The position numbers and the translations under genes are program-made. From Cyclonatronum proteinivorum (GTDB taxonomy: Bacteria > Bacteroidota > Rhodothermia > Balneolales > Cyclonatronaceae), in assembly GCF_003353065.1 (NCBI RefSeq), contig NZ_CP027806.1, positions 1,691,353-1,755,352 on the forward strand: DNA of 64,000 bases. Reading direction: 5' to 3'. Numbering within the stretch: the first letter of the stretch is position 1; each line of letters opens with the position of its first letter. The notes below the pieces were generated by a model. The model worked only from the letters and a program-made list of their open reading frames with translations. It searched no databases and was not told where the DNA came from. Of this stretch, positions 1 through 64,000 are shown in pieces.

Positions 1-2
1 GA

Positions 3-1520
3 CCGGAGCGCCAACTTACGGAAATACCGCAGCAATCCTTGCTGTATGCTACGGCTGGCTTCGGAAATTATGTGAGTCCTGAAGCAAAAGCGTACTTCAG
101 CCTGCCGCTTAGCGATCGCATGCGCCTGAGCGGCAATTTGGACTGGCTGTCCTCCGAAGGGCATTTAGAGGAAGGAAGCGTTGCCGGTGCCTTTCGCCGG
201 GCGCAGGGGGAAGCAACATTAAGCACCCGCCTCACGACCAACGGAAACCTGCTGGCATCGGTCCGCGGCAGGTCTGATTTTGCTGATCTGCAGGACCGCC
301 TGTTTAATACGGTGCCCATCGATTTGTATGTAATTGACGGGAGAAGTTCATTCGATAAGCTGGGCGCGAGTCTGGGTTGGGTGAGTCAGCGGAGTGTTCA
401 CGACCGGTTTGAGGCCTTCGTTCACTACGACCGAAGTACATTCGAAAGTTCCGCAGAACGCGAGCGTTTCAGGCCGCGAACGGGCTACAGGGCCGAAGCG
501 GACGAACACCGCTTTGGGGCACAAAGCGCCTTTTCATGGGCGGGCAGACAAATTGGTCATGTGTTCCTTGTTGAAGCCGAATTCGACGCTGCTTTATATG
601 AAACAAAGGCGGGTTGGTTCACCGACGTCCCGCTTGCCGATAAACTGGAGCGGGACTGGTTTGTTGCCGGTGCTGCCGCCTACTGGCAAAACGAGCTCTT
701 CACCGGCGACCGCCTGAAAGCCGGGGTTCGCTTTTTCTCAGGGCATGATCCGGTGCAGGAAGCGACCTTCATGGTGTATCCCTATGTGAACTGGCAGTAC
801 CGGCGAACCGGGTCACTTGAGATGGAAGCGGAGGTGTCCGGATACATGCGGAATAGTGGTCTTGAGCCGCTTGTAAAAGGTAACCGGACGCTTGCGGTGC
901 CTAACAGCCTGCAAAACGAGCGCACCTTTTATGGGAATTTTCAGGCAAGCTACCGTTTTGATGCCCTAATAACCGCTACGGCCGGTTTGCACGCGGCCTA
1001 CACCCTGCGTCCGGTTATGTACGCCCCTAATGCGCAGTTTGACGGAAGCACGAGCTGGGTTCAGCCGGAAGACTTATTCCTGATACGTCCCTCCGTCGGG
1101 GCCGCTTTAAACCTGAGGCCGCGCCTGCTCACGCTTTATGCCGACGCGCACTACAACATCACGGAAATGAGCAAAGCGGCAATCCCAACGGCAGCTGATA
1201 CCGATACATTTGCCGGACTTGAAAACTACAGAATCACCGCCGGGGTACGCTCAACACCTTTTGAGCATGCAAACATCAGTCTTTGGGCCGATCTGATTGG
1301 CACGCGAAAAGCCCTTGTTGCTGAAACCGCTGGTGACGGTTTCTTTTACCGAAATACCGGCAGTGTATTTCTGCTCAATGCACGGGCTGAATACCGCATA
1401 GACGGAAGGATTGGCTTTTACCTGAAAACCCTTAACATGCTGAATCAAAGTTACGAGATATGGGATGGTTATCAGGAGCGGGGGATTCAGGTATTTGGCG
1501 GACTGTCGGTCAGGCTTTAG
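3..1520 (+). CDS. TonB-receptor-like outer-membrane beta-barrel, 5' end outside window
   Basis: The frame is open to the first base of the window, so only the C-terminal part (about 505 residues) is present. The sequence alternates short aromatic/polar strands typical of an outer-membrane beta-barrel. It ends in a segment reading LNMLNQSYEIWDGYQERG and then a final strand closing on L, which resembles the last strands of TonB-dependent receptors of Bacteroidota. No plug domain or TonB box can be seen because the N-terminus is missing. An exbB-exbD-tonB set lies 2.1 kb downstream on the same strand, which fits a TonB-driven receptor. The substrate cannot be told. A non-TonB barrel transporter is the main alternative. 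Confidence 0.75.
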   Translation, partial: PERQLTEIPQQSLLYATAGFGNYVSPEAKAYFSLPLSDRMRLSGNLDWLSSEGHLEEGSVAGAFRRAQGEATLSTRLTTNGNLLASVRGRSDFADLQDRLFNTVPIDLYVIDGRSSFDKLGASLGWVSQRSVHDRFEAFVHYDRSTFESSAERERFRPRTGYRAEADEHRFGAQSAFSWAGRQIGHVFLVEAEFDAALYETKAGWFTDVPLADKLERDWFVAGAAAYWQNELFTGDRLKAGVRFFSGHDPVQEATFMVYPYVNWQYRRTGSLEMEAEVSGYMRNSGLEPLVKGNRTLAVPNSLQNERTFYGNFQASYRFDALITATAGLHAAYTLRPVMYAPNAQFDGSTSWVQPEDLFLIRPSVGAALNLRPRLLTLYADAHYNITEMSKAAIPTAADTDTFAGLENYRITAGVRSTPFEHANISLWADLIGTRKALVAETAGDGFFYRNTGSVFLLNARAEYRIDGRIGFYLKTLNMLNQSYEIWDGYQERGIQVFGGLSVRL

Positions 1521-1825
1521 TGCCTACGATTCGTCAGGAAACTTATTTATTGACAAAGCGATCATTTAAACCGACTTAGCCCTTTGCTTAACGCACGGGG
1601 CTGTAGATGCGGCGCCTAACGGCCTCCAAATAATATAATAGGCCCCCGCTTAAATTGAAATCAGCTGTCCGGAAAATCAGCTGTGTGCCGGCAGATAAGT
1701 TAAAGCAAATTTACTCATTAAATTTTGAAAATAGTGCCGTCAAAGGTTTATCTTCATTAACTTAGCGTGCTATCAAAATATGTCCGTTTGCATCAAGCTT
1801 AATTACAGCTTACGCCTTACCATTT
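1521..1825. other. Intergenic, AT-rich promoter-bearing gap
   Basis: This 305-base gap separates the barrel gene from the HU/SPOR gene. It is AT-rich, especially after position 1690, and probably holds the promoter of the downstream gene. I see no coding potential, clear terminator hairpin or repeat in it. Confidence 0.4.
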
Positions 1826-3382
1826 ATGCTAAAAGAAAGAATATACAGATCCTTAGCTGCTGAGATCAGAAACAAAGTCTTAAGAGAAAACAGGGCTTCG
1901 GTTGCCGGGCTGGGGCTGTTCGAACTGGAACGTAAGCAGGCAAAGGAAGAGGTTAAAGACGGGGAGGTTGTCATTCTGCCCCCTGTAAACCGGCTTAAGT
2001 TCTCCTATACATCTGAAATAGATGATATTGTTTTTTTTGAATCGCAGGCCGACCGGGTAGCCGGGGAGGCAAAGGCGAGCCGGCCGTTTACGGCGCAGGT
2101 GTTAAAAGAATTTTTTGCACAAGTTGAGCACTTACAGCCCGGAGAATATGTGCAGGCTGCGGGTTTAGGCGTTTTTCTTCATAAAAACGGGGAAGTTTCT
2201 TTTATACCCGACGATACCCTTGCACGAGAGGTAAACTATGAGTTTGCAGGTCAGCTTGCGGTGCGCATGAAAGAAGGGCGTCCGTCATATTTTATGCCCA
2301 AAACAGCTACGCCTGAACAGATGCTGGCGGGGTTCGCCAATGTTACCGATCGTCCGGTGCCTGTAAAAGCTAAGAAAGATCCAAAAACTGAAGATACGGC
2401 ACAGGGTAAGGCCTCTGAGGCAGCAGCGCCCGATCCGAAAGACCCCAAAGCAGCAGCTAATGAAGAAGCTGCAGCCCATGTGAGCGAAACTCAAACCAAG
2501 GGCGGTGATGATAATGAACCATCTGCGCCAATTTCAAAACCCATGGCTTCCCCTGTTCCGCCGGGTGACGGGCCGGGAAACAGAGACAGGCGGCGGAAAA
2601 AGAAAACACCAAAGCCTGCCGAAGACCTGATCTTTTTTGAGGAAGATTTCCCTGAGCCGAAGCGAAGAGAACAGTCCCTCACCCTGTTTAATAAGGTTGC
2701 GGCTGCTACCTCAGTTCTTATTCTCCTGGTGATTGTGGTCTATCTGCTCAATATTTATGACGTCCTTAGTTTTGGGTCAGACAGCAGAACCGTGCGTACG
2801 CAGCCCTTTGCTGATGTTGAGGCACCCATGCTGCGTTCAGGATCAAACAGCGCTCTGGAACGGGAAATTGAACGCTCACGGCAGGAAATCCGGCAGACCG
2901 GGACAGCACAGCCGCAGGGCACCGCGGAAGCGGACCAAACGGCAAGCACAACTACACCCGATCCTGATCCACGGGAGGGAACGGCTGCAGACACAGAAAT
3001 TCTGCCTGAGGGAGGGGGCGAAGACCTGCCTGAAGCACAGGATATATTCGTACCAGAACCACCTCCGCAACCCGAGATAGCCGCTGCTGATCCAGCGCCT
3101 GATTTCGGACTGACAGGGCAGATACAATCGTTTGATGTACGCCCTTTTGGTATTGTGCTGCACTCACTTGCATCTGAAGCGCTCGCGCTCGAAGAAAAAG
3201 CCAATTTTCAGGCTCAGGGCTTGCGCACTGTAATTTACCCGATTACAGACTCTGGTGGCGACACAAGGTGGCGGGTTTCGGTTGGTCAGTTTGAAACCAT
3301 TGAACATGCCCTCGAAGCCGCGCAGCTGCTTGACGAGCCGTGGCGATCCAATAATTTTATTTCACGGCTGCCTGCAGAGTAA
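1826..3382 (+). CDS. HU-like domain / transmembrane / SPOR domain protein
   Basis: The 518-residue protein has three visible parts. Residues 1 to about 145 resemble the HU-CCDC81-type DNA-binding-like fold of Bacteroidota, with paired repeats around VAGLGLFEL and AAGLGVFLH. A low-complexity acidic/basic linker follows (about 160-285). One transmembrane helix lies near residues 290-312, and after a second acidic, proline-rich linker comes a C-terminal SPOR-like domain (about 440-518). SPOR domains bind denuded septal peptidoglycan, so the predicted topology is cytoplasmic N-terminus and periplasmic C-terminus. A role linking division, envelope and possibly DNA is inference. The gene precedes exbB by 268 bases and may share its regulation. 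Confidence 0.8.
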   Translation: MLKERIYRSLAAEIRNKVLRENRASVAGLGLFELERKQAKEEVKDGEVVILPPVNRLKFSYTSEIDDIVFFESQADRVAGEAKASRPFTAQVLKEFFAQVEHLQPGEYVQAAGLGVFLHKNGEVSFIPDDTLAREVNYEFAGQLAVRMKEGRPSYFMPKTATPEQMLAGFANVTDRPVPVKAKKDPKTEDTAQGKASEAAAPDPKDPKAAANEEAAAHVSETQTKGGDDNEPSAPISKPMASPVPPGDGPGNRDRRRKKKTPKPAEDLIFFEEDFPEPKRREQSLTLFNKVAAATSVLILLVIVVYLLNIYDVLSFGSDSRTVRTQPFADVEAPMLRSGSNSALEREIERSRQEIRQTGTAQPQGTAEADQTASTTTPDPDPREGTAADTEILPEGGGEDLPEAQDIFVPEPPPQPEIAAADPAPDFGLTGQIQSFDVRPFGIVLHSLASEALALEEKANFQAQGLRTVIYPITDSGGDTRWRVSVGQFETIEHALEAAQLLDEPWRSNNFISRLPAE

Positions 3383-3650
3383 GTGCATACCTTATGTCAG
3401 GCCCGTGCGTTAGCCCGTGAGCAGATATGGGGTTAAGAGTGACTGTAGATGCCTGACTACGGCAAAACTTTGGCAGCTTCACCTGAGACCAACTGTTCGT
3501 TGTGGGTTCATGCAGGCGCCTCTGCAGCGTTTTTGAATAATCCGGTCTCACAATCATTTCAGTGTAAATTGCCTTATATTTGCGGCTTCTGTGTACATGG
3601 ACAAACGCTACAATCAAATTTCAGAGACCTTTCTCATTTTTTAGTTCCTT

Positions 3651-4421
3651 ATGATTCTTAATGCAGCCTCACCGGCCTTCCTTTTTGCAATAAGTCTGCT
3701 TCAATCCGCTGATGAAAATGCTGATGTAACCCTGCCTGCACAACTTTCCGAAGATGGCGGCATGTCGCTGCTGCAGCTGCTGATGCAGGGTGGGTATGTG
3801 ATGATCCCCATTACGATTCTGTCCTTCGTGGCTATTTATGTAATTGCAGAGCGCTGGAAGTTTCTGAAAGGATGTGTGATGCCGGCTGCCCCCTTTCTTA
3901 AAGCTGTTGAAGACATGCTTAGAAACGGGGAAACACGGGCCGCCCTGAATCATTGTGAACAGGTTGATAAGCCCCTTGGTCGTATTCTGAAACAAGGTAT
4001 TTCACGCCTGGGTCGTCCTATAGCTGATATTGAGGAAGGCATCAAAAACGCCGGTAAAAAGGAAATTTTTATGATGGAGAAGCGCATGGACTGGCTGGCG
4101 ACCATTGCCGGTGTCGCGCCGCTCATCGGTTTTTTGGGTACCGTAACGGGGATGATTCAGGCCTTTATGCAGATTCAGTCGCTGCAGGGTAATGTTAATC
4201 CCAGTGTGCTTGCCGGTGGTATTTGGGAGGCCCTTGTTACAACAGCTGCCGGACTCGCGGTCGGTATCTTTGCCTATTTCTTCTACAACTACCTGCTGAG
4301 CCGCATCAACCGCATGGTTTTCGAGCTTGAGATGGCGACCACTGAATTTATCGAGCTGCTTCAGAAACCGGCCAAAAAAGAGAAAGCAGCCGAAAAACCC
4401 CGTGATTTTGTAGCGCGATGA
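3651..4421 (+). CDS. exbB: ExbB/TolQ/MotA-family proton channel subunit
   Basis: This 256-residue inner-membrane protein has the ExbB/TolQ pattern: a first helix near residues 45-70 (GGYVMIPITILSFVAIYVIAE), a cytoplasmic stretch, and two C-terminal helices around GVAPLIGFLGTVTGMIQAF and ALVTTAAGLAVGIFAYFFYNYL. With ExbD it uses the proton-motive force to energise TonB. The ATG at 3651 was kept, although the Met at 3762 just before the first helix is a possible alternative start and the extra N-terminus is hydrophobic. The last four bases overlap the exbD start (ATGA), so the two are probably translationally coupled. TolQ is the alternative name, but a TonB homologue follows and no tolA/tolB is seen. 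Confidence 0.88.
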   Translation: MILNAASPAFLFAISLLQSADENADVTLPAQLSEDGGMSLLQLLMQGGYVMIPITILSFVAIYVIAERWKFLKGCVMPAAPFLKAVEDMLRNGETRAALNHCEQVDKPLGRILKQGISRLGRPIADIEEGIKNAGKKEIFMMEKRMDWLATIAGVAPLIGFLGTVTGMIQAFMQIQSLQGNVNPSVLAGGIWEALVTTAAGLAVGIFAYFFYNYLLSRINRMVFELEMATTEFIELLQKPAKKEKAAEKPRDFVAR

Positions 4422-4828
4422 ATTTCCGTTCTGAACATGAAGCCAAAAAGCCGCTCTCGGTTTTTACCCTTTCTTCGCTGACGGATATAGTACTTTTGTT
4501 GCTGATTTTCTTTCTGCTTACTTCATCCTTTGTTACCAATTTTGGAATCCGGGTGAATGTGCCCCGCGCGGAAAGCAGTGCACAGGTACAGCAGCAGTTT
4601 GTGAACGTAGCAATCACGCCGCAGGGAGAGTTTTTTCTGGATGGTGAGCGGGTTGCCCGCGAGCAGCTTGCGGTTCAAATCAGGGCCTTGCAGCAGCAAA
4701 GCGGGGTTACTTCACTCGTTATTAGAGCAGACCGCGACGCAACGGTTGATGACGCCGTGCATGTGATGAATATCGCCCAAAGCCTGAGCATGTCTGTGCT
4801 GATGGCAACCGAGCGGACGTTCCGCTGA
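4418..4828 (+). CDS. exbD: ExbD/TolR-family biopolymer transport protein
   Basis: The protein has 136 residues, usual for ExbD. It has one N-terminal transmembrane helix (about 18-40), preceded by the conserved [15 protein letters not shown] segment whose Asp is the expected proton-carrying residue, and a periplasmic C-terminal domain (about 55-136). It forms the motor complex with ExbB. It overlaps exbB by four bases and is followed by the tonB-like gene 61 bases on, making a compact three-gene unit. Confidence 0.9.
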
Positions 4829-4889
4829 GTCATCGGCTTCGGTCAGCACAGCCGGAGCATTTGCTGAGTCACCCTTTATTTTGACTCCT

Positions 4890-5744
4890 ATGAAAGATTT
4901 TTTTGAAAAGCTGTTTAATAGAGAAATCACGCAGGAAGAGCGTTTCGGGCTTGGTGTAAGCGTTGCAGCGCACCTTGTGCTGATTTTGCTGGCCTGGCTG
5001 ATTTTTAACCCCGAACCCGAACAGGACCGCATTGCGCTGATGGAGGTCACCCTTGGTGAGTTCGCGCAGGGCGCCCCGGTACCGCGCGCACCTGAACCCG
5101 AGCCTGAGCCTGTGCGACCGGAACCTACCCCCCCGCCGCCCCGGCCGACACCTGTGCCCCCGGCAGAAGCTACTACGCCGGTTGAGCTGCCGCAACAGCC
5201 GGAACCGGTAGTCAGTGAAGAGGTGATTGTGAGTCCGCCGGTCACGGAGATTGAGCCTGAGGTTATTCCGGAACCGGAGCCAGAGCCTGAACCCGAGCCC
5301 GAACCGGAACCGCTGCCTGAACCGGAACCTGAGCCCGAACCCGAAACAGAGCCTGATCCGACGCCGGAGCCCCGTCCGCGTGCAGGGTCGCTGATTAGCG
5401 GTCAGCCTGACAACCGTACGCAGGACGCGCAGCAGGAGGGCAGCGCGCGTGACCCAGACCGTTCGGCTCCCTACATTCTCGACTGGGAGGGTGACATCAG
5501 CCGGCAGCCGCAGGTGAATCCGCTGCCGAGATACACCGTTGATGTGGAAGGCGTTATCACGGTGCGTTTTGCCGTTCGGCCGGATGGTACCGTTGCTTCG
5601 GTCACGCCGCTGCGGCGTACCGATCCGCAGCTTGAAAATGAGGTCATCCGTACGGTTCGAAACTGGCGGTTTAACCGGCTGCCGTCCGGCGTACCGCAGG
5701 AGGTGCAGCACGGTACCGTGACCTTCCGCTTTGTACTTGACTAA
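4890..5744 (+). CDS. tonB: TonB-family energy transducer
   Basis: The start was put at the ATG at 4890; a TTG nine bases upstream is in frame but less likely. The 284-residue protein has one N-terminal signal-anchor helix (about 22-43). A long periplasmic linker of Pro-Glu repeats follows (about 65-165), then a C-terminal TonB domain (about 200-284) with [15 protein letters not shown] and RNWRF motifs. The Pro-Glu stretch is expected to be a stiff rod spanning the periplasm. It would carry energy from ExbB/ExbD to outer-membrane receptors such as the barrel at the window start. It closes the exbB-exbD-tonB unit and is followed by a strong terminator. Confidence 0.9.
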
Positions 5745-5755
5745 TCACAGGCAAT

Positions 5756-5802
5756 AAAAAAAGGAGACTTGATCCCGCTGGGAATGCAGGTCTCCTTTTT
5801 TT
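5756..5802 (+). terminator. Rho-independent terminator after tonB
   Basis: An AAAAAAAGGAGAC arm pairs with GTCTCCTTTTTTT across an 21-base loop region. It begins 11 bases after the tonB stop. The A/T-flanked stem would work on both strands, though only the plus-strand operon ends here. Confidence 0.9.
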
Positions 5803-5854
5803 GTTGGATGGGGTGAAACATTTCCCTACATGAATTTAACTGCTTTCAAAAAGA

Positions 5855-6340
5855 ATGAGTCCCAAAACCAAATCTGCAGTTGCCCTTATCATCGCGCTTG
5901 CACTGCCACAGCTTGCGGGTCTGCTGGGCGCGATCGCTACAGCGGATTCCGTCTCAACCTGGTACGTTGATGAGCTGAACAAGCCGGCTTTCACGCCGCC
6001 CGGTTTTGTGTTTCCGATCGTATGGCCGCTGCTGTACCTGTTCATGGGCATTGCAAGCTGGCAAATCTGGAAAACGCTGGGCGATCATCCCCTGGCCCGG
6101 AGAGCCCTTTGGCTGTACGGCATTCAGCTGCTGCTCAACACCCTGTGGTCGTTTCTGTTTTTCGGGCTGCGTATGCCGGGACTCGCTTTTGCGGAAATCC
6201 TGCTGCTTTGGTTGTTCATCGCCCTTACGATGGCCTACTTCTTCAAGATCAGGCGGTCGGCAGGATGGCTGTTCGTGCCCTACCTGCTGTGGGTGAGTTT
6301 TGCCACTGTGCTGAATGGCACGATATGGTGGATGAATTAG
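5855..6340 (+). CDS. tspO: TspO/MBR family membrane protein
   Basis: This 161-residue protein has five predicted transmembrane helices and the family's typical length. Recognisable signatures are WYVDELNKPAFTPPGFVFPIVWPLLY near residues 30-55 (the WY-x-L-KP-x-TPP-x-F-P-W pattern), LLLNTLWSFLFFG, and WVSFATVLNGTIWWMN at the C-terminus. TspO proteins bind porphyrins and related ligands in membranes and act in tetrapyrrole or stress responses; the role here is not shown. The gene sits alone between the tonB terminator and a convergent amine oxidase gene. Confidence 0.92.
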   Translation: MSPKTKSAVALIIALALPQLAGLLGAIATADSVSTWYVDELNKPAFTPPGFVFPIVWPLLYLFMGIASWQIWKTLGDHPLARRALWLYGIQLLLNTLWSFLFFGLRMPGLAFAEILLLWLFIALTMAYFFKIRRSAGWLFVPYLLWVSFATVLNGTIWWMN

Positions 6341-6350
6341 CCCGAAGCGC

Positions 6351-6447
6351 CAAACAAAAAAGCAAGGCGCCCCTGCCGATTTGGGGTTTCACAATCTGCC
6401 ACAGCTGACAGTGATGTGCACGGAGTTTCCCCCAAAAAATAAAAAGG
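6351..6447 (+). repeat. Dispersed ~95-bp repeat, copy A
   Basis: The copy carries the family landmarks in order: AAAAAAGCAAGG, then ATTTGGGGTTT, CAATCTGCCAC, AGTGATGTGCACGG and AGTTTCCCCCAAAAAATAAAAA. It fills the gap between two convergent genes. Related copies occur near 21841, 23807/26809 (split), 35243, 42236, 54280 and 63118. Confidence 0.8.
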
Positions 6448-6483
6448 CCTGACCTGGCAGGGAGTCGGTAGTAGGGGGGAGTT

Positions 6484-7758
6484 TTACGTTTTGGTACTTG
6501 CGTGTCTTATCATTGCCCGAACTGCTTCGAGGCTGCTTTCGAGGGCGCCGTGCACGGACTGATGGTGACCGCGGGTGTTCATGGCTTCGCCGGCGAAGTA
6601 GAGCCGGTTTGCGAGGGGACGGGCGGCGATGAAGCGGGCGTTGGCCATGCCGCAGGTGCTGTAGGAGTAGCCGCCGCGAATCCATGGGTGCGCGGTCCAG
6701 TTTTGGATGTGCGCGTCTTCGAAAAGCGGGGTAGCTTTGCCGTCGTACATTGTGTCGAGTTCGGTGAGGAGGGCGCTGATCATGGCTTCGTCGCTGTCAA
6801 GGGCGGCGATATTTTCGGCCTGATCGCCCATGAGGTAGGCGAGTAAAACGGGGGTGCTGCCTTGTTTGCCGTATTGCTCGTCGATGTAGGCCGCGCAGGT
6901 GCTGCCGCCGAAGGTGTTGGCTGCATAGAACCGCTCCCGGAATTTGAGGAAAACTTTGATGGCCGGTTCCATGCCGAGCTTCGAAAAGGCCTGCGTTTTG
7001 CTGAAGGGCAGCTCCGGACTGAAGCGTATATCGCCGGATTGCAGGATGGTGACGGGTACGGTGAGGATGACCGTGTCGGTCTGATAGGTGAAGCCTGAGC
7101 TGTCGGTGAGTACGACGCCTTCATCCCCGTAGGAAATGTGCGTGACCGGGCTGTTGTAGCGGATGAAATCCCTGACTTCTGCGAAGAGCTGCCGGTCGAC
7201 GAGGTCGAAGAAGGTGTCGCGGAATTTGTAATCGGTGTCGCCGGAGCGCCAGTCTTCGAATTCGAGCACGTTGTAGTAGGCCGAGAGCTTGTCCGGAGAG
7301 GCCCCGAGGTCGCCGGCAAGTGCGGTGAGTATGCCGTCGTATTCGGGCCCGAGCCCCTGTTCGCGGGCGTGCTGCGTGAAGCTGATGTCGGGGAGGTCGT
7401 CTTCTTCAAACAGCCCGAAATCAAAGGGCGGTTTTTTGCTCAGGCTGCCGTTCATCCAGAACTGTTCTTTGCTGCGGTCGGCTTTGATTTTGGCGCCCTG
7501 TTCTTTTACCCATTTTCCGGCAATGCTTTTTTTGCCGTGCAGCCACTGTGCGCCCAGGTCGATGGGGTAGTCAGCGAAACCTTCGAGTTTGGCGAGACGT
7601 CCGCCGTATACCGCACTTGCTTCCAGAATTTGGAAGGGGATATTGAGCTGTCTCAGGAGCCATCCGGCGTACAAACCCGCAGCGCCGGCACCTACGATGG
7701 TGACACTCCCGCGGAAGGATTTTTCCCGAAGTTTTTTGAGGATTTTTTTGGGTTTCAT
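6484..7758 (-). CDS. Flavin-dependent amine oxidase family protein
   Basis: This 424-residue protein has an N-terminal FAD-binding Rossmann motif (VTIVGAGAAGLYAGWLL) and the GGRL motif that contacts the flavin. It also has LGAQWLHG and a C-terminal FAD-closing motif (RLYFAGEAMNTRGHHQSVHGA), all as in the monoamine/polyamine oxidase family. The ATG at 7758 was chosen because a longer in-frame version would run into the terminator of the upstream gene (7794-7834). No signal peptide is visible after this start, so it is probably cytoplasmic. The amine or amino-acid substrate cannot be inferred. It converges on tspO across a dispersed repeat. Confidence 0.88.
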   Translation of the reverse strand: MKPKKILKKLREKSFRGSVTIVGAGAAGLYAGWLLRQLNIPFQILEASAVYGGRLAKLEGFADYPIDLGAQWLHGKKSIAGKWVKEQGAKIKADRSKEQFWMNGSLSKKPPFDFGLFEEDDLPDISFTQHAREQGLGPEYDGILTALAGDLGASPDKLSAYYNVLEFEDWRSGDTDYKFRDTFFDLVDRQLFAEVRDFIRYNSPVTHISYGDEGVVLTDSSGFTYQTDTVILTVPVTILQSGDIRFSPELPFSKTQAFSKLGMEPAIKVFLKFRERFYAANTFGGSTCAAYIDEQYGKQGSTPVLLAYLMGDQAENIAALDSDEAMISALLTELDTMYDGKATPLFEDAHIQNWTAHPWIRGGYSYSTCGMANARFIAARPLANRLYFAGEAMNTRGHHQSVHGALESSLEAVRAMIRHASTKT

Positions 7759-7793
7759 AAAATGATGGAGGGCTGAATGGGGCGTTTGAAATG

Positions 7794-7834
7794 AAAAAAG
7801 GGCAGGAAGTCCTCGGAACATCCTGCCCTTTTTT
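7794..7834 (-). terminator. Rho-independent terminator of the S9 peptidase gene
   Basis: The arms AAAAAAGGGCAGGA and TCCTGCCCTTTTTT flank a 13-base loop. It lies 21 bases beyond the stop of the minus-strand S9 peptidase gene. The symmetric A/T tracts would allow use from either side. Confidence 0.9.
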
Positions 7835-7854
7835 GATGGGATGTTGGGATGCTT

Positions 7855-9879
7855 TTAGTCTTTCAGGTAGGTATCGAACCAATCGAGAACGCGTGCCATG
7901 AAGTCGAGCTGATGGGCACGTTCGAGCAAGCCGTGCGGCTGACGCGGATACAGGATGAGGTCGGTCGGGACTTCGCGCAGGCGCAGGAAGTTGTAAAGCT
8001 GAATGGCTTGTTCCGGATGTACGCGCTCATCGGCCAGACCGGTAGCGACGAGAATAGGCGTGCGGGCGTTTTCGAGATGGGCTACCGGCGAGCGGTCCCA
8101 GTACTGACCCATGTTGTCGAAAATGGAGAGATCCCAGTGTGTGTGCATCATTTCGACGGGGATATCGGTTGTGCCGGTGAAGGAAATCCAGTTGGAGAGG
8201 CCTGCGAAGGTGATCGCGGCTGCAAAGCGGTAGCTGTGCCGGGTGCCTGCCCAGGCAGAGAAGTAGCCGCCGTAAGAGGTGCCGGACATCCCGACACGGT
8301 CCGGATCAATCAGGCCTTTATCTTCGAGGAAGTCTATTCCGAGAAGGACGTCTTCGAATTCGCGTCCGCCCAGATCGCGGTGATTGGCCATGGTGAACCA
8401 GGAGCCCCGGCCCGCGCTGCCGCGGTAGTTGGGCATGAACACAACGTAGCCGTTGGCGGCCAGAAAATGCACGGGATACAGGGCGCGGGTATTCCAGCCG
8501 TCAAGGTCAACGCCTTCGGGACCGCCATGCGGCAGTACGGCCAGCGGATAGCGTTCGCCTTCTTCATAGCCTACGGGATACACGAGCACGCCTTCCATCC
8601 AGTGTCCGTCGGAGGCATACCAGCGAACGGTTTCCTGACGCCCCAGGCTGCGCTCACTCAGCCAGCTGTTGTGATGGGTGAGGCGGGTGAAGGTGCCGTT
8701 GCGGAAGCTGCCCACAAAAGCTTCACCGGGATGGGTGCGCTGATTGACCGCCGCGGCAAAGGTGCGGCCCCGTGCGTCGGGGCTTATGCCGCTGAAAATC
8801 TCCAGCTCACCGCCGGCAATGCGGCTGATACGTCCGCCGGTTGCGGCAATTTCGTTGAGCGTAGTGCGGGTGCTTTCCACGGCAGTGAACCAGATATTGC
8901 GGTTGTCTTTCCAGCCAATCCACTCAATGGTGCCGTGATAGTCGTCGGGGGTGATGTCGCGGACGTTGCTGCCATCGCGGTTCAGCACGAAAATGCGCTG
9001 CGGCAGCGGATCGCTGAACACCTTAGCGCCGAGAAAGGCGATCTGCGCGCCGTCCGGACTGTAACGGATGGCGCCGAGTTTTCCGGCCGTTTCGGTGAGC
9101 AGGCTGTGCGCACCGGTGTTCAGATTCACGCGGTGCAGCTCGCTGAACATGAGGTCGTAATCGGCCAGCGGGTTGGTTGTTTTACGTACGATGGCTTCGT
9201 CACCGTTCGGGGACACAGCGAAATCCTGCACGAGCCAGCCGTCAGGGGTGAGGGCGCGGGATTCCGGGGTGTCGAGGGGCTGCGCAAAGAGGCGGATGGC
9301 ACGGGGGGCGTCACTGAAGACCATCATGTCGTAGCCCAGCGACCTGCGCTGCCGCTGTTCTTCTGTTTCTGCGTCGCGGGAGCGATAGATGAGGGTTGAG
9401 CCGTCGGCAGAGACGGCAAACTGCATGACGCCGGTTTCTGCGTTGGTGAGCTTCTCAAGGTTCTCAGCCGCTGCGTTAACAGCATAGACCTGCACCTGAT
9501 TGCTGTGATCGGTGAGGCGTGCGGTAAAGGCAAGTCGGCCATCGGGCAGCCACTGCGGGGCTGAGGCGCTCTGCGGATGGGTGATGACCGGAACCGGATC
9601 GCCGCCCCCGGCAGCTACGATGAACAGCTCAACGGTAGAACGGGCACGGTCGGCGTCTTCAAGCGGCGGACGCGTAACGGTGTAGGCAACATGCCTTCCG
9701 TCGGGACTCATTACCGCTGCAGAAACGGTGCGTACGGCAACGACGTCTTCTGCGGAAAGTCCGGCATGTTGGGCCTGCAGCTGCAGCGTCGCAGATGGAT
9801 GTGATACGGCTGTGCTCAGCAGGCCGATGAATAAAAGTGCCGGCAAAAACCGGAACAGAAAAGGGCTATATCGTTTCAT
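7855..9879 (-). CDS. Exported S9 family prolyl-oligopeptidase-like serine peptidase
   Basis: This 674-residue protein starts with a signal peptide (MKRYSPFLFRFLPALLFIGLLS, cleavage near residue 30). About 350 residues of WD/PD-type beta-propeller repeats follow (for example VMSPDGRHVAYTV and YSPDGAQIAFLG). The C-terminus is an alpha/beta-hydrolase domain. The catalytic triad can be placed at Ser535 (GTSYGGYF), Asp617 (GLADERVH) and His649 (RQPHG). Family members remove dipeptides or acyl-amino acids from peptides, and the signal peptide puts this one in the periplasm or outside. It fits a protein-degrading lifestyle together with the secreted subtilisin downstream. It appears to be a single-gene unit with its own terminator. 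Confidence 0.92.
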   Translation of the reverse strand: MKRYSPFLFRFLPALLFIGLLSTAVSHPSATLQLQAQHAGLSAEDVVAVRTVSAAVMSPDGRHVAYTVTRPPLEDADRARSTVELFIVAAGGGDPVPVITHPQSASAPQWLPDGRLAFTARLTDHSNQVQVYAVNAAAENLEKLTNAETGVMQFAVSADGSTLIYRSRDAETEEQRQRRSLGYDMMVFSDAPRAIRLFAQPLDTPESRALTPDGWLVQDFAVSPNGDEAIVRKTTNPLADYDLMFSELHRVNLNTGAHSLLTETAGKLGAIRYSPDGAQIAFLGAKVFSDPLPQRIFVLNRDGSNVRDITPDDYHGTIEWIGWKDNRNIWFTAVESTRTTLNEIAATGGRISRIAGGELEIFSGISPDARGRTFAAAVNQRTHPGEAFVGSFRNGTFTRLTHHNSWLSERSLGRQETVRWYASDGHWMEGVLVYPVGYEEGERYPLAVLPHGGPEGVDLDGWNTRALYPVHFLAANGYVVFMPNYRGSAGRGSWFTMANHRDLGGREFEDVLLGIDFLEDKGLIDPDRVGMSGTSYGGYFSAWAGTRHSYRFAAAITFAGLSNWISFTGTTDIPVEMMHTHWDLSIFDNMGQYWDRSPVAHLENARTPILVATGLADERVHPEQAIQLYNFLRLREVPTDLILYPRQPHGLLERAHQLDFMARVLDWFDTYLKD

Positions 9880-10070
9880 GATGAAAGCTTTGGGTTCAGG
9901 GTTAACATCAATTCATTGAAAGAAAGGATACCGCAAACGGCAATATTGAAGCTGTAATATCTGCAAACCCGATCAGATACGGAAAGGAAACCGGTGTAAA
10001 ATGACGTGAAGACAGTCTGAGGGATGCAAGGGAGCGCAATGCTCAAATACGGGCGGACGGTGTGCTGTCA

Positions 10071-10385
10071 TCAGCTCTGTTCAGCTCCGTTCAGCTCCGT
10101 TCTCCAAAAGGTCATCAAGCTGTTGCAGGGCCGTTAGCATCTGATCAAGTGAAGCGGCTATTTCCTGCGCGCTTTCGTTTTTTTGTCGCAAGGCTGGTTG
10201 ATACGGGCGAAAACCTGACTGACCTGCCGCGCTTCTTCGGCTTTGAACTGCCGGTAGGATTCCGAAATCTTGTAGCGGATATCGGGCAGCATGCGTCCCT
10301 GATTGACTTCAATAAGCTCCCGGATATTGTTTTTCAGGATGGACCGTGCCCGGTTTTCTCCGGCGATACCTAAGCACCCTGAGCA
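10071..10385 (-). pseudogene. Frameshifted helical-protein remnant
   Basis: On the minus strand one frame reads about 55 residues of helix-like sequence (including ILKNNIRELIEVNQGRM and ESYRQFKAEEARQVSQVFAR). A second frame continues ESAQEIAASLDQMLTALQQL to a stop at 10081. The two frames join if one A is added to the A7 run at 10178-10184. This suggests a one-base deletion, or a sequencing error in the homopolymer. The 5' end runs into a decayed MITE copy. Three tandem 10-base units (10071-10100) lie at the 3' end. The family was not recognised. Confidence 0.4.
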
Positions 10386-10611
10386 TGCGTTTTTAGCTTC
10401 AACGTAGCCAGCGGGGATATTTCACTTCGTGGGAATCGCTACGCTCGGTGCACTTCGTGGGAATCGCTACGCTCGGTGCGCTGCGCGGGAATCGCTTCGT
10501 TCAGTGCGCAGTCTTTACACCACACCCAGATTAGGGCTACCGGTGTTTTCGCTAAGACAAAATTAAACAGACGCTTAGCAAATAAATCCTGTTTAATTGT
10601 GAATAATGGGG
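10366..10611 (+). repeat. Decayed MITE copy carrying tandem 28-bp units
   Basis: It matches the right two-thirds of the 226-bp MITE: ACCCTGAGCATG, AGCTTCAACGTAGCCAGCG, CAGTCTTTACACCACACCCAGATT, and an end reading TTTAATTGTGAATAATGGGG. The left arm and terminal repeat are missing. In its middle are three consecutive 28-base units (10424-10451, 10452-10479, 10480-10507). The first two are identical and the third has diverged. Confidence 0.75.
10424..10507 (+). repeat. Three tandem 28-bp units
   Basis: The units begin ACTTCGTGGGAATCGC and end GGTGC or AGTGC. Units 1 and 2 are identical; unit 3 differs at about six positions. They are absent from the other MITE copies, so they arose or were inserted within this decayed copy. 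Confidence 0.85.
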
Positions 10612-10952
10612 ATTAAATCGTTTGTATGTATGAAAGTTGAATGCCAAGATAACAAGGCTGCAGCGGAGTTCGAAAATCAGGACTGCCTGCATTTCGGAAT
10701 GCCGGTATGGCGACTTATGCGGGTTTTGTTAAGTCAATGTAATACAACATCCTGCCGGAAGGGCTGAAAATTTTGATTGAATCCCAACAGCGTCTGAGCG
10801 ATAGTGTAATACGATTTCATGCAAAAAAATTGCACAAATTCAGACGGTAAATACTTGCAATACTTAAAGTTAGCGTAGTTTTTTCTATGAAAGAGCGAAG
10901 CGCTTTGCTATCTTGAAATTATCACATTTATTCATACTAAGACGCAAATGTT
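10612..10952. other. Intergenic leader of the unknown membrane protein gene
   Basis: The gap is AT-rich, with no convincing reading frame. It presumably holds the promoter of the gene at 10953. I see no further repeat or hairpin. Confidence 0.35.
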
Positions 10953-11594
10953 ATGACCTTTGAAATCATTATTGTAATTGTCGGAGTTGTTCTTGTGCTT
11001 CCCGCTATTTTTGGGGCTGTAAGAAGCGGGGGTGAAGGTAGCAGCGGGCCGTTTAGCCCAACACTGATGATTGTTCTCGGAATTTTGGGCGTCGGGCTTA
11101 TGCTCTACGGCGGATTTTCATACGGTATCGTAACCCAGCAGGGACAGATGGAGCGGGTTGCAACAGCCGGACAGCTGCAGGTAGATTTTCCGGTGCAGCG
11201 CGTTCAGATCACATCCCCGCTTGAAGGCGAAGCCGTGCCTTGCCGCGTTCTGACTATGGGGGTTTATCCGGAAGGACACGACAAAGATATCTGGGTGTTG
11301 CTGCGGCCGTCAGATAACATGCTCTACCCGCAGTCGGATCACACCAACACTTCCTTCAAGCGCAACGGCGAATGGCAGGTTATCACCCGATACGGCGGTT
11401 CACTCGATGAAGCCTACGACGTGATCGTTTTCGAAGCCGACGCAGAAGCTTCTGCCTTTTTCTCAGCAACCATCGAAGAGTGGAAGGCAAACCTGTTCTT
11501 CCCCGGTCTCACAGAGGAAGAACTCCCTGCAGGCGCTACCGAGCTTGACAGCATTACCGTAACCCTTGCCGAAAACTGCCGCGGCGTATTCTAA
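10953..11594 (+). CDS. Unrecognised membrane protein with soluble C-terminal domain
   Basis: I do not recognise the family. The 213 residues begin with two hydrophobic helices (about 3-23 and 36-57) separated by a Gly/Ser-rich turn. A soluble region of about 150 residues follows. In it, VDFPVQRVQITSPLEGEAVPCRVLTMGVYP and DIWVLLRPSDNMLYPQSDH suggest a beta-sandwich. The short loop between the helices puts both ends on the same side. The gene stands alone between MITE debris and a strong terminator. Codon use looks like that of neighbouring genes, so it is probably real. Confidence 0.75.
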   Translation: MTFEIIIVIVGVVLVLPAIFGAVRSGGEGSSGPFSPTLMIVLGILGVGLMLYGGFSYGIVTQQGQMERVATAGQLQVDFPVQRVQITSPLEGEAVPCRVLTMGVYPEGHDKDIWVLLRPSDNMLYPQSDHTNTSFKRNGEWQVITRYGGSLDEAYDVIVFEADAEASAFFSATIEEWKANLFFPGLTEEELPAGATELDSITVTLAENCRGVF

Positions 11595-11645
11595 GCACTG
11601 TTTTTTCAGGCTGTGCCTGAGCTTTAGACTTACTTTCATCATTAC

Positions 11646-11685
11646 AAAAATCCCCGGACACCGAGCATCTCCGGGGATTTTTTTT
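11646..11685 (+). terminator. Rho-independent terminator
   Basis: The arms AAAAATCCCCGG and CCGGGGATTTTT flank a 13-base loop, with the T-run extending to 11685. It lies 51 bases after the stop of the unknown membrane protein gene. Confidence 0.92.
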
Positions 11686-11730
11686 GGAAATGCCCTGTCA
11701 AAGAAAGGCTACAGAGTTGCGATTTTCTTG

Positions 11731-12055
11731 AAGCGTTTCCCAAATTTGAGTAAGCGCAGCTTTTTACTAAGCTAAATTTAAACTAACATTTAGCCCGCAT
11801 TATTCACCAAGAAATTTTCTTGCTGGCAAGGCGAAGCTGAAAACTCAGCGGAAGGGTACCCAAGTACCCTGAGCATGAGTTTTCAGCTTCAACGCAGCCA
11901 GCGAGGAAATTTCGCAGTCTTTAAACCACACCCAAATTTGGGCTACCGCTGTTTTTCACTAAGTCGACATTAAACTTGCATTTAGCAAATTAATTCTGTT
12001 TAATTGTGAATAATGCGGGTTAGGTCATCAAACCCTTTCATCGTGAATAATGCGG
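11731..12055 (+). repeat. Older decayed MITE copy, interrupted by a younger one
   Basis: Bases 11731-11793 match the right half of the MITE (CCCAAATTTGAGTAAGCGC through AACATTTAG). The match resumes after the younger copy at TTAG (12020) and ends CGTGAATAATGCGG near 12055. The younger 226-bp element therefore landed in the TTAG of an older copy. The older copy's left part is not recognisable. Confidence 0.7.
11794..12019 (+). mobile_element. 226-bp MITE, copy 1
   Basis: It has perfect 14-bp terminal inverted repeats (CCCGCATTATTCAC / GTGAATAATGCGGG). The flanking direct repeat TTAG (11790-11793 and 12020-12023) is a 4-bp target duplication. A long internal hairpin has arms containing GAAGCTGAAAACTCA and TGAGTTTTCAGCTTC around a GGTAC-centred tip. 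It has no coding capacity. It is the same length as the copies at 48856 and 59406. Confidence 0.88.
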
Positions 12056-12087
12056 CCTAATAAGTGTGTCCGTTTCCGGCTCACACC

Positions 12088-12139
12088 AAAAAAGAAACCC
12101 GCAGTAACGGACGCTTGGGTCTGTCGCTGCGGGTTTTTT
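12088..12139 (-). terminator. Rho-independent terminator of the GH81 gene
   Basis: In the minus direction AAAAAACCCGCAG pairs with CTGCGGGTTTC, followed by a T-run. It begins 28 bases after the stop of the GH81 gene. Confidence 0.88.
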
Positions 12140-12166
12140 GTAAGGGAAGATTCCGCTTCCGGCTTA

Positions 12167-15100
12167 TTACTTCAGAAGGGTGAAGGTCCGGCTCAGGGTT
12201 TGGCTGCCGCTTTGCAGGCGGTAAAGGTAAATGCCGCTCGAGAGGTGTGAAGCGTCGAAGCGGACTTCATGCGTGCCGGCGGCCTGTTGCCCGTCAACCA
12301 GCGTTGCGACGAGCCGGCCGGTGAGGTCGTACACGTTCAGGCGTACTTCTGCGGCTTCCGGCAATTCGTAACGGAAGTTGGTTGACGGATTAAACGGATT
12401 GGGATAATTCTGATACAGCGCCATGCGTGCCGGTACATCCGTCTCGGGCTCTGTGTGCGTCGGGCTGAAGTAGGCGATATTGTCGAAGAACCAGGTGAAA
12501 TCCGTGCTACCGTCGCCGGGGGTGCCGAGATCAAAAATAAGGACGATGTTGTCGTACACCACAACCGGGTCGGCTTCGCTCAGGTTGAAGGTCAGCTCGG
12601 TCCACTCACCCGATAAGGGTATGGTTTGATTGACTTCAAATGCGAGTGATGGGTCCGCGGCGTTTTCAATTTTAAAAAGGAGCGTCGTATTGTCGCGCGG
12701 TGCCCATACCTGAATGGTGACTTCCCGCTCGATATCGAGGGGTTCATCAAGCGGAATCAGGGAGCCGCCCCAGGGTGCGCCGTCGTTTTTGACCATCTGT
12801 CCAACCCGTGCCGTAGTGTTGATACCGCTGGGATCGTGATTTTCAATGACGGTGCTCACACCGCCGTCGAAGTTCACAAAGTGATTGTCCCAGTCGATGG
12901 TTTCGTTGTCGAAACGAATGGGCAGGCGTACTTCCGTGTCGGGGATTTCCCCGGCTATTTCGGCCCGAAGTTCGCGGGCCGGGACTTCCATCGAAAATCC
13001 GTCTGAGAAGCTGACGAGCCGCGGACTGTTGCCCGCATTATAGGCGACATAGCTGCGCTCTCCCGCTTCATTGGTGAACACACCATAGGTTGGGATGTCC
13101 GCGGAGACCGTAAAGTCGGGGCGTCCCATCGTTTTGAGGTTGTGAATCCAGTGCAGGGTGTGCGCGCGGGTATTGCCGTCGAAGACTTCGTAGTTTGGAT
13201 CGGCCTGTAGTTTGCTCAGGGCAAGGTCGGCGTCAGCCAGGGCGAGGTATTTCCAGAAAATGTCTTTCCAGAGCGTGAGCTGTCCGCCAGCAGCATTGGA
13301 GGCGGCGTTGTAATTAAGCAAGACGTACTCAGGGTGCTCCCCAAGGTAGAAAGATCCTGCGTGAACGGGGAGGATGTTAATGCCGTGAATGAACTCAGGC
13401 TGAAGGCCGAACCAAGTCGTGTGATTGCCTTTGTTGCCCCACACAATACCCAGCGCATTGAACGGATAGCCGTCGGGGAATACCTCTTCATCCACATCAA
13501 ACCAGTACTGATGGATAGCTGCGGATTCGGTTGTGTACAGGTAAATGCCGAGATCGCGGATTTCGGGCTGATCCGTCAGCTCTCCCCACAAGATGACAGC
13601 CGAGGCAAAGTTCATGGCTTCCGAGCTGCTTTCCTGATTGTTGCCGTCGCCGAAAGCGCCGTGACCCGCCGCCCAGGAATGGCCTGCATACACATCAAAT
13701 GATCTGAGGAAAGGAAAGAGCTCATCATCACGGCGCCAGTTGTTGGCATCGCGTACCAGCATATTGATCATACCGCCCCAGTTTTCCTGCTCCGCCCATT
13801 CCGGATCGAAGCGGGCAATGGTAGCCGCACTCATGATGGCATACGCATGATGAAAGTGATGGTCATTAATTTGCGTGTTCGCACCGTGATCGGAAGGATA
13901 GCCGGTAAGCACGTACCATTCTTCATTGTACACATACTGCTGACCACCGCCCACGCTCAGCCAGTTTTGAAGGCGGTTTTTGAGCTTGTCCATAAGCTGA
14001 TTTTTGGCTGCGGCCGCCGGCTCACCCAGCTGATCGGCAATGTGTATGAGATGGGCTACGCGTGCCATTTCCTTGCCATTATGATAGGTCGGTCCCGGGC
14101 CGAGGTTTTGCTGTGCAACCTGCTGCACCTGTTGCAGGAGCTGTGCCCGGTTGTAAGCGCCGGCATCGGGCATGGAAGGAAGTACGCCTGCGAAATGACG
14201 CGTTGTCTGAAAACTGTTGCCCGCCATGACTTTCATTTCGCCCCGGGGCGAGTTATAGTGGTAGGATGTGAGGGGTGCATCCGTGCTCAGCCACTGATGG
14301 CGGTAAAGGGCCGTAATGGTTTCGTTTAGGTTGCCTTCAGCCGTATCGCGAAGCTCGGTTTCGATGGTGTAGGTGTTGGTGACCGTCGAATTGTTTTCGT
14401 CATAGTGCCAGTCCACCTGCGTATCGGTTACGAAAGCGTAGGCGCGCGCATGGAAAAAGGCCAGCGTTTCCGGGCTGTTATTGGGCAGTACCGCGACCGA
14501 AAGAAATCCCTGATTGTTGAGGGAGCTAACCAGCTGACCGCTGACCTGCCAGGAAGATCCGCTTGGCGCAAAAATGCCGTAGTGCTCGCCGCCTATGGTG
14601 ATGCCGAGGACTTCTCCTTCATTGTGCCACACGTTCATGGCTGCTGCAGGCGTAATCTGCGCCGGACCACCGCTCATGTCAAAGTAGACAAAGGGCAGAC
14701 CGTGTCCGAGGGTAGCAAGCATTTCCCGGTTATGACTTTGCCACTCGCCGGTAACGGTCCAGTCGCCGTAGTGCAGGGTCTTGGTATCCGGTGCGTTAAG
14801 CCCTTGTACACCAACCGTAAAATGATGGTTGTAGGGGAACACGTACTCCCGGTCAGCGACAACCGGCTGCGAGGTGTATCCCATCTGAAGGCCGTCGGGG
14901 GCCGCTTTCATGGCCAGCGGATGAGCATAGAGGATAGATGAATGCGGGTCACCAAAAAACGGGAAGAGCATGCTGCTCCAGAAATCGCTTGTTGTTACCT
15001 GCTGATTGAAATGCTCCGAAATGAGCGGGACAGCAGGCTGTCCGTTATGAATACTCGGTCCCTGTTCGCCGGGGGGCAAGTCAAGCCGGTAACTGCCATC

Positions 15101-15226
15101 CCCCACCCAAACGGTTTGGGCCTGAAGCGCAGGTGCCGAAAAAAGGACGAGATAAAGCGGAAGAATGAATAGGGCAAATGCAAGCGCCACAGCGTTTTGA
15201 CGTACCCTGTAAGATGATGTAGACAT
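12167..15226 (-). CDS. Secreted GH81 endo-beta-1,3-glucanase with T9SS sorting domain
   Basis: The 1019 residues comprise a signal peptide (cleavage near residue 36, after ALQAQ), a GH81 beta-sandwich/helical catalytic region (about 60-720), a carbohydrate-binding-like beta-sandwich (about 765-925), and a T9SS type A sorting domain (about 940-1019) starting with YQNYPNPFNPSTNF. GH81 hallmarks are DHHFHHAY at 455-462 and NQESSSEAMNF at 530-540, whose Glu532/Glu536 include the expected catalytic base. GH81 enzymes cut beta-1,3-glucans such as laminarin or curdlan. Export by T9SS would leave it on the cell surface or released. The gene has its own terminator and lies head-to-tail with the secreted subtilisin. 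Confidence 0.92.
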   Translation of the reverse strand: MSTSSYRVRQNAVALAFALFILPLYLVLFSAPALQAQTVWVGDGSYRLDLPPGEQGPSIHNGQPAVPLISEHFNQQVTTSDFWSSMLFPFFGDPHSSILYAHPLAMKAAPDGLQMGYTSQPVVADREYVFPYNHHFTVGVQGLNAPDTKTLHYGDWTVTGEWQSHNREMLATLGHGLPFVYFDMSGGPAQITPAAAMNVWHNEGEVLGITIGGEHYGIFAPSGSSWQVSGQLVSSLNNQGFLSVAVLPNNSPETLAFFHARAYAFVTDTQVDWHYDENNSTVTNTYTIETELRDTAEGNLNETITALYRHQWLSTDAPLTSYHYNSPRGEMKVMAGNSFQTTRHFAGVLPSMPDAGAYNRAQLLQQVQQVAQQNLGPGPTYHNGKEMARVAHLIHIADQLGEPAAAAKNQLMDKLKNRLQNWLSVGGGQQYVYNEEWYVLTGYPSDHGANTQINDHHFHHAYAIMSAATIARFDPEWAEQENWGGMINMLVRDANNWRRDDELFPFLRSFDVYAGHSWAAGHGAFGDGNNQESSSEAMNFASAVILWGELTDQPEIRDLGIYLYTTESAAIHQYWFDVDEEVFPDGYPFNALGIVWGNKGNHTTWFGLQPEFIHGINILPVHAGSFYLGEHPEYVLLNYNAASNAAGGQLTLWKDIFWKYLALADADLALSKLQADPNYEVFDGNTRAHTLHWIHNLKTMGRPDFTVSADIPTYGVFTNEAGERSYVAYNAGNSPRLVSFSDGFSMEVPARELRAEIAGEIPDTEVRLPIRFDNETIDWDNHFVNFDGGVSTVIENHDPSGINTTARVGQMVKNDGAPWGGSLIPLDEPLDIEREVTIQVWAPRDNTTLLFKIENAADPSLAFEVNQTIPLSGEWTELTFNLSEADPVVVYDNIVLIFDLGTPGDGSTDFTWFFDNIAYFSPTHTEPETDVPARMALYQNYPNPFNPSTNFRYELPEAAEVRLNVYDLTGRLVATLVDGQQAAGTHEVRFDASHLSSGIYLYRLQSGSQTLSRTFTLLK

Positions 15227-15550
15227 AGTTTATTCAGGTATTCGGATAGGGGTATTGGTGCCCGAATACATGTTTGTCAGGCAATTGTAAAAATCCGCAG
15301 GATTCCCCAAAAGAAGCTTTTAAACACTATAAAGTCGGGCATTTGAATAAAATACAAGTCACGGGTTAGATTTCAAAGGAAATACCACACCCAAAGACGA
15401 GTTCCTTTGATCCCTGTTTCTGTTCTGTCTCATCTTTGCTCCAGCGGCGATCAGGATGTCAGCGCTGATACCGGCGCCCGGCGCGGCTCGTCGCGCCGGG
15501 GAAGTGCTGAAAATGGATTTTGTTTTGCGAGCAGGCGCTAAAACGGAGGA
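15227..15550. other. Intergenic gap with GC-rich hairpin
   Basis: The gap lies between two minus-strand secreted-enzyme genes. A perfect 9-bp stem, CCCGGCGCG (15477-15485) and CGCGCCGGG (15492-15500), with a 6-base loop lies 51 bases beyond the stop of the subtilisin gene. It has no T-run, so it may be a transcript end-stabiliser or a Rho-linked terminator rather than an intrinsic one. Nothing else was seen. Confidence 0.5.
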
Positions 15551-18500
15551 TTATTTAATGAGCATCATTTTTCGGGTGATGCTTTCCGAAGCTGTTTGCA
15601 GGCGGTAGAGATAGAGTCCGCTGCTCAGGGTTGAGGCATCGAAAGTGACGGTATGCCTGCCCGCAGCCTGCGCGCCCTGATGAAGCACTGCGACGCGCTG
15701 TCCCTGTACATTGAATACCTCGATCCGGATATCTGAAGATTCAGGCAGGGCGTAGGTAATTTGTGTGACCGGATTGAAAGGATTCGGATAGTTTTGGCTG
15801 AGAGAAAGCTGCTGCGGTAAATCCGTATCCGTGGAAGGCGCAGAGACCGGATCTGCCTGAATACGCAGGCCGAAACGGGTTGCAGCTGCCGTATTGCTTC
15901 GATTCGGAAGTTGTAATCTGCTAATTTGATGCAGGTCTGACGGGCGTGGCGGATGGACCTGATACGATGCCCCTTCATTGCTTTCTCCCAAATCAAAAAA
16001 GTAAGCGTTTTCTTCCCTCAGGTTAATCAGCTGACCTGTTTGGTGGTCTTCCAGATAAATATGCCAGGATTCGGGTAAACTTTCTGTATGGCGCCACGTC
16101 ATTTCTGCTGAGCCACTGATAGGTTCGAATCCGTTTGTGCCGGGCTGCCAGGCCTGAATACCTACCGGCACGTACAGCTCGTCCGTGAAGAAGTCGGGCA
16201 GATTCTTAATGGTTAGGGCATCCATCATTTCTGACTCGCCTGACTGTGGCAGGGTGTACATAAGCAAAAAAGGAGCGTAGTCTAAAGGCCAGAGCATAAG
16301 CGCATCTCTGTCGGTTCGAGCCGGACTTCCGTCTTCGCTGAAACCCAGCCACATATCACCGGCTTCGCGGTTGTTAACGCGAGCGGCCAGTTGTAAGACT
16401 GGGTTTGTCGCAATGGGCCGCTCCGGAACAGCCGAAGCGCGTGCGGTTTGCGGGATGGTCAGGGATGCGCCGCTTTCAACCGTATTGTACACAAAGAAAG
16501 ACTGAAAGGGTTTGATCTCCCCGTTTTGAAGGCTTCCGGCAACACCGTTCCAGGCCCGGTATCCGCCTCCGGCAGACCCTCCGGAGGGGGTGTCAGGCGA
16601 CTCAAAAGGATCCGGATTGAAATCATGATCATACACATAAATCACATTTCCAACACCGGAAGAGCCGGATAATGCTTCAGGAATGAAGCCCTCATACAGT
16701 ATGGCTTCATTAAAGGGGTTACTGAGCAGGCTGAAGACCTCATTACCCTGATTTAAGCGCTGACTCACATCGATGTCCCCTGAATGTTCAAAACCGCTGA
16801 GCACCAGAACTTTGGGCCATGTGATTACATCCGGTTCAGAAATGTTATCGGCACCAAACAGGTAAACTGCCATGCCGGATCCTGCGGGTATCTCAGCAGA
16901 AAGATCATGTACCGGCACAAAATTACTTCCATCATACAGCAAAACAGTGGGGTCGCCTGATGGCGCGTTTGCGTTTTCAGAGCCTTGTGTCCATATCGGT
17001 GACAGCAACTCGGCATACGTAGCACCCGATGCCGGTGAACCCATAAACCGCCATGCTTCAGCGGGACCCTCAAAGATGGCGGAGAAGGCTTCTTCAACCT
17101 CAACGGTTATTGGAATTTCCGTGATGGGTTGCTCCGGGTCATTTGCGTAAACCTGCAGCATACGCACATACGTACCGGGTAAGGTGCCTTCAGCTATGGT
17201 TAGAGTCAGGGTTATTTCCGTTTCATCATTTTGCGCTATTTCAGCCAATGTGCTGCTGTATGCGATGGTGAATTCCGGCATACTGTCGGTGCAGAGAAAA
17301 AAGGCAAGTTCATGGTCAAAACCGTCAGACCAACCTGAACCGGATTTGATCCGTGTTTTAACCTCATTCCCATCAATATCTCCAATGACGGAGGAGAACA
17401 GCCCAAGCTCATAGCCGGGGGGATTATGCTGATCAAGTTCAGAAACATCAAGTGCAATCAGAATGTCATCAGAAACCGTGACAGGTTCATCAAAGGGAAT
17501 AAAAAGCATAGAGGAACCGTCCGGAATATCGGAGAAGGATACGGGTACGGTTTGGATTACAGTACGTGTGTCATAATCCAACACCTGAAAAAGGGCTTCC
17601 CCTGCTGATCCTGCCTTTTGGGCTATAAATACTTCAATTCCCCTGATCAGGACAGGCTCAGGAATGCTGAAATACTGACCGAAAGCTGTATTTCCTCTTA
17701 TGTTGGTACCATAAACATTTCCGTCACCATTGGTCCAGGTATAATAGGTGATACCCGAGCGCGCACTCCAAAAAGCAGGTTCTACGCTTTCACCACAGGC
17801 AGAGGGCTCGTGCGGAAGACCCGCCTGAAGCCCTGTCATGGACTGTACTTCCGGATGCGCATGGGGTGCCGGAGCAGGGGTTTGGGTAGTATTTACAGCA
17901 CTTCTGCCCGGGCTGCTGATCAGCGGACGGAGCGGAGTCGGGGCCGGAATATCGGAGAGCATGGCGCGAAGGCTGCGTTCTCCGCTGTTTGAAATGTGAA
18001 TACTGAAGCTGTAGGTGCTGTTTGGGGTGGCCCTAAAACTGTTCCCGAACGGGTTTACAGCAATTTCAGGGGCACCCAGCATGGCTGCGTCAACCTGAAT
18101 ACGGGGGAAGGTCAGGTTGATACCGTTGCGGGAATCAGTGATTGGCACGCCGGTATCCTGAAGCATTTCGAGTACTACGGCAACTGGCGCATCAGGATAT
18201 TTTTGTCTGATCAGTGCCCAGGCTCCTGCAACATGTGGTGCAGCCATGGAGGTACCTCCTTTGTTGCCATAGGCATTGTTCAACACTGCCGACTCGATTA
18301 CATGTCCCGGCGCAAATATGTCAAGAAACGGGGCCGTATTTGAAGTGGAGCGCACACGGTCTTCGATACTATTACCTCCTTTGCCGGTTTCGGTATTTCC
18401 AACAGAAATGATGCTTGATATACAGGCTGGAATGGACATTGAATCAGTGTAGCCGTTATTTCCGGATGCTGCAATGACGGCTATATTGGCTTGTGTAAGT

Positions 18501-19453
18501 AGGTCGGAGATGTCTTTGAGCGGCGGTAGCACGTTATCGCAGATACTGAAGTAACGGCCTCCGCCCAAACTCATGTTGGCTGCCACTACATTAACATTTT
18601 CGTCAAGCTTTTGCGAAAGGGTCCACTCCAATCCAAGCATGATATCAGAAAATGAAGCCGTAACCCTGTTGTTTTCATCAATACTGAAAACCTGAATGCC
18701 CAACACCTCCGCTTCTTTGGCGACCCCCTCTATAGTACGCCCTTCGTTTGTGCCGCTGCCCGTTACGATACCGGCAACGTGAATGCCGTGATCACAATCT
18801 GAACATGCTCCTGCGGCGCCCTCGTCGATAACGATTGGCTCGCCATCCGGACACAGAGAGCTGCGACCGCCCGTGTTGGTTGAAAAACAGGCTTCTCCGG
18901 CAACCCGCCCACTAAAATGCGGATGATTTCGGTCAAAGCTGTCATCCAGCACGGCGACTACGCTGCCGCTTCCGGTGTAGCCGGTATTCCAGACTTGGGG
19001 TGAGCCAATAAGGGCGTTGCTGACATCCATTTGACGCTCCGCAGCTAAATCTTCATAAATGCCCAGCACTTCGTCATCAGCCAGCAGTGTGCGCAGGCCC
19101 TCTGCATCAGTAGTGAGGGCAACGTAGGGAATGAACGTAAATGCAGCACGTACTTCCTGCACGGCTTGGGCATGTCGCTCAAATAAGCTGTTTTGGGCCT
19201 GTTCAATCGCCGCAGCCTGTTCCTGTCGTTGATGTTCCTGCATGATACCTTCCCGCTGAAAAGGCGCGGCCAAATGCACGATTACAGATAGGTGCTCATT
19301 GTCCATCATTTGTGCAAGCAAAGCGTAACCCGGTTTGCGGTCAGGGTCATCGTCATTCAGGGTATGTGCAAAGCCCGGCTTCAGTCCGGCCTGAAACAGT
19401 AAAACAAGAAGCGCAAGTAAGGCTGTACGAAGAATAGTATTCTGCTTAATCAT
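15551..19453 (-). CDS. Secreted S8 subtilisin-like peptidase with T9SS sorting domain
   Basis: The 1300 residues have a signal peptide (to about residue 29) and a propeptide-like region (about 40-145). The S8 catalytic domain (about 150-460) has Asp170 (VVAVLDDSFD), His222 (CDHGIHVAG), the oxyanion Asn in AASGNNG and Ser402 (GGTSMAAPHVAG). Beta-sandwich and unknown modules follow, and a T9SS type A sorting domain begins SQNYPNPFNPVTQITY near residue 1220. It is expected to be secreted across the outer membrane and to digest external protein. A Cys-rich insert (CSDCD) lies next to the catalytic His. The S9 peptidase 6 kb away would complement it. Confidence 0.93.
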   Translation of the reverse strand: MIKQNTILRTALLALLVLLFQAGLKPGFAHTLNDDDPDRKPGYALLAQMMDNEHLSVIVHLAAPFQREGIMQEHQRQEQAAAIEQAQNSLFERHAQAVQEVRAAFTFIPYVALTTDAEGLRTLLADDEVLGIYEDLAAERQMDVSNALIGSPQVWNTGYTGSGSVVAVLDDSFDRNHPHFSGRVAGEACFSTNTGGRSSLCPDGEPIVIDEGAAGACSDCDHGIHVAGIVTGSGTNEGRTIEGVAKEAEVLGIQVFSIDENNRVTASFSDIMLGLEWTLSQKLDENVNVVAANMSLGGGRYFSICDNVLPPLKDISDLLTQANIAVIAASGNNGYTDSMSIPACISSIISVGNTETGKGGNSIEDRVRSTSNTAPFLDIFAPGHVIESAVLNNAYGNKGGTSMAAPHVAGAWALIRQKYPDAPVAVVLEMLQDTGVPITDSRNGINLTFPRIQVDAAMLGAPEIAVNPFGNSFRATPNSTYSFSIHISNSGERSLRAMLSDIPAPTPLRPLISSPGRSAVNTTQTPAPAPHAHPEVQSMTGLQAGLPHEPSACGESVEPAFWSARSGITYYTWTNGDGNVYGTNIRGNTAFGQYFSIPEPVLIRGIEVFIAQKAGSAGEALFQVLDYDTRTVIQTVPVSFSDIPDGSSMLFIPFDEPVTVSDDILIALDVSELDQHNPPGYELGLFSSVIGDIDGNEVKTRIKSGSGWSDGFDHELAFFLCTDSMPEFTIAYSSTLAEIAQNDETEITLTLTIAEGTLPGTYVRMLQVYANDPEQPITEIPITVEVEEAFSAIFEGPAEAWRFMGSPASGATYAELLSPIWTQGSENANAPSGDPTVLLYDGSNFVPVHDLSAEIPAGSGMAVYLFGADNISEPDVITWPKVLVLSGFEHSGDIDVSQRLNQGNEVFSLLSNPFNEAILYEGFIPEALSGSSGVGNVIYVYDHDFNPDPFESPDTPSGGSAGGGYRAWNGVAGSLQNGEIKPFQSFFVYNTVESGASLTIPQTARASAVPERPIATNPVLQLAARVNNREAGDMWLGFSEDGSPARTDRDALMLWPLDYAPFLLMYTLPQSGESEMMDALTIKNLPDFFTDELYVPVGIQAWQPGTNGFEPISGSAEMTWRHTESLPESWHIYLEDHQTGQLINLREENAYFFDLGESNEGASYQVHPPRPSDLHQISRLQLPNRSNTAAATRFGLRIQADPVSAPSTDTDLPQQLSLSQNYPNPFNPVTQITYALPESSDIRIEVFNVQGQRVAVLHQGAQAAGRHTVTFDASTLSSGLYLYRLQTASESITRKMMLIK

Positions 19454-19889
19454 GGATAGTGTGCGTGTGGTCCAATAGAAATCTCAGCTCCCGCTATTAC
19501 CCGGGCGAAGATTAAGCTAAGTTTAAGCATATCTTATGAGAATTGAACCAGCCAATATTTTAAAATGAACACACCTCTGATCATTACATCTCATTGGGCG
19601 GATGGTTACGCTTGCGGTACCCTCTTGACCGGCTGAAGCTTTTATGAAAAGAACTGCTGTTTCAGCCTCTTATAGTTGTAAATGGCATCGAATTATTAAT
19701 TCTTAAATCAATGGGACTACCCCAAAAAAAATCTGACTCTTGTTGCAGGTTTATAATGAAAAAGGCACTTAAATTTATGTATTTCAATAACTTGCTCTGC
19801 ATTTAGTTCGGAGTTTTAAGGTCATGCTAACGCAAGGCAAGCACTCTTCCCTACGGATAAAGCCGGTTAAAAAATCACTATCGGTGGTC
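19454..19889. other. Intergenic, AT-rich, no recognised element
   Basis: This 436-base gap lies upstream of the subtilisin gene, so it should hold its promoter, and downstream of the lipoprotein gene. I see no terminator, repeat or credible reading frame. Confidence 0.35.
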
Positions 19890-20405
19890 TTACCGGACCC
19901 GGAACGTTTGTGCAAGTTCAGGGAGGTGGCCCGGTTCGCCGTTGATGCTTATGATGGTAGGTACAGCGAGAAGGGTGTACCATCCGGCTTGTGCCGGAAC
20001 GGGTTCGCCGGTTTCGGGATCCGTTTGCTGAAGGCGTGCGGTGATGGGATGGGTGAAGGTGAGCGTCTCACTGCCCCCGATTTCGAAATTTCCAATGAGG
20101 CCTGGCAACATCAGTAAAGTCCCCTCGAAAGGGATGATATCATCATCCTGCTTTACATAATAACCAGCAATTACCGGCTTCGCAGTCACAAGTTGAAGCG
20201 GCTGATTGCTGCGGTTGTGCAGACGAATGGTCACCGTGAGTTCATCCCCCGGGGCAACTGCCCGCTCGCTCAGCTCCATGGTTACGCGGAGCTGGTTCAG
20301 CCATACAGTAACCGTATCGGAATCCGCGCCCACGGTGTTGCAGCCGGTTCCGGTACACAGGAGCGCGGCGGTCATCAGGATCAAGGAAAATGTTTTGGTT
20401 CGCAT
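19890..20405 (-). CDS. BsuPI-type lipoprotein
   Basis: The 171-residue protein has a lipoprotein signal (MRTKTFSLILMTAALLCTGTGC, lipidated Cys at 22). A single beta-sandwich of about 120 residues follows, with LTVTIRLHNRSNQPLQLV and a C-terminal GWYTLLAV strand. This pattern resembles the BsuPI intracellular proteinase inhibitor domain. In Bacteroidota such domains often occur on surface lipoproteins of unknown role, so protease inhibition is only suggested. It lies upstream of a secreted protease on the same strand, but 436 bases apart. Confidence 0.72.
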   Translation of the reverse strand: MRTKTFSLILMTAALLCTGTGCNTVGADSDTVTVWLNQLRVTMELSERAVAPGDELTVTIRLHNRSNQPLQLVTAKPVIAGYYVKQDDDIIPFEGTLLMLPGLIGNFEIGGSETLTFTHPITARLQQTDPETGEPVPAQAGWYTLLAVPTIISINGEPGHLPELAQTFRVR

Positions 20406-20610
20406 AAGGCAAGAGCATCAGGTTTTGAAAGAAACAGCTTGCAAGTTAATCAACTTGATAACTGCACCAAAGGTCAAATGTTCCGGCTGTTTTTAAGTGG
20501 CTCAAGTCGTCAAATCCACATTTAAAAATCCGGATGCATTTCCCTGCATCCCATTTTCAATCCCGAATAGATGCATTGTTGTAGCCATTCAGACACCGAC
20601 CATCATCCCA

Positions 20611-20854
20611 AAATCCCGAAGGGATGAAATTATTGTAGAAAACCGGACAACGGCCCCATCCCAAATCCCGAAGGGATGGAATTATTGTAGAAAACCGGAC
20701 ACCGACCCCATCCCGAAAAAATACCAAAGGGGTGATATTATTGTATCCATCCAGACACCGCCCCCCCCCAAACGCCAAATCCCGAAGGGATGGAATTATT
20801 GTAGAAAATGGAACACCGCGAATTAATAGGGAATCCCGAAGGGATGACATTATT
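20611..20854 (+). repeat. REP-like repeat array, left of transposase
   Basis: Five units contain ATCCCGAAGGGATG (or a degenerate form) followed by a short ATTATT-rich tail, often then GTAGAAAACCGGACACCGACC. They lie at 20611-20638, 20663-20700, 20722-20745 (diverged), 20777-20804 and 20831-20854. The core TCCCGAAGGGA is palindromic. The spacing is near 50 bases but the intervening sequence is related rather than unique, which argues against CRISPR. Confidence 0.88.
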
Positions 20855-20953
20855 TTTTGTTTAGGTATAGACCCTAATATCAATACATATTAACTTTTGG
20901 TAAACCAATTGTAGCGTCTGTTTTATGATACATTAAATTAAATATTAATTATA

Positions 20954-21415
20954 ATGCCCGGAACCTATTCTCAAATTTATCTTCAATACGTCTTTGCGGT
21001 CAAAGGCCGGGAAAACCTTTTGCTTAAACCATGGCGCGAGGATGTTTTCAAATATATCTCCGGAATCATTACTGCAAAGCAACAAAAATCGATCATTGTA
21101 AATGGGGTATCTGACCATGTTCATGTTTTCGCCGGCATAAAGCCATCAATGGGTATATCGGACCTCATTCGTGATATAAAAAACAATTCATCTAACTTTA
21201 TTAATGATCAGAAGTTTACCGGCAGAAAGTTTTCCTGGCAGGAAGGGTATGGGGTTTTTTCTTATTCTCAGTCTCAAATCAAAAATGTGTATGAGTACAT
21301 CGCAAGGCAGGAAGAGCACCATCGAAAGAGAACATTCAGAGAAGAGTATATCGGCCTTCTGAAAAAATTTGAGGTTGAATACAACGAAAAATATTTATTT
21401 GATTGGCTCGAATAG
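20954..21415 (+). CDS. REP-associated tyrosine (Y1/IS200-like) transposase
   Basis: The 153-residue protein matches the single-strand HUH/Y1 transposase family. It has a HVHVFAGIKP metal-binding HxH motif near residue 56, WQEGYGVFSYSQSQI, and YIARQEEHHRKRTFREEY, which carries the likely catalytic Tyr and the HH signature seen in REP-associated members. Such domesticated transposases act on flanking palindromic REP sequences. Here CCCGAAGGGATG-type repeats lie on both sides (20611-20854 and 21437-21833), as expected for a RAYT locus. The gene looks intact. Confidence 0.9.
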   Translation: MPGTYSQIYLQYVFAVKGRENLLLKPWREDVFKYISGIITAKQQKSIIVNGVSDHVHVFAGIKPSMGISDLIRDIKNNSSNFINDQKFTGRKFSWQEGYGVFSYSQSQIKNVYEYIARQEEHHRKRTFREEYIGLLKKFEVEYNEKYLFDWLE

Positions 21416-21436
21416 CCGATAGGTGTTCAACCCATC

Positions 21437-21833
21437 AATAATGTCACCCCTTCGGGGTTTATAGCGGGTCGGCGTTTGTTTTTGCTACAATTATGTCACC
21501 CCTTCGGGGTTTTTGTGGGGAATTTGCTTTCAAAATGCAAAGTGCCTTACGACGCGCTGGTTTGGGCTGTGAACCTTTGCAGGGCGATTAATTGGTTGGC
21601 GTTTGGGTTTGCCGCAATTCGGTCGTATGTGAGATTTTTACAGAGATGGTGAGCCAAAATGCGAAGAGCACTTTGCTGGTTTAAAATTACTTATCACAAA
21701 ATCCCGAAGGGATGGCACTGTTTTAGCCATCCAGGCACCGACCATCATCCCAAAATCCCGAAGAGATGGCATTATTGTAGAAAACCGGACAACCACCCCA
21801 ACGTAAAACCCCGAAGGGGTGGCATTATTCTAG
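21437..21833. repeat. REP-like repeat array, right of transposase
   Basis: Two units lie in inverted orientation (AATAATGTCACCCCTTCGGGG at 21437-21457 and a near-copy at 21488-21513). Three more are in direct orientation (21698-21720, 21752-21780 and 21805-21833). The last has a CCCCGAAGGGG core. Inverted copies right after the gene and direct copies further out give the locus a mirror-like start. Bases 21514-21697 between them show no gene. Confidence 0.85.
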
Positions 21834-21840
21834 CATGGAC

Positions 21841-21885
21841 CTGCTGACCGTGATGCTCTCGGAATTTCCCCCAAATAAAAAAAGA
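21841..21885 (+). repeat. Dispersed ~95-bp repeat, copy F (right part only)
   Basis: Only the right half is seen: CCGTGATGCTCTCGG followed by AATTTCCCCCAAATAAAAAAA. The REP-like array abuts its left side. It keeps the GTGATGCTCTCGG variant that is also present at the IS110 insertion site. Confidence 0.7.
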
Positions 21886-22040
21886 GCGGGCATAACCGGA
21901 CAGCCGGGTTCCTGTGCTGCGGGTACGGAAACAAGCTTGGGTTGTACGGATAGCGCTTGCCCTGAAAATCCGGCTTTCCAACGCGCTTTGCTTTGTCCTA
22001 TATTCAGGTTTTTCTTTTAAATCCTAACTACGCTTTTGGT

Positions 22041-23657
22041 ATGAAAAAATGCTTGCTGGTTTTGTTGTTTTGGGGGATGGCATTTGGGTCGGCCACCTAT
22101 TCGGGAATGGTTTCGGAAGCTGCGGCGCAGGTGACGCCCGCGCCGGATAGGGCCGAGGGAGAAGGTGAAGGCCCGTTCACGCGGCTGATTATTCGTGGAG
22201 GCACGCTCATCAGCGGGACCGGGGCACCGCCGACGGGGCCGGTCGATATCGTGATCGAGGGCAACCGTATCGTCAATATTGTGAATGTGGGCTTTCCCGG
22301 TGTGCCCATTCAGGAAAACCGCAGGCCTGCCGCCGATGACAATACCCGCGAGCTTGATGCTGAGGGGCTGTTTATTCTGCCTGGTTTCGTGGATATGCAT
22401 GGTCACATGGGCGGGGCCGCGCAGGGCACGCCCGCGGAATATGTGTTCAAGCTGTGGATGGCGCATGGTATCACGACGGTGCGTGATCCGGGCAGCTATA
22501 ACGGTCTCGAGTGGTCGCTGTCGCATAAGGAGCGCAGTGCCCGCAACGAAATCGTGGCGCCGCGGCTGCACGTGTACCTGAGCTTCGGGCGCGGGCATCA
22601 GGGGCCAATCACGATGCCGGAGCAGGCGCGTAACTGGGTGCGCGATCTCGCGCGACAGGGCGGGGACGGCATCAAGTTTTTCGGGCTGCGTCCGGATCTG
22701 ATGGAGGCCGCTCTGAACGAGGCTGCGCGGCACGGACTCGGCTCCGCGGCCCATCACGCGCAGCTGAATGTCGCCTGGATGAACGTGCTCGACTCCTCCG
22801 CCCTGGGCCTCACGACCATGGAGCACTGGTACGGCCTGCCCGAAGCCCTGTTTTCGGACCGCACGGTGCAGCACTACCGCCTCGACTACAACTACATGAA
22901 TGAACAGCACCGCTTCGAAGAAGCCGGTCGCCTTTGGGCGCAGGCCTCCGGTCCCGGTACGCCCCGCTACGAATACGTGATGCAGACCCTGCTCGAGCGC
23001 GATTTCACCATGGTGCCGACCTTCAACATCTACGACGCCAATCGCGACCTCATGCGCGCCTACACCGCCGAATGGCACCGCGACTATACCCTGCCCTCGC
23101 TCTGGGAGTTCTTCCAGCCGAGCCGCATAGCGCACGGCTCCTACTGGTTCAGCTGGGGCATCGAGCAGGAGGTGCTCTGGAAGGACAACTACCGCCGCTG
23201 GATGGCTTTCGTGAACGACTACAAAAACCGCGGCGGACGCGTAGCCGCGGGCTCCGACTCCGGCTACATTTTCCAGATTTACGGCTTCGGATTTGTCCGG
23301 GAGCTTGAGATGCTGCGGGAGGCGGGCTTTCATCCGCTGGAGGTGCTGCAATCGGGCTCGCTGAAAGGTGCGGAAGCCCTCGGCATGGCCGCCGAAATCG
23401 GAACCGTCGAGCCCGGCAAGCTCGCCGATCTCGTGCTCGTTGACGGCAATCCGATCGAAGACCTCAAGGTGCTCTACGGTACCGGCGTGCTCCGCCTCAA
23501 CGCCGATAACGTGCCAGTCCGCGCGGGAGGCGTGCGCTACACCATCAAAGACGGGATCATCTACGATGCCCGCGCCCTGCTGCGGGATGTCCGCGAGATG
23601 GTGCGGCAGGAAAAAGACCGCACGGGGTATGAGATTTACTTGCCCGGCACGCGCTGA
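22041..23657 (+). CDS. Exported amidohydrolase family protein
   Basis: The ATG at 22041 was chosen because it begins a clean signal peptide (MKKCLLVLLFWGMAFGS). The 538-residue protein has an N-terminal amidohydrolase strand set (RLIIRGGTLISGTG, VIEGNRI) and the metal motif GFVDMHGHMGG. Further motifs are AAHHAQLN, TTMEHWYG and AAGSDSGY, and the C-terminal GTVEPGKLADLVLVDGNP segment is typical of the imidazolonepropionase/dipeptidase-like group. The His and Asp ligands for a metal centre are present. It probably acts in the periplasm on a peptide-like or cyclic amide substrate, which cannot be specified. GC content and codon use are higher than in the flanking mobile DNA. Confidence 0.88.
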   Translation: MKKCLLVLLFWGMAFGSATYSGMVSEAAAQVTPAPDRAEGEGEGPFTRLIIRGGTLISGTGAPPTGPVDIVIEGNRIVNIVNVGFPGVPIQENRRPAADDNTRELDAEGLFILPGFVDMHGHMGGAAQGTPAEYVFKLWMAHGITTVRDPGSYNGLEWSLSHKERSARNEIVAPRLHVYLSFGRGHQGPITMPEQARNWVRDLARQGGDGIKFFGLRPDLMEAALNEAARHGLGSAAHHAQLNVAWMNVLDSSALGLTTMEHWYGLPEALFSDRTVQHYRLDYNYMNEQHRFEEAGRLWAQASGPGTPRYEYVMQTLLERDFTMVPTFNIYDANRDLMRAYTAEWHRDYTLPSLWEFFQPSRIAHGSYWFSWGIEQEVLWKDNYRRWMAFVNDYKNRGGRVAAGSDSGYIFQIYGFGFVRELEMLREAGFHPLEVLQSGSLKGAEALGMAAEIGTVEPGKLADLVLVDGNPIEDLKVLYGTGVLRLNADNVPVRAGGVRYTIKDGIIYDARALLRDVREMVRQEKDRTGYEIYLPGTR

Positions 23658-23659
23658 TG

Positions 23660-23784
23660 GAACGCGGATTTTTGGGATTGGGCGGATTTGCACGGACTAT
23701 TGTCCATGTTGTAAGGGCAGACACGCAGGTCCGTCCCTACAACACTTACATTCTAATCCGTCAAAATTCTTGAAATCCGCGTTC
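23660..23784. repeat. Nested inverted-repeat structure
   Basis: Outer arms GAACGCGGATTT (23660-23671) and AAATCCGCGTTC (23773-23784) enclose an inner imperfect hairpin, TTGTAAGGGCAGAC to GTCCGTCCCTACAA (23709-23742). The outer arm begins three bases after the amidohydrolase stop. It could act as a transcript end, but no T-run follows. Confidence 0.6.
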
Positions 23785-23806
23785 TATTTTCGTCAAACGA
23801 GCAAAA

Positions 23807-23860
23807 AAGCAAGGTGCTATGAGACCGATTTGGGAGGTGTGGAACCAGCACTGCAGCCAG
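23807..23860 (+). repeat. Dispersed repeat copy G, left part, split by IS110
   Basis: It has the left landmarks AAAAAAGCAAGGTGC, CCGATTTGGGAGGT and GCACTGCAGCCAG, then breaks off. The right landmarks resume at 26809 (TGATGCTCTCGGTG). Copy B at 35243 shows the intact arrangement GCACTGCTGCCAGTGATG, fixing the insertion point. Confidence 0.75.
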
Positions 23861-23963
23861 GTACTGTGTCAAAAGTCAAGTCATTTTTTTTGTTTTTAGC
23901 CTTCAAAAAAAAGCCATCTCCAGTTCCGGAATGGTCGTATCAACACCGGTATCGCCCTTAGGC

Positions 23964-24013
23964 GATGCCGCGCTGGCGCTCAGGCCGGCCGGCCTGAGCG
24001 CCAGCGCGGCATC
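23964..24013. repeat. 50-bp perfect palindrome
   Basis: Two 25-base arms, GATGCCGCGCTGGCGCTCAG... and its exact reverse complement, meet with no spacer at 23988/23989 in GGCCGGCCGGCC. It lies within the last 40 codons of the IS110 transposase and is translated as FDAALALRPAGLSASAAS. Confidence 0.97.
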
Positions 24014-24131
24014 AAAGGCCTCGTTTTTCTTCCACAAATGGTACATCAGGCACAATAACTTCTTCTGCAAGGCCACATTTGCCTTCATTGATATCCCGTG
24101 CCGGCTGAATAACCGGTCATAATAGTTGTAA

Positions 24132-25648
24132 CTCAACTTTCGCACTTCGACAAAAACGGCGCCTAAGTAGCTATTAATTATACACATAAAAATAGGACAA
24201 GCCTTCGATTTTTCTTATATTGTGTTTTTCGCTAAACCAATTAAAATCAATCTAAAAGACCTGTCCTATGCTTGATAAGTTAACACTTTCTTCGGTAATA
24301 AACACCCCTTGGGTTCTTGCGTGGTTCAAAAAGTTTTGTGACAGCAAACAACTCAAGCAAGCAGGGTTCTACAAGCGTGCCGGCATGGGGATTGCTCAGT
24401 TGCTCCACCTTTTGGTCGTACTACCCATGACCCACCTAAAGGTTTATACTTTCAGTGGTGACTCCCTGCCCGTGGCCGGTCGTGATGCGTTCTACCGCTT
24501 GTTAAGCAACACCAGCTATGACTGGCGCATGCTATTGTTATCTATTGCCCTGAAGATGACCCGTCATTTTGATACCCTCACTGATGATGATCAGCCCCGC
24601 TATCTTATTTTCGACGATACCGGCTACAAGCGCGATCGCAGTAAATGTGTTGAATATCTGGGTCGTCAACATGATCACAGCCATGGCAGGTATTTCCGCG
24701 GCTTTAGGATGCTCACCGCGGTCTGGAGCGACGGACATAGCTGCCTGCCCTTGGGTTTCGAACTGCTTACCAATGAGGACGCCGACAAACGTATCGGTCC
24801 GGATCCTAAAGTTGACAAGCGCACCAATGGCGGCAAACGCGTGATCGCGGCCACGCAAAAGGCCACCGATCTGACCATCACCATGGCCCAAAGCGCATAT
24901 AATCATAAGTTTAAGATGGATTATGTGCTTTTTGACAGTTGGTTCGCATTTCCCCAAGTGATCAAGGAAGTGGCCAAACATACACCTGTAATCTGCCGGG
25001 GCAAGAACACAGCGGCATTGAAATTCAAGCACCAGCAAAAAATATACAGTGTTGAAAGCCTGCCTTTAATATTCAAGAAAGGCGGACAGACCTTCAAAAA
25101 TCCTGACATTATCGGCAGTGCAGTCGTTGAGTTGCTAAATACGAATCTGAAAGTCCGTGTGGTAGTGGTTACCAACAGACATGACCCCGACAAGAAGATT
25201 GTCTTTATTTCCACTGATACGCAGCTAAGCGCCGATGAAATCTGCTGCATTTACGCCCGCAGATGGGACATCGAGGTGTGCTTTAAAGCCATTAAACAGC
25301 ACTTGGGACTGTACTGCATGCAGATGCGCGACTATAGCGGTCTGATCGGTTGCTGCAGCGTTGTTATCATCAGATATCTTATGCTGGCCTATTATCATCG
25401 CGGCTGCATCGATGACAGGACGTTACCAGGGATGTTTTATGCCTGTGTTCAGCAGCTGCAGGCAGCAACCATAGAAGCCTGTATCGAAATACTGCGAGTG
25501 AAATTTAAAGAGTTCGCCGAATCTAAACAGGCCCAGCTTGTAAGCAATGTACTGGTTGAGTTTCTTCAGATGTTTGAAAACTTCAAATCCGAGATTATGG
25601 CCCAATTTGAACCGATTTTTAAGCTAAATTTGAAGTGCGAAAGTTGAG
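24132..25648 (+). mobile_element. IS4-superfamily insertion sequence, 1517 bp
   Basis: It has perfect 17-bp terminal inverted repeats, CTCAACTTTCGCACTTC and its complement. The flanking direct repeat TTGTAA (24126-24131 and 25649-25654) is a 6-bp target duplication. It holds a single complete DDE transposase gene and is inserted opposite in orientation to the IS110 transposase it disrupts. It looks intact and recent, because both ends and the duplication are undecayed. Confidence 0.93.
24268..25647 (+). CDS. IS4-family DDE transposase
   Basis: The 459-residue protein has the DDE_Tnp_1 layout: first Asp in RYLIFDDTGYKRD (about 113), second Asp in DYVLFDSWFAFP, and the C-terminal YARRWDIEVCFKAIKQHLG. 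The last carries the Y-x2-R-x3-E-x6-K signature of the IS4 superfamily. The stop codon overlaps the right terminal repeat, so the gene fills nearly the whole element. No frameshift is visible, so it is probably functional. Confidence 0.93.
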   Translation: MLDKLTLSSVINTPWVLAWFKKFCDSKQLKQAGFYKRAGMGIAQLLHLLVVLPMTHLKVYTFSGDSLPVAGRDAFYRLLSNTSYDWRMLLLSIALKMTRHFDTLTDDDQPRYLIFDDTGYKRDRSKCVEYLGRQHDHSHGRYFRGFRMLTAVWSDGHSCLPLGFELLTNEDADKRIGPDPKVDKRTNGGKRVIAATQKATDLTITMAQSAYNHKFKMDYVLFDSWFAFPQVIKEVAKHTPVICRGKNTAALKFKHQQKIYSVESLPLIFKKGGQTFKNPDIIGSAVVELLNTNLKVRVVVVTNRHDPDKKIVFISTDTQLSADEICCIYARRWDIEVCFKAIKQHLGLYCMQMRDYSGLIGCCSVVIIRYLMLAYYHRGCIDDRTLPGMFYACVQQLQAATIEACIEILRVKFKEFAESKQAQLVSNVLVEFLQMFENFKSEIMAQFEPIFKLNLKCES

Positions 25649-26567
25649 TTGTAATAGGGCTGCCGCTTGTGCGACAAAATATTGCCCACCGGCATATACA
25701 TCGCTGCCCTGATGCGCGCATTGCCCTGTTTCGACATTTTTCTCTTGCCTTTGTGTTTGCCTGACTCCTTAACCACTATATCGTAACCCGCATAGCTGAT
25801 CAGCTGGCTTCTTGACGTAAAGTATTCAAAGCCCAGCGTCTCTGCCAGCACCGTGGAGATTGTAATCAAACCTATCGACGGAATCGACTTCAGCTTATCC
25901 ACCTTTTCTTCGATCTCCGGATCCGAATCCAGATGCCTGGTGATCAGCTTTTCAAGCTTGGTGATCTGTTTATCCAAGGCAGCGATGGTTTGCTGGACAA
26001 TCTTGCGCGTATCTTTGATAGCGTAAGCGCTGTAATTGAGAGCGTGAAGCTGGTTTTTGAGCTGGGTCCGCTGTTCTACCAACGCGCCACGGGTACGCGT
26101 GAGCTGACGCAGCTCGCTCCAATAGGGTTTAATGCCCCGCCATAGCTGCAGCTTCTTGCGCGCACCCATCAGGGCTAGCCCGCGGGCATCAATACGGTCG
26201 GTTTTGTTCTTGAATCCCTCAGACTCATTGAATCTACGCGCCTGACTGGGTAAAACCACGCTTAATGCCCATTCGGGGTGGTTATCAAACAGGTGCAGGG
26301 CAACCCGCTCGTAATACACACCGGTGGCTTCCATGGTGATGCGCACCGGTGCAGGCTGTTTGGACTCCCATTTGGTGACCCAGCTGACAAACTTGGGCAG
26401 CTCTGCCTGGGTGTTGTTAAACTTTCTGGAGGAGCGTACACGCTCGGTCTGTTCAACAGGGTTATACTCGAGGATGCAGGCCTTGAAGTCGTCTTTTGAG
26501 ATATCTATGCCAATGGAATAAAACATGACTAATCAATAGTTTAGTGGTGTGTTATTTGCATCCGAAG

Positions 26568-26780
26568 CAGGATCCTGTCGCATGAATTTCACTCATGAAT
26601 GGTAGCTTTAGAAACGGGTCTAAGCTCTAGGTACTGTTGTCTTTCAACGCCAGGATACAAGTCTGGTTATGCCTGGCGTGGTTCATCCGGTTAAACCGGT
26701 GATTGTGATGCTCCGAGGGTGCCAGACTTGCTCCTATTTCGGTTGTTTGGTTTCTAATCTAACACTTGCCCGATTAGACG
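26568..26780 (-). ncRNA. Candidate IS110 bridge RNA
   Basis: The leader upstream of the IS110 transposase folds on the minus strand into three units. The 5' hairpin is TCTAATC/GATTAGA (26753-26778). The target-binding loop is closed by CAAGTCTGG/CCAGACTTG (26658-26666 with 26722-26730) and has a CCGG...CCGG tip (26687-26699). The donor-binding loop is closed by ATCCTG/CAGGAT (26572-26577 with 26651-26656), with an AGCTTAGA/TCTAAAGCT tip (26604-26626). In these loops GAGCATCAC (26713-26705) equals the left target, and GCCAG (26677-26673) complements core plus right target. ACAGTACCT (26637-26629) equals the right end plus core, and ATGAG (26596-26592) complements core plus left end. This matches the known IS621 bridge RNA plan. 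Exact RNA ends are estimated. Confidence 0.8.
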
Positions 26781-26808
26781 CCAATTTGAATCAAAATTAA
26801 CATATGAG

Positions 26809-26850
26809 TGATGCTCTCGGTGTTTCCCCCCAAAAATAAAAATGTGCCCC
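26809..26850 (+). repeat. Dispersed repeat copy G, right part, split by IS110
   Basis: TGATGCTCTCGGTGTTTCCCCC followed by AAAAATAAAAATG continues the repeat whose left part ends at 23860. Confidence 0.75.
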
Positions 26851-26921
26851 CAACCCGGTGCTTTGGGCTTCGGCCCGGAAAGCGGGTTTAGTTCTGCGGG
26901 GACTTGCCGGCGTTTTTGGAG

Positions 26922-29153
26922 TTATTCGCTGCGGTGTGCTGGCGGGGGGAGGTTGAGCCGGGTTTCGCTTTCGTTGGCCTGTTTCACGGTTTCGCGGATG
27001 ATGGCATCAAGCTCCTTAATTTCGCTCCTTAAATACCCGATAATGTCGTTTAGCTCCGCATGTGATTTCGGACTTACATCGTCAAAATAATTACAAATGC
27101 CCAGGATGTTGGCCACAGGGCGGCGCAGCTCATGGGATTGCTGCCACGCGATCTGGCGAAAGGTCTCATTTTGTTTGAGGATAATATCCTGCCGCTTTTT
27201 GAGCTCGGTGACATCCTGCATGATCACAATGATGAATTTTTGGCCGCCCGCGGTGAAAGTGTTCAGGCTTGCGTTGACCACAATGAGCTGACCTGCTTTG
27301 TTCAGGGTAGGCAGGAAAGATTCCATGCGGGTGTTTTTGCCGCCGGCCCGGAGGTACGTTTGCTGCTTTGCCCTGTGATTTTTCCGGAGCTCTTTCGGAA
27401 TCAGGAATTCCATGCGGCGGTTGAGCACTTCTTCTTCGGTGTAGCCGTACACCTTTTCGAATTTATTGTTTACAAACTGAATGCGGAAATCTTCACAAAA
27501 GATGAGCATGGGGTCGGGAATAGCTTCAATGGTCTGCTGCAGTTTGTGTTCGCTTTCTTCAAGGAGGTTGCGGGAGTTCTGCAGCTGCTGCTCATTCTGA
27601 ACGCGTTCGCTTACATCGTGCAGGTAGCCGTTCCAGACAGTGCTGCCGTCGTTATCCCGGTAAGGTGTGGATTTGGCTTCGATCCATACTATCTGCCCGG
27701 ATTTATTTTTGATCCGGAAGGTTTGTTCCCAGTTAGTGAGGGTTTTGGCAGAGTCGAGAATCGAGGTGAAGATCCGTTTTTGATCGTCTGCGTGGATGTT
27801 GCTAAAGGCTGCGGATGCGTTGGACTGGATTTGCTCAGGGATGACATCAAAGAGTTTTGTGAGGCCCTCACTGGCAAAAGTGAAATGCATGCTGCGATCC
27901 GGGAGCATGCGGAACTGATAAATAACACCGGGTACATTCCGGCTTACCTGTTCCTGGTATTTGGCAAATTTCTGACGCTCCTGTGTTGCCCGAACCCGTA
28001 AGCTGACATCGCGCACAAGCATTAGTGCAGTGTCGCTTTGTAAGGGGGAAATGCTGGCGTCGAAATAGTTGGTTTGCTGACCATCTTCGACTGAGAAGGA
28101 GACTTGCCCGTTTTTTTTCTCATTAATCGCAGCCTTTATCTGAAGCAGCAGCATGGCAGCGGTTTCTTTTGTGAAAATATGATGCAGAAACTGCGTGGTA
28201 AGTCCGGCTGTGTCTTTTTTTCCCTGAAGCTGAATATCGGTGATACTGCCGTCGCTGCGCACAACGTACAGGTCATCGGGCAGATTGGTAAGGAGGGCGC
28301 GGCGGTATTCTTCTGCCTTTTTTCGTTCATCAATATTGGTGGTATTCAGGGTGAAGCCTACGACCTCTTTCCGGGCGCCATAAACGGGATAGTACCGGAA
28401 CTGAAACCAAAAGCCGTTGATGTTTTTGTCTTTTTTTATGGTTTTGCCAGCCAGAGCTTTTGCAGCGTCCTGTTTAAATTCCTGGAGATTTTCGGGTAGC
28501 ACAAAGTCATAAATGTTACAGCCGTTATACAGAGGCTTTCCAAACACCTGCTGGGCTGCCAGCGCAGCAGCTTTATTGAAAGATTGTAGTTTGAAATCCC
28601 GGCCAACGAGTATATGACCGTCGCTTGTGCTGTTCAGAATGGCTTCCAGCCTTACCTTGGTATCTTCTGTTTCTTTGCGGTTTTCTTCTTCTTTGGTAGC
28701 ATCATGCCCAACGGCAAGGATGCCAAGCGGATTCTGTTCCGCGTCTTGTATGAGGCTGAATTCCCAGCGGGTAAGTATCCAGCTGTCCGTGTCCGGGCCC
28801 GGTTTGCGAAGCATGAGGGTTACCGGTTGATCCGGATGCGCCATGCAGCTTACTGCAGCCTCAAGGGTCATCGCACTGTCTTCCGGGTGGATGGTATCGC
28901 TAAAATTCAACCCCCCGCGCATATCCCGCACACGTGCAAAACGGTTGTTGTAGCAAGGGTTGACATACATAATGTTACCCTGCATATCGGTTGCCAGAAC
29001 GCTGTAGGTACCTGAATTGCGCAAGACGTGCGGTACGTATTCAGCGAGAGATGATGGTTTTTTTGACACCTTAGCCGCTTCTGTTGCTGTTCTGAAATTT
29101 TTGATGATATACGGCAGGCAGTTTAACTGCAATACCGGAAGGATTGACCACAA
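26922..29153 (-). CDS. Multi-PAS sensor protein with HisKA-like end but no ATPase domain
   Basis: The 743 residues hold about five PAS-type modules. Approximate positions are 43-150 (YSVLATDMQGNIMYVNP), 165-280, 285-395, 400-530 (a PAS_3-type fold) and 545-660 (FVNNKFEKVYGYTEEEV). The C-terminal helix pair (670-743) contains SHELRRPVANILG, like a histidine-kinase dimerisation/phosphoacceptor domain. The protein stops there: no HATPase_c domain (N, G1 or G2 boxes) follows. No transmembrane helix is clear, so it is probably cytoplasmic. The TTG at 29153 is the most upstream start; the GTG near 29080 (VSKKPSS) is an alternative. Similar ATPase-less PAS proteins are common in Bacteroidota and may modulate other kinases. 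Confidence 0.82.
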   Translation of the reverse strand: MWSILPVLQLNCLPYIIKNFRTATEAAKVSKKPSSLAEYVPHVLRNSGTYSVLATDMQGNIMYVNPCYNNRFARVRDMRGGLNFSDTIHPEDSAMTLEAAVSCMAHPDQPVTLMLRKPGPDTDSWILTRWEFSLIQDAEQNPLGILAVGHDATKEEENRKETEDTKVRLEAILNSTSDGHILVGRDFKLQSFNKAAALAAQQVFGKPLYNGCNIYDFVLPENLQEFKQDAAKALAGKTIKKDKNINGFWFQFRYYPVYGARKEVVGFTLNTTNIDERKKAEEYRRALLTNLPDDLYVVRSDGSITDIQLQGKKDTAGLTTQFLHHIFTKETAAMLLLQIKAAINEKKNGQVSFSVEDGQQTNYFDASISPLQSDTALMLVRDVSLRVRATQERQKFAKYQEQVSRNVPGVIYQFRMLPDRSMHFTFASEGLTKLFDVIPEQIQSNASAAFSNIHADDQKRIFTSILDSAKTLTNWEQTFRIKNKSGQIVWIEAKSTPYRDNDGSTVWNGYLHDVSERVQNEQQLQNSRNLLEESEHKLQQTIEAIPDPMLIFCEDFRIQFVNNKFEKVYGYTEEEVLNRRMEFLIPKELRKNHRAKQQTYLRAGGKNTRMESFLPTLNKAGQLIVVNASLNTFTAGGQKFIIVIMQDVTELKKRQDIILKQNETFRQIAWQQSHELRRPVANILGICNYFDDVSPKSHAELNDIIGYLRSEIKELDAIIRETVKQANESETRLNLPPPAHRSE

Positions 29154-29443
29154 AGTTAAGTAATCGGCTATTCAATATCATAAGGATATTGTCAATACCC
29201 TTACAAACGATTTCGTTAATCAAAGCAATTGTTAATCTTTGATTAAGACAACCTGTTGTAAACGGCTGAAGCTGAACACATAAAATCATCCACAGTTTCT
29301 AATCTTTGAAAGCGCTTTTTTGATTGGTGTGAAGTATTTCTTATAGGGGTAATACCCAAAGGTTAGTTTTTCTGAAATTTCAGCTTGCTTTTAGCGGATT
29401 GCGCATTTAGGTTACAGAAAGTCAAATCACAACACACATTTTT

Positions 29444-29545
29444 ATGCACACACAACCTCACATACAACTTATCACTGTATCGGCTTCGCCTCTGGCGATC
29501 GTTGCTAGTTCTGTTGTATTGCGCCGCCGCTGTCGTACAGGGTGA
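29444..29545 (+). CDS. Arginine-rich leader peptide of the arg operon
   Basis: This 33-codon frame starts at an ATG and ends just before a terminator hairpin. Near its end it has three consecutive CGC Arg codons, one Cys codon and a CGT Arg codon (LRRRCRTG at residues 26-33), so four of the last seven residues are Arg. It lies 177 bases upstream of argF-argG-argH. Such leader peptides let the ribosome sense charged tRNA-Arg. The placement of the stop codon inside a sequence able to pair with the terminator's left arm supports this role. Confidence 0.75.
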   Translation: MHTQPHIQLITVSASPLAIVASSVVLRRRCRTG

Positions 29546-29616
29546 GGTATGCGTCGGTACGTTGGTACCCTCTTTTCCCCGCCCCGGTTAATTCACTTTA
29601 GCCGGGGCTTTTTTTT
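29540..29616 (+). promoter_or_regulatory. Arginine attenuator (antiterminator/terminator switch)
   Basis: Segment GGGTGAGG (29540-29547) spans the leader stop codon and can pair, with one mismatch and one G-U, with CCCCGCCC (29577-29584). That target overlaps the left arm of the terminator. If the ribosome stalls at the Arg codons the first segment is free to form the antiterminator; if it reaches the stop codon it covers it and the terminator forms. A small GGTAC/GTACC hairpin lies between. The pairings are read by eye, not computed. Confidence 0.6.
29581..29616 (+). terminator. Intrinsic terminator of the arg attenuator
   Basis: GCCCCGG and CCGGGGC arms flank a 14-base loop and are followed by eight T. 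It precedes, rather than follows, the arg genes, and no independent gene ends here except the leader peptide. Confidence 0.88.
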
Positions 29617-29721
29617 GGCCTCAAGCCATCCATGCTCCTGTATTGATCCTCCCAAATCAAGTCAAATCAAAACAAAACAAATCAAAACAAAACAAGCCTA
29701 ATCAATCAACCCTACGCTGCC

Positions 29722-30729
29722 ATGCAAAACCTCCTCACCATTAGTGCCTACACGCCGGATTTTTATCAGCACGTGCTCGACCTGAGCGCCTACCTCGACA
29801 AACAGCGGAAGCTGAAGCCGCTGGACGGGGCCTCGATTCTGTTCTGTTTCGAAAAGCCTTCCCTGCGTACCAAGCTGGCAACCGAGGTTGCCGTGAATCA
29901 GCTGGGCGGCTCGGTTATTCACATCACGCCGGAGGAATTTCTGGGCGGCAAAATCCTGCATGCCCCGCAGGATGCCGAAGTTCCCGGTCTGCCGGAAGAA
30001 CGCGAGGCGCTGCAGGACACCGTCAAAAATGTATCGCAGTGGTGCGACGGGATTTTCGCGCGGGTGTACAAGCACGAAACCCTGCAAAAGCTGGCGCAGT
30101 GGAGCGATATTCCGGTCATCAGCGGACTTTGCAACGACCATCACCCGATGCAGGCGATTGCCGATTTGTACACCATTCATGAGTCGTTTCGCAGCGACAA
30201 GCCGCTGACCATCACCTTCGTGGGCGATGCAAATAACGTGGCGTTTTCGCTGATCGAAATCGGGCTGCTCTTCGGGCACAAGATGCAGTTTGCCGGTCCG
30301 ATGCCCTGCTACTGGAACCGCGATCAGCTGGCACATTTTGCCGCGCTCGGGTCCCGCTACGGCGGCAGCTTCACCCACGGTTCAGATCCGCTGCCCCTTG
30401 TGCGGCAATCGGATGTGGTGTACACCGATTCCTTTGTCTCGATGGGACAGGAACATCAGTATGCCGAAAAGCTGCGGCATTTCGCGGGCTATCAGGTTAA
30501 CGAGGCGCTGTTCAGCAAGGCGCCATCCCATGCGCGCTTCATGCACTGCCTGCCCGCACACCGCGGCCTTGAAGTCACCGACGCGGTCATGGATCACTCC
30601 AATTCCCTGGTGTATCAGCAAGCCAAAAACCGGATGGTCACCGCGAAGGGCGTCTTCGCCGTGCTCTGCAACGCGGAGTACCGCACCGAAGCCCCGGTTC
30701 AGGCAGCAGCAGCCCTGCCAACCCTCTGA
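29722..30729 (+). CDS. argF: Ornithine (or N-acylornithine) carbamoyltransferase
   Basis: The 335-residue protein is an aspartate/ornithine transcarbamylase family member that makes citrulline, or its N-acyl form, from carbamoyl phosphate. The carbamoyl-phosphate site reads FEKPSLRTK rather than the usual STRTR; SLRT is more common in acetyl/succinylornithine enzymes of Bacteroidota. Other motifs are ornithine-type: DHHPMQAIADL (Met replacing the usual Cys), DSFVSMGQE, and MHCLPAHRGLEVTD at the C-terminal end. The acceptor substrate is therefore not certain. It is first in the argF-argG-argH unit and sits behind the arginine attenuator. Confidence 0.9.
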   Translation: MQNLLTISAYTPDFYQHVLDLSAYLDKQRKLKPLDGASILFCFEKPSLRTKLATEVAVNQLGGSVIHITPEEFLGGKILHAPQDAEVPGLPEEREALQDTVKNVSQWCDGIFARVYKHETLQKLAQWSDIPVISGLCNDHHPMQAIADLYTIHESFRSDKPLTITFVGDANNVAFSLIEIGLLFGHKMQFAGPMPCYWNRDQLAHFAALGSRYGGSFTHGSDPLPLVRQSDVVYTDSFVSMGQEHQYAEKLRHFAGYQVNEALFSKAPSHARFMHCLPAHRGLEVTDAVMDHSNSLVYQQAKNRMVTAKGVFAVLCNAEYRTEAPVQAAAALPTL

Positions 30730-30766
30730 TTTTTCCAACCTTCCCTCAACTCAATTCTTCTGTATC

Positions 30767-32041
30767 ATGAATCAATCCACTGCCTATCAGAAAGTTGCCT
30801 CGCATGAGGCTCAAAAAGGAACCTTCGACAGATGCCTGCTGCTGTACTCCGGCGGGCTCGACACCTCGGTCATGCTCAAATGGATTCAGGATGAGTACGG
30901 CTGCGAAGTCGTAGCCCTGACCGTGAACCTGGGGCAGCGTGCCGATAACATGGAGGCCATCCGAGAGAAGGCGCTCAAGCTTGGCGCGAAGGACTGCATT
31001 GTTTACGACGCCCGTGCGGAATTCGCGGAGCTGTGCATGGAAGCGGTGAAAGCCAATGCCGACTATCAGGGCGGCTACGCGCTCGGCTGTCCGCTGGGGA
31101 GGGTGATGATCTCCCAAATCGCAGTCAAAATTGCCGCGGAGTACGGTTGTGAGGTGATCGCACACGGCTGCACCGGCAAGGGCAACGATCAGGTGCGGTT
31201 TGAGGGCTACATCACGACCCTGAATCCGCAGGTCAAAATCATCGCACCGGTCCGCGAGTGGGCGATGGGCCGCGATGAGGAAATCGAATACGCCCTGAAG
31301 CACGGCATCCCCGTGGAGCAAACCCAAAAAGCACCGTATTCCTACGACGAGAACATGTGGGCCAACACGGGCGAGGGCGGCGAGATTGAAGATCCGCGGC
31401 TGATTCCGCCGCTGGAGAACATCCTGAAATGGTGCAACACCCCCAAGAATGCCCCGGATGAGGAAGAGCTGGTCGTGCTCGAATTTGAGGAAGGCAAGCC
31501 GGTCGCGTTAAACTATCAGACGCTGCCTCCTGCGGAAATCATTCAGGCCCTGAATGCGATAGGCGGCAAAAATGCAGTCGGGTACTTTCACCTGATTGAA
31601 GACCGGATTGTCGGGCTGAAGGTGCGGGGCGTGTACGAAAATCCGGCAGCGCACCTGCTCATCCAGGCGCACAAAAACCTGGAGCAGCTCGTCTCAACCC
31701 GTGAAGAAAACGAGCTCAAAACCTTCCTCGACACCAAATGGGCCTACCTCTGCTACGGCGCCAAATATTTTGAGCCGGTGATGGACAACATCCGCGCCTT
31801 TCAGGACAAACAAAACGAGAAGGTCAGCGGGAAGGTCACCCTGCGCCTCTACAAAGGCAACTGCGAGGTTGTTGCCCTCGATTCGCCCTATTCGCTGTTT
31901 GACGAGCACCTGGCGACCTTCAACAAATCCGCCGATTTCAACCAAAATGCCTCCGCCGGATTTATCGAATTGTGGAATCTCCCGCAGAAAACCGCGCATC
32001 AGGTCAAGCGCGGGAAGCTTGCGGGGGTGTCGGCACCGTAA
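30767..32041 (+). CDS. argG: Argininosuccinate synthase
   Basis: The start was put at the ATG at 30767, 37 bases after argF. The 424-residue protein has the N-type ATP pyrophosphatase P-loop LLYSGGLDTSVMLKW at the N-terminus, YALGCPLGR, and AHGCTGKGNDQVRFE, all diagnostic of argininosuccinate synthase. It joins citrulline and aspartate with ATP, the penultimate step to arginine. Its length is normal for the family. Confidence 0.96.
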   Translation: MNQSTAYQKVASHEAQKGTFDRCLLLYSGGLDTSVMLKWIQDEYGCEVVALTVNLGQRADNMEAIREKALKLGAKDCIVYDARAEFAELCMEAVKANADYQGGYALGCPLGRVMISQIAVKIAAEYGCEVIAHGCTGKGNDQVRFEGYITTLNPQVKIIAPVREWAMGRDEEIEYALKHGIPVEQTQKAPYSYDENMWANTGEGGEIEDPRLIPPLENILKWCNTPKNAPDEEELVVLEFEEGKPVALNYQTLPPAEIIQALNAIGGKNAVGYFHLIEDRIVGLKVRGVYENPAAHLLIQAHKNLEQLVSTREENELKTFLDTKWAYLCYGAKYFEPVMDNIRAFQDKQNEKVSGKVTLRLYKGNCEVVALDSPYSLFDEHLATFNKSADFNQNASAGFIELWNLPQKTAHQVKRGKLAGVSAP

Positions 32042-32301
32042 ATCATGAGTCCGGTGTGGCGGACGCGATTTGGCCTTTGGTTTCCGGATTTATAATCCGG
32101 GTTCCGTTTTCGATTTCGCATCCGGATTCCGATTTGATTTCCGGGTTCCGTGGAGAAAGGGCATGCCCTTTCTCTACGTGTTACGCGCGTTACCCGTTTT
32201 ACGTGTGTTATGCGCGTTTTCCCGGATTTACCGGATTACCTTGCAACCGGGTTTGTATATTCAACATCCCAAAAATTCCATTTACAATTATCGTCAACCA
32301 A
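32042..32301. other. argG-argH spacer with internal near-repeats
   Basis: The 260-base spacer is long for an operon. It contains repeated TCCGG-type words (GGATTTATAATCCGGGTTCCG, GCATCCGGATTCCG, TTTCCGGGTTCCG). A second block repeats TTACGCGCGTTACCCG / TTATGCGCGTTTTCCCG. No convincing coding frame or intrinsic terminator is present. It may hold a second promoter. Confidence 0.45.
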
Positions 32302-33594
<1,293 letters not shown>

Positions 33595-33797
33595 TTAAAA
33601 GTGCCATTCGGGTATGCCGGATCTTGATGAATCTTTGTTCGGGAAAAGTTCATCCTAAGCTTCAGTGGCATTGCTGCTATATAATAGTGAAGGCGCAGCC
33701 GCAAACTGTTACAAAAGCCGAAAAGAGAAAGTTCGAAGCGGTATATTAGCAAAACTTGCAAAAAGTACATGTTTCGCTAATTGGAGATGGAAAGCCG

Positions 33798-35027
33798 ATG
33801 AAAAAATACATTCCCCGCACCATATACGCAGAAAAGCTGCAAGCATATAAAGACAAGGACCTCATCAAGGTTGTTACGGGATTGCGCCGCTCGGGTAAAT
33901 CGACATTGCTGCAGTTGTTTCGTGAGCAGCTGAAGCAGGAAGGGGTAGCCGCGTCGCAGATACAGTTTTATAATTTCGAATTGCCCGAAAATTTCGTGGG
34001 GAAAAAGTGGGATGACCTTTATTTCGGGATCAAAAGCAAGCTTCATAAGGACAGGCCGAACTACGTCTTTTTGGATGAGGTGCAAAATATCACGGAATTT
34101 GAAAGACTGGTTGACGGCCTTTTTGCCTCTGAAAATGTGGATGTGTACGTCACGGGATCCAATGCCTTTTTGCTGAGCAGTGAACTCGCAACCCTGTTAA
34201 GCGGACGCTATATCGAAATTTCAATTTTACCCTACTCTTTTCAGGAGTATCTGATTGCCCGGGAAATTGACACAACAAATGCATACCTCAACTTTGAACT
34301 GTTGTTTTTTGAGTACGTCAATGAAACGTCCCTGCCCAAAGGGGTTGAGCTTCGGGAAGAGGGCTATGACAAAATCTATGAATATCTCGAAGCCATTTAT
34401 TTGACGATTGTTGAGAAAGACATCACCCAGCGCCATCAGATTAAGGACAAGCGGGCTTTTGAGAATATCATCAGATTTGTAGCATCAAATACCGGAAGTG
34501 CGGTCTCGCCCAACAAGATTTCAAACATGCTCAAACAGGACGGGCAAAACGTGCATCGTGATACGGTTGAAAACTATCTGGCATATCTCGTTGCAAGCTT
34601 TGTTTTTTATAAAGTCAGTCGCTTTGACCTCAAAGGCCGGAAACAACTTGTAACGCAGGAAAAATATTACCTCGTTGATCCGGGTCTTGCCGGGTATCTG
34701 ATCGGAAAAGACCGCTTCCGGGATCGGGGGCACATCCTCGAAAACGTCGTTTATCTCGAGCTGCTCCGTCGCGGGTACAAAATATGGACAGGCGCAGGCC
34801 GTAACAGCGAGGTGGATTTTGTCTGCAAAACCAAAACCGGTGATCTCAAGTACTATCAGGTTGCCTGGGAAATCTCACAGGAAAGCACCCTGAACCGGGA
34901 GTTTGGTGCCCTTGAAAAGATCAAAGATCATTACCCCAAATACCTGCTCACGACCGACAGCTTCCCGCAAAGCCGCAATGGCATCAAGCACCTGAACGTG
35001 TTTCAGTGGCTGCTTGGGCTTGTGTGA
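33798..35027 (+). CDS. AAA-type ATPase with DUF4143-like C-terminus
   Basis: The ATG at 33798 was preferred over an upstream TTG. The 409-residue protein has Walker A GLRRSGKST (28-36), Walker B YVFLDEVQ (89-96), a middle winged-helix-like region, and a C-terminal DUF4143-like domain. The latter's RNSEVDFVCK motif recalls PD-(D/E)xK-type nuclease folds. Homologues are widespread, multicopy and often near mobile or toxin-antitoxin genes; their function is unknown. Codon use is more AT-rich than in the flanking arg genes, hinting at transfer. It stands alone and ends before a hairpin. Confidence 0.85.
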   Translation: MKKYIPRTIYAEKLQAYKDKDLIKVVTGLRRSGKSTLLQLFREQLKQEGVAASQIQFYNFELPENFVGKKWDDLYFGIKSKLHKDRPNYVFLDEVQNITEFERLVDGLFASENVDVYVTGSNAFLLSSELATLLSGRYIEISILPYSFQEYLIAREIDTTNAYLNFELLFFEYVNETSLPKGVELREEGYDKIYEYLEAIYLTIVEKDITQRHQIKDKRAFENIIRFVASNTGSAVSPNKISNMLKQDGQNVHRDTVENYLAYLVASFVFYKVSRFDLKGRKQLVTQEKYYLVDPGLAGYLIGKDRFRDRGHILENVVYLELLRRGYKIWTGAGRNSEVDFVCKTKTGDLKYYQVAWEISQESTLNREFGALEKIKDHYPKYLLTTDSFPQSRNGIKHLNVFQWLLGLV

Positions 35028-35073
35028 GATCGGGTATTTTTAATTCATTCACTGAGCTTGTGATTGTCTTTTT

Positions 35074-35177
35074 GAGCTTGCTCCGAAAAGTCCATTTTGA
35101 GGGTTTTAACCCCTCTTTATTTGCAATAGAGGCCACTTTTTTTGCTGAAATTGACTTTTCGGAGCAGGCTCCTTTTT
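35074..35177 (+). terminator. Long imperfect inverted repeat ending in terminator
   Basis: Arms around GCTCCGAAAAGTC (near 35080) and GACTTTTCGGAGC (near 35153-35165) enclose about 60 bases with a second small hairpin (GAGGGTTTTAACCCCTC). The right arm ends GGAGCAGGCTCC followed by six T. It lies just after the ATPase gene and probably terminates it. The 98-bp palindromic structure could also be a small mobile repeat. Confidence 0.6.
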
Positions 35178-35242
35178 TGAATTGTGTATGTGAAGAAGCT
35201 ATCAAATGAGTGTAATCAGCTTATGCGGTAAGGCACCCCAAC

Positions 35243-35328
35243 CCCCAAAAGCAAGGAGCAGGCCGTAGGTTTGGGGTTGTTCGGTTTGGCACTGCTGCCA
35301 GTGATGTGCACGGGGTTTCCCCAAAAAA
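35243..35328 (+). repeat. Dispersed ~95-bp repeat, copy B
   Basis: Landmarks: AAAAGCAAGGAGC, GTAGGTTTGGGGTT, GGCACTGCTGCCAGTGATG, GTGCACGGGGTTTCCCC and AAAAAA. It shows the uninterrupted form of the sequence into which IS110 inserted elsewhere. Confidence 0.78.
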
Positions 35329-35457
35329 CCAATGACCGGAGATACCCCGGCGTTTGGGCCTGAGGATATCGGCGAATTGAAATCAGTTGAGGAAAGTGGC
35401 CTGCGATTTCGGTACATTGAGTCGCAGTTTTTTTTCAATCAGACTTAATCCTATTGC

Positions 35458-37320
35458 ATGAGGCGGATATTACCCTACGGGTGGAGACGCAGGCTGCTTA
35501 AACTCACCCTTTCAGCCCGTTGGGTATACGGGAAGTTTTCGGACAAATTCAGGTACTACAAAGATGATTTGTATGAGTTTAACCGAAAGGCCGACCGATG
35601 GCTGCATTACTTTTCGGTGTTTCTGGGGGTTGCTGTATTTGTTTCGCTGCTCATCCCTTTTTTGATTCCGGGCGAACAGTACGATACGGTCCTTTCCGGT
35701 TATATTGACCGGGTGCTGCTTATCAGCTTTGGTGTTTTTTTCTATGTGAGGCTTTTCCTGAGCCCGGACAGAAACGATTATGTGCGGTCCCGATGGCCTG
35801 AGGGCGCGGTAGCTACGCTCGCGCTCCTTTTTGGCACCTGTTTGATGTTTTTTGGGGAAGAAGCTTTCACGGGCCTGCTTACCCGGCTTGGCGTAGGGGC
35901 CGCGGATCAGGTGCTGTTGCTTGTTATTAAAATATATCTGGTGCTGCTGGTCGTGGTGCGGGTGGTTCAGGCTGTTCCGAAGGTTCTGGCGCGGAATGTG
36001 AATGCCGCACGGCTGGTGCTCTTTAGCTTTTTGTCGGTCATTGTAGCGGGCACGCTGTTTCTGATGCTTCCGGCTGCAACTGTTGACGGGGAAGGTCTTG
36101 GCTTTGTTGACGCCCTGTTTATGTCCACGAGCGCCGTATGCGTTACCGGCCTGATCGTGGTGGATACGGCAACGCACCTGACGCGCTTTGGTCAGGGTAT
36201 CATCCTGGTGCTGATTCAGCTCGGCGGTATAGGCGTGGTGACTTTCACGACTTTCCTCACCATGTCCATTACCGGCAGTATTGGCCTGGCGGAACGGAAA
36301 ATCCTGAAGGAAACCATTTCAGGGGAGGAAGTAAACACGGTTGCCAAAACCATGAAACGCATCGTGCTGCTAACCTTCAGCGTGGAGTTTGTGGGATTGG
36401 TTTCCTACTATCTGAGCTGGACAGAGCTGTTCCCCGACCGGGGGGAGCGTTTCTGGTTCGCGCTTTTTCATACGGTGTCGGCTTTTTGTAACGCGGGCTT
36501 TTCGGTGTTTTCCGAAAGTCTGGCAGATTCGGTCAATGCCACAAGCCTGCCCATCAACCTGACTACGATGGTGCTGATTATTATCGGCGGGTTGGGATTC
36601 ACAACGGTCTGGGAGTCGATCAGCAGAATGCGCGGCAAGAGTGAGCGCAAACAGTTTTCGATTCATAGTCAGATTGTTTTTCGCATGACCGCTTTCCTGA
36701 TCGTGGCGGGAGCTTTGCTGGTGCTTTTGCTGGAGTGGAATGGTGTACTGCAGGAGTATAGCTTTGGCGACAAGTTGCTGCTTTCTGTTTTTCAGAGCGT
36801 GACTTCTCGAACGGCGGGCTTTAACACACTGGATACGGGTGCTTTAAGTGCGGGGGCAACGCTTATTGTCATCATTCTGATGGCGATTGGTGCTTCGCCT
36901 TCTTCCACGGCAGGCGGCCTGAAAACGACTACGGTTTATGTGTTGTACAAATCTATGCTCGCCAATGTAACCGGTGCCGACCGCGTGGAAATTGCGAACC
37001 GTACCGTTCCGAATGCGGTAGTGTTGCGTGCCATTACGGCCGTTTTCCTTGCCTTTGGTTTTATGACGATCGGTCTGGTTTTGCTTACCATTGTGGAGGA
37101 TTTTCCCTTTTTGGACATCCTGTTCGAGCAGGTTTCGGCTTTCATGACCGTAGGGCTTTCCCGGGGCATCACCGATAGTTTGTCGGATGCGGGAAAAACC
37201 ATCATCATTTTTTCCATGTTTGCAGGTCGTGTTGGTATGCTCACGGTAGCGGTTGCCTTTGCTGCCAGAGCGGGCCGCCGCAATTATAAGTATCCGGAAG
37301 AGGCTGTAATGGTCGCTTAA
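35458..37320 (+). CDS. trkH: TrkH/KtrB-family potassium uptake channel
   Basis: The 620-residue integral membrane protein has an N-terminal extension with about four extra helices (to residue 170). A TrkH/KtrB core follows with four pore repeats; their filter-like segments read STSAVCVTGLIV, TVSAFCNAGFSV, SVTSRTAGFNTLD and VSAFMTVGLSRG. It moves K+ across the inner membrane, gated by the RCK protein encoded 37 bases downstream. The ATG at 35458 is clear. Confidence 0.93.
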   Translation: MRRILPYGWRRRLLKLTLSARWVYGKFSDKFRYYKDDLYEFNRKADRWLHYFSVFLGVAVFVSLLIPFLIPGEQYDTVLSGYIDRVLLISFGVFFYVRLFLSPDRNDYVRSRWPEGAVATLALLFGTCLMFFGEEAFTGLLTRLGVGAADQVLLLVIKIYLVLLVVVRVVQAVPKVLARNVNAARLVLFSFLSVIVAGTLFLMLPAATVDGEGLGFVDALFMSTSAVCVTGLIVVDTATHLTRFGQGIILVLIQLGGIGVVTFTTFLTMSITGSIGLAERKILKETISGEEVNTVAKTMKRIVLLTFSVEFVGLVSYYLSWTELFPDRGERFWFALFHTVSAFCNAGFSVFSESLADSVNATSLPINLTTMVLIIIGGLGFTTVWESISRMRGKSERKQFSIHSQIVFRMTAFLIVAGALLVLLLEWNGVLQEYSFGDKLLLSVFQSVTSRTAGFNTLDTGALSAGATLIVIILMAIGASPSSTAGGLKTTTVYVLYKSMLANVTGADRVEIANRTVPNAVVLRAITAVFLAFGFMTIGLVLLTIVEDFPFLDILFEQVSAFMTVGLSRGITDSLSDAGKTIIIFSMFAGRVGMLTVAVAFAARAGRRNYKYPEEAVMVA

Positions 37321-37357
37321 GTGCTGTTTTAAACCCCATTAATTTATCTGTACGAGC

Positions 37358-38059
37358 ATGAGCAAAAAAAACAAAGAAATCGCTGTCATAGGCCTTGGCG
37401 TTTTTGGCACAGCGCTGGTTAAAAGTCTTGCCAAAGAAAGTAGTCGCGTAATTGCGGTGGATAACAATATGGACCACCTTGAAGAGGTACAAAACATAAC
37501 GACCAATGCGGTATGCTTCGATGCTACCGATCCGGCACAGCTTAAGTCGCATGGTATTATGGATGCTGATATTGCCGTGATTGCCATTGGGGAGCATTTT
37601 GAGCCGGTGGTACTGATTGCGATGCAGCTTATTCAGGCGGGTGTTAAAGTGTATGCCCGCGCAAATTCAGTGACGCAGGAGCAGATTCTCAAAAAAATCG
37701 GAGTGTTTGAAATCATACATCCTGAGCGGCAGGTTGCTGAACGGATGGGCATCACCCTTCACCGGCAGGGGATTGAAGATTTGCTGGATATCGGGGACGG
37801 CTTATCGGTGTTTGAGGTGGATACGCCAATATCCATGCTGAACAAGACCCTCGACGAACTTGCCCTCCGAAAGCGGTATGGTATCAACATCCTGACGATC
37901 AAGCGCACGGATGATTCCGGGGAGAATGAGACCACCGAGGAAAGCAAAAAATATTACTCTATCGGCATCCCTGACGGCAGCACGCGATTGCAGGCAGGGG
38001 ACAAAATTATCCTGCTCGGCAACAAAAAAGACTGTGACAAAATGCTGGATGTAATCTGA
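37358..38059 (+). CDS. trkA: TrkA/KtrA-family RCK regulator of potassium uptake
   Basis: The 233-residue protein has an N-terminal RCK Rossmann domain (AVIGLGVFGTALVKSL, then acidic VDNN at the strand-2 end for nucleotide binding) and a C-terminal RCK_C domain (about 140-233). The single RCK_N/RCK_C layout is KtrA-like. It sits on the cytoplasmic face of the TrkH/KtrB channel and gates it in response to ATP/ADP or NAD(H). It forms a two-gene operon with trkH. Confidence 0.93.
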   Translation: MSKKNKEIAVIGLGVFGTALVKSLAKESSRVIAVDNNMDHLEEVQNITTNAVCFDATDPAQLKSHGIMDADIAVIAIGEHFEPVVLIAMQLIQAGVKVYARANSVTQEQILKKIGVFEIIHPERQVAERMGITLHRQGIEDLLDIGDGLSVFEVDTPISMLNKTLDELALRKRYGINILTIKRTDDSGENETTEESKKYYSIGIPDGSTRLQAGDKIILLGNKKDCDKMLDVI

Positions 38060-38113
38060 TGATTTCTGTTTCTCTTTTTTGTTATTTTCCACAAAAAACA
38101 GAAACAAAACAAG

Positions 38114-38737
38114 ATGAACAGCTATCAGCAGTTTTATGCCGCATTGAAGGTCTTTCCGGTTTTTCCGCTCGTGGAAATCCGGAAGCGGGTGCCGAACTTT
38201 GATACGCGGCGGCTTGTAGAATGGCAGGCGAAGGGGTATATCACGAAAATCCGCAACGGCTGGTACACCTTTGCGGATGAGCCGGTTGATGAGCAGCTAA
38301 GCTGGTATGCCGCTAACCGGATTTACCCGTACTCTTACATTTCCCTTGAGTCCGCACTATCCTATTACGGCTTTATCCCGGAGGGCGTCTTTCAGGTAAC
38401 GTCGTGCTCGACGCTCAAAACCAATCAGTTCGATACGCCGCTCGGGAACTTCAGATACCGGCATATCAAGCCGTCCCTGTTTTTGGGCTACAATCTCCAT
38501 CCTTTCAGAAACACGGTAATCAGGTTTGCCGAACCCGAAAAAACGCTGATTGATTATCTGTACCTGCATCCCCAAATTAAGCATACCGACGATTTCACCG
38601 CGCTGCGCTGGCATGCAACTGAAATCAACGCAACCATAAATTTCAACCGGCTCCGCGTTTTTGAAACCTACATCAACTCAGCCGCGCTCTCAAGGCGGCT
38701 TGACCTATTGAGGGCTTACCTGAATGCTCACACTTGA
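38114..38737 (+). CDS. AbiEi-type antitoxin / transcriptional regulator
   Basis: The 207-residue protein has an N-terminal winged-helix-like part (VEIRKRVPNFDTRRLVEWQAKGYI, KIRNGWYTFAD). The middle reads YISLESALSYYGFIPE and leads to RFAEPEKTLIDYLYLHP, the layout of AbiEi-like antitoxins. In such type IV systems it represses the operon and counters the toxin. It overlaps the next gene by 14 bases, so the two are co-translated. Confidence 0.85.
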   Translation: MNSYQQFYAALKVFPVFPLVEIRKRVPNFDTRRLVEWQAKGYITKIRNGWYTFADEPVDEQLSWYAANRIYPYSYISLESALSYYGFIPEGVFQVTSCSTLKTNQFDTPLGNFRYRHIKPSLFLGYNLHPFRNTVIRFAEPEKTLIDYLYLHPQIKHTDDFTALRWHATEINATINFNRLRVFETYINSAALSRRLDLLRAYLNAHT

Positions 38738-39503
38738 CCAAATCAAAAAGAATTATCCGGAAAATCTGCACCGGTTTCCGCGGTTTATCCTCAGGGAGTA
38801 TTTACAGCATAAAGTGCTGGAAGTAATCTATAACAGCATGTATCCCAAATCGCTCTGTTTTATCGGAGGGACCTGCCTTCGGATTGTGCATCAAAACCGC
38901 AGGTTTTCTGAGGATTTGGACTTTGATAATCTGAACATGACGCATGAGCAATTTGAAAGCCTTGCGACGGAAATTGAAGACAATCTCACCAATAGCGGCT
39001 ATGAGACCGAATTAAAAATGGTCATGAAAGGAGCCTGGCATTGCTATATCAGGTTTCCAGGCTTGTTGTATGAAGAAGGTCTCTCCGGTCATCGAAATGA
39101 GAAAATCCTGATACAACTTGATACCGAGCCGCAGCATTATTCTTTTGAACCCGAAGCGTACATTCTAAATCGCTTTGATGTGTTTGCAACCGTACTTACA
39201 ACGCCTTTGCCCGTGTTAATGGCGCAGAAGTGCTACGCTATCATCAACAGGAAGCGAAACAAAGGCAGAGATTTTTATGACCTTGTTTTTATGATGGGTA
39301 TGAATGTAAAACCCGATTATGCCTACCTTGATGCCAAGCTTTCCATAACCAACCCTGAAAGCTTGAAAGAAGCTCTGCTTTCACGGTGTTCGGAAATAAG
39401 CATGACTGAAATGGCATCAGATGTTGCCCCTTTTCTTTTTCAGCCTGCCGAAGTCAATCGCGTTAAGAACTTTGAAACCATTGCCCGGCAGTATGCCTTT
39501 TAG
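38724..39503 (+). CDS. AbiEii/AbiGii-family nucleotidyltransferase toxin
   Basis: The 259-residue protein has the nucleotidyltransferase signature GGTCLRIVHQNRRFSEDLDFD near residues 48-68, where the DLDFD aspartates bind metal. A second conserved KCYAIINRKRNKGRDFYDLVFM segment lies near 172. AbiEii toxins transfer nucleotides to tRNA or other targets and cause growth arrest, for example on phage infection. It pairs with the AbiEi gene and converges, with a 4-base overlap, on the amidotransferase gene. Confidence 0.88.
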   Translation: MLTLDQIKKNYPENLHRFPRFILREYLQHKVLEVIYNSMYPKSLCFIGGTCLRIVHQNRRFSEDLDFDNLNMTHEQFESLATEIEDNLTNSGYETELKMVMKGAWHCYIRFPGLLYEEGLSGHRNEKILIQLDTEPQHYSFEPEAYILNRFDVFATVLTTPLPVLMAQKCYAIINRKRNKGRDFYDLVFMMGMNVKPDYAYLDAKLSITNPESLKEALLSRCSEISMTEMASDVAPFLFQPAEVNRVKNFETIARQYAF

Positions 39504-40300
39504 GATTCCGAAACATCACCTGCCTCCTCCACCAGCTTCCCAAACAACCTTTGCTGCGAGGCAATCTGCGGCAGATACTCCGGGTGCCACTGTATGCCGA
39601 TCACAAAGCGCCGGTCGGGCACCTCAATGCCCTGAACTACGCCGTTGGGTTCGCGGGCGGTGAGCTCAACGCCTTCCCCCGGTTTGTCCACGGCCTGATT
39701 GTGCAGACTGTTGACCCGCGCCTGCGTGCTCCCGATAATCCGGTGCAGCCTGCTTCCCTTCGTGATTTCCACCGTTTTACGCGGGTAGATGGTATCGGCT
39801 TTCGGGGTCTCGTTGTAAAAATCGCTGATGTCCTGATACAGGGTGCCGCCAAGGTGCACGTTAATGAACTGCGCCCCGCGACAGATGCCAAGCACGGGGC
39901 GGTCTGACACGAGCGCTTCGGTGAGCAGCTTGTTTTCGAGCGCGTCACGGGCAGGGTCCGGGCCCGCGGTATGCCCCAAACTGAAGAGCTTGCGCACCAG
40001 CGTAATCCCGAAGCTCACAAAGAAAAACAGGAAGCGCGTCCAGCGTTTGGTTTTCTCCTCGGAGAGGTCCTTTAGGTTTTGAAGCTCCTCTGCCCCGTAC
40101 AGCTCCGGACTCACATCCGCCCCGCCGCCAATCACCAGGCCCTCAATCTCCGGCAAACCGCCCCGCATACCCGGATGGATGCGCTTCGGCCAGCCGCCCG
40201 CCCGCCACACCGCGATAGCTGTGAAAACCCAGGCAACGAGTCCGCCCTTATCCGGCCCGGTTACGCCAATGAGTGGTCGTGATCTTTTGCGACGCCCCAT
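39500..40300 (-). CDS. Class I glutamine amidotransferase-like protein (peptidase C26/PuuD type)
   Basis: The 266-residue protein has the nucleophile-elbow Cys140 (PVLGICRGAQFINVHLGG) and the His239/Glu241 pair (IGIQWHPEY), as in gamma-glutamyl-GABA hydrolase-type amidotransferases. A hydrophobic insert near residues 90-105 (FLFFFVSFGITLV) is unusual and may be a membrane contact. Its start codon shares one base with the amidoligase stop (TGATG), so the two genes are coupled. The likely role is to hydrolyse or donate an amide in a pathway with the amidoligase. Confidence 0.87.
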   Translation of the reverse strand: MGRRKRSRPLIGVTGPDKGGLVAWVFTAIAVWRAGGWPKRIHPGMRGGLPEIEGLVIGGGADVSPELYGAEELQNLKDLSEEKTKRWTRFLFFFVSFGITLVRKLFSLGHTAGPDPARDALENKLLTEALVSDRPVLGICRGAQFINVHLGGTLYQDISDFYNETPKADTIYPRKTVEITKGSRLHRIIGSTQARVNSLHNQAVDKPGEGVELTAREPNGVVQGIEVPDRRFVIGIQWHPEYLPQIASQQRLFGKLVEEAGDVSES

Positions 40301-41286
40301 CAGCTAAATAAATTGGTGAGCTGTTTCGAAATCACGTCCAAAAACCGCTTGCCGGGTTTCTCGAGATACTCAAAATAGCTTTCCGTGAGGCGCGCCAGCT
40401 TCTCCTTGTTCGAAGCAACCCGCTCCACAACCACCCATTTGTTCCACTCATCCTTGAAGCGCCAGTCCGGATTGGAGATGTCGCAGTTCGGCAGCCGGTA
40501 ATGAAAAGTCGGGCGGCTTGAAGTCAGGCCGTCATCCACCACATCTGTTACGCGTTTTTCGTCGAGGTGTGTGAACAGCGGCAGCATATCGAGCGGACGG
40601 TTGCGCGTGGGGTTGTGCGTGAGGTAGTCGTCAATCAGCGTGCTCAGGTCAGGCGCATAATCGGGCTGCATGATTACCCGCGCGTATTTTTTGGGGAAGG
40701 GATCAATGTAGGGCGTGATATGCCGGGTCGTATCCACATCGTGCCGTTCTTCGAGCCAGTCGTACATCAGAATGAACGCCCGCAGGAAATCCCGGATTTC
40801 GTCAGGCTCAAAAGACGGCAGCTCCGGATTCAGGTGCAGTCCGAACGCATTGAACACCGACGAGCGCGTGCCCTCAACTGCTTGTTTTTGAAGCGCATCA
40901 CGCAGCCGCTCCAGTTCCGGCAGCTCAGTAGTCAGAATCGGCGGACTCACGATTTCCATTGGCACAAACTCCATGGCCGAGTCAGCAATCAGCTCCTCAA
41001 CCTTTTCGGCCAGCTTCTCCTGACCCATTGAAATCTTATCCAGGTAGCCGCGCATTTTGCCGTCTTTAAGCAGGGAAGCGTCCAGCTCTACCTCAAAAGG
41101 CCCGGCCTCCTCAAAGGTGTCCGTATGCACTTTGCTGACATATTTGCCGAGATACTCAATCTCACCGCCATAAAGTCCGGTGATGGTTTCGGAAATTTCC
41201 TGAAGGTTCAGTCCGGAAAACTCAAGTTCGACACCCATGCGCCGCGGCGCACCTTCATAATTTGTTTTGTAGGGGGATTCTTTCAT
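40300..41286 (-). CDS. Amidoligase family (COOH-NH2 ligase-type) enzyme
   Basis: The 328-residue protein has the RRMGVELEFSGL start, a SKVHTDTFEEAGPFEVELDASLL block and a VPMEIVSPPI block. These acidic and basic motifs match the glutamine-synthetase-like amidoligase family. A later FNAFGLHLNPEL motif supplies another conserved segment. These enzymes use ATP to join a carboxylate to an amine; products are mostly unknown. It is first in a two-gene unit with the amidotransferase, a pairing predicted in comparative studies to make or turn over gamma-glutamyl-type or peptide-like metabolites. Confidence 0.85.
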   Translation of the reverse strand: MKESPYKTNYEGAPRRMGVELEFSGLNLQEISETITGLYGGEIEYLGKYVSKVHTDTFEEAGPFEVELDASLLKDGKMRGYLDKISMGQEKLAEKVEELIADSAMEFVPMEIVSPPILTTELPELERLRDALQKQAVEGTRSSVFNAFGLHLNPELPSFEPDEIRDFLRAFILMYDWLEERHDVDTTRHITPYIDPFPKKYARVIMQPDYAPDLSTLIDDYLTHNPTRNRPLDMLPLFTHLDEKRVTDVVDDGLTSSRPTFHYRLPNCDISNPDWRFKDEWNKWVVVERVASNKEKLARLTESYFEYLEKPGKRFLDVISKQLTNLFS

Positions 41287-41615
41287 CTCTAAATTAAAAT
41301 AAAACAGATACTAATCACTGTCTGCAAAGTTTCGGCGGCAAGCACAACACCAGAAGCGACTCATAAAACAGATTTGAATAAAAGGTACACATTTGCAGTC
41401 TTAAACCGCGGCTGAAAATCGAAAAATTAAGTAAGGAATTCGATTTTGGCCTGATATTGGCTCCAATAAATTTTATCTTGCAAACAAATAATCGGGCAAA
41501 TAATTGAATTATTTAGCCTTAATCATCAGAATCAAAATGGGAGTCCGCCATCCTTACTATTTTAGTTCCGGCGGCTTTCATTGCGTAAACCGAAACAAAT
41601 CAAAAGGAAAGTATT
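41287..41615. other. Divergent promoter region, amidoligase / FKBP
   Basis: This 329-base AT-rich gap separates two divergent genes, so promoters for both should lie here. It includes AAAGGAAAG a few bases before the TTG start of the FKBP gene, a possible ribosome-binding site. No repeat or hairpin stands out. Confidence 0.4.
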
Positions 41616-42044
41616 TTGTCAGAAATCAAACAAGGCGACACCGTTAAAGTTCATTACACCGGCACCCTTCAGGACGGATCCGTTTTTGATTCCTCCCGTG
41701 AGCGCGAACCCCTTCAGTTCGAAATCGGTTCCGGCTCACTCATTCCGGGCTTCGAAAATGCCGTTTTGGGATTAAGTGTGGGCGAAAGTACCAAAGTTGA
41801 CATTCCTTCAGGTGAAGCATACGGTGAAGTTCGCGAAGATATGATCATCAGCGTAGAGCGCGACAAGCTCCCGGCTGATATCGACCCTAAAGTGGGTATG
41901 CAGCTTCAGGTACAGCAGCAAAATGGTCAGGCCATGCCCGTTGTCATTTCCGATGTAAACGAAACACACATCACCATCGATGCCAACCATCCCCTCGCGG
42001 GTCGCGATCTCACCTTCGAAATTGAGCTCGTAGAAGTGGTCTGA
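41616..42044 (+). CDS. FKBP-type peptidyl-prolyl isomerase, SlyD-like
   Basis: The 142-residue protein begins at a TTG preceded by AAAGGAAAG; no ATG fits the conserved N-terminus. It has the FKBP strand set (VKVHYTGTLQDGSVFDSS, LIPGFENAVLGLSVGE, then the C-terminal HPLAGRDLTFEIELVEV) with an insert-in-flap region (about 70-120), as in SlyD. It lacks SlyD's His-rich metal-binding tail. It should act as a cytoplasmic folding helper. A terminator follows. Confidence 0.92.
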   Translation: MSEIKQGDTVKVHYTGTLQDGSVFDSSREREPLQFEIGSGSLIPGFENAVLGLSVGESTKVDIPSGEAYGEVREDMIISVERDKLPADIDPKVGMQLQVQQQNGQAMPVVISDVNETHITIDANHPLAGRDLTFEIELVEVV

Positions 42045-42113
42045 GACCCAACACGAAAAAAGCTATAGTGCAGACCGGTGACCATCGTCATCCATTACCA
42101 AAGCACTGAAACT

Positions 42114-42149
42114 AAAAAAGCCCCGTGCACCATGTGTCCGGGGCTTTTT
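42114..42149 (+). terminator. Rho-independent terminator after FKBP gene
   Basis: AAAAAAGCCCCG and CGGGGCTTTTT arms flank a 13-base loop, 69 bases after the stop. Confidence 0.92.
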
Positions 42150-42235
42150 GCTTTTAGACAAAGTACCGCATCGCAGAGACGACGCATCCCAAAACGACCG
42201 CCATCAACCTAACATGAGCTTCACAAATGGCCGTT

Positions 42236-42330
42236 ACTTTTTATTTTTTGGGGAAAACTCAGTGAGCATCAGGAGCTTGGCGGGTAGTTTAGGCACCCCA
42301 AACCTAAGATGGGGGCGTTGCTTTTTGGGG
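42236..42330 (-). repeat. Dispersed ~95-bp repeat, copy D
   Basis: In inverted orientation it reads TTTTTATTTTTTGGGGAAAACT, GTGAGCATCAGGAG, CACCCCAAACCTAAGAT and GCTTTTTGGGG. It lies in the convergent gap between the FKBP gene and the GWxTD gene. Confidence 0.75.
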
Positions 42331-42393
42331 AGCACGCAGCAGCTTTAAAATCGTGAATCAAAAACCCGGTTGGTCCGAATACGCCGCCTGATC

Positions 42394-43806
42394 TCAGTTG
42401 AGCATCGGCATCCGGCCACTTGTCCAGTTCCCGATGGCTTCCAGCTCGATCGACTGATAGAAGCGGTTGCGCGACAGGATGTAGTGCTGGAACGGCCACG
42501 AATTGCTCGTCACGCGGGCCCGCTCAAAAATGATGACGGTGCGCGGATCCATGCGGTTATGGCTATAGTGCCAGATCATGGCGTCAATGCTCGACTCTAC
42601 ATACACCGGCGGACCCAGCAGAATGTACACCAAGCCCATATCGGTTTTCCAGCCTTCCTTAAAGGTCGAGAAAAGCCGGTTGGCCTCCTCAACACGGGTG
42701 TAGAACCGCTCAATTTGTTCCCGGGCCTGCCGCGGATTCATATCGCGCAGCCAAAAACGGTCAATTTCCCGCCGGATGGAGTCGGGGTCGCTCATGCGCA
42801 TCATGTTGCGGAAATCCCGTTCCCGCATCAGATACACCAGCGGCTCAGCCATCTCCCGGACCGTGCGCACATCCGGAAATCCGGGACTCACCATAGCAAA
42901 ATCGCGAAACCGAACGGTTTCTTCCGTTTGGCCGTCGGGTCCGGTCGTTTCCAGGGTGATTTCAAGCCGGTAGTTTCCCGCCTCCGGTCGCGGAAAGCTG
43001 TACTCAATCAGAATGGGGCCGGTTTCAGTATCAAGGGTGCGGCGCTGTGATGCAAGTTCGGTTTGGTCGCTGAAATCAATGCCGCGAAACTGAATGCTGC
43101 CCGAGCTCACCGGCAGGTGTCCCATCGCGCGGGCAGGGGCCGTATCGGAGCGGAATTCGATCAGCCGCATGCGCAGCTCAACCGGCAGGCTGTCATCGCT
43201 GCGCGCCACAAAAAGCTCAAACCGCAAACTGTCATGACTCGCCGGTATTAAATATGACGTGATGTTGCGGGTTTCCCCCTCGCCGAGCAGGGCAACCCGG
43301 ATGTCAGAGAGCGTCGGCTCGGGGCGCTCCGGGTCGGGCACTTCAACCTGTAAAACCACCTGACTCGCTTTATTGCTCGAGCGGTCGCGCACACGCACCT
43401 CCAGCTGATAGGTGCCCGGATTTACGGGCCTCACCCGCTCAATCAGGGTGCGAAAACGCTCCGGCCCCTCGCTCGGGATGATGTCGATATTTTCGCGCAG
43501 GGTGCCGGTCACGTCTCCCTCCGCCGTAACACCCAGCTTGCGGTACTGCACACTGAGCTCAACCGCCGCCTTGCGCTGTCCGTCTATGGTGCGGAAAACC
43601 AGGTTGTTATGCGGCAGCTCAAGGTTGAGCACGACAACAGGATTATCCTCAACATCAAAAAAACTCGTTACACGCGCCAACACTTCCGGGTAGCCCGTCT
43701 GATATACATGGGAAGTGCCCCGGTCCCGGACGGTCTCCGAGCCTGAGCCACAGCCGGATGTGCCGAGTAAGAAAATCAACAGAAAAAAAACAAGCGCGCG
43801 TGACAT
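42394..43806 (-). CDS. GWxTD domain lipoprotein
   Basis: The ATG at 43806 was chosen because it starts a lipoprotein signal (MSRALVFFLLIFLLGTSGC, lipidated Cys at 19); the longer frame has no signal. The 470 residues include beta-rich domains (about 35-330) and a C-terminal GWxTD domain (about 340-470) with FKEGWKTDMGLVYILLGPP and IWHYSHNR. GWxTD proteins occur mainly in FCB-group genomes; their function is unknown. The gene lies alone, converging on the FKBP gene. Confidence 0.9.
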   Translation of the reverse strand: MSRALVFFLLIFLLGTSGCGSGSETVRDRGTSHVYQTGYPEVLARVTSFFDVEDNPVVVLNLELPHNNLVFRTIDGQRKAAVELSVQYRKLGVTAEGDVTGTLRENIDIIPSEGPERFRTLIERVRPVNPGTYQLEVRVRDRSSNKASQVVLQVEVPDPERPEPTLSDIRVALLGEGETRNITSYLIPASHDSLRFELFVARSDDSLPVELRMRLIEFRSDTAPARAMGHLPVSSGSIQFRGIDFSDQTELASQRRTLDTETGPILIEYSFPRPEAGNYRLEITLETTGPDGQTEETVRFRDFAMVSPGFPDVRTVREMAEPLVYLMRERDFRNMMRMSDPDSIRREIDRFWLRDMNPRQAREQIERFYTRVEEANRLFSTFKEGWKTDMGLVYILLGPPVYVESSIDAMIWHYSHNRMDPRTVIIFERARVTSNSWPFQHYILSRNRFYQSIELEAIGNWTSGRMPMLN

Positions 43807-44251
43807 AGGCCTGGAGAAAACGGATGAGAATATTGGGTCTTGAAAAGGGGCGATAAACGGCATTTCGGCGTAATGGGTCATATTACCGAAAAACAAATAA
43901 ATTAGCCTGTCGCCCGAAAGATAACGAATGCTGCGGCCAATCATTCCCCGTGAATTTCAGACGCCTTGCCTGCGAAGCGCAACATCCGCAGAACGGCATG
44001 TCTCCCAATAAAATACATTTTACCCATCCCGCAGCTTGTATGGCCGGGCACCCTGTCAAATTTCTTGCTGAATAAAGCGGGTTAACTTTTTGTATATTTA
44101 TCGGTTGTGACAAAAAGGGCTGTCCTGAGCGGGCAGTGCTTTTTGATAATCTTATTTTTTAACAGGCGCAGCGCCAAACGGGACATCCCAAACCAACAGG
44201 CTGTTTCCCGCTGTCCTTATCCTATGTTTATCCAGAATCTTAAAAAAGTGT
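43807..44251. other. Divergent promoter region, GWxTD / pyk
   Basis: This 445-base gap separates two divergent genes and should contain both promoters. An AT-rich stretch with GTTAACTTTTTGTATATTTA (44081-44100) is a candidate for pyk. No repeat family member or hairpin was found. Confidence 0.4.
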
Positions 44252-45688
44252 ATGAGAAACTCGAATCGCAGAACAAAAATCGTTTGTACCGTAGGTCCCA
44301 GCACAAATACGCAGGAAGGGATTGAAGGACTCATCCAAAGCGGGATGAACGTTGCCCGGCTGAATTTCTCACATGGCACCCATGAAGATCATCAGCGTGT
44401 TATTGATATGATTCGCGCTGCGGCCCGCAAGTATCAGTATAGTGTGCCCATCCTGATGGACCTTCAGGGTCCCAAAATACGCGTCGGCAAAATGAAAGAC
44501 GGCGTGCAGCATGTCGAAACCGGCAGCTATGTGACCCTCACCCCGGATGACGGCGAGACCGAAGGCACCTCAACCGTAATTCCCATTGACTACCCCTACC
44601 TCGCGCAGGACGCCCGTGAAGGCGATACCATTCTCCTTGATGACGGCCTTTTTGAATTTAAAATTGTCAAAACCGCCGATGGCAACATCACCGCACGGGT
44701 GATTAACGGCGGCATGCTCAAATCCCGTAAAGGGGTGAACCTGCCGGGGCTCAAGCTCACCATTTCCTCCATTACCGAAAAAGATTACGCCGATCTCGAG
44801 TTCGGAATCAAAGCCGGTGTTGATCTCGTCGCCCTTTCCTTTGTGCGTAAAGCAGAAGATGTGCAGGAGCTCGTTTCCAAAATTCGCTCAGGCGGGTCCA
44901 ATGCAGGCGTCATCGCCAAAATTGAAAAGCCCGAAGCCCTTGATGTGATTGATGAGATTATTGAAGAAGTGGACGGAATCATGGTTGCGCGCGGAGATCT
45001 TGGTATCGAAATTCCGAGTGAAAAAGTGCCCATGGTGCAGAAGCAGATCATCGACAGCTGCCGTAAGGCCGGAAAGCCGGTTATTACCGCTACCCAAATG
45101 CTCGACTCCATGATCACCAACCCGCGCCCGACACGCGCGGAAAGCTCCGATGTTGCCAACGCCATCCTTGACGGCACCGACGCCATCATGCTTTCCGGTG
45201 AAACGGCTGCCGGAAAATTCCCTTTCGAAGCTGTGCGCGTGATGGAGAAAATCTGCCGCAACGTGGAAGCTGAATCCGAAGAACTGTATCACACCCTGCC
45301 GTTTACACGTCCCGAGTGGAAGCAGAAGCAGGTCGTGGAATCCATCGCCTACTCCACAACACAGCTTGCGCAATATGTAAATGCCAAGGCCATCGCTGTG
45401 ATTACGCACTCCGGCACAACCGCAAAACGGATTGCCAAGTACCGGCCTGAAGTGCCAGTGTTTGCCTTCACGGACAGTCAGCTTGTCCGGCGGCAGCTCA
45501 ACCTCGTTTGGGGTGTACACAGCATAAAGCTGAAGAAAATTTCAAACACCGACGAAAGCGTAGAGCACATGGAAGACTACCTGCGCAAATCCAAGCTGTT
45601 CAGCAAAGGCGACCGGATTATCATCGCGACAGGTATGCCGCTTGCTGATCGGGTACGCACCAACATGGTCAAAATCAGCACCCTCTGA
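44252..45688 (+). CDS. pyk: Pyruvate kinase
   Basis: The 478-residue protein has the substrate-binding N-terminus TKIVCTVGPST, NVARLNFSHGTHEDH and MDLQGPKIRVG. The active-site block IIAKIEKPEALD-type (VIAKIEKPEALDVIDEI) and MVARGDLGIEIP are also present. The C-terminal allosteric domain (about 350-478) is complete. It converts phosphoenolpyruvate and ADP to pyruvate and ATP in glycolysis. Its length is usual and it has no phosphohistidine extension. Confidence 0.97.
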   Translation: MRNSNRRTKIVCTVGPSTNTQEGIEGLIQSGMNVARLNFSHGTHEDHQRVIDMIRAAARKYQYSVPILMDLQGPKIRVGKMKDGVQHVETGSYVTLTPDDGETEGTSTVIPIDYPYLAQDAREGDTILLDDGLFEFKIVKTADGNITARVINGGMLKSRKGVNLPGLKLTISSITEKDYADLEFGIKAGVDLVALSFVRKAEDVQELVSKIRSGGSNAGVIAKIEKPEALDVIDEIIEEVDGIMVARGDLGIEIPSEKVPMVQKQIIDSCRKAGKPVITATQMLDSMITNPRPTRAESSDVANAILDGTDAIMLSGETAAGKFPFEAVRVMEKICRNVEAESEELYHTLPFTRPEWKQKQVVESIAYSTTQLAQYVNAKAIAVITHSGTTAKRIAKYRPEVPVFAFTDSQLVRRQLNLVWGVHSIKLKKISNTDESVEHMEDYLRKSKLFSKGDRIIIATGMPLADRVRTNMVKISTL

Positions 45689-45855
45689 TTTTGATTTCCG
45701 CAACACTTTTTGTTTTATGATGAAGGTCTCAGGGAAGGAACCTCCGCGGGCGGCATTCGGTACAACACCGGGGCAGCCCTCACGTTGCGTACCCGTCCCC
45801 AGGACCTTTTATTGTATCATACCAACCGTACTTTTCCCGGCTACACACTGAAGTA

Positions 45856-48822
45856 ATGAATCACATCTCAACAAAACCCGCTGCATTTATCCTCCTCATT
45901 TTTGCAAGTGCGCTTATGCTTGCAGGATGTTCCGGATCACTTGGCAGCGCATGGACCAATTTTAATTCATACTTCAATACCTTCTACAACACCAAGCAGA
46001 GCTTCGAGCGGGGCTACCGGCAGTTTGAAAATCAGGTCGAACGCATTAATCCGGAGCGCCCGATTGCCATTCACCGCGCACCCGTTCGCGCCGGCGTCTC
46101 CGAATTCGAAGACACCATTCAGCGGGGCTCCGACCTCTTGCTGCGCTTCCCCGGCTCCCGCTATGTGGATGACACCGTTTTTCTGATCGGTAAGTCTTTC
46201 TTCTTCCTGCAGAATTATTTCAATGCCGAGCAGAAGTTTACGGAGCTGTACTCGGTAACTTCATCTTCCGAGCTGCGGCAACAGTCCGTGATCTGGCGGG
46301 CGCGGGCCATGCTGGAAATGGAGCGCTACAACGACGGGATCAATTTCCTGGTAGCCATGTACGACAATCCCGAAATCGACTGGGACCGCCGCAATCTTGC
46401 CGAAGCCGATTTGCTGATGGCGCAGTTTCTGGTGCAGACCAATCAGTGGGAAGAGTCAGGCCGCTTGCTGTTCGAAGCCCTGCCGGATGTGCGCGACAAT
46501 GAGCTGCGTGCCCGCGGTTTTTTTCTGAACGGGCAAATCCTCGAGCACCTGGGCGAGTATCAGGCAGCCTACGATGCCTTTGACCGGGTTCGGCGTTCAA
46601 ACCCGTACTATCAGATGATCTATTATGCGGAGCTCAAAAAAGGCGTCATGCTCCGCAATATGGGGCGCTATGATGAGTCGCGCAGACACTTTGCCTCCAT
46701 GGCCCGCGACAACAACAATTTTGAGTTTCTGGCTGAAATCAATTTTCAGCAGGCGAAAACCCTGCACAGCATGGGGCGCGCCTACGAAGCCCGCGAAATG
46801 TACCGGGAAGTGCTCTACTTCAGCTTCCGCGCACCCGCCCGGGAAGTGCTTGCCCGTACACACTACGGCCTCGCAGAACTTTACCGCTTCGATTTTCGCG
46901 ATTATCAGCGGGCTGCCGCACACTATGATACGGCTGCGCGCAACACTTCCGACCTGGAACTTCTGCCGCGGGGCTTCGACGCCCGTACGGTTTCGCGGGA
47001 TTTCAGCAACTTCGCGCGCCTGAGCACTGAGCGGGCAAAAATGGACAGCTTGCTGTGGCTGGGTAACCTGCCTCCCGCGCGCTTCGATTCGGTCATCACG
47101 GTTATTCAGGAAGACTATCGTCGTCAGATGAGAGCCGCTGAACGAGAGCGCCGGCGCGAATCAACCCGGATCGTGAACGTGGAACCTTCCGACCTTGAAG
47201 ACGCCACTGAGTCGGGCGAAAACGGCTTTCTGTTTCACCTGAACCGGCAGCTTATGAGTCAGGCAAGCATGCAGTTTCAGGCCCTATGGGATGGCCGGCC
47301 GTTGGTGGACAACTGGCGCCGCATGGACGCCGTCCGGCGCACTATTATCGAAGCGGAAGAAGATGAAGCGCTCGCCGAAGAGATTTTTTTCGTGGAAGAA
47401 ATGGTGTTTGATGAATATGAGCTCGATCTCAGCGAAATTCCCCGCACCCGCGCCGCCCGGGATGAAATGCGCGTGCGGCTGGCCAACACCAAATACGAAA
47501 TCGGCAACCTGTTTTTCTTTTCCTTCAATCAGCCCGACAGTGCACGATCGTACTTCAGCCGGATCGTAGCGGATTTCCCGACTGCGGAAGTCGTGCCGCA
47601 GGCGATGTTTTCCATCTCAGAAATCCTCTATCAGAGTGGGGATCCGGAAGAAGCAAGGGAATGGGCGCTCAAGATTGCCGACCGTCATCCCGATACGCCC
47701 TACGCGCGCAGGCTTTCAAGCCGCTTTGACCTGGCGCTCGATTCAGAGCAGGTGCCGCAAACCGATGAAGAGCGCGTGGGCTTTGCCTACCGGCAGCTAC
47801 TCGGGGAAATTGAAGACCTGCCCCCCCTTGAAGCGGGTCAGCAGCTCATGGCTTTCGGAATGGCAGATACGCTGACGTCTCACGCCCCTGAAGCCCTTTT
47901 CAACGCCGTCCGACTTTTTGCTTCACACGAAAACAGCAACGACGACTTTCTCGAACGCCGCCGGACCTATGAGCAGACCCGCAGAACCTTTGAAATTGAA
48001 CAGGCAGAACTCAGCACCCTGCAAGACTCCGCGCGCGTAATGCTGGCCGATACGAGTCATGTGTTTGAAGAAGAAGGCCTGCGCGAATTCTGGGAAAGTA
48101 TTGCAGATTCCACGCTTGCTGAGCCCGATTTTTACGAACTCTTTCCCTATCGCGGGGAAGTGTGGGATGACGCCCGCGCGTCGCTCGAACGGATTTCGGA
48201 AGCGCATAGTAATTTCAGGCTGATCAACCGGGTAAGGAGCCTGCACGACGCCATCCGGCTGCCCGACAAACCCGAGCCCGAACCTGATCCAGACGCGGAG
48301 CCCGAAACAGATGAAATGCCGGACACTGAAACAGAAGCCGGAGACGCAGACGGGGCCCTTGCGGAAGAGCTGCCCACGGAGTTTCAGATACCGGGCATGG
48401 CGCCGAGTGGCAGGAATCAGGATTTCCCTGACCGTAGTGCAGGTGAAGGCCAAGGCGAAACCCTGCGACCGGATCAGCTGCCGGTCAATGCCACTACCGT
48501 ATATGACGCAGAAGAACTCGGCCTGACGCCCGATTTTGGCATTACGCTCGAACACGCCATCGAACAATCCGGCGTGCGGCACATGATGGCTTCCATGAAT
48601 ATTGTGGAAGCAACTTTCAGCTTCCGCATACACATCACCGGAGAAGGTTTCACAGAGCGGGTCACACCGCTTGGCGACAATGATGAGTTCGGCTTCTCAC
48701 AAATGCTGCAAAATCAGCTGCAGGAAGTGCTTGCTGCCGAACCGGCTGTGCTTGACGGGGAGCGGGTCCCGGTCATCTACATCGTCGATATCCCCGTCAC
48801 AGCCGCTGAAACCGACGACTGA
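45856..48822 (+). CDS. Large TPR lipoprotein, possibly SprE/PorW-like
   Basis: The 988-residue protein has a lipoprotein signal (FASALMLAGC, Cys at 25) and then YFNTFYNTKQSFERGY. Tandem TPR-like helical pairs occupy about 70-400 and 560-690. An acidic Glu/Asp/Pro-rich linker lies near 800-880, and a C-terminal alpha/beta domain covers about 885-985. The lipoprotein-TPR design with an N-terminal FNTFYN-type motif recalls SprE/PorW, a lipoprotein accessory of the T9SS, but I cannot confirm homology. It would sit on the inner face of the outer membrane. It is 167 bases after pyk. Confidence 0.72.
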   Translation: MNHISTKPAAFILLIFASALMLAGCSGSLGSAWTNFNSYFNTFYNTKQSFERGYRQFENQVERINPERPIAIHRAPVRAGVSEFEDTIQRGSDLLLRFPGSRYVDDTVFLIGKSFFFLQNYFNAEQKFTELYSVTSSSELRQQSVIWRARAMLEMERYNDGINFLVAMYDNPEIDWDRRNLAEADLLMAQFLVQTNQWEESGRLLFEALPDVRDNELRARGFFLNGQILEHLGEYQAAYDAFDRVRRSNPYYQMIYYAELKKGVMLRNMGRYDESRRHFASMARDNNNFEFLAEINFQQAKTLHSMGRAYEAREMYREVLYFSFRAPAREVLARTHYGLAELYRFDFRDYQRAAAHYDTAARNTSDLELLPRGFDARTVSRDFSNFARLSTERAKMDSLLWLGNLPPARFDSVITVIQEDYRRQMRAAERERRRESTRIVNVEPSDLEDATESGENGFLFHLNRQLMSQASMQFQALWDGRPLVDNWRRMDAVRRTIIEAEEDEALAEEIFFVEEMVFDEYELDLSEIPRTRAARDEMRVRLANTKYEIGNLFFFSFNQPDSARSYFSRIVADFPTAEVVPQAMFSISEILYQSGDPEEAREWALKIADRHPDTPYARRLSSRFDLALDSEQVPQTDEERVGFAYRQLLGEIEDLPPLEAGQQLMAFGMADTLTSHAPEALFNAVRLFASHENSNDDFLERRRTYEQTRRTFEIEQAELSTLQDSARVMLADTSHVFEEEGLREFWESIADSTLAEPDFYELFPYRGEVWDDARASLERISEAHSNFRLINRVRSLHDAIRLPDKPEPEPDPDAEPETDEMPDTETEAGDADGALAEELPTEFQIPGMAPSGRNQDFPDRSAGEGQGETLRPDQLPVNATTVYDAEELGLTPDFGITLEHAIEQSGVRHMMASMNIVEATFSFRIHITGEGFTERVTPLGDNDEFGFSQMLQNQLQEVLAAEPAVLDGERVPVIYIVDIPVTAAETDD

Positions 48823-48855
48823 TACCCCATCCGGTTTTCCGGCTTGTTTTTTTAA

Positions 48856-49081
48856 CCCGCATTATTCACCAAGAAATTTTCTTGCTGGCAAGGCGAAGCT
48901 GAAAACTCAGCGGAAGGGTACCTAAGTACCCTGAGCATGAGTTTTCGGCTTCAACGCAGCCAGCGAGGAAATTTCGCAGCCTTTACACCACACCCAAATT
49001 TGGGCTACAAGTGTTTTTCGTTAAGCCCAATTTAAACTATTATTTAGCAAATTAATCCTGTTTAATTGTGAATAATGCGGG
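48856..49081 (+). mobile_element. 226-bp MITE, copy 2
   Basis: It has the same 14-bp terminal repeats as copy 1 and a flanking TTAA duplication (48852-48855 and 49082-49085). Orientation and internal hairpin are as in copy 1. It lies between convergent genes (TPR lipoprotein and pyrD). Confidence 0.9.
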
Positions 49082-49125
49082 TTAAGTCTGTGCAGGTGGG
49101 TTTAGGGGGATGGTTTTGGCGTCCT

Positions 49126-50163
49126 TCACCAGCTGCGCAGCAATTCCCGGCAAATGGTACCGGGCAGCTGCGGACCTTCGTACACAAGTCCGGTATAAAT
49201 CTGAATGAGATCAGCCCCAGCCTGCAGCCGTTTGCGGGCTTCTTTCGGGGAGTCAATCCCGCCAACGCTGATCAGGGTTTTACCCGGCGCCGTCCGCTCC
49301 CGGATGTAGGCTATGCGATCTGCCGCAGTTTTGGCAAGCGGCGTTCCGCTGAGACCGCCGTTGCCGATGGCTTCTAATTCTCCATTCGGCGTGGCAAGCC
49401 CGTCACGGCTTACCGAAGTGTTGACGGCGACATAGCCGTCTGCCTGCGCTTCTTCTGCAATCATAAGCAGCTCCCGCAGTACGCTGTCGCTGGTATCTGC
49501 AGAAAACTTGATGAAGAACGGCACGTCGCGCAGCCGAACTTCCGCGAGCGCCTGCATGAGCCGCAGAAAAAGCTCGGGCGACTCAAAAGATTTTCCGTCG
49601 CCGGTATTTGGACATGAAATATTGATGGTCGTATAATCCGCGTGCGGTGCGAGCAGTTTGTAGGAGCGCACATAGTCGTAAATGCCGCCTTCTGTTGAGC
49701 GGTGCAGGTTTGGCGTTTTGGCAATGTTGATTCCCAGCGGTACCTTTCGCGCGGCTTTTGCAGGAAGGCCCTGCGCAACGGCCCGTGCACCGTCGTTGTT
49801 GAGCCCCATGCGGTTAATCAGCGCGCGGTCTGACGGTAGCCGGAACATGCGCGGCTTGCGGTTTCCGGCACTGGGCTCCGCGGTAACGCTGCCGATTTCC
49901 AGAAAACCGAAGCCCGTAGCTGAAAGCGCCGGAATCAGCGCGCCATTTTTGTCAAAACCGGCTGCAAGCCCGACCGGATTGGGGAAGCGAAGGCCGGCGG
50001 TTTGAACTTCGAGTTTTGAATCGGTAACGCAAAGCTGCCCCTTCAGGAATTCAAGGAACGCTTCTGAGTGCTGCCAGCGCTTCAGGCGTGAGAAAACAAA
50101 ATTATGAGCTTCTTCCGCTTCCATCTGAAAAAGAAGCGGGCGGATCAGCCTGCGGTAGATCAT
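49126..50163 (-). CDS. pyrD: Dihydroorotate dehydrogenase (quinone), class 2
   Basis: The 345-residue protein has the membrane-associating N-terminal helices of class 2 enzymes (MIYRRLIRPLLFQMEAEEAHNFVFSRL). The FMN-binding PNPVGLAAGFDKNG, NRMGLNNDGA and INISCPNTGDG segments and the C-terminal VGGIDSPKEARKRLQAGADLIQIYTG phosphate loop are present. It oxidises dihydroorotate to orotate with quinone in pyrimidine synthesis at the inner membrane. The catalytic base is Ser in the INISCPNT region. Confidence 0.96.
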   Translation of the reverse strand: MIYRRLIRPLLFQMEAEEAHNFVFSRLKRWQHSEAFLEFLKGQLCVTDSKLEVQTAGLRFPNPVGLAAGFDKNGALIPALSATGFGFLEIGSVTAEPSAGNRKPRMFRLPSDRALINRMGLNNDGARAVAQGLPAKAARKVPLGINIAKTPNLHRSTEGGIYDYVRSYKLLAPHADYTTINISCPNTGDGKSFESPELFLRLMQALAEVRLRDVPFFIKFSADTSDSVLRELLMIAEEAQADGYVAVNTSVSRDGLATPNGELEAIGNGGLSGTPLAKTAADRIAYIRERTAPGKTLISVGGIDSPKEARKRLQAGADLIQIYTGLVYEGPQLPGTICRELLRSW

Positions 50164-50272
50164 ATCGTTGAAGGATGGTTAAGGAAATTGCAGGGCGGCC
50201 GTCGCCCTGTGCCAACTGTAAAATAAGCCTAAAACAAGCCATGACCATAGTGACTTTCAGTCAGCATAACCG

Positions 50273-51574
50273 ATGAATTTCAGCACAGCAGCGCAGGTAC
50301 ATGCGTACATCAACACCATGCCGATGTTCGCAAGCAGCGGCAGGCAGGCGGCGCGCTTCGGCCTTGAAGGGATCACCGCCCTTTGTGAAGCAATCGGGAA
50401 CCCGCAGCGTGATCTTCGCTGCATTCACGTAGCCGGAACCAATGGGAAGGGCTCGGTCTGTCAGTTGCTGCACGGCGTTTTATCCCATGCAGGCTACCGC
50501 ACCGGGCTGTACACATCCCCGCATTTGGAGCGCGTCACCCAGCGTTTTGTGGTAAACGGCACGGAAATGTCAGATACCGAGCTGTTAGAGTTTTTCCGGG
50601 AGCACGGGCAGGCCGTGCTTGAATGCGCCCCTACATTTTTTGAGCTTACGACCGCCATCGCCTTCTGGCATTTCAGCAGGCAGCGCACGGATATCTGCGT
50701 GATTGAAACCGGCCTGGGCGGCCGGCTCGACGCAACCAACGTGATTACCCCGCTGGTCTCCGTCATTACAAGTATCGGACTTGATCACACCGAAATACTG
50801 GGTGAAACGCTGGCGAAAATCGCTGCGGAAAAGGCCGGAATCATCAAAGAAGGTGTGCCGGTTGTTACCGGGAAACTCCCGCCGGAAGCCTTCGGGGTAA
50901 TTCGTGCCACAGCCCGCAGCAAGGGTGTCGCACTGCATAACGCGGCAGATCCGGAGCCTGAGTGGGAGAATGGCAACGTGACCCTTCGCAGCGGCATAGA
51001 AAACCATAACGGCATGCTGACCCTTTATACAGGCTTCAGGCAGCCTGTGCAGCGCTACAACATCGCTACCGCGGTTCAGGTGCTGAGTCTCCTGCACGCG
51101 GCCTATCCTGTACGTCCGGAGCTGTTAACGAAGGCCATGGCACAAATTTCCGCTTCAGGTGCCTTTGCCGGGCGTTTTGAGCAAATGCTGCCCGGCGCGG
51201 ATGTCTATTACGATGGTGCACACAATACCGAAGCTTTTTCACAGGCGCTGCAGCTATCCCGGAAGATTGCAGGGGAGAGAAAAATGGTGTTGGTGTTTAG
51301 CCTTATGCGTGATAAATTAACCCCTGAATTGTGCAGGCTTATTTCAGAATTCGACGAATTGTTCTATTTTGAGGGAAATTATGGCAGAACAGCTTCTCTT
51401 TCTGAGATTCAGCAGTATCTTCCCGATACAAAAAGCTTTCAATCTGTAGTATGGTCCGATCTGAAAGATGAGGCTTTAGCCGGAAATATCATGTTGTTGT
51501 TCTCCGGTTCGCTTTATTTTTACGGGCTTGCCAAAAAAATGGTTGATTCAGGCGAGCGCGCACAAGATGTCTGA
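50273..51574 (+). CDS. folC: Bifunctional folylpolyglutamate / dihydrofolate synthase
   Basis: The 433-residue Mur-ligase-family protein has the P-loop VAGTNGKGSVCQLLHGVL near residues 48-65, SPHLERVTQRF, ETGLGGRLDATNVI, LDHTEILGETLAKIAAEKAGIIK and the C-terminal DGAHNTEAF. It adds glutamate to dihydropteroate and to folates. It is divergent from pyrD with 109 bases between. Confidence 0.95.
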   Translation: MNFSTAAQVHAYINTMPMFASSGRQAARFGLEGITALCEAIGNPQRDLRCIHVAGTNGKGSVCQLLHGVLSHAGYRTGLYTSPHLERVTQRFVVNGTEMSDTELLEFFREHGQAVLECAPTFFELTTAIAFWHFSRQRTDICVIETGLGGRLDATNVITPLVSVITSIGLDHTEILGETLAKIAAEKAGIIKEGVPVVTGKLPPEAFGVIRATARSKGVALHNAADPEPEWENGNVTLRSGIENHNGMLTLYTGFRQPVQRYNIATAVQVLSLLHAAYPVRPELLTKAMAQISASGAFAGRFEQMLPGADVYYDGAHNTEAFSQALQLSRKIAGERKMVLVFSLMRDKLTPELCRLISEFDELFYFEGNYGRTASLSEIQQYLPDTKSFQSVVWSDLKDEALAGNIMLLFSGSLYFYGLAKKMVDSGERAQDV

Positions 51575-51954
51575 ATCGTTTGCAGTCCCCGTTCTTGCGC
51601 TTCGGATGTTGCCGCCCCGTTGTTGTGTGCATCATAAAACAATTCATACAAATTATTCCAAAACGCTTGCGGCTTATCAGCGCTGATGGCATAATAATCC
51701 CTTTACGGAAAGGCCTGCAAAAAGCGGTTCTGTCCATCATAATATCCGGACGGGAAGAAGTCTACTGATAATTATACGCTCACGGGTTCCATGTACGCAG
51801 CAGTACATGCTGAAACCTTTTGATGAATGCAGCCTGAGTCCTTTTTAAAAAAACACATCACATTAAATCAAAAAAAAAGTGTGCTGACTGTATGCATATA
51901 CAACAAGACAGCAGCAAATTTTTTATTTCAAATTAATCAAGCAAAAACAACCAC
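51575..51954. other. folC-rho intergenic leader
   Basis: This 380-base gap holds the presumed rho promoter and leader. The last 110 bases are A-rich. No clear hairpin terminator, leader peptide or repeat was found. Confidence 0.4.
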
Positions 51955-54231
51955 ATGGTTGAGAATCAAGACCTGAGTCAGGAAAATCTCGAAAAACGTA
52001 CGGTAAAGGAACTTCAGGAATTAGCGAAGTCCATGGGTTTGAAATCCGTAACGGGAATTACGAAACAGAAACTGGTGTCGAAAATACAGCGGCATATCAG
52101 CAGCGGGGAAGCAGAAGCAGCGCGGGGACCCGGCAAGTACTGGCTGTCTGCAAAGGATGTCTTCAAAGACGCGCCCAAGCCGCCAGCTAAAAAGAGGCGG
52201 GGAACTGCTAAAGAGGCAGCCGATCCGGATTTGTTTTCGGAGGCTTCTGATGAAAAAAAACAGAGCACATCCGGCACCCCATCGGGACCCAAAAGCAGGT
52301 CAAAGTCTGGTTCCGGTACCGGTAAGAAAGCCGAAGATCAGGAAGCAAAGGTGCAGACAAGCCGGTTGAGTGGTGATTTTCTGCAGCGAAAAATTCAGGA
52401 CGATAAGGATTCCATTTCAGAAAAAACCTTGCTGCACAGCCGGAAGCAGTCGGCGTCTCAGGCTGAGCCTGCGACAGAAGGGAAGCCGCTCCCGAAGGAG
52501 CTGCGTACCATGAGCCGGGAGGAAGAGCTCAAGCTTGAGCGCGAGATTCTCGAAGCCAAAGCCCGCAAGCAAAGCGGGGGCAAAGGCAGCGAAACCGACG
52601 GAAGCACTGACAGCAAGGGCGGGAACAACCGTCAGCAAAATAAAAGCTACGAGGCGGGGCAAAAGCAGCCACAGGATTCGCGCAGCAATGCGCGCGGTCA
52701 GCGGCCGTCCCAAAATAAACAGCAGCAAAACAAGGAGGCCGACTCATCCCGGTCACAAGCTGACAGGAACCAAAACAAGAATCAGAATCAGGGACAAGGC
52801 CAGAGCCAGAGCCAGAATAAGGATCAGCAGCGTCAGGGGGCGTCCGGTTCAGGCGGGAAGGGGCAGCAGTCACAGGCCGCGGGTTCAAAATCCGGTGGCG
52901 GCAGGCAGCAGCAGTCGGGTGAGGCCGCGCAGAAAAAGGAAGCTTCGGGCAATAAGCCTTCACCGAAGCAGCAGCAAAACCAGCAGCAGTCGCAGCAACA
53001 GTCGGGTAAGGCAGATCAGGGGAAACAGCGCGGTAACAGTGAGGACGATTATTCGGATTTGCCCGAATCGGACGCTGCAACCCTTGCCGAACATATCGAA
53101 ATTATAACGCCACAGCTTGGCGGGTACTTGGTCAATGAAGGCACGCTTGAGATTCTGCCCGAGGGCTATGGTTTCCTGCGTTCGCCCAATTACAATTACC
53201 TGGCGAGTCCCGATGATATTTACGTATCCCCATCGCAAATTAAGCGGTTTGCGCTGCGTCAGGGCGATACGGTTGTTGGCATTATCCGCCCGCCTAAGGT
53301 TGGGGAGCGGTATTTCGCGCTTCTGCGGGTTGACGGAATCAACGGCAAAATTCCGCGCAATATGGACGAGCGCCCTGATTTTGACGAGCTTCTGCCGGTG
53401 TATCCGAATCAGCGGCTTAAGCTGGAAACATCTCCGTTTCAGTACACGACCCGGATGATGGATCTGTTTTGCCCGCTGGGTAAGGGGCAGCGCGGACTCA
53501 TCGTGGCGCAGCCCAAAACCGGGAAGACGTCGATTTTGCGCATGGCCGCCAACGCGATTGCGCAGAACAACCCGGAGGCACAGATCATTATTTTGCTGAT
53601 TGATGAGCGTCCGGAAGAAGTGACGGAAATGGACCGCAATGTTGCAAGTGCGGAGGTTGTCGCGTCCACTTTTGATATGAAGCCCGAGAATCACATCGCG
53701 CTTGCAGAGCTTGTGTTTGAAAAAGCCAAGCGCCTTGTGGAAAGCGGAAATGACGTGGTTATTCTGATGGATTCGCTCACCCGCCTTGCCCGTGCCTACA
53801 ATATTGCGACCAATTCGGGCCGCACCATGAGCGGCGGCGTGGACTCCGAGGCCCTTAAAAAGCCACGGAAACTCTTCAGTCTTGCCCGAAACATCGAAAA
53901 CGGCGGCAGTCTGACCATTCTGGCAACCGCCCTTGTAAACACCGGTTCCCGTATGGACGACGTGATTTTCGAGGAGTTCAAAGGCACCGGTAACATGGAA
54001 ATGGTGCTGGAACGCCGGATTTCGGAACAGCGGGTGTACCCTGCCATTGATGTGTTCAAAAGCGGTACCCGGAAGGAAGAGCTTTTTGTTCGTGATGATG
54101 AGCGGCAGAAGGTCGTATTGCTGCGCCGTTTCCTGTCCAACATGTCGCCGCTTGAATCGGTGGAGTTTATGCTGGATAAAATCAGGGGCACGCGCAACAA
54201 TCAGGAGTTTCTGATTTCGATGAATCAGTAG
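51955..54231 (+). CDS. rho: Transcription termination factor Rho with long disordered insert
   Basis: The 758 residues are far longer than the ~420 of E. coli Rho. A Rho_N helix domain (about 5-50) is followed by about 320 residues of Gln/Asn/Ser/Gly/Lys-rich disorder. The RNA-binding cold-shock-like domain comes next (about 385-450, [14 protein letters not shown]). The RecA-like ATPase has Walker [10 protein letters not shown], Walker [17 protein letters not shown], and [15 protein letters not shown] of the Q/R-loop region. The ATPase is complete, so termination activity is expected. Long inserts of this kind are known in Bacteroidota Rho and can drive phase separation. Confidence 0.96.
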
Positions 54232-54279
54232 GCTGTGTCAGCGATCTTTTTTTTGGAGGGATGATGGTTGGATAGGCCT

Positions 54280-54371
54280 GCCAAAAAGCAAGGGGCTCAT
54301 CTTAGGTTTGGGGTTTTTCAATCTGCCACGAAAGACCGTGATGTTCACGGAGTTTCCCCCAAATAAAAAAA
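54280..54371 (+). repeat. Dispersed ~95-bp repeat, copy C
   Basis: Landmarks: CCAAAAAGCAAGGGGCTC, TTAGGTTTGGGGTTTTTC, AATCTGCCACGAAAG, CCGTGATGTTCACGG (a small hairpin) and AGTTTCCCCCAAATAAAAAA. It lies in the convergent gap between rho and sppA. Confidence 0.82.
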
Positions 54372-54450
54372 GCCCCCAAAATGCCTGCCAAAGCCTTGTT
54401 CAGGCTGACCCTGATTTTGGTGCTTACTGGAAAGTTTGAATTGAACTGAT

Positions 54451-54493
54451 AAAAAAACGCCCGTCCGGTTTTGAAGCCGGGCGGGCGTTTTTT
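54451..54493 (-). terminator. Rho-independent terminator of sppA
   Basis: AAAAAAACGCCCG and CGGGCGTTTTTT arms, with an inner CCGG/CCGG pairing, form a strong hairpin. It is 22 bases beyond the sppA stop on the minus strand, and its symmetric tracts could also serve rho. Confidence 0.9.
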
Positions 54494-54514
54494 GTGCAAG
54501 GGGGTTTTGGGGAT

Positions 54515-56305
54515 TTATTTCACTTCAAGCTGCCAGGGGAGGAGGGCCCATGCATGCGGTCGGGCGGAGGTTTCGGCCATGTGGCGGATGAAGCTCATTT
54601 CTTCGTACATCGGGATGTTGCGGCTGAAGATATTGCGGACGCTGACTTCGGAGCGGCTTGCGAGGGTTTCGAGGAAGCTTTGGTCGCGCGGCAGCTCGCG
54701 TACGCTCCATGCGGTGAGGCCGGCTTTATCGGCGGCGAACTGTATGGCCATGTCGAGACCGCCTACCGCGTCGATGAGACCGGCATTGCGGGCGTCTTCA
54801 CCGCTCCAGACGCGGCCCTGTGCTACTTCGTGAATGTCTTCGACGCTCATACCGCGGCTTTCTGATACGCGGGCGAGGAATTTGTCGTAGGCGTCATCGA
54901 TGAAGAAACTGAAGGCGTCACGCTGCGAAGCGCTGAGCGGGCGGGTCGGGCTGAGCCAGTTTGCGTTGTCATGGAAGCGGATTTCGTCGTAGTCGAGTTT
55001 GAGGCGGTCTTCGAGCAGGCGTGTTGCGTCGAAGCGCAGGCCAATGACGCCAATGGAGCCGGTGATGGTTGTGCGGTCGGCTACGATGGTTTCAGCGGCC
55101 ATGGCGATGTAGTATCCGCCGGAGGCTGCGACGGCACCCATGGAAGCGACAACCGGCTTTTGTTCGCGGGCTTCCTGAATAAGCTGCCAAATGGCGTCGG
55201 AGGTTGCCGCGGAACCGCCGGGGCTGTTGATCCGCACAACGATTGCTTTCACATTGTTGTCGTTGAGGGCGCGGTTGAGGGAGCGCTGGAAGTTATCGAC
55301 GTTGATGGTCTGTTCGCTGCCGAAGGCAAAGGGATCGTCGGTGCCGGGCATGATGGCGCCGTTGGCATAAATAACGGCAACCGCTTCACGGGGGGCACGC
55401 TCAAGGCCTGCGGACCGCTCGCTTACGCGCTCATACCGGCGGCTGGATATGCGGTTGAGGTCGTCGCCTTCATCAAGCCCAATACGGGATTTAATGCGGG
55501 CTTCAAGCTCGGAGGGGAATACGATGGCGTCGATGAGGCCGCGTTCTGCGTAGTATTCAATATCAAGCCTGGGAGGCTGATTCATCATTTGGGTAACTTC
55601 ACTGCGGCTCATGCCGGTGCGCTCTGCAACGGCTTGCTCGAGCTCATCGGTGATGTGGCTGAAGATGGCGGTGAGCTGTTCGCGGTCTTCTGCCGAGAAG
55701 TTGGTGCGCTGAAACATGTCGCCCGCTGACTTGTAGGCGCCCTGATGAATGACTTCGGCTTCGACACCGATTTCGTCGAGCATGGATTTCAGGAACATGC
55801 CTTCAAGTACAAGGCCGTCAAATTGCGTGAGGCTCATCGGCGGGGCAAAAATAGAATCGGCCGCACTTGCGAGGTAGAAGCCCTGTTCGTTGAGGCCGAG
55901 GTCGTTGGTTGTGGCGTAGATGAATTTGCCGGACTCTTCCCGGAAGTTTATCATGGCACGGCGCAGGTGCTGCAGGGTTGGCCATGAGGTTGCCACAAAA
56001 TCAACTTCGAGCAATATGCCTTCGATGTTTTCATCGGCGGCGGCTTTACGCAGGTTGTTTTCAAAACTGCGAACGGAGAAGGCGCCGGGGGAACCGGAGG
56101 CGAAGAACTGTTCGAAGGGATCACTTGATGTGCGCTCCGCAATACCGCCGGAGGCTTTCATGAAGAGGACGGTGTTTGGACTTACCTTTGGTTCGGGATC
56201 GCTTGAGGTTGCGACAAATAAAATGAAGAGGAAAAAGAAAAATAGAACAAAGACCATGATGAAGCCGATGGCCGATGCAAATACCTGTTTTATAAAATCG
56301 ATCAT
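54515..56305 (-). CDS. sppA: Signal peptide peptidase SppA, 67K type
   Basis: The 596-residue protein has one N-terminal membrane anchor (about 8-31) and two tandem S49 domains. The catalytic Lys192 lies in HQGAYKSAGDMF of the first half, and the nucleophile Ser395 lies in SMGAVAASGGYYIAMAAE of the second. This split Lys/Ser dyad is typical of the long, Proteobacteria-like SppA, which degrades cleaved signal peptides in the membrane. The gene converges on rho. Confidence 0.95.
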   Translation of the reverse strand: MIDFIKQVFASAIGFIMVFVLFFFFLFILFVATSSDPEPKVSPNTVLFMKASGGIAERTSSDPFEQFFASGSPGAFSVRSFENNLRKAAADENIEGILLEVDFVATSWPTLQHLRRAMINFREESGKFIYATTNDLGLNEQGFYLASAADSIFAPPMSLTQFDGLVLEGMFLKSMLDEIGVEAEVIHQGAYKSAGDMFQRTNFSAEDREQLTAIFSHITDELEQAVAERTGMSRSEVTQMMNQPPRLDIEYYAERGLIDAIVFPSELEARIKSRIGLDEGDDLNRISSRRYERVSERSAGLERAPREAVAVIYANGAIMPGTDDPFAFGSEQTINVDNFQRSLNRALNDNNVKAIVVRINSPGGSAATSDAIWQLIQEAREQKPVVASMGAVAASGGYYIAMAAETIVADRTTITGSIGVIGLRFDATRLLEDRLKLDYDEIRFHDNANWLSPTRPLSASQRDAFSFFIDDAYDKFLARVSESRGMSVEDIHEVAQGRVWSGEDARNAGLIDAVGGLDMAIQFAADKAGLTAWSVRELPRDQSFLETLASRSEVSVRNIFSRNIPMYEEMSFIRHMAETSARPHAWALLPWQLEVK

Positions 56306-56602
56306 GAGTGATGTGAAGTGCGTTTTTATGAGTTTTTGTGGTATGTTAATTTAGGGATAAAATCACCAAACTGTCATACGTGTTCTCTTCGCATTGTTGC
56401 AGGCTAATTTCAAAAAGAGGAAGGCATTCGTGGTTTGCTGTTGGCCGCATGCCTTAGAAAATGTGCCGGATTGGCTTTCAGGTTTAGTATCTTCAACAGC
56501 CGCGCTGAATGAAGCCGGGATACAGCATGTTTACTCCGCAATCCTAAGCCTGCAAGGCAGGTTCATTTGTCCGCACTTCCAATTTTAACCGCATATTTTT
56601 TA

Positions 56603-58204
56603 ATGAGCAAAACCTACGACGCTATCGTCATCGGATCCGGTCATAATGGCCTTACAACAGCTTGCTACCTTGCCAAAGCCGGCTACGCTGTGCTTGTACT
56701 TGAACGCCGTGACACGATAGGCGGGGCGGTATGCACCGAAACCATGTTTAAAAGTGAAGCCTATCCTGAGGGCTTCCGCATGGATGTGGGCTCATCCGCA
56801 CATTTCATGATTCACCAAACCCCTGTTATTCAGGATCTCGAGCTGGAGAAATACGGTCTCGAGTATATTGAGATGGATCCTTTCATGTCGTTTCCGGTGC
56901 CCGGTGAACAAAAAGTAATTCACTTCCATCGCAGCATTGAGCAAACCATGGCGTCCATTGCGCAGGTTTCCGAAGAAGACGCCCGCTCCTATAAGGAGTT
57001 TATTGAATTTTGGAAGCGTATTAACCGGGGCGTGCTCAAAACCTTTCTGGTGCCCCCGACAACTGGTAACATTTTCAGTGAAATGGCCCGCGGACAAATC
57101 CGTGACGGCAGCATGTTTGCCAAAGGGGAACAGGTGACCGGGCTTCAGCAAATCTTTGCAAGCTATGAACAGGTCGTAAACCGCTATTTCAAAAATGAGC
57201 ACGTGAAAACGGCGCTTATCTGGATGGCCGCGCAGTCTGGTCCGCCACCGGATCAAAGTGCGACGGGTCCGTTTGTTGGCTGGCAGGCTATGCTGCATGA
57301 AAGCGGCGGCAAGCGTCCCCGGGGCGGCAGCGGCATGCTTACGCAGGCGATGGCGCAAATGCTGAAAGCCCACGGAGGCGAAATCAGGTCTGATTCCCCC
57401 GTTGAACAGATTCTGGTTTCCGGCAAGCGTGCGTATGGCGTTCGCGTAAAAGGAGGCGAAGAATATCTGAGCCGGGTCGTGATTTCCAACGCGCATGTGC
57501 AAACGACTATGCTCAACATGGTGGGTCCGGAACACCTGGAAGCCAACGCGTTCCGGAATGTCGAAAACATCAATGTGGGCAACGGCTTTGGTATGGTTAT
57601 CCGCTGTGCGGTAAAAGAGTTGCCGAAATATACAAGCTGCCCAGACGACCCGTATGTGCACAACGGCCTGCAGTTGCTCTGTCCGGATATGGCGTACATG
57701 AAGCGGGCCATCGGCAACTATTACAAAGGACTGCCGCCTGAGAAGCCTGCGGTCGTAGCCATGACTTTCTCCAACATCGACAGCACGTTGGCACCTGAGG
57801 GCGCGCACACGCTCTTCCTGTGGGCACAGTGGCACCCGTACGAGCTGCAAAACGATCTCGAATGGGACCGGATCAGGGTTGAGGAGGCGCAAAAGATTTA
57901 CGATGTGGTTGTTGATTATGCGCCGAATATGAAGGATAAGCTCATTGACTGGTACATTCAGACCCCGCTGGATATTGAGCGGAAACACGGCCTTCTGAAA
58001 GGCAATGTGATGCATGTCGAAATGACCTTCGATCAGATGTTCATGTTCCGTCCTACGCCTGAGCTGAGCCGCTACGAAACCCCCATCCGCAATCTTTATC
58101 TGTCGAGTGCTTCCTGCCATCCCGGAGGCGGCGTGTTTGCTGCCGCGGGACATAATGCAGCGCAGGTTGTGCTGAAGGCGCTTAAAAAGAAAAAGTGGTT
58201 TTAG
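56603..58204 (+). CDS. Phytoene desaturase/CrtO-like FAD oxidoreductase
   Basis: The ATG at 56603 was chosen because the FAD motif begins six residues on (YDAIVIGSGHNGLTTACYL). The 533-residue protein has VLERRDTIGGAVCTE (the GG motif after the Rossmann fold) and a C-terminal NLYLSSASCHPGGGVFAAAGHNAA cofactor-closing segment. The family includes carotenoid desaturases and ketolases, and many uncharacterised NAD(P)/FAD oxidoreductases. No carotenoid gene is nearby, so the substrate is open. It is followed 40 bases on by the M50 protease gene. Confidence 0.88.
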   Translation: MSKTYDAIVIGSGHNGLTTACYLAKAGYAVLVLERRDTIGGAVCTETMFKSEAYPEGFRMDVGSSAHFMIHQTPVIQDLELEKYGLEYIEMDPFMSFPVPGEQKVIHFHRSIEQTMASIAQVSEEDARSYKEFIEFWKRINRGVLKTFLVPPTTGNIFSEMARGQIRDGSMFAKGEQVTGLQQIFASYEQVVNRYFKNEHVKTALIWMAAQSGPPPDQSATGPFVGWQAMLHESGGKRPRGGSGMLTQAMAQMLKAHGGEIRSDSPVEQILVSGKRAYGVRVKGGEEYLSRVVISNAHVQTTMLNMVGPEHLEANAFRNVENINVGNGFGMVIRCAVKELPKYTSCPDDPYVHNGLQLLCPDMAYMKRAIGNYYKGLPPEKPAVVAMTFSNIDSTLAPEGAHTLFLWAQWHPYELQNDLEWDRIRVEEAQKIYDVVVDYAPNMKDKLIDWYIQTPLDIERKHGLLKGNVMHVEMTFDQMFMFRPTPELSRYETPIRNLYLSSASCHPGGGVFAAAGHNAAQVVLKALKKKKWF

Positions 58205-58244
58205 AAAAAGCCCTGCCAAGGTCCACGCCTGTAGAACTCTGAAG

Positions 58245-59387
58245 ATGAACATCAGCTCCGCATTTTATGACTTTCGCAACCGCAATGTTCAGATCAGCCG
58301 GTGGAGGCTTAGCATTGATCCGCTGTTGCCGCTTGTGTTGCTCTTGCTGGCCTGGGCGCTGAGTTCGCGCTATTACCCGGAAATGCTGTATCTGTCGGCA
58401 GCCTGGAAATACTGGATGCTTGGCGGGCTCACAGCGGTTTTCATCACGGTATCCATCCTGATCCATGAGCTGGGGCATAGTAGCGTAGCGCGCGCCCTGA
58501 ATATTCCGATCGAGCGCATACATCTGTATCTGTTCGGCGGAATGGCGGAGCTGCAGCACAGGCCGCATGCTGCGCGTCAGGAGTTCTGGATAGCCCTTGC
58601 CGGGCCGATGGCTTCCCTGGGTGTGGCATTGTTTTCCTGGGTGATGTACGCCCTGGTTCTGGACCCAACCTTTATGGCGTGGTATTTTTTCCGGTTTCTG
58701 GCGCTCATCAACCTGCTTATTGCGCTGTTTAACCTGCTTCCCATTTTTCCTTTGGATGGCGGTCGCCTGCTGCGTTCCGTAATCTGGGCCGTAAACGGCA
58801 ACTACCTGCGGGCTTCATGGCTGACCAAGCGGGCGGGCAGCTTTATCGCCGGCCTGTTGCTGCTGCTTGCTTTGGCCGATTACACCTGGCTGCAGTCCGA
58901 CTACGTAATTTTTAGCGGCATTCTGGCCCTTTACATGATGTACACCTGGTACAGCGGCCGGTATGAACTCAACTATATGCCCAGCGCCGGGGATCTCATT
59001 CGTCCGGCACCGGAAGCTGAAACGACGCAGGCGCTGGTAGAACAGCTAATGCCCCCCCGCGAACAGCTGCTGAAGCGCTGCATTTTTCCGGTGCTTGAAC
59101 ATGGTGAGCCCTACGAGCGGCTCATAATTGAAGGTAAGGTTCTGAATAGCGCGGCGGATGACATCAGTCAGCTCCCGGCAAAGCCCGCTGTAACCGGTGA
59201 TTTTATTGACCTGGATGAACCCAACAGCTGGTCATCTTCCGTTGTGTACAACGCAGAGTGGATTCCGGTCTATCATAGCGGGCGTGTGGTAGGTATGTGC
59301 GACGCCAAAGAACTCCGGTTTTGGCTTCAGCAAAATGAAAACGCCATTCATCTGTGGCTGCCGCGAACAGGCAAAGGGATCACTTAA
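58245..59387 (+). CDS. Site-2-protease-like M50 zinc metalloprotease with CBS region
   Basis: The 380-residue protein has five or six membrane helices. The zinc motif HELGH (74-78, ILIHELGHSSVA) lies in one helix, and the third ligand motif LPIFPLDGGRLLRS lies near 165-178. A C-terminal soluble part (about 250-380) looks like a CBS-domain pair. This is the layout of Rip3-type intramembrane proteases, which cut membrane-bound anti-sigma factors or similar substrates. The substrate cannot be inferred. Confidence 0.9.
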   Translation: MNISSAFYDFRNRNVQISRWRLSIDPLLPLVLLLLAWALSSRYYPEMLYLSAAWKYWMLGGLTAVFITVSILIHELGHSSVARALNIPIERIHLYLFGGMAELQHRPHAARQEFWIALAGPMASLGVALFSWVMYALVLDPTFMAWYFFRFLALINLLIALFNLLPIFPLDGGRLLRSVIWAVNGNYLRASWLTKRAGSFIAGLLLLLALADYTWLQSDYVIFSGILALYMMYTWYSGRYELNYMPSAGDLIRPAPEAETTQALVEQLMPPREQLLKRCIFPVLEHGEPYERLIIEGKVLNSAADDISQLPAKPAVTGDFIDLDEPNSWSSSVVYNAEWIPVYHSGRVVGMCDAKELRFWLQQNENAIHLWLPRTGKGIT

Positions 59388-59405
59388 TGTCACCTGCGAG
59401 CTTAG

Positions 59406-59631
59406 CCCGCATTATTCACAATTAAACAGAATTCATTAGCTAAATGTAAGTTTAATTTCGACTTAGTAAAAAAAAGTGGTAGCCCAAATTTGGGTGTGGT
59501 TTAAAGACTGCGAAATTTCCTCGCTGGCTACGTTGAAGCTGAAAACTCATGCTCAGGGTACTTGGGTACCTTTCCGCTGAGTTTTCAGCTTCGCCTTGCC
59601 AGCAAGAAAATTTCTTGGTGAATAATGCGGG
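59406..59631 (-). mobile_element. 226-bp MITE, copy 3 (inverted)
   Basis: It has the same ends and length as copies 1 and 2 but lies in the opposite orientation. The flanking duplication is TTAG (59402-59405 and 59632-59635). It sits 18 bases after the M50 protease stop and upstream of alr, where its hairpin might end the transcript. Confidence 0.9.
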
Positions 59632-59781
59632 TTAGATAGAAGAAGCTGTTCGGCATACAAAAACATGAATAGCTATGATTTCACGTGATTCATCCTGCTT
59701 AATTTGCTACATTAATTTTTTAAGACTACAGACTTAACCGGTATAAGCAAGCTTCCCCATTACAGAAAATCTGCAGACGGA

Positions 59782-60882
59782 ATGTTAAACAGCACCAAAA
59801 CAATAACGGCCAAAGATGTTGCGACTTCCTATGTGGAAGTCAGCAAAAGTGCGTTGCAGCAAAATGTTCGTACCCTGACTGAACTTGCCGGTGACAGGAT
59901 TAAAACCATGGCCATTGTAAAAGCAAATGCCTATGGACACGGTGCTGCCATTGTAGCCGAAGCCCTGGAAGGAAAGGTGACAGCACTCGGGGTTGCAACG
60001 GTTGAGGAAGCGATCAACCTTCGTAAATCGGGTATCATTGCTCCTATTCTCGTTTTTGCCCCGGTAAGGAAAGAAACCGTGGGCGATTATAAATCCTTTA
60101 ACCTTGTTGCTACCGTCGGCTCTTTTGAAGAGCTGGGCATGATTACTCCTTCGATGTCATTTCACCTGGAGTTTGATACCGGTATGGGGCGACTGGGTTT
60201 TTATCCGGAAGACTGGCCGGAAATACGGGATTTTGTGACGGCGAATATGCTCAAGCCTTCCGGTATCATGACGCACTTTGCCTGTGCTGATTCACCCAGC
60301 CATCCCATGACCATCCGGCAAAATGCTGCCTTTGAAGACCTTCTCCGAACGATGGACACCTTTACGAGAGGAAAAGTCATCCATGCGTCAAACTCGGGAG
60401 GATTACTTTTTTATCCGCAGGCCCGATATAGCATGGTTCGCTTCGGCCTGAGTTTGTACGGCTATTCCCCTTCTCCCACCTACGCACTTCCGGGCCTTAA
60501 GCCGGTGTTAAGCTGGAAGACCCGTATTTGTGCAAGCCGTGCCATTCATGCCGGTGCTACCGTCAGCTACGAGGCCACATGGTCCGCACCCGAAGACGGC
60601 TGGCTGCTGGTGCTGCCCGTTGGCTACGCAGACGGCATTCCGCGCGCGCTCAGCAATCAGATTGTTATGCGCTGTAACGGGCAGCTATTACCACAGGCAG
60701 GTACTGTGACCATGGATTACACCATGCTTTTTTGCCGTAATTACATCGGGCCTGGAACAGAAGTAACCATATTGGGAGATGAAGCCATGACCGCCGATCA
60801 ATGGGCCACGCTCACCGATACCATCCCCTACGAAACCCTGTGCGGCATACATGCCAAAATCGAACGCCGGCTTGTGGTGTAA
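59782..60882 (+). CDS. alr: Alanine racemase
   Basis: The 366-residue protein has the pyridoxal-phosphate Lys47 in MAIVKANAYGHGA and the opposite-face catalytic Tyr in VSYEATW. The substrate-binding VGYADGIPRALSN segment is also present. It interconverts L- and D-alanine for peptidoglycan in the cytoplasm. It is a standalone gene of usual length. Confidence 0.96.
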   Translation: MLNSTKTITAKDVATSYVEVSKSALQQNVRTLTELAGDRIKTMAIVKANAYGHGAAIVAEALEGKVTALGVATVEEAINLRKSGIIAPILVFAPVRKETVGDYKSFNLVATVGSFEELGMITPSMSFHLEFDTGMGRLGFYPEDWPEIRDFVTANMLKPSGIMTHFACADSPSHPMTIRQNAAFEDLLRTMDTFTRGKVIHASNSGGLLFYPQARYSMVRFGLSLYGYSPSPTYALPGLKPVLSWKTRICASRAIHAGATVSYEATWSAPEDGWLLVLPVGYADGIPRALSNQIVMRCNGQLLPQAGTVTMDYTMLFCRNYIGPGTEVTILGDEAMTADQWATLTDTIPYETLCGIHAKIERRLVV

Positions 60883-61019
60883 TGCGGTCTGTTTCAGCTG
60901 AAATGCACTGCACCTTTTTTGCTATTTTGGGAATCTGATCCAATCCTTGTTCATGGTCTTCACAGAAAAAGACAAAAACCCACCTTCCCAAAATAAGCTT
61001 TAGCATTAAGAACGTATCC

Positions 61020-62075
61020 ATGCATTCTGAAAACCCCCATTCAGCTGACCCTGATGTTATAGACGCAGTAATTATGTGGGTTGACGGAAATGATCCTGCA
61101 CATGCCGGGAAGCGGAAAAAATACGCGGGACTTGAAGAAGAAGCTGGCAGCACGCTCCCCACGGGTGGGGATAAAACGAGATTTGTTGAAAATGGTGAGC
61201 TGCTGTACTGCATTAAATCAATCCGCACCTTTGCACCGTGGATACGAACCATATACCTGGTAACCGATCAGCAAAAGCCGCACTTTGCAGACGACGCCTG
61301 GCTCGACCGCCACCAAGTGAAGATTACCGATCATACCGAAATCTTTCGGGGCTATGAGCGAGTCCTGCCGACCTTCAACACCCGGACGATAGAAAGCATG
61401 TTGTGGCGCATTCCGGGGCTTGCGGAGCGGTTTATTTACTTCAATGACGACTTCATCCTTACCCGACCGGTTTTCCCCGCTGACTTCTTCACGGATGACG
61501 GAGTCGTGCTGCGGGGGCGGTGGAAAAAACAGGCGCACTACGGCAAAGGGCGGATTGCTCTGAATAACCTGATGAGCAAAGCCGTGCGAAAAGTGCTGGG
61601 CATCACCCGGTCCATGCACCTGCTGCTGCAAATCAACTCGGCGCGAAAAGCCGGATTCCAAAAAAAATACTACCGGGCACCGCACGTACCGCACCCCATG
61701 CAGCGAGCGATCCTGGAAAAATGGTTTGCGGAACATCCGGATGAGCTGGAACGCAATATTTCCTGGCGGTTCCGGAACATGCAACAGTTCTCCGCCATCT
61801 TTCTGGCCAATCATCTCGAAATCGCTGCCGGCAACGCGCGCTTTTCGGATGAAGACGATCATCTCATGCTCAACGGGGAAACAGACTTTTCGCGAAGTTT
61901 CGGCAAAAAGCTCCGGCGAATCCGACAGGCTGAAGTGCGCTTTATCTGTATTCAGGCCATGGAGAAACTACATCCTGATCATCGAAGCGAACTCGAAATC
62001 GTGCTGAGTCAGCTCACCGGCGCGCCCGATCCGCACCGTCATCCCTTAGCGAAACCGCAGCCGCATGTCAGCTAA
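61020..62075 (+). CDS. Stealth-family sugar-phosphate transferase
   Basis: The 351-residue protein has the Stealth CR1 motif DAVIMWVDGNDPAH and the CR2 block NGELLYCIKSIRTFAPWIRTIYLVTD. YFNDDFILTRPVFPADFF contains the conserved DD, and the final part has DHHMLNG-like residues (DDHLMLNGE). Stealth proteins move hexose-1-phosphate units to make phospho-linked capsule or exopolysaccharide. No other capsule gene is nearby. It overlaps the following membrane protein gene by 11 bases. Confidence 0.9.
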   Translation: MHSENPHSADPDVIDAVIMWVDGNDPAHAGKRKKYAGLEEEAGSTLPTGGDKTRFVENGELLYCIKSIRTFAPWIRTIYLVTDQQKPHFADDAWLDRHQVKITDHTEIFRGYERVLPTFNTRTIESMLWRIPGLAERFIYFNDDFILTRPVFPADFFTDDGVVLRGRWKKQAHYGKGRIALNNLMSKAVRKVLGITRSMHLLLQINSARKAGFQKKYYRAPHVPHPMQRAILEKWFAEHPDELERNISWRFRNMQQFSAIFLANHLEIAAGNARFSDEDDHLMLNGETDFSRSFGKKLRRIRQAEVRFICIQAMEKLHPDHRSELEIVLSQLTGAPDPHRHPLAKPQPHVS

Positions 62076-63039
62076 GCGCAAGGGGGCCGCCATACTGAAA
62101 GCCGCCGGAGCCAAAATCAGGCAGCTGCTTGAACATCCGGTCCTCAACCAGATCAAGCCCGTCTTCAGCCGGCTGCTGCTGTTCGTCATCCTCGGCCTTG
62201 TGGGCTGGCAGCTTTACGCCATCGGCCCGGCCGAAATCCTGCGCAACCTGCCCGTGCAGCCGCTGTTCTACCTGCTGTTTCTGCTCACTTTTTTCAGCCT
62301 GCCCGTAGCTGAAGTCTTCATTTACCGGCAGGTCTGGGACGTGCCGCGGCGTCACCTGTTTGGCCGCCTGCTCAAGAAAAAAGTCTTTAACGACGAAGTC
62401 GCCGGCTACAGCGGGGAAGTCTTCCTGAGTGTATGGGCCAAAAACTACCTCGGCATCGGACACCGCGAAGCCCTCAAAAATGTGCGGGATAACAATATCC
62501 TCTCCGCCCTGAGCAACAACTCCGCGGCCCTGCTGCTGCTCGGCGCCGTCAGCACGCTCGGCATTGTGGATTTGAGCACCTACCTCGGAGAGGTAAAACG
62601 CTGGCAGTGGGGTACAGGCGCGCTCGTACTTGTGCTGCTCGTCATCCTCTTTTTCAGCCTCCGCCGCTACCTCTTCGCCCTGCCTGCCCGCAAAGCCCTA
62701 AAAGTCTTCGGGATTTACTTCACCCGCTTCCTCCTCCACAACAGCCTCATGATCATGCTGTGGGCCGTCGTAATCCCGGAAGTGTCGATCCAAACCTGGC
62801 TGCTCTTTGTTACGGTCATGATCGTGCTCAACCGCATTCCCCTGCTGCCCAGCCGCGACCTCGTCTTCCTGATGGTCGGCATCGAGCTCGCCAAAACCTT
62901 CGAAGTCGCCACCGCCGCCATGGCCGGCATGCTGCTCGTGTACAGCGCCCTCAAAAAAGGCACCAACCTCGCCCTCTACCTCTGGATCACCTGGCGCGAA
63001 AAAAACGCCCCAACCCAAACGCAAGCGACCGAAGTCTGA
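62065..63039 (+). CDS. Unrecognised polytopic membrane protein
   Basis: I did not recognise the family with confidence. The 324 residues contain about seven hydrophobic helices (starting near 36, 60, 150, 180, 210, 235 and 265) and a basic N-terminus. The overall look faintly recalls the flippase-like membrane part of lysylphosphatidylglycerol synthase/UPF0104 proteins. The start overlaps the Stealth gene by 11 bases, so the two are probably co-translated. A role in moving or modifying a lipid-linked glycan is only a guess from that neighbour. Confidence 0.8.
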   Translation: MSAKRKGAAILKAAGAKIRQLLEHPVLNQIKPVFSRLLLFVILGLVGWQLYAIGPAEILRNLPVQPLFYLLFLLTFFSLPVAEVFIYRQVWDVPRRHLFGRLLKKKVFNDEVAGYSGEVFLSVWAKNYLGIGHREALKNVRDNNILSALSNNSAALLLLGAVSTLGIVDLSTYLGEVKRWQWGTGALVLVLLVILFFSLRRYLFALPARKALKVFGIYFTRFLLHNSLMIMLWAVVIPEVSIQTWLLFVTVMIVLNRIPLLPSRDLVFLMVGIELAKTFEVATAAMAGMLLVYSALKKGTNLALYLWITWREKNAPTQTQATEV

Positions 63040-63117
63040 CGCGCCGCCAGCACACCCTGCTCCGAAAAGATGATACAAGCATGGCCTCCATTTAACCCGC
63101 CTCCCGGGTTACCCTGC

Positions 63118-63210
63118 TTTTTTATTTTTTTGGGAAAATTTCGTGGGCATCACTGTTTTTCGTGGCAGCCCAGCGCTTCCAAATCATAATTTGAGTCCCT
63201 TGCTTTTTTT
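63118..63210 (-). repeat. Dispersed ~95-bp repeat, copy E
   Basis: In inverted orientation it reads TTTTTTATTTTTTTGGGAAAATTTCG, GGGCATCACTG, CGTGGCAGCCCAGCG, CAAATCATAATTTG and CCCTTGCTTTTTTT. It is the most diverged copy. Bases 63211-63393 beyond it show no gene. Confidence 0.65.
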
Positions 63211-63393
63211 GGATGTAGCCACAGCTGAGCATGCGATGTTTGAAGAGATGATAAGGTAGTGTGGGGGGGTGGTAAATCGAAAAATGGGGCGTAACCGGAC
63301 GCCGATTTACGCCTGCTAACATCGGGAATTTGCTTCAAATCCTGATTAAGCATGCGAAACTAAATAGTTGTTTCTGCCATGAAATCAAATAAA

Positions 63394-63458
63394 TGACAAG
63401 TTTTCTTGACACGCTCCTTTGTAAAGCATACTTTACGCATGACAAGAATACTTGTCAT
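63394..63458 (+). promoter_or_regulatory. Promoter with three palindromic operators
   Basis: A sigma-70-like promoter is visible: TTGACA (63406-63411), a 17-base spacer and TACTTT (63429-63434). It is overlapped by three related palindromes: TGACAAGTTTTCTTGACA (63394-63411), GTAAAGCATACTTTAC (63421-63436) and ATGACAAGAATACTTGTCAT (63439-63458). They cover both the -35 and -10 boxes, so a bound repressor would block transcription. The XRE-type regulator encoded downstream is the likely ligand. Confidence 0.72.
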
Positions 63459-63483
63459 TTCTGTCCCTTCAAAATACCATCTT

Positions 63484-63957
63484 ATGAAAGCACTCCTTCC
63501 CGCCTCATTCCGAAAACCCGGTTGGATTATCTTCTCCAACTTCAGCCTCTTTGGCATTATCCTCATGTTCTTTAACATCGAACCGGACTGGCTCAATGTG
63601 ACCCTGTTTGCCGTGGTCACCACGGATCAGGTCGTGTTCGGTGCCGATCAGTACTTCACCTTCACCCGCACCAATATCGTGACTGAACTCACGGCTACGG
63701 GCATCATCGTCGGCGGACTCATGCTGGCGTTTGCACGTCGCGAACAGGAGGACGAGTACATCCTCAAAATCCGGCTTGAAAGCCTGCTTTGGGCCGTGTA
63801 CGCCAACTATATCGTGCTGCTGCTTGCGATTTGGTTTGTGTTCAGCACGCCTTTCTTCACAGTGATGATTCTCAACATGTTCACGGTGCTCGTCATTTTC
63901 ATCCTTCGGTTTGAGTGGGTGATGTTCCGCCTCAGCCGGGAGAACCGAGATGAATAA
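63484..63957 (+). CDS. Small membrane protein paired with an XRE regulator
   Basis: The ATG at 63484 was preferred because the earlier start lies inside the operator region. The 157-residue protein has four hydrophobic helices (about 13-30, 34-55, 71-86, 103-145) and charged ends. The family was not named with confidence; it recalls membrane partners (DUF2178-like) of small HTH regulators. It overlaps the regulator start by eight bases, so the pair is co-translated from the palindrome-rich promoter. Confidence 0.75.
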   Translation: MKALLPASFRKPGWIIFSNFSLFGIILMFFNIEPDWLNVTLFAVVTTDQVVFGADQYFTFTRTNIVTELTATGIIVGGLMLAFARREQEDEYILKIRLESLLWAVYANYIVLLLAIWFVFSTPFFTVMILNMFTVLVIFILRFEWVMFRLSRENRDE

Positions 63958-64000
63958 CCGTGTAAAGGAAGTCCGAACCGCGCGGGGCATGACCCAAAGC
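63950..64000 (+). CDS. XRE-family helix-turn-helix regulator, start only
   Basis: Only 17 codons are inside the window: MNNRVKEVRTARGMTQS. This is the typical opening of Cro/CI-type small regulators (N-R-(V/I)-x-E-x-R-x-x-R-G-x-T-Q). It overlaps the membrane protein gene by eight bases. Autoregulation through the palindromes at 63394-63458 is inferred. Confidence 0.75.
   Translation, partial: MNNRVKEVRTARGMTQS

Follow-up and report, generated by a model that had tools for sequence, protein, structure and literature searches.

Introduction

In the textbook account, bacterial arginine synthesis is controlled by the ArgR repressor, and attenuation is a story usually told of trp, his, leu, ilv, thr and phe. 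Fungi have an arginine attenuator peptide, on CPA1 and arg-2, which resembles the locus described here in tying a short leader peptide to the control of arginine synthesis. It is eukaryotic and translational, and it acts by stalling of the nascent chain at high arginine. The classical bacterial attenuators (trp, his, leu, ilv, thr and phe in Proteobacteria; trp, ilv and leuS in Actinobacteria; PMC1262725) also have a run of codons for the product in the leader, and likewise a mutually exclusive protector, antiterminator and terminator, with the terminator lying 5' of the first biosynthetic gene. The present case differs from them in the amino acid, which is arginine, and in a host group that is nearly without ArgR. 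A comparative study detected no conserved RNA structures ahead of the arginine operons of Actinobacteria, and it cites T-boxes for arginine elsewhere (PMC1262725).

Two other bacterial leaders come close. The leader frame orf34 of Salmonella speF is short and has two consecutive Arg codons at which a ribosome pause reports arginine, as proposed here, but it serves ornithine decarboxylase and the polyamines through Rho, masking of the ribosome binding site and decay by RNase G, and not through an intrinsic terminator of arginine synthesis genes (PMC6386406). The Pseudomonas aeruginosa carA leader shares a leader peptide and a proposed attenuation, for a gene feeding both arginine and pyrimidine synthesis; attenuation there is described as the pyrimidine control, with arginine acting at the transcriptional level (PMC4997734). 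We found no bacterial leader attenuator of an arginine biosynthetic operon in the open-licence literature, although the survey of Lopatovskaya et al. (2010) might hold one.

Here we analyze the region upstream of argF in a 64,000-nucleotide stretch of the genome of Cyclonatronum proteinivorum, a member of the Balneolales (the window). It very probably encodes a ribosome-mediated transcription attenuator, predicted to sense charged arginine tRNA ahead of argFGH. The kind of system is known; what is reportable is that arginine is the amino acid concerned, that the class nearly lacks ArgR, and that two separate designs occur. If attenuation has indeed taken the place of ArgR in the class, arginine would be added to the list of amino acids made under leader-peptide attenuation. 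The class also offers a natural comparison of repressor and ribosome sensing for one pathway. It also makes a search signature available for annotating short frames that are currently missed.

The leader and the argFGH operon

The original prediction, made from the letters of the window, was of a 33-codon leader ending in LRRRCRTG and stopping just before an intrinsic terminator, which in turn precedes an argFGH operon. Each of these elements is present (Table 1). The identities of argF, argG and argH were checked against NCBIfam; argF and argH score just below the curated cut-offs, and no family fits either one better.

Table 1. Features of the proposed argFGH attenuator and of the operon in the window.
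Feature	Position	Strand	Basis or remark
Candidate promoter, TTGC-N19-TAGGTT	29385..29413	+	Bacteroidota-type spacing
Leader ORF, 33 codons, MHTQPHIQLITVSASPLAIVASSVVLRRRCRTG*	29444..29545	+	translation of the window; in relatives the sequence has diverged and the Arg run is kept
5' protector arm A, ACCUCAC, leader codons 4-6; partner 29542-29548 (GUGAGGU)	29455..29461	+	centroid fold
Additional leader-internal stem-loop, AUACAAC...GUUGUAU	29462..29519	+	MFE fold; only in the closest long-leader relatives
Control codons CGC CGC CGC, Arg27-29	29522..29530	+	translation
Further Arg codon, CGT	29534-29536	+	translation
Antiterminator 5' arm B, GGGUGAGG; overlaps the leader stop UGA (29543-29545)	29540..29547	+	duplex and covariation
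Small hairpin GGUAC-GUUG-GUACC within the antiterminator loop	29556..29569	+	fold and inspection
Antiterminator 3' arm B', CCCCGCCC; overlaps the terminator 5' arm	29577..29584	+	duplex and covariation
Intrinsic terminator: stem-loop 29581-29608 (GCCCCGGTTAATTCACTTTAGCCGGGGC) and U8 (T8 in the DNA, 29609-29616)	29581..29616	+	fold and covariation
argF, ornithine carbamoyltransferase type, 335 aa	29722..30729	+	TIGR00658, E 1.2e-81, 274.3 bits against a cut-off of 280.85
argG, argininosuccinate synthase	30767..32041	+	TIGR00032, 443 bits, over cut-off
argH, argininosuccinate lyase	32302..33594	+	TIGR00838, 272.3 bits against a cut-off of 279.5, E 8.5e-81

The TTGC-N19-TAGGTT motif of the candidate promoter recurs at L001, L002 and L003, the loci of the three closest genomes, with the ATG 30-36 nt 3' of it. 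Transcription would then start at about 29420, promoter and start both being putative. Within the leader, the segment that folds into the additional stem-loop of Table 1 also encodes a conserved stretch of peptide (SASPLAI...SVV). The window genome has both in common with the two relatives nearest to it, whereas other Balneolales have shorter leaders that lack them.

Since the neighbor upstream of the leader (26922-29153) is divergent and on the minus strand, the terminator belongs to transcription entering argF. This bears on the possibility that an Arg-rich short frame has by chance come to lie before an unrelated terminator of some other transcript. Short frames are common, and the window does hold one further RRR frame followed by a terminator, at 5637-5721, the only other such site in the 64 kb. 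We rejected that site as a leader, since it is simply where a reading frame ends ahead of its own terminator. At the argF locus, the terminator cannot be the 3' end of the upstream neighbor, and the arrangement is kept at 32 of 32 loci with compensatory changes (see below). A chance arrangement is therefore exceedingly unlikely.

The second arginine operon of the same genome, argBDCJ, has no such Arg leader or terminator. Just upstream of the arg region, at 24268-26526, are two transposase-like frames on opposite strands, which overlap at 25624-25647; by eye, the second resembles IS110 transposases.

Conservation among the Balneolales

Close relatives of this argF are in metagenome-assembled genomes (MAGs) of Balneolales. 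Of 129 genomes of the order searched by similarity, 37 have an argF of this type. There are 32 loci, including the window's own, with enough sequence upstream of argF to be counted. A short frame with clustered Arg codons and then a terminator is found at all 32, the GC-rich hairpin and T-run beginning 20-53 nt past the leader stop. The leader peptides diverge widely outside of the Arg run (for example, MHTQPHIQLITVSASPLAIVASSVVLRRRCRTG, MNFSTLHTTSILSIRRRRPRA and MKFNSNYITTALSNRRSLFRV). The Arg codons themselves differ by lineage among CGC, CGT, CGG and CGA; therefore it is the arginine that has been kept and not one string of DNA.

The spacing is also kept. From the first Arg codon of the run to the antiterminator arm is 15-20 nt in 32/32 loci (18 nt in the window), and in all of them, the arm overlaps the leader stop codon or lies close to it. 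Such spacing fits the footprint of a ribosome: one halted on the first Arg codons would leave the arm free, and one that had reached the stop codon would cover it. The original prediction proposed aligning the leaders of related arg operons for conserved Arg codons and compensatory changes, and it was to be given up if the small frame or the alternative pairings were not conserved. The alignment bears it out: conservation extends to the frame, the Arg run (at 32 of 32 loci), the spacing and both alternative structures, and compensatory changes are seen in the antiterminator as well as in the terminator. Conservation and covariation of this kind argue for the ribosome-mediated arginine attenuator that it had suggested.

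The same comparison can be turned on the possibility that the leader senses a free small molecule by stalling of its nascent chain, in the manner of the fungal arginine attenuator peptide, instead of by decoding of its Arg codons. Arginine-sensing leader frames are known elsewhere, as in orf34 of Salmonella speF (PMC6386406), and the three closest genomes do conserve the peptide SASPLAI...SVVLRRRCRTG. In the order as a whole, conservation of the peptide does not reach beyond the Arg run, and the geometry of the antiterminator fits a pause at the Arg codons. Moreover, a stall at high arginine would here switch the genes on, which is the wrong sense for a biosynthetic operon. We regard sensing by the nascent chain as very unlikely.

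Outside of the order, we found no convincing Arg leader directly 5' of argF in other Bacteroidota, where argF is mostly internal to an operon or lacks such a frame. A MAG labelled Cytophagaceae (L046) has MTNSYNNIVNIRRSYRRYRRS upstream of a related argF and was excluded from the counts because it shows no clear terminator. Its argF is Balneolales-like (53% identity), MTNSYNNIVNIRRSYRRYRRS lies about 165-235 nt upstream, and by eye the start of the leader and the segment after the stop match. ArgR was not found in that genome. Possibly the argF and its leader were both transferred horizontally. Within the order, genera g6-g10, g12, g15 and g26 have many near-complete genomes with no ornithine carbamoyltransferase match to either query, which suggests widespread arginine auxotrophy or an undetected enzyme.

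Alternative pairings and the proposed switch

The original prediction further had a segment over the stop codon pairing with one that overlaps the left arm of the terminator. In the window, GGGTGAGG (29540-29547, over the TGA stop) does pair with CCCCGCCC (29577-29584), with one A/C mismatch in eight positions, at -11.3 kcal/mol; the family mean is near -17. This antiterminator is exclusive with the terminator, as B and the terminator 3' arm have the terminator 5' arm as their common partner. Most relatives have, by eye, a small hairpin inside the antiterminator loop comparable to the one in Table 1.

Covariation was examined in an alignment of 21 Balneolaceae leaders (A1). The antiterminator is paired in 91.8% of cells, whereas controls in which it was slid give 31-52%. 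Three of its pairs have changed on both sides, and 0 of 500 shuffles do as well; since relatives share kinship, such shuffle and permutation counts are inflated and are not true probabilities. The hairpin between the Arg codons and B, taken together with the terminator, is 96.6% paired as against 26-55% when slid, and five terminator pairs have changed on both sides. Four genomes share a three-way change, G-C-G to A-U-A, at columns 61, 120 and 140, which are, respectively, the antiterminator arm, the terminator 5' arm and the terminator 3' arm.

A second comparison, over the 32 loci, pairs the arms of each genome with its own partners and with those of other genomes. The terminator duplex averages -18.8 kcal/mol with its own arms and -11.7 across genomes, and the antiterminator B:B' averages -17.0 and -14.2 kcal/mol. 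The long-range helix A:A', which joins leader codons ~4-7 to a segment around or after the stop, averages -11.7 and -9.0 kcal/mol and is below -4 kcal/mol in 31 of the 32. The part of the protector is taken by the Arg-codon:B hairpin and the A:A' helix; in the window itself, the modelled contrast between no ribosome and a stalled one is weak (see below).

The switch would then operate as follows. The first ribosome would follow RNA polymerase, translating the leader. With ample Arg-tRNA, it would reach the stop codon and cover 29540-29547; the covered arm could not pair, so that the terminator at 29581-29616 would form and transcription would end before argF. With scarce Arg-tRNA, the ribosome would stall at Arg27-29, 18 nt short of the arm, and leave it free. 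The free arm would pair with 29577-29584 and block the terminator 5' arm, and argFGH would be transcribed. With no ribosome, the upstream leader RNA would largely hold the arm, and termination would be favored.

In constrained folding, the antiterminator has a mean probability across the family of 0.27 when no ribosome is present, rising to 0.75 when one occupies the first Arg codon; placing the ribosome at the stop gives 0, by construction. Thus the modelled folds shift in the direction expected for attenuation. For the window sequence, the contrast is small (0.51 with no ribosome and 0.69 stalled), and in the close relatives L002 and L003, the stalled probability is low (0.08 and 0.05). Because of these values, simple folding is seen to draw the switch less well in this genus than in Balneolaceae. 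Every feature of a classical attenuator that can be tested in sequence was found; from these, we infer the transcription, translation, stalling and response to arginine.

ArgR and known RNA families

The original prediction remarked that no argR is seen in the window, and this extends much further. A search for ArgR (PF01316), which does match control genomes, had no hit anywhere in the genome, a single contig of 4.29 Mb, or in any of the 129 Balneolales genomes. In the class, it was found in 2 of 240 genomes, one with five identical short PF01316 matches and the other with one match, and in the sampled Bacteroidota, it is present in 110 of 296. By this search, the operon would not belong to an ArgR regulon in this genome.

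Rfam contains no family for an arginine leader attenuator. Its one match over cut-off in the window is NsiR1 (RF02399), a nitrogen-stress sRNA family, at 29563-29616 with 39.8 bits against 39. The likeness to NsiR1 is in the terminator hairpin and U-run only. We rejected the identity, as the score rests on the terminator stem and the match is missing from seven related attenuator loci. Apart from this terminator-driven match, no T-box or known riboswitch covariance model in Rfam matches the locus.

These searches bear on whether arginine is read by a metabolite-binding riboswitch, a T-box or a protein-controlled leader, the short frame being incidental. The 5' region is structured, and T-boxes are cited for arginine genes in other bacteria (PMC1262725). 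The only Rfam match is the NsiR1 one, the conserved part is a translated Arg run at a fixed footprint distance and not an aptamer core, and ArgR was not found in the genome. An explanation of this type is extremely unlikely, and we continue with attenuation by the translating ribosome.

A second arginine leader, upstream of argG

Other members of the class have a different carbamoyltransferase, encoded inside an argG-DUF1611-argC-argD-argF' operon (gene names here are from the reading frames, not from a family search). Upstream of argG, we looked for a short frame in which nine residues include four or more Arg, followed by a terminator no more than 80 nt away; these criteria were developed on part of the loci, then slightly loosened and applied to all. 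An Arg leader and terminator are found 5' of argG in 45 of the 60 other class genomes tested, in several families, non-Balneolales included; an example is MTYNLCNDSRRRRFRRRLERDLCKDCV in L174 (L174:6126-6275). As a guard against chance in high-GC sequence, terminator sites 5' of argG were compared with other terminator-like sites in the same loci, and by similar criteria an Arg frame is present at 48/58 of the former and 17/251 of the latter. The 1:2 pairing is stronger within genomes than between them (-19.2 vs. -14.2, p 0.0002), and the signal for the 2:3 pairing is modest (p 0.019).

Since the terminators and leaders of the argG type do not resemble those of the argF type, it is likely, while not proven, that the two attenuators arose independently. 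We lean towards the view that, in this class, ribosome-mediated attenuation has taken over the control of arginine synthesis from ArgR, and that it has two or more origins unrelated in sequence, one on argFGH and one on argG-DUF1611-argC-argD-argF'.

Specificity of the proposed argF attenuator

A covariance model (R1) was built on the 21 Balneolaceae leaders. Its strong matches are almost exclusively 5' of argF, with the single exception of one in genome G053. R1 gave no match in the window's own genome, to which the Balneolaceae behind the model are less closely related. None of the six weak matches (E > 1e-4) that we read in other Balneolales proved to be such an Arg leader.

G053 has no argF match, and yet it keeps an RRRR leader and an intact terminator (L107:1652-1790; G053:C17:50651-50784). 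A large outer-membrane receptor-like gene begins about 340 nt downstream. This orphan attenuator is possibly a relic or a case of reuse. Another genome, G048, has two argF copies with identical scores (C2:43322-44293 and C17:15586-16557), each with a leader match; these represent either a duplication or redundancy in the assembly.
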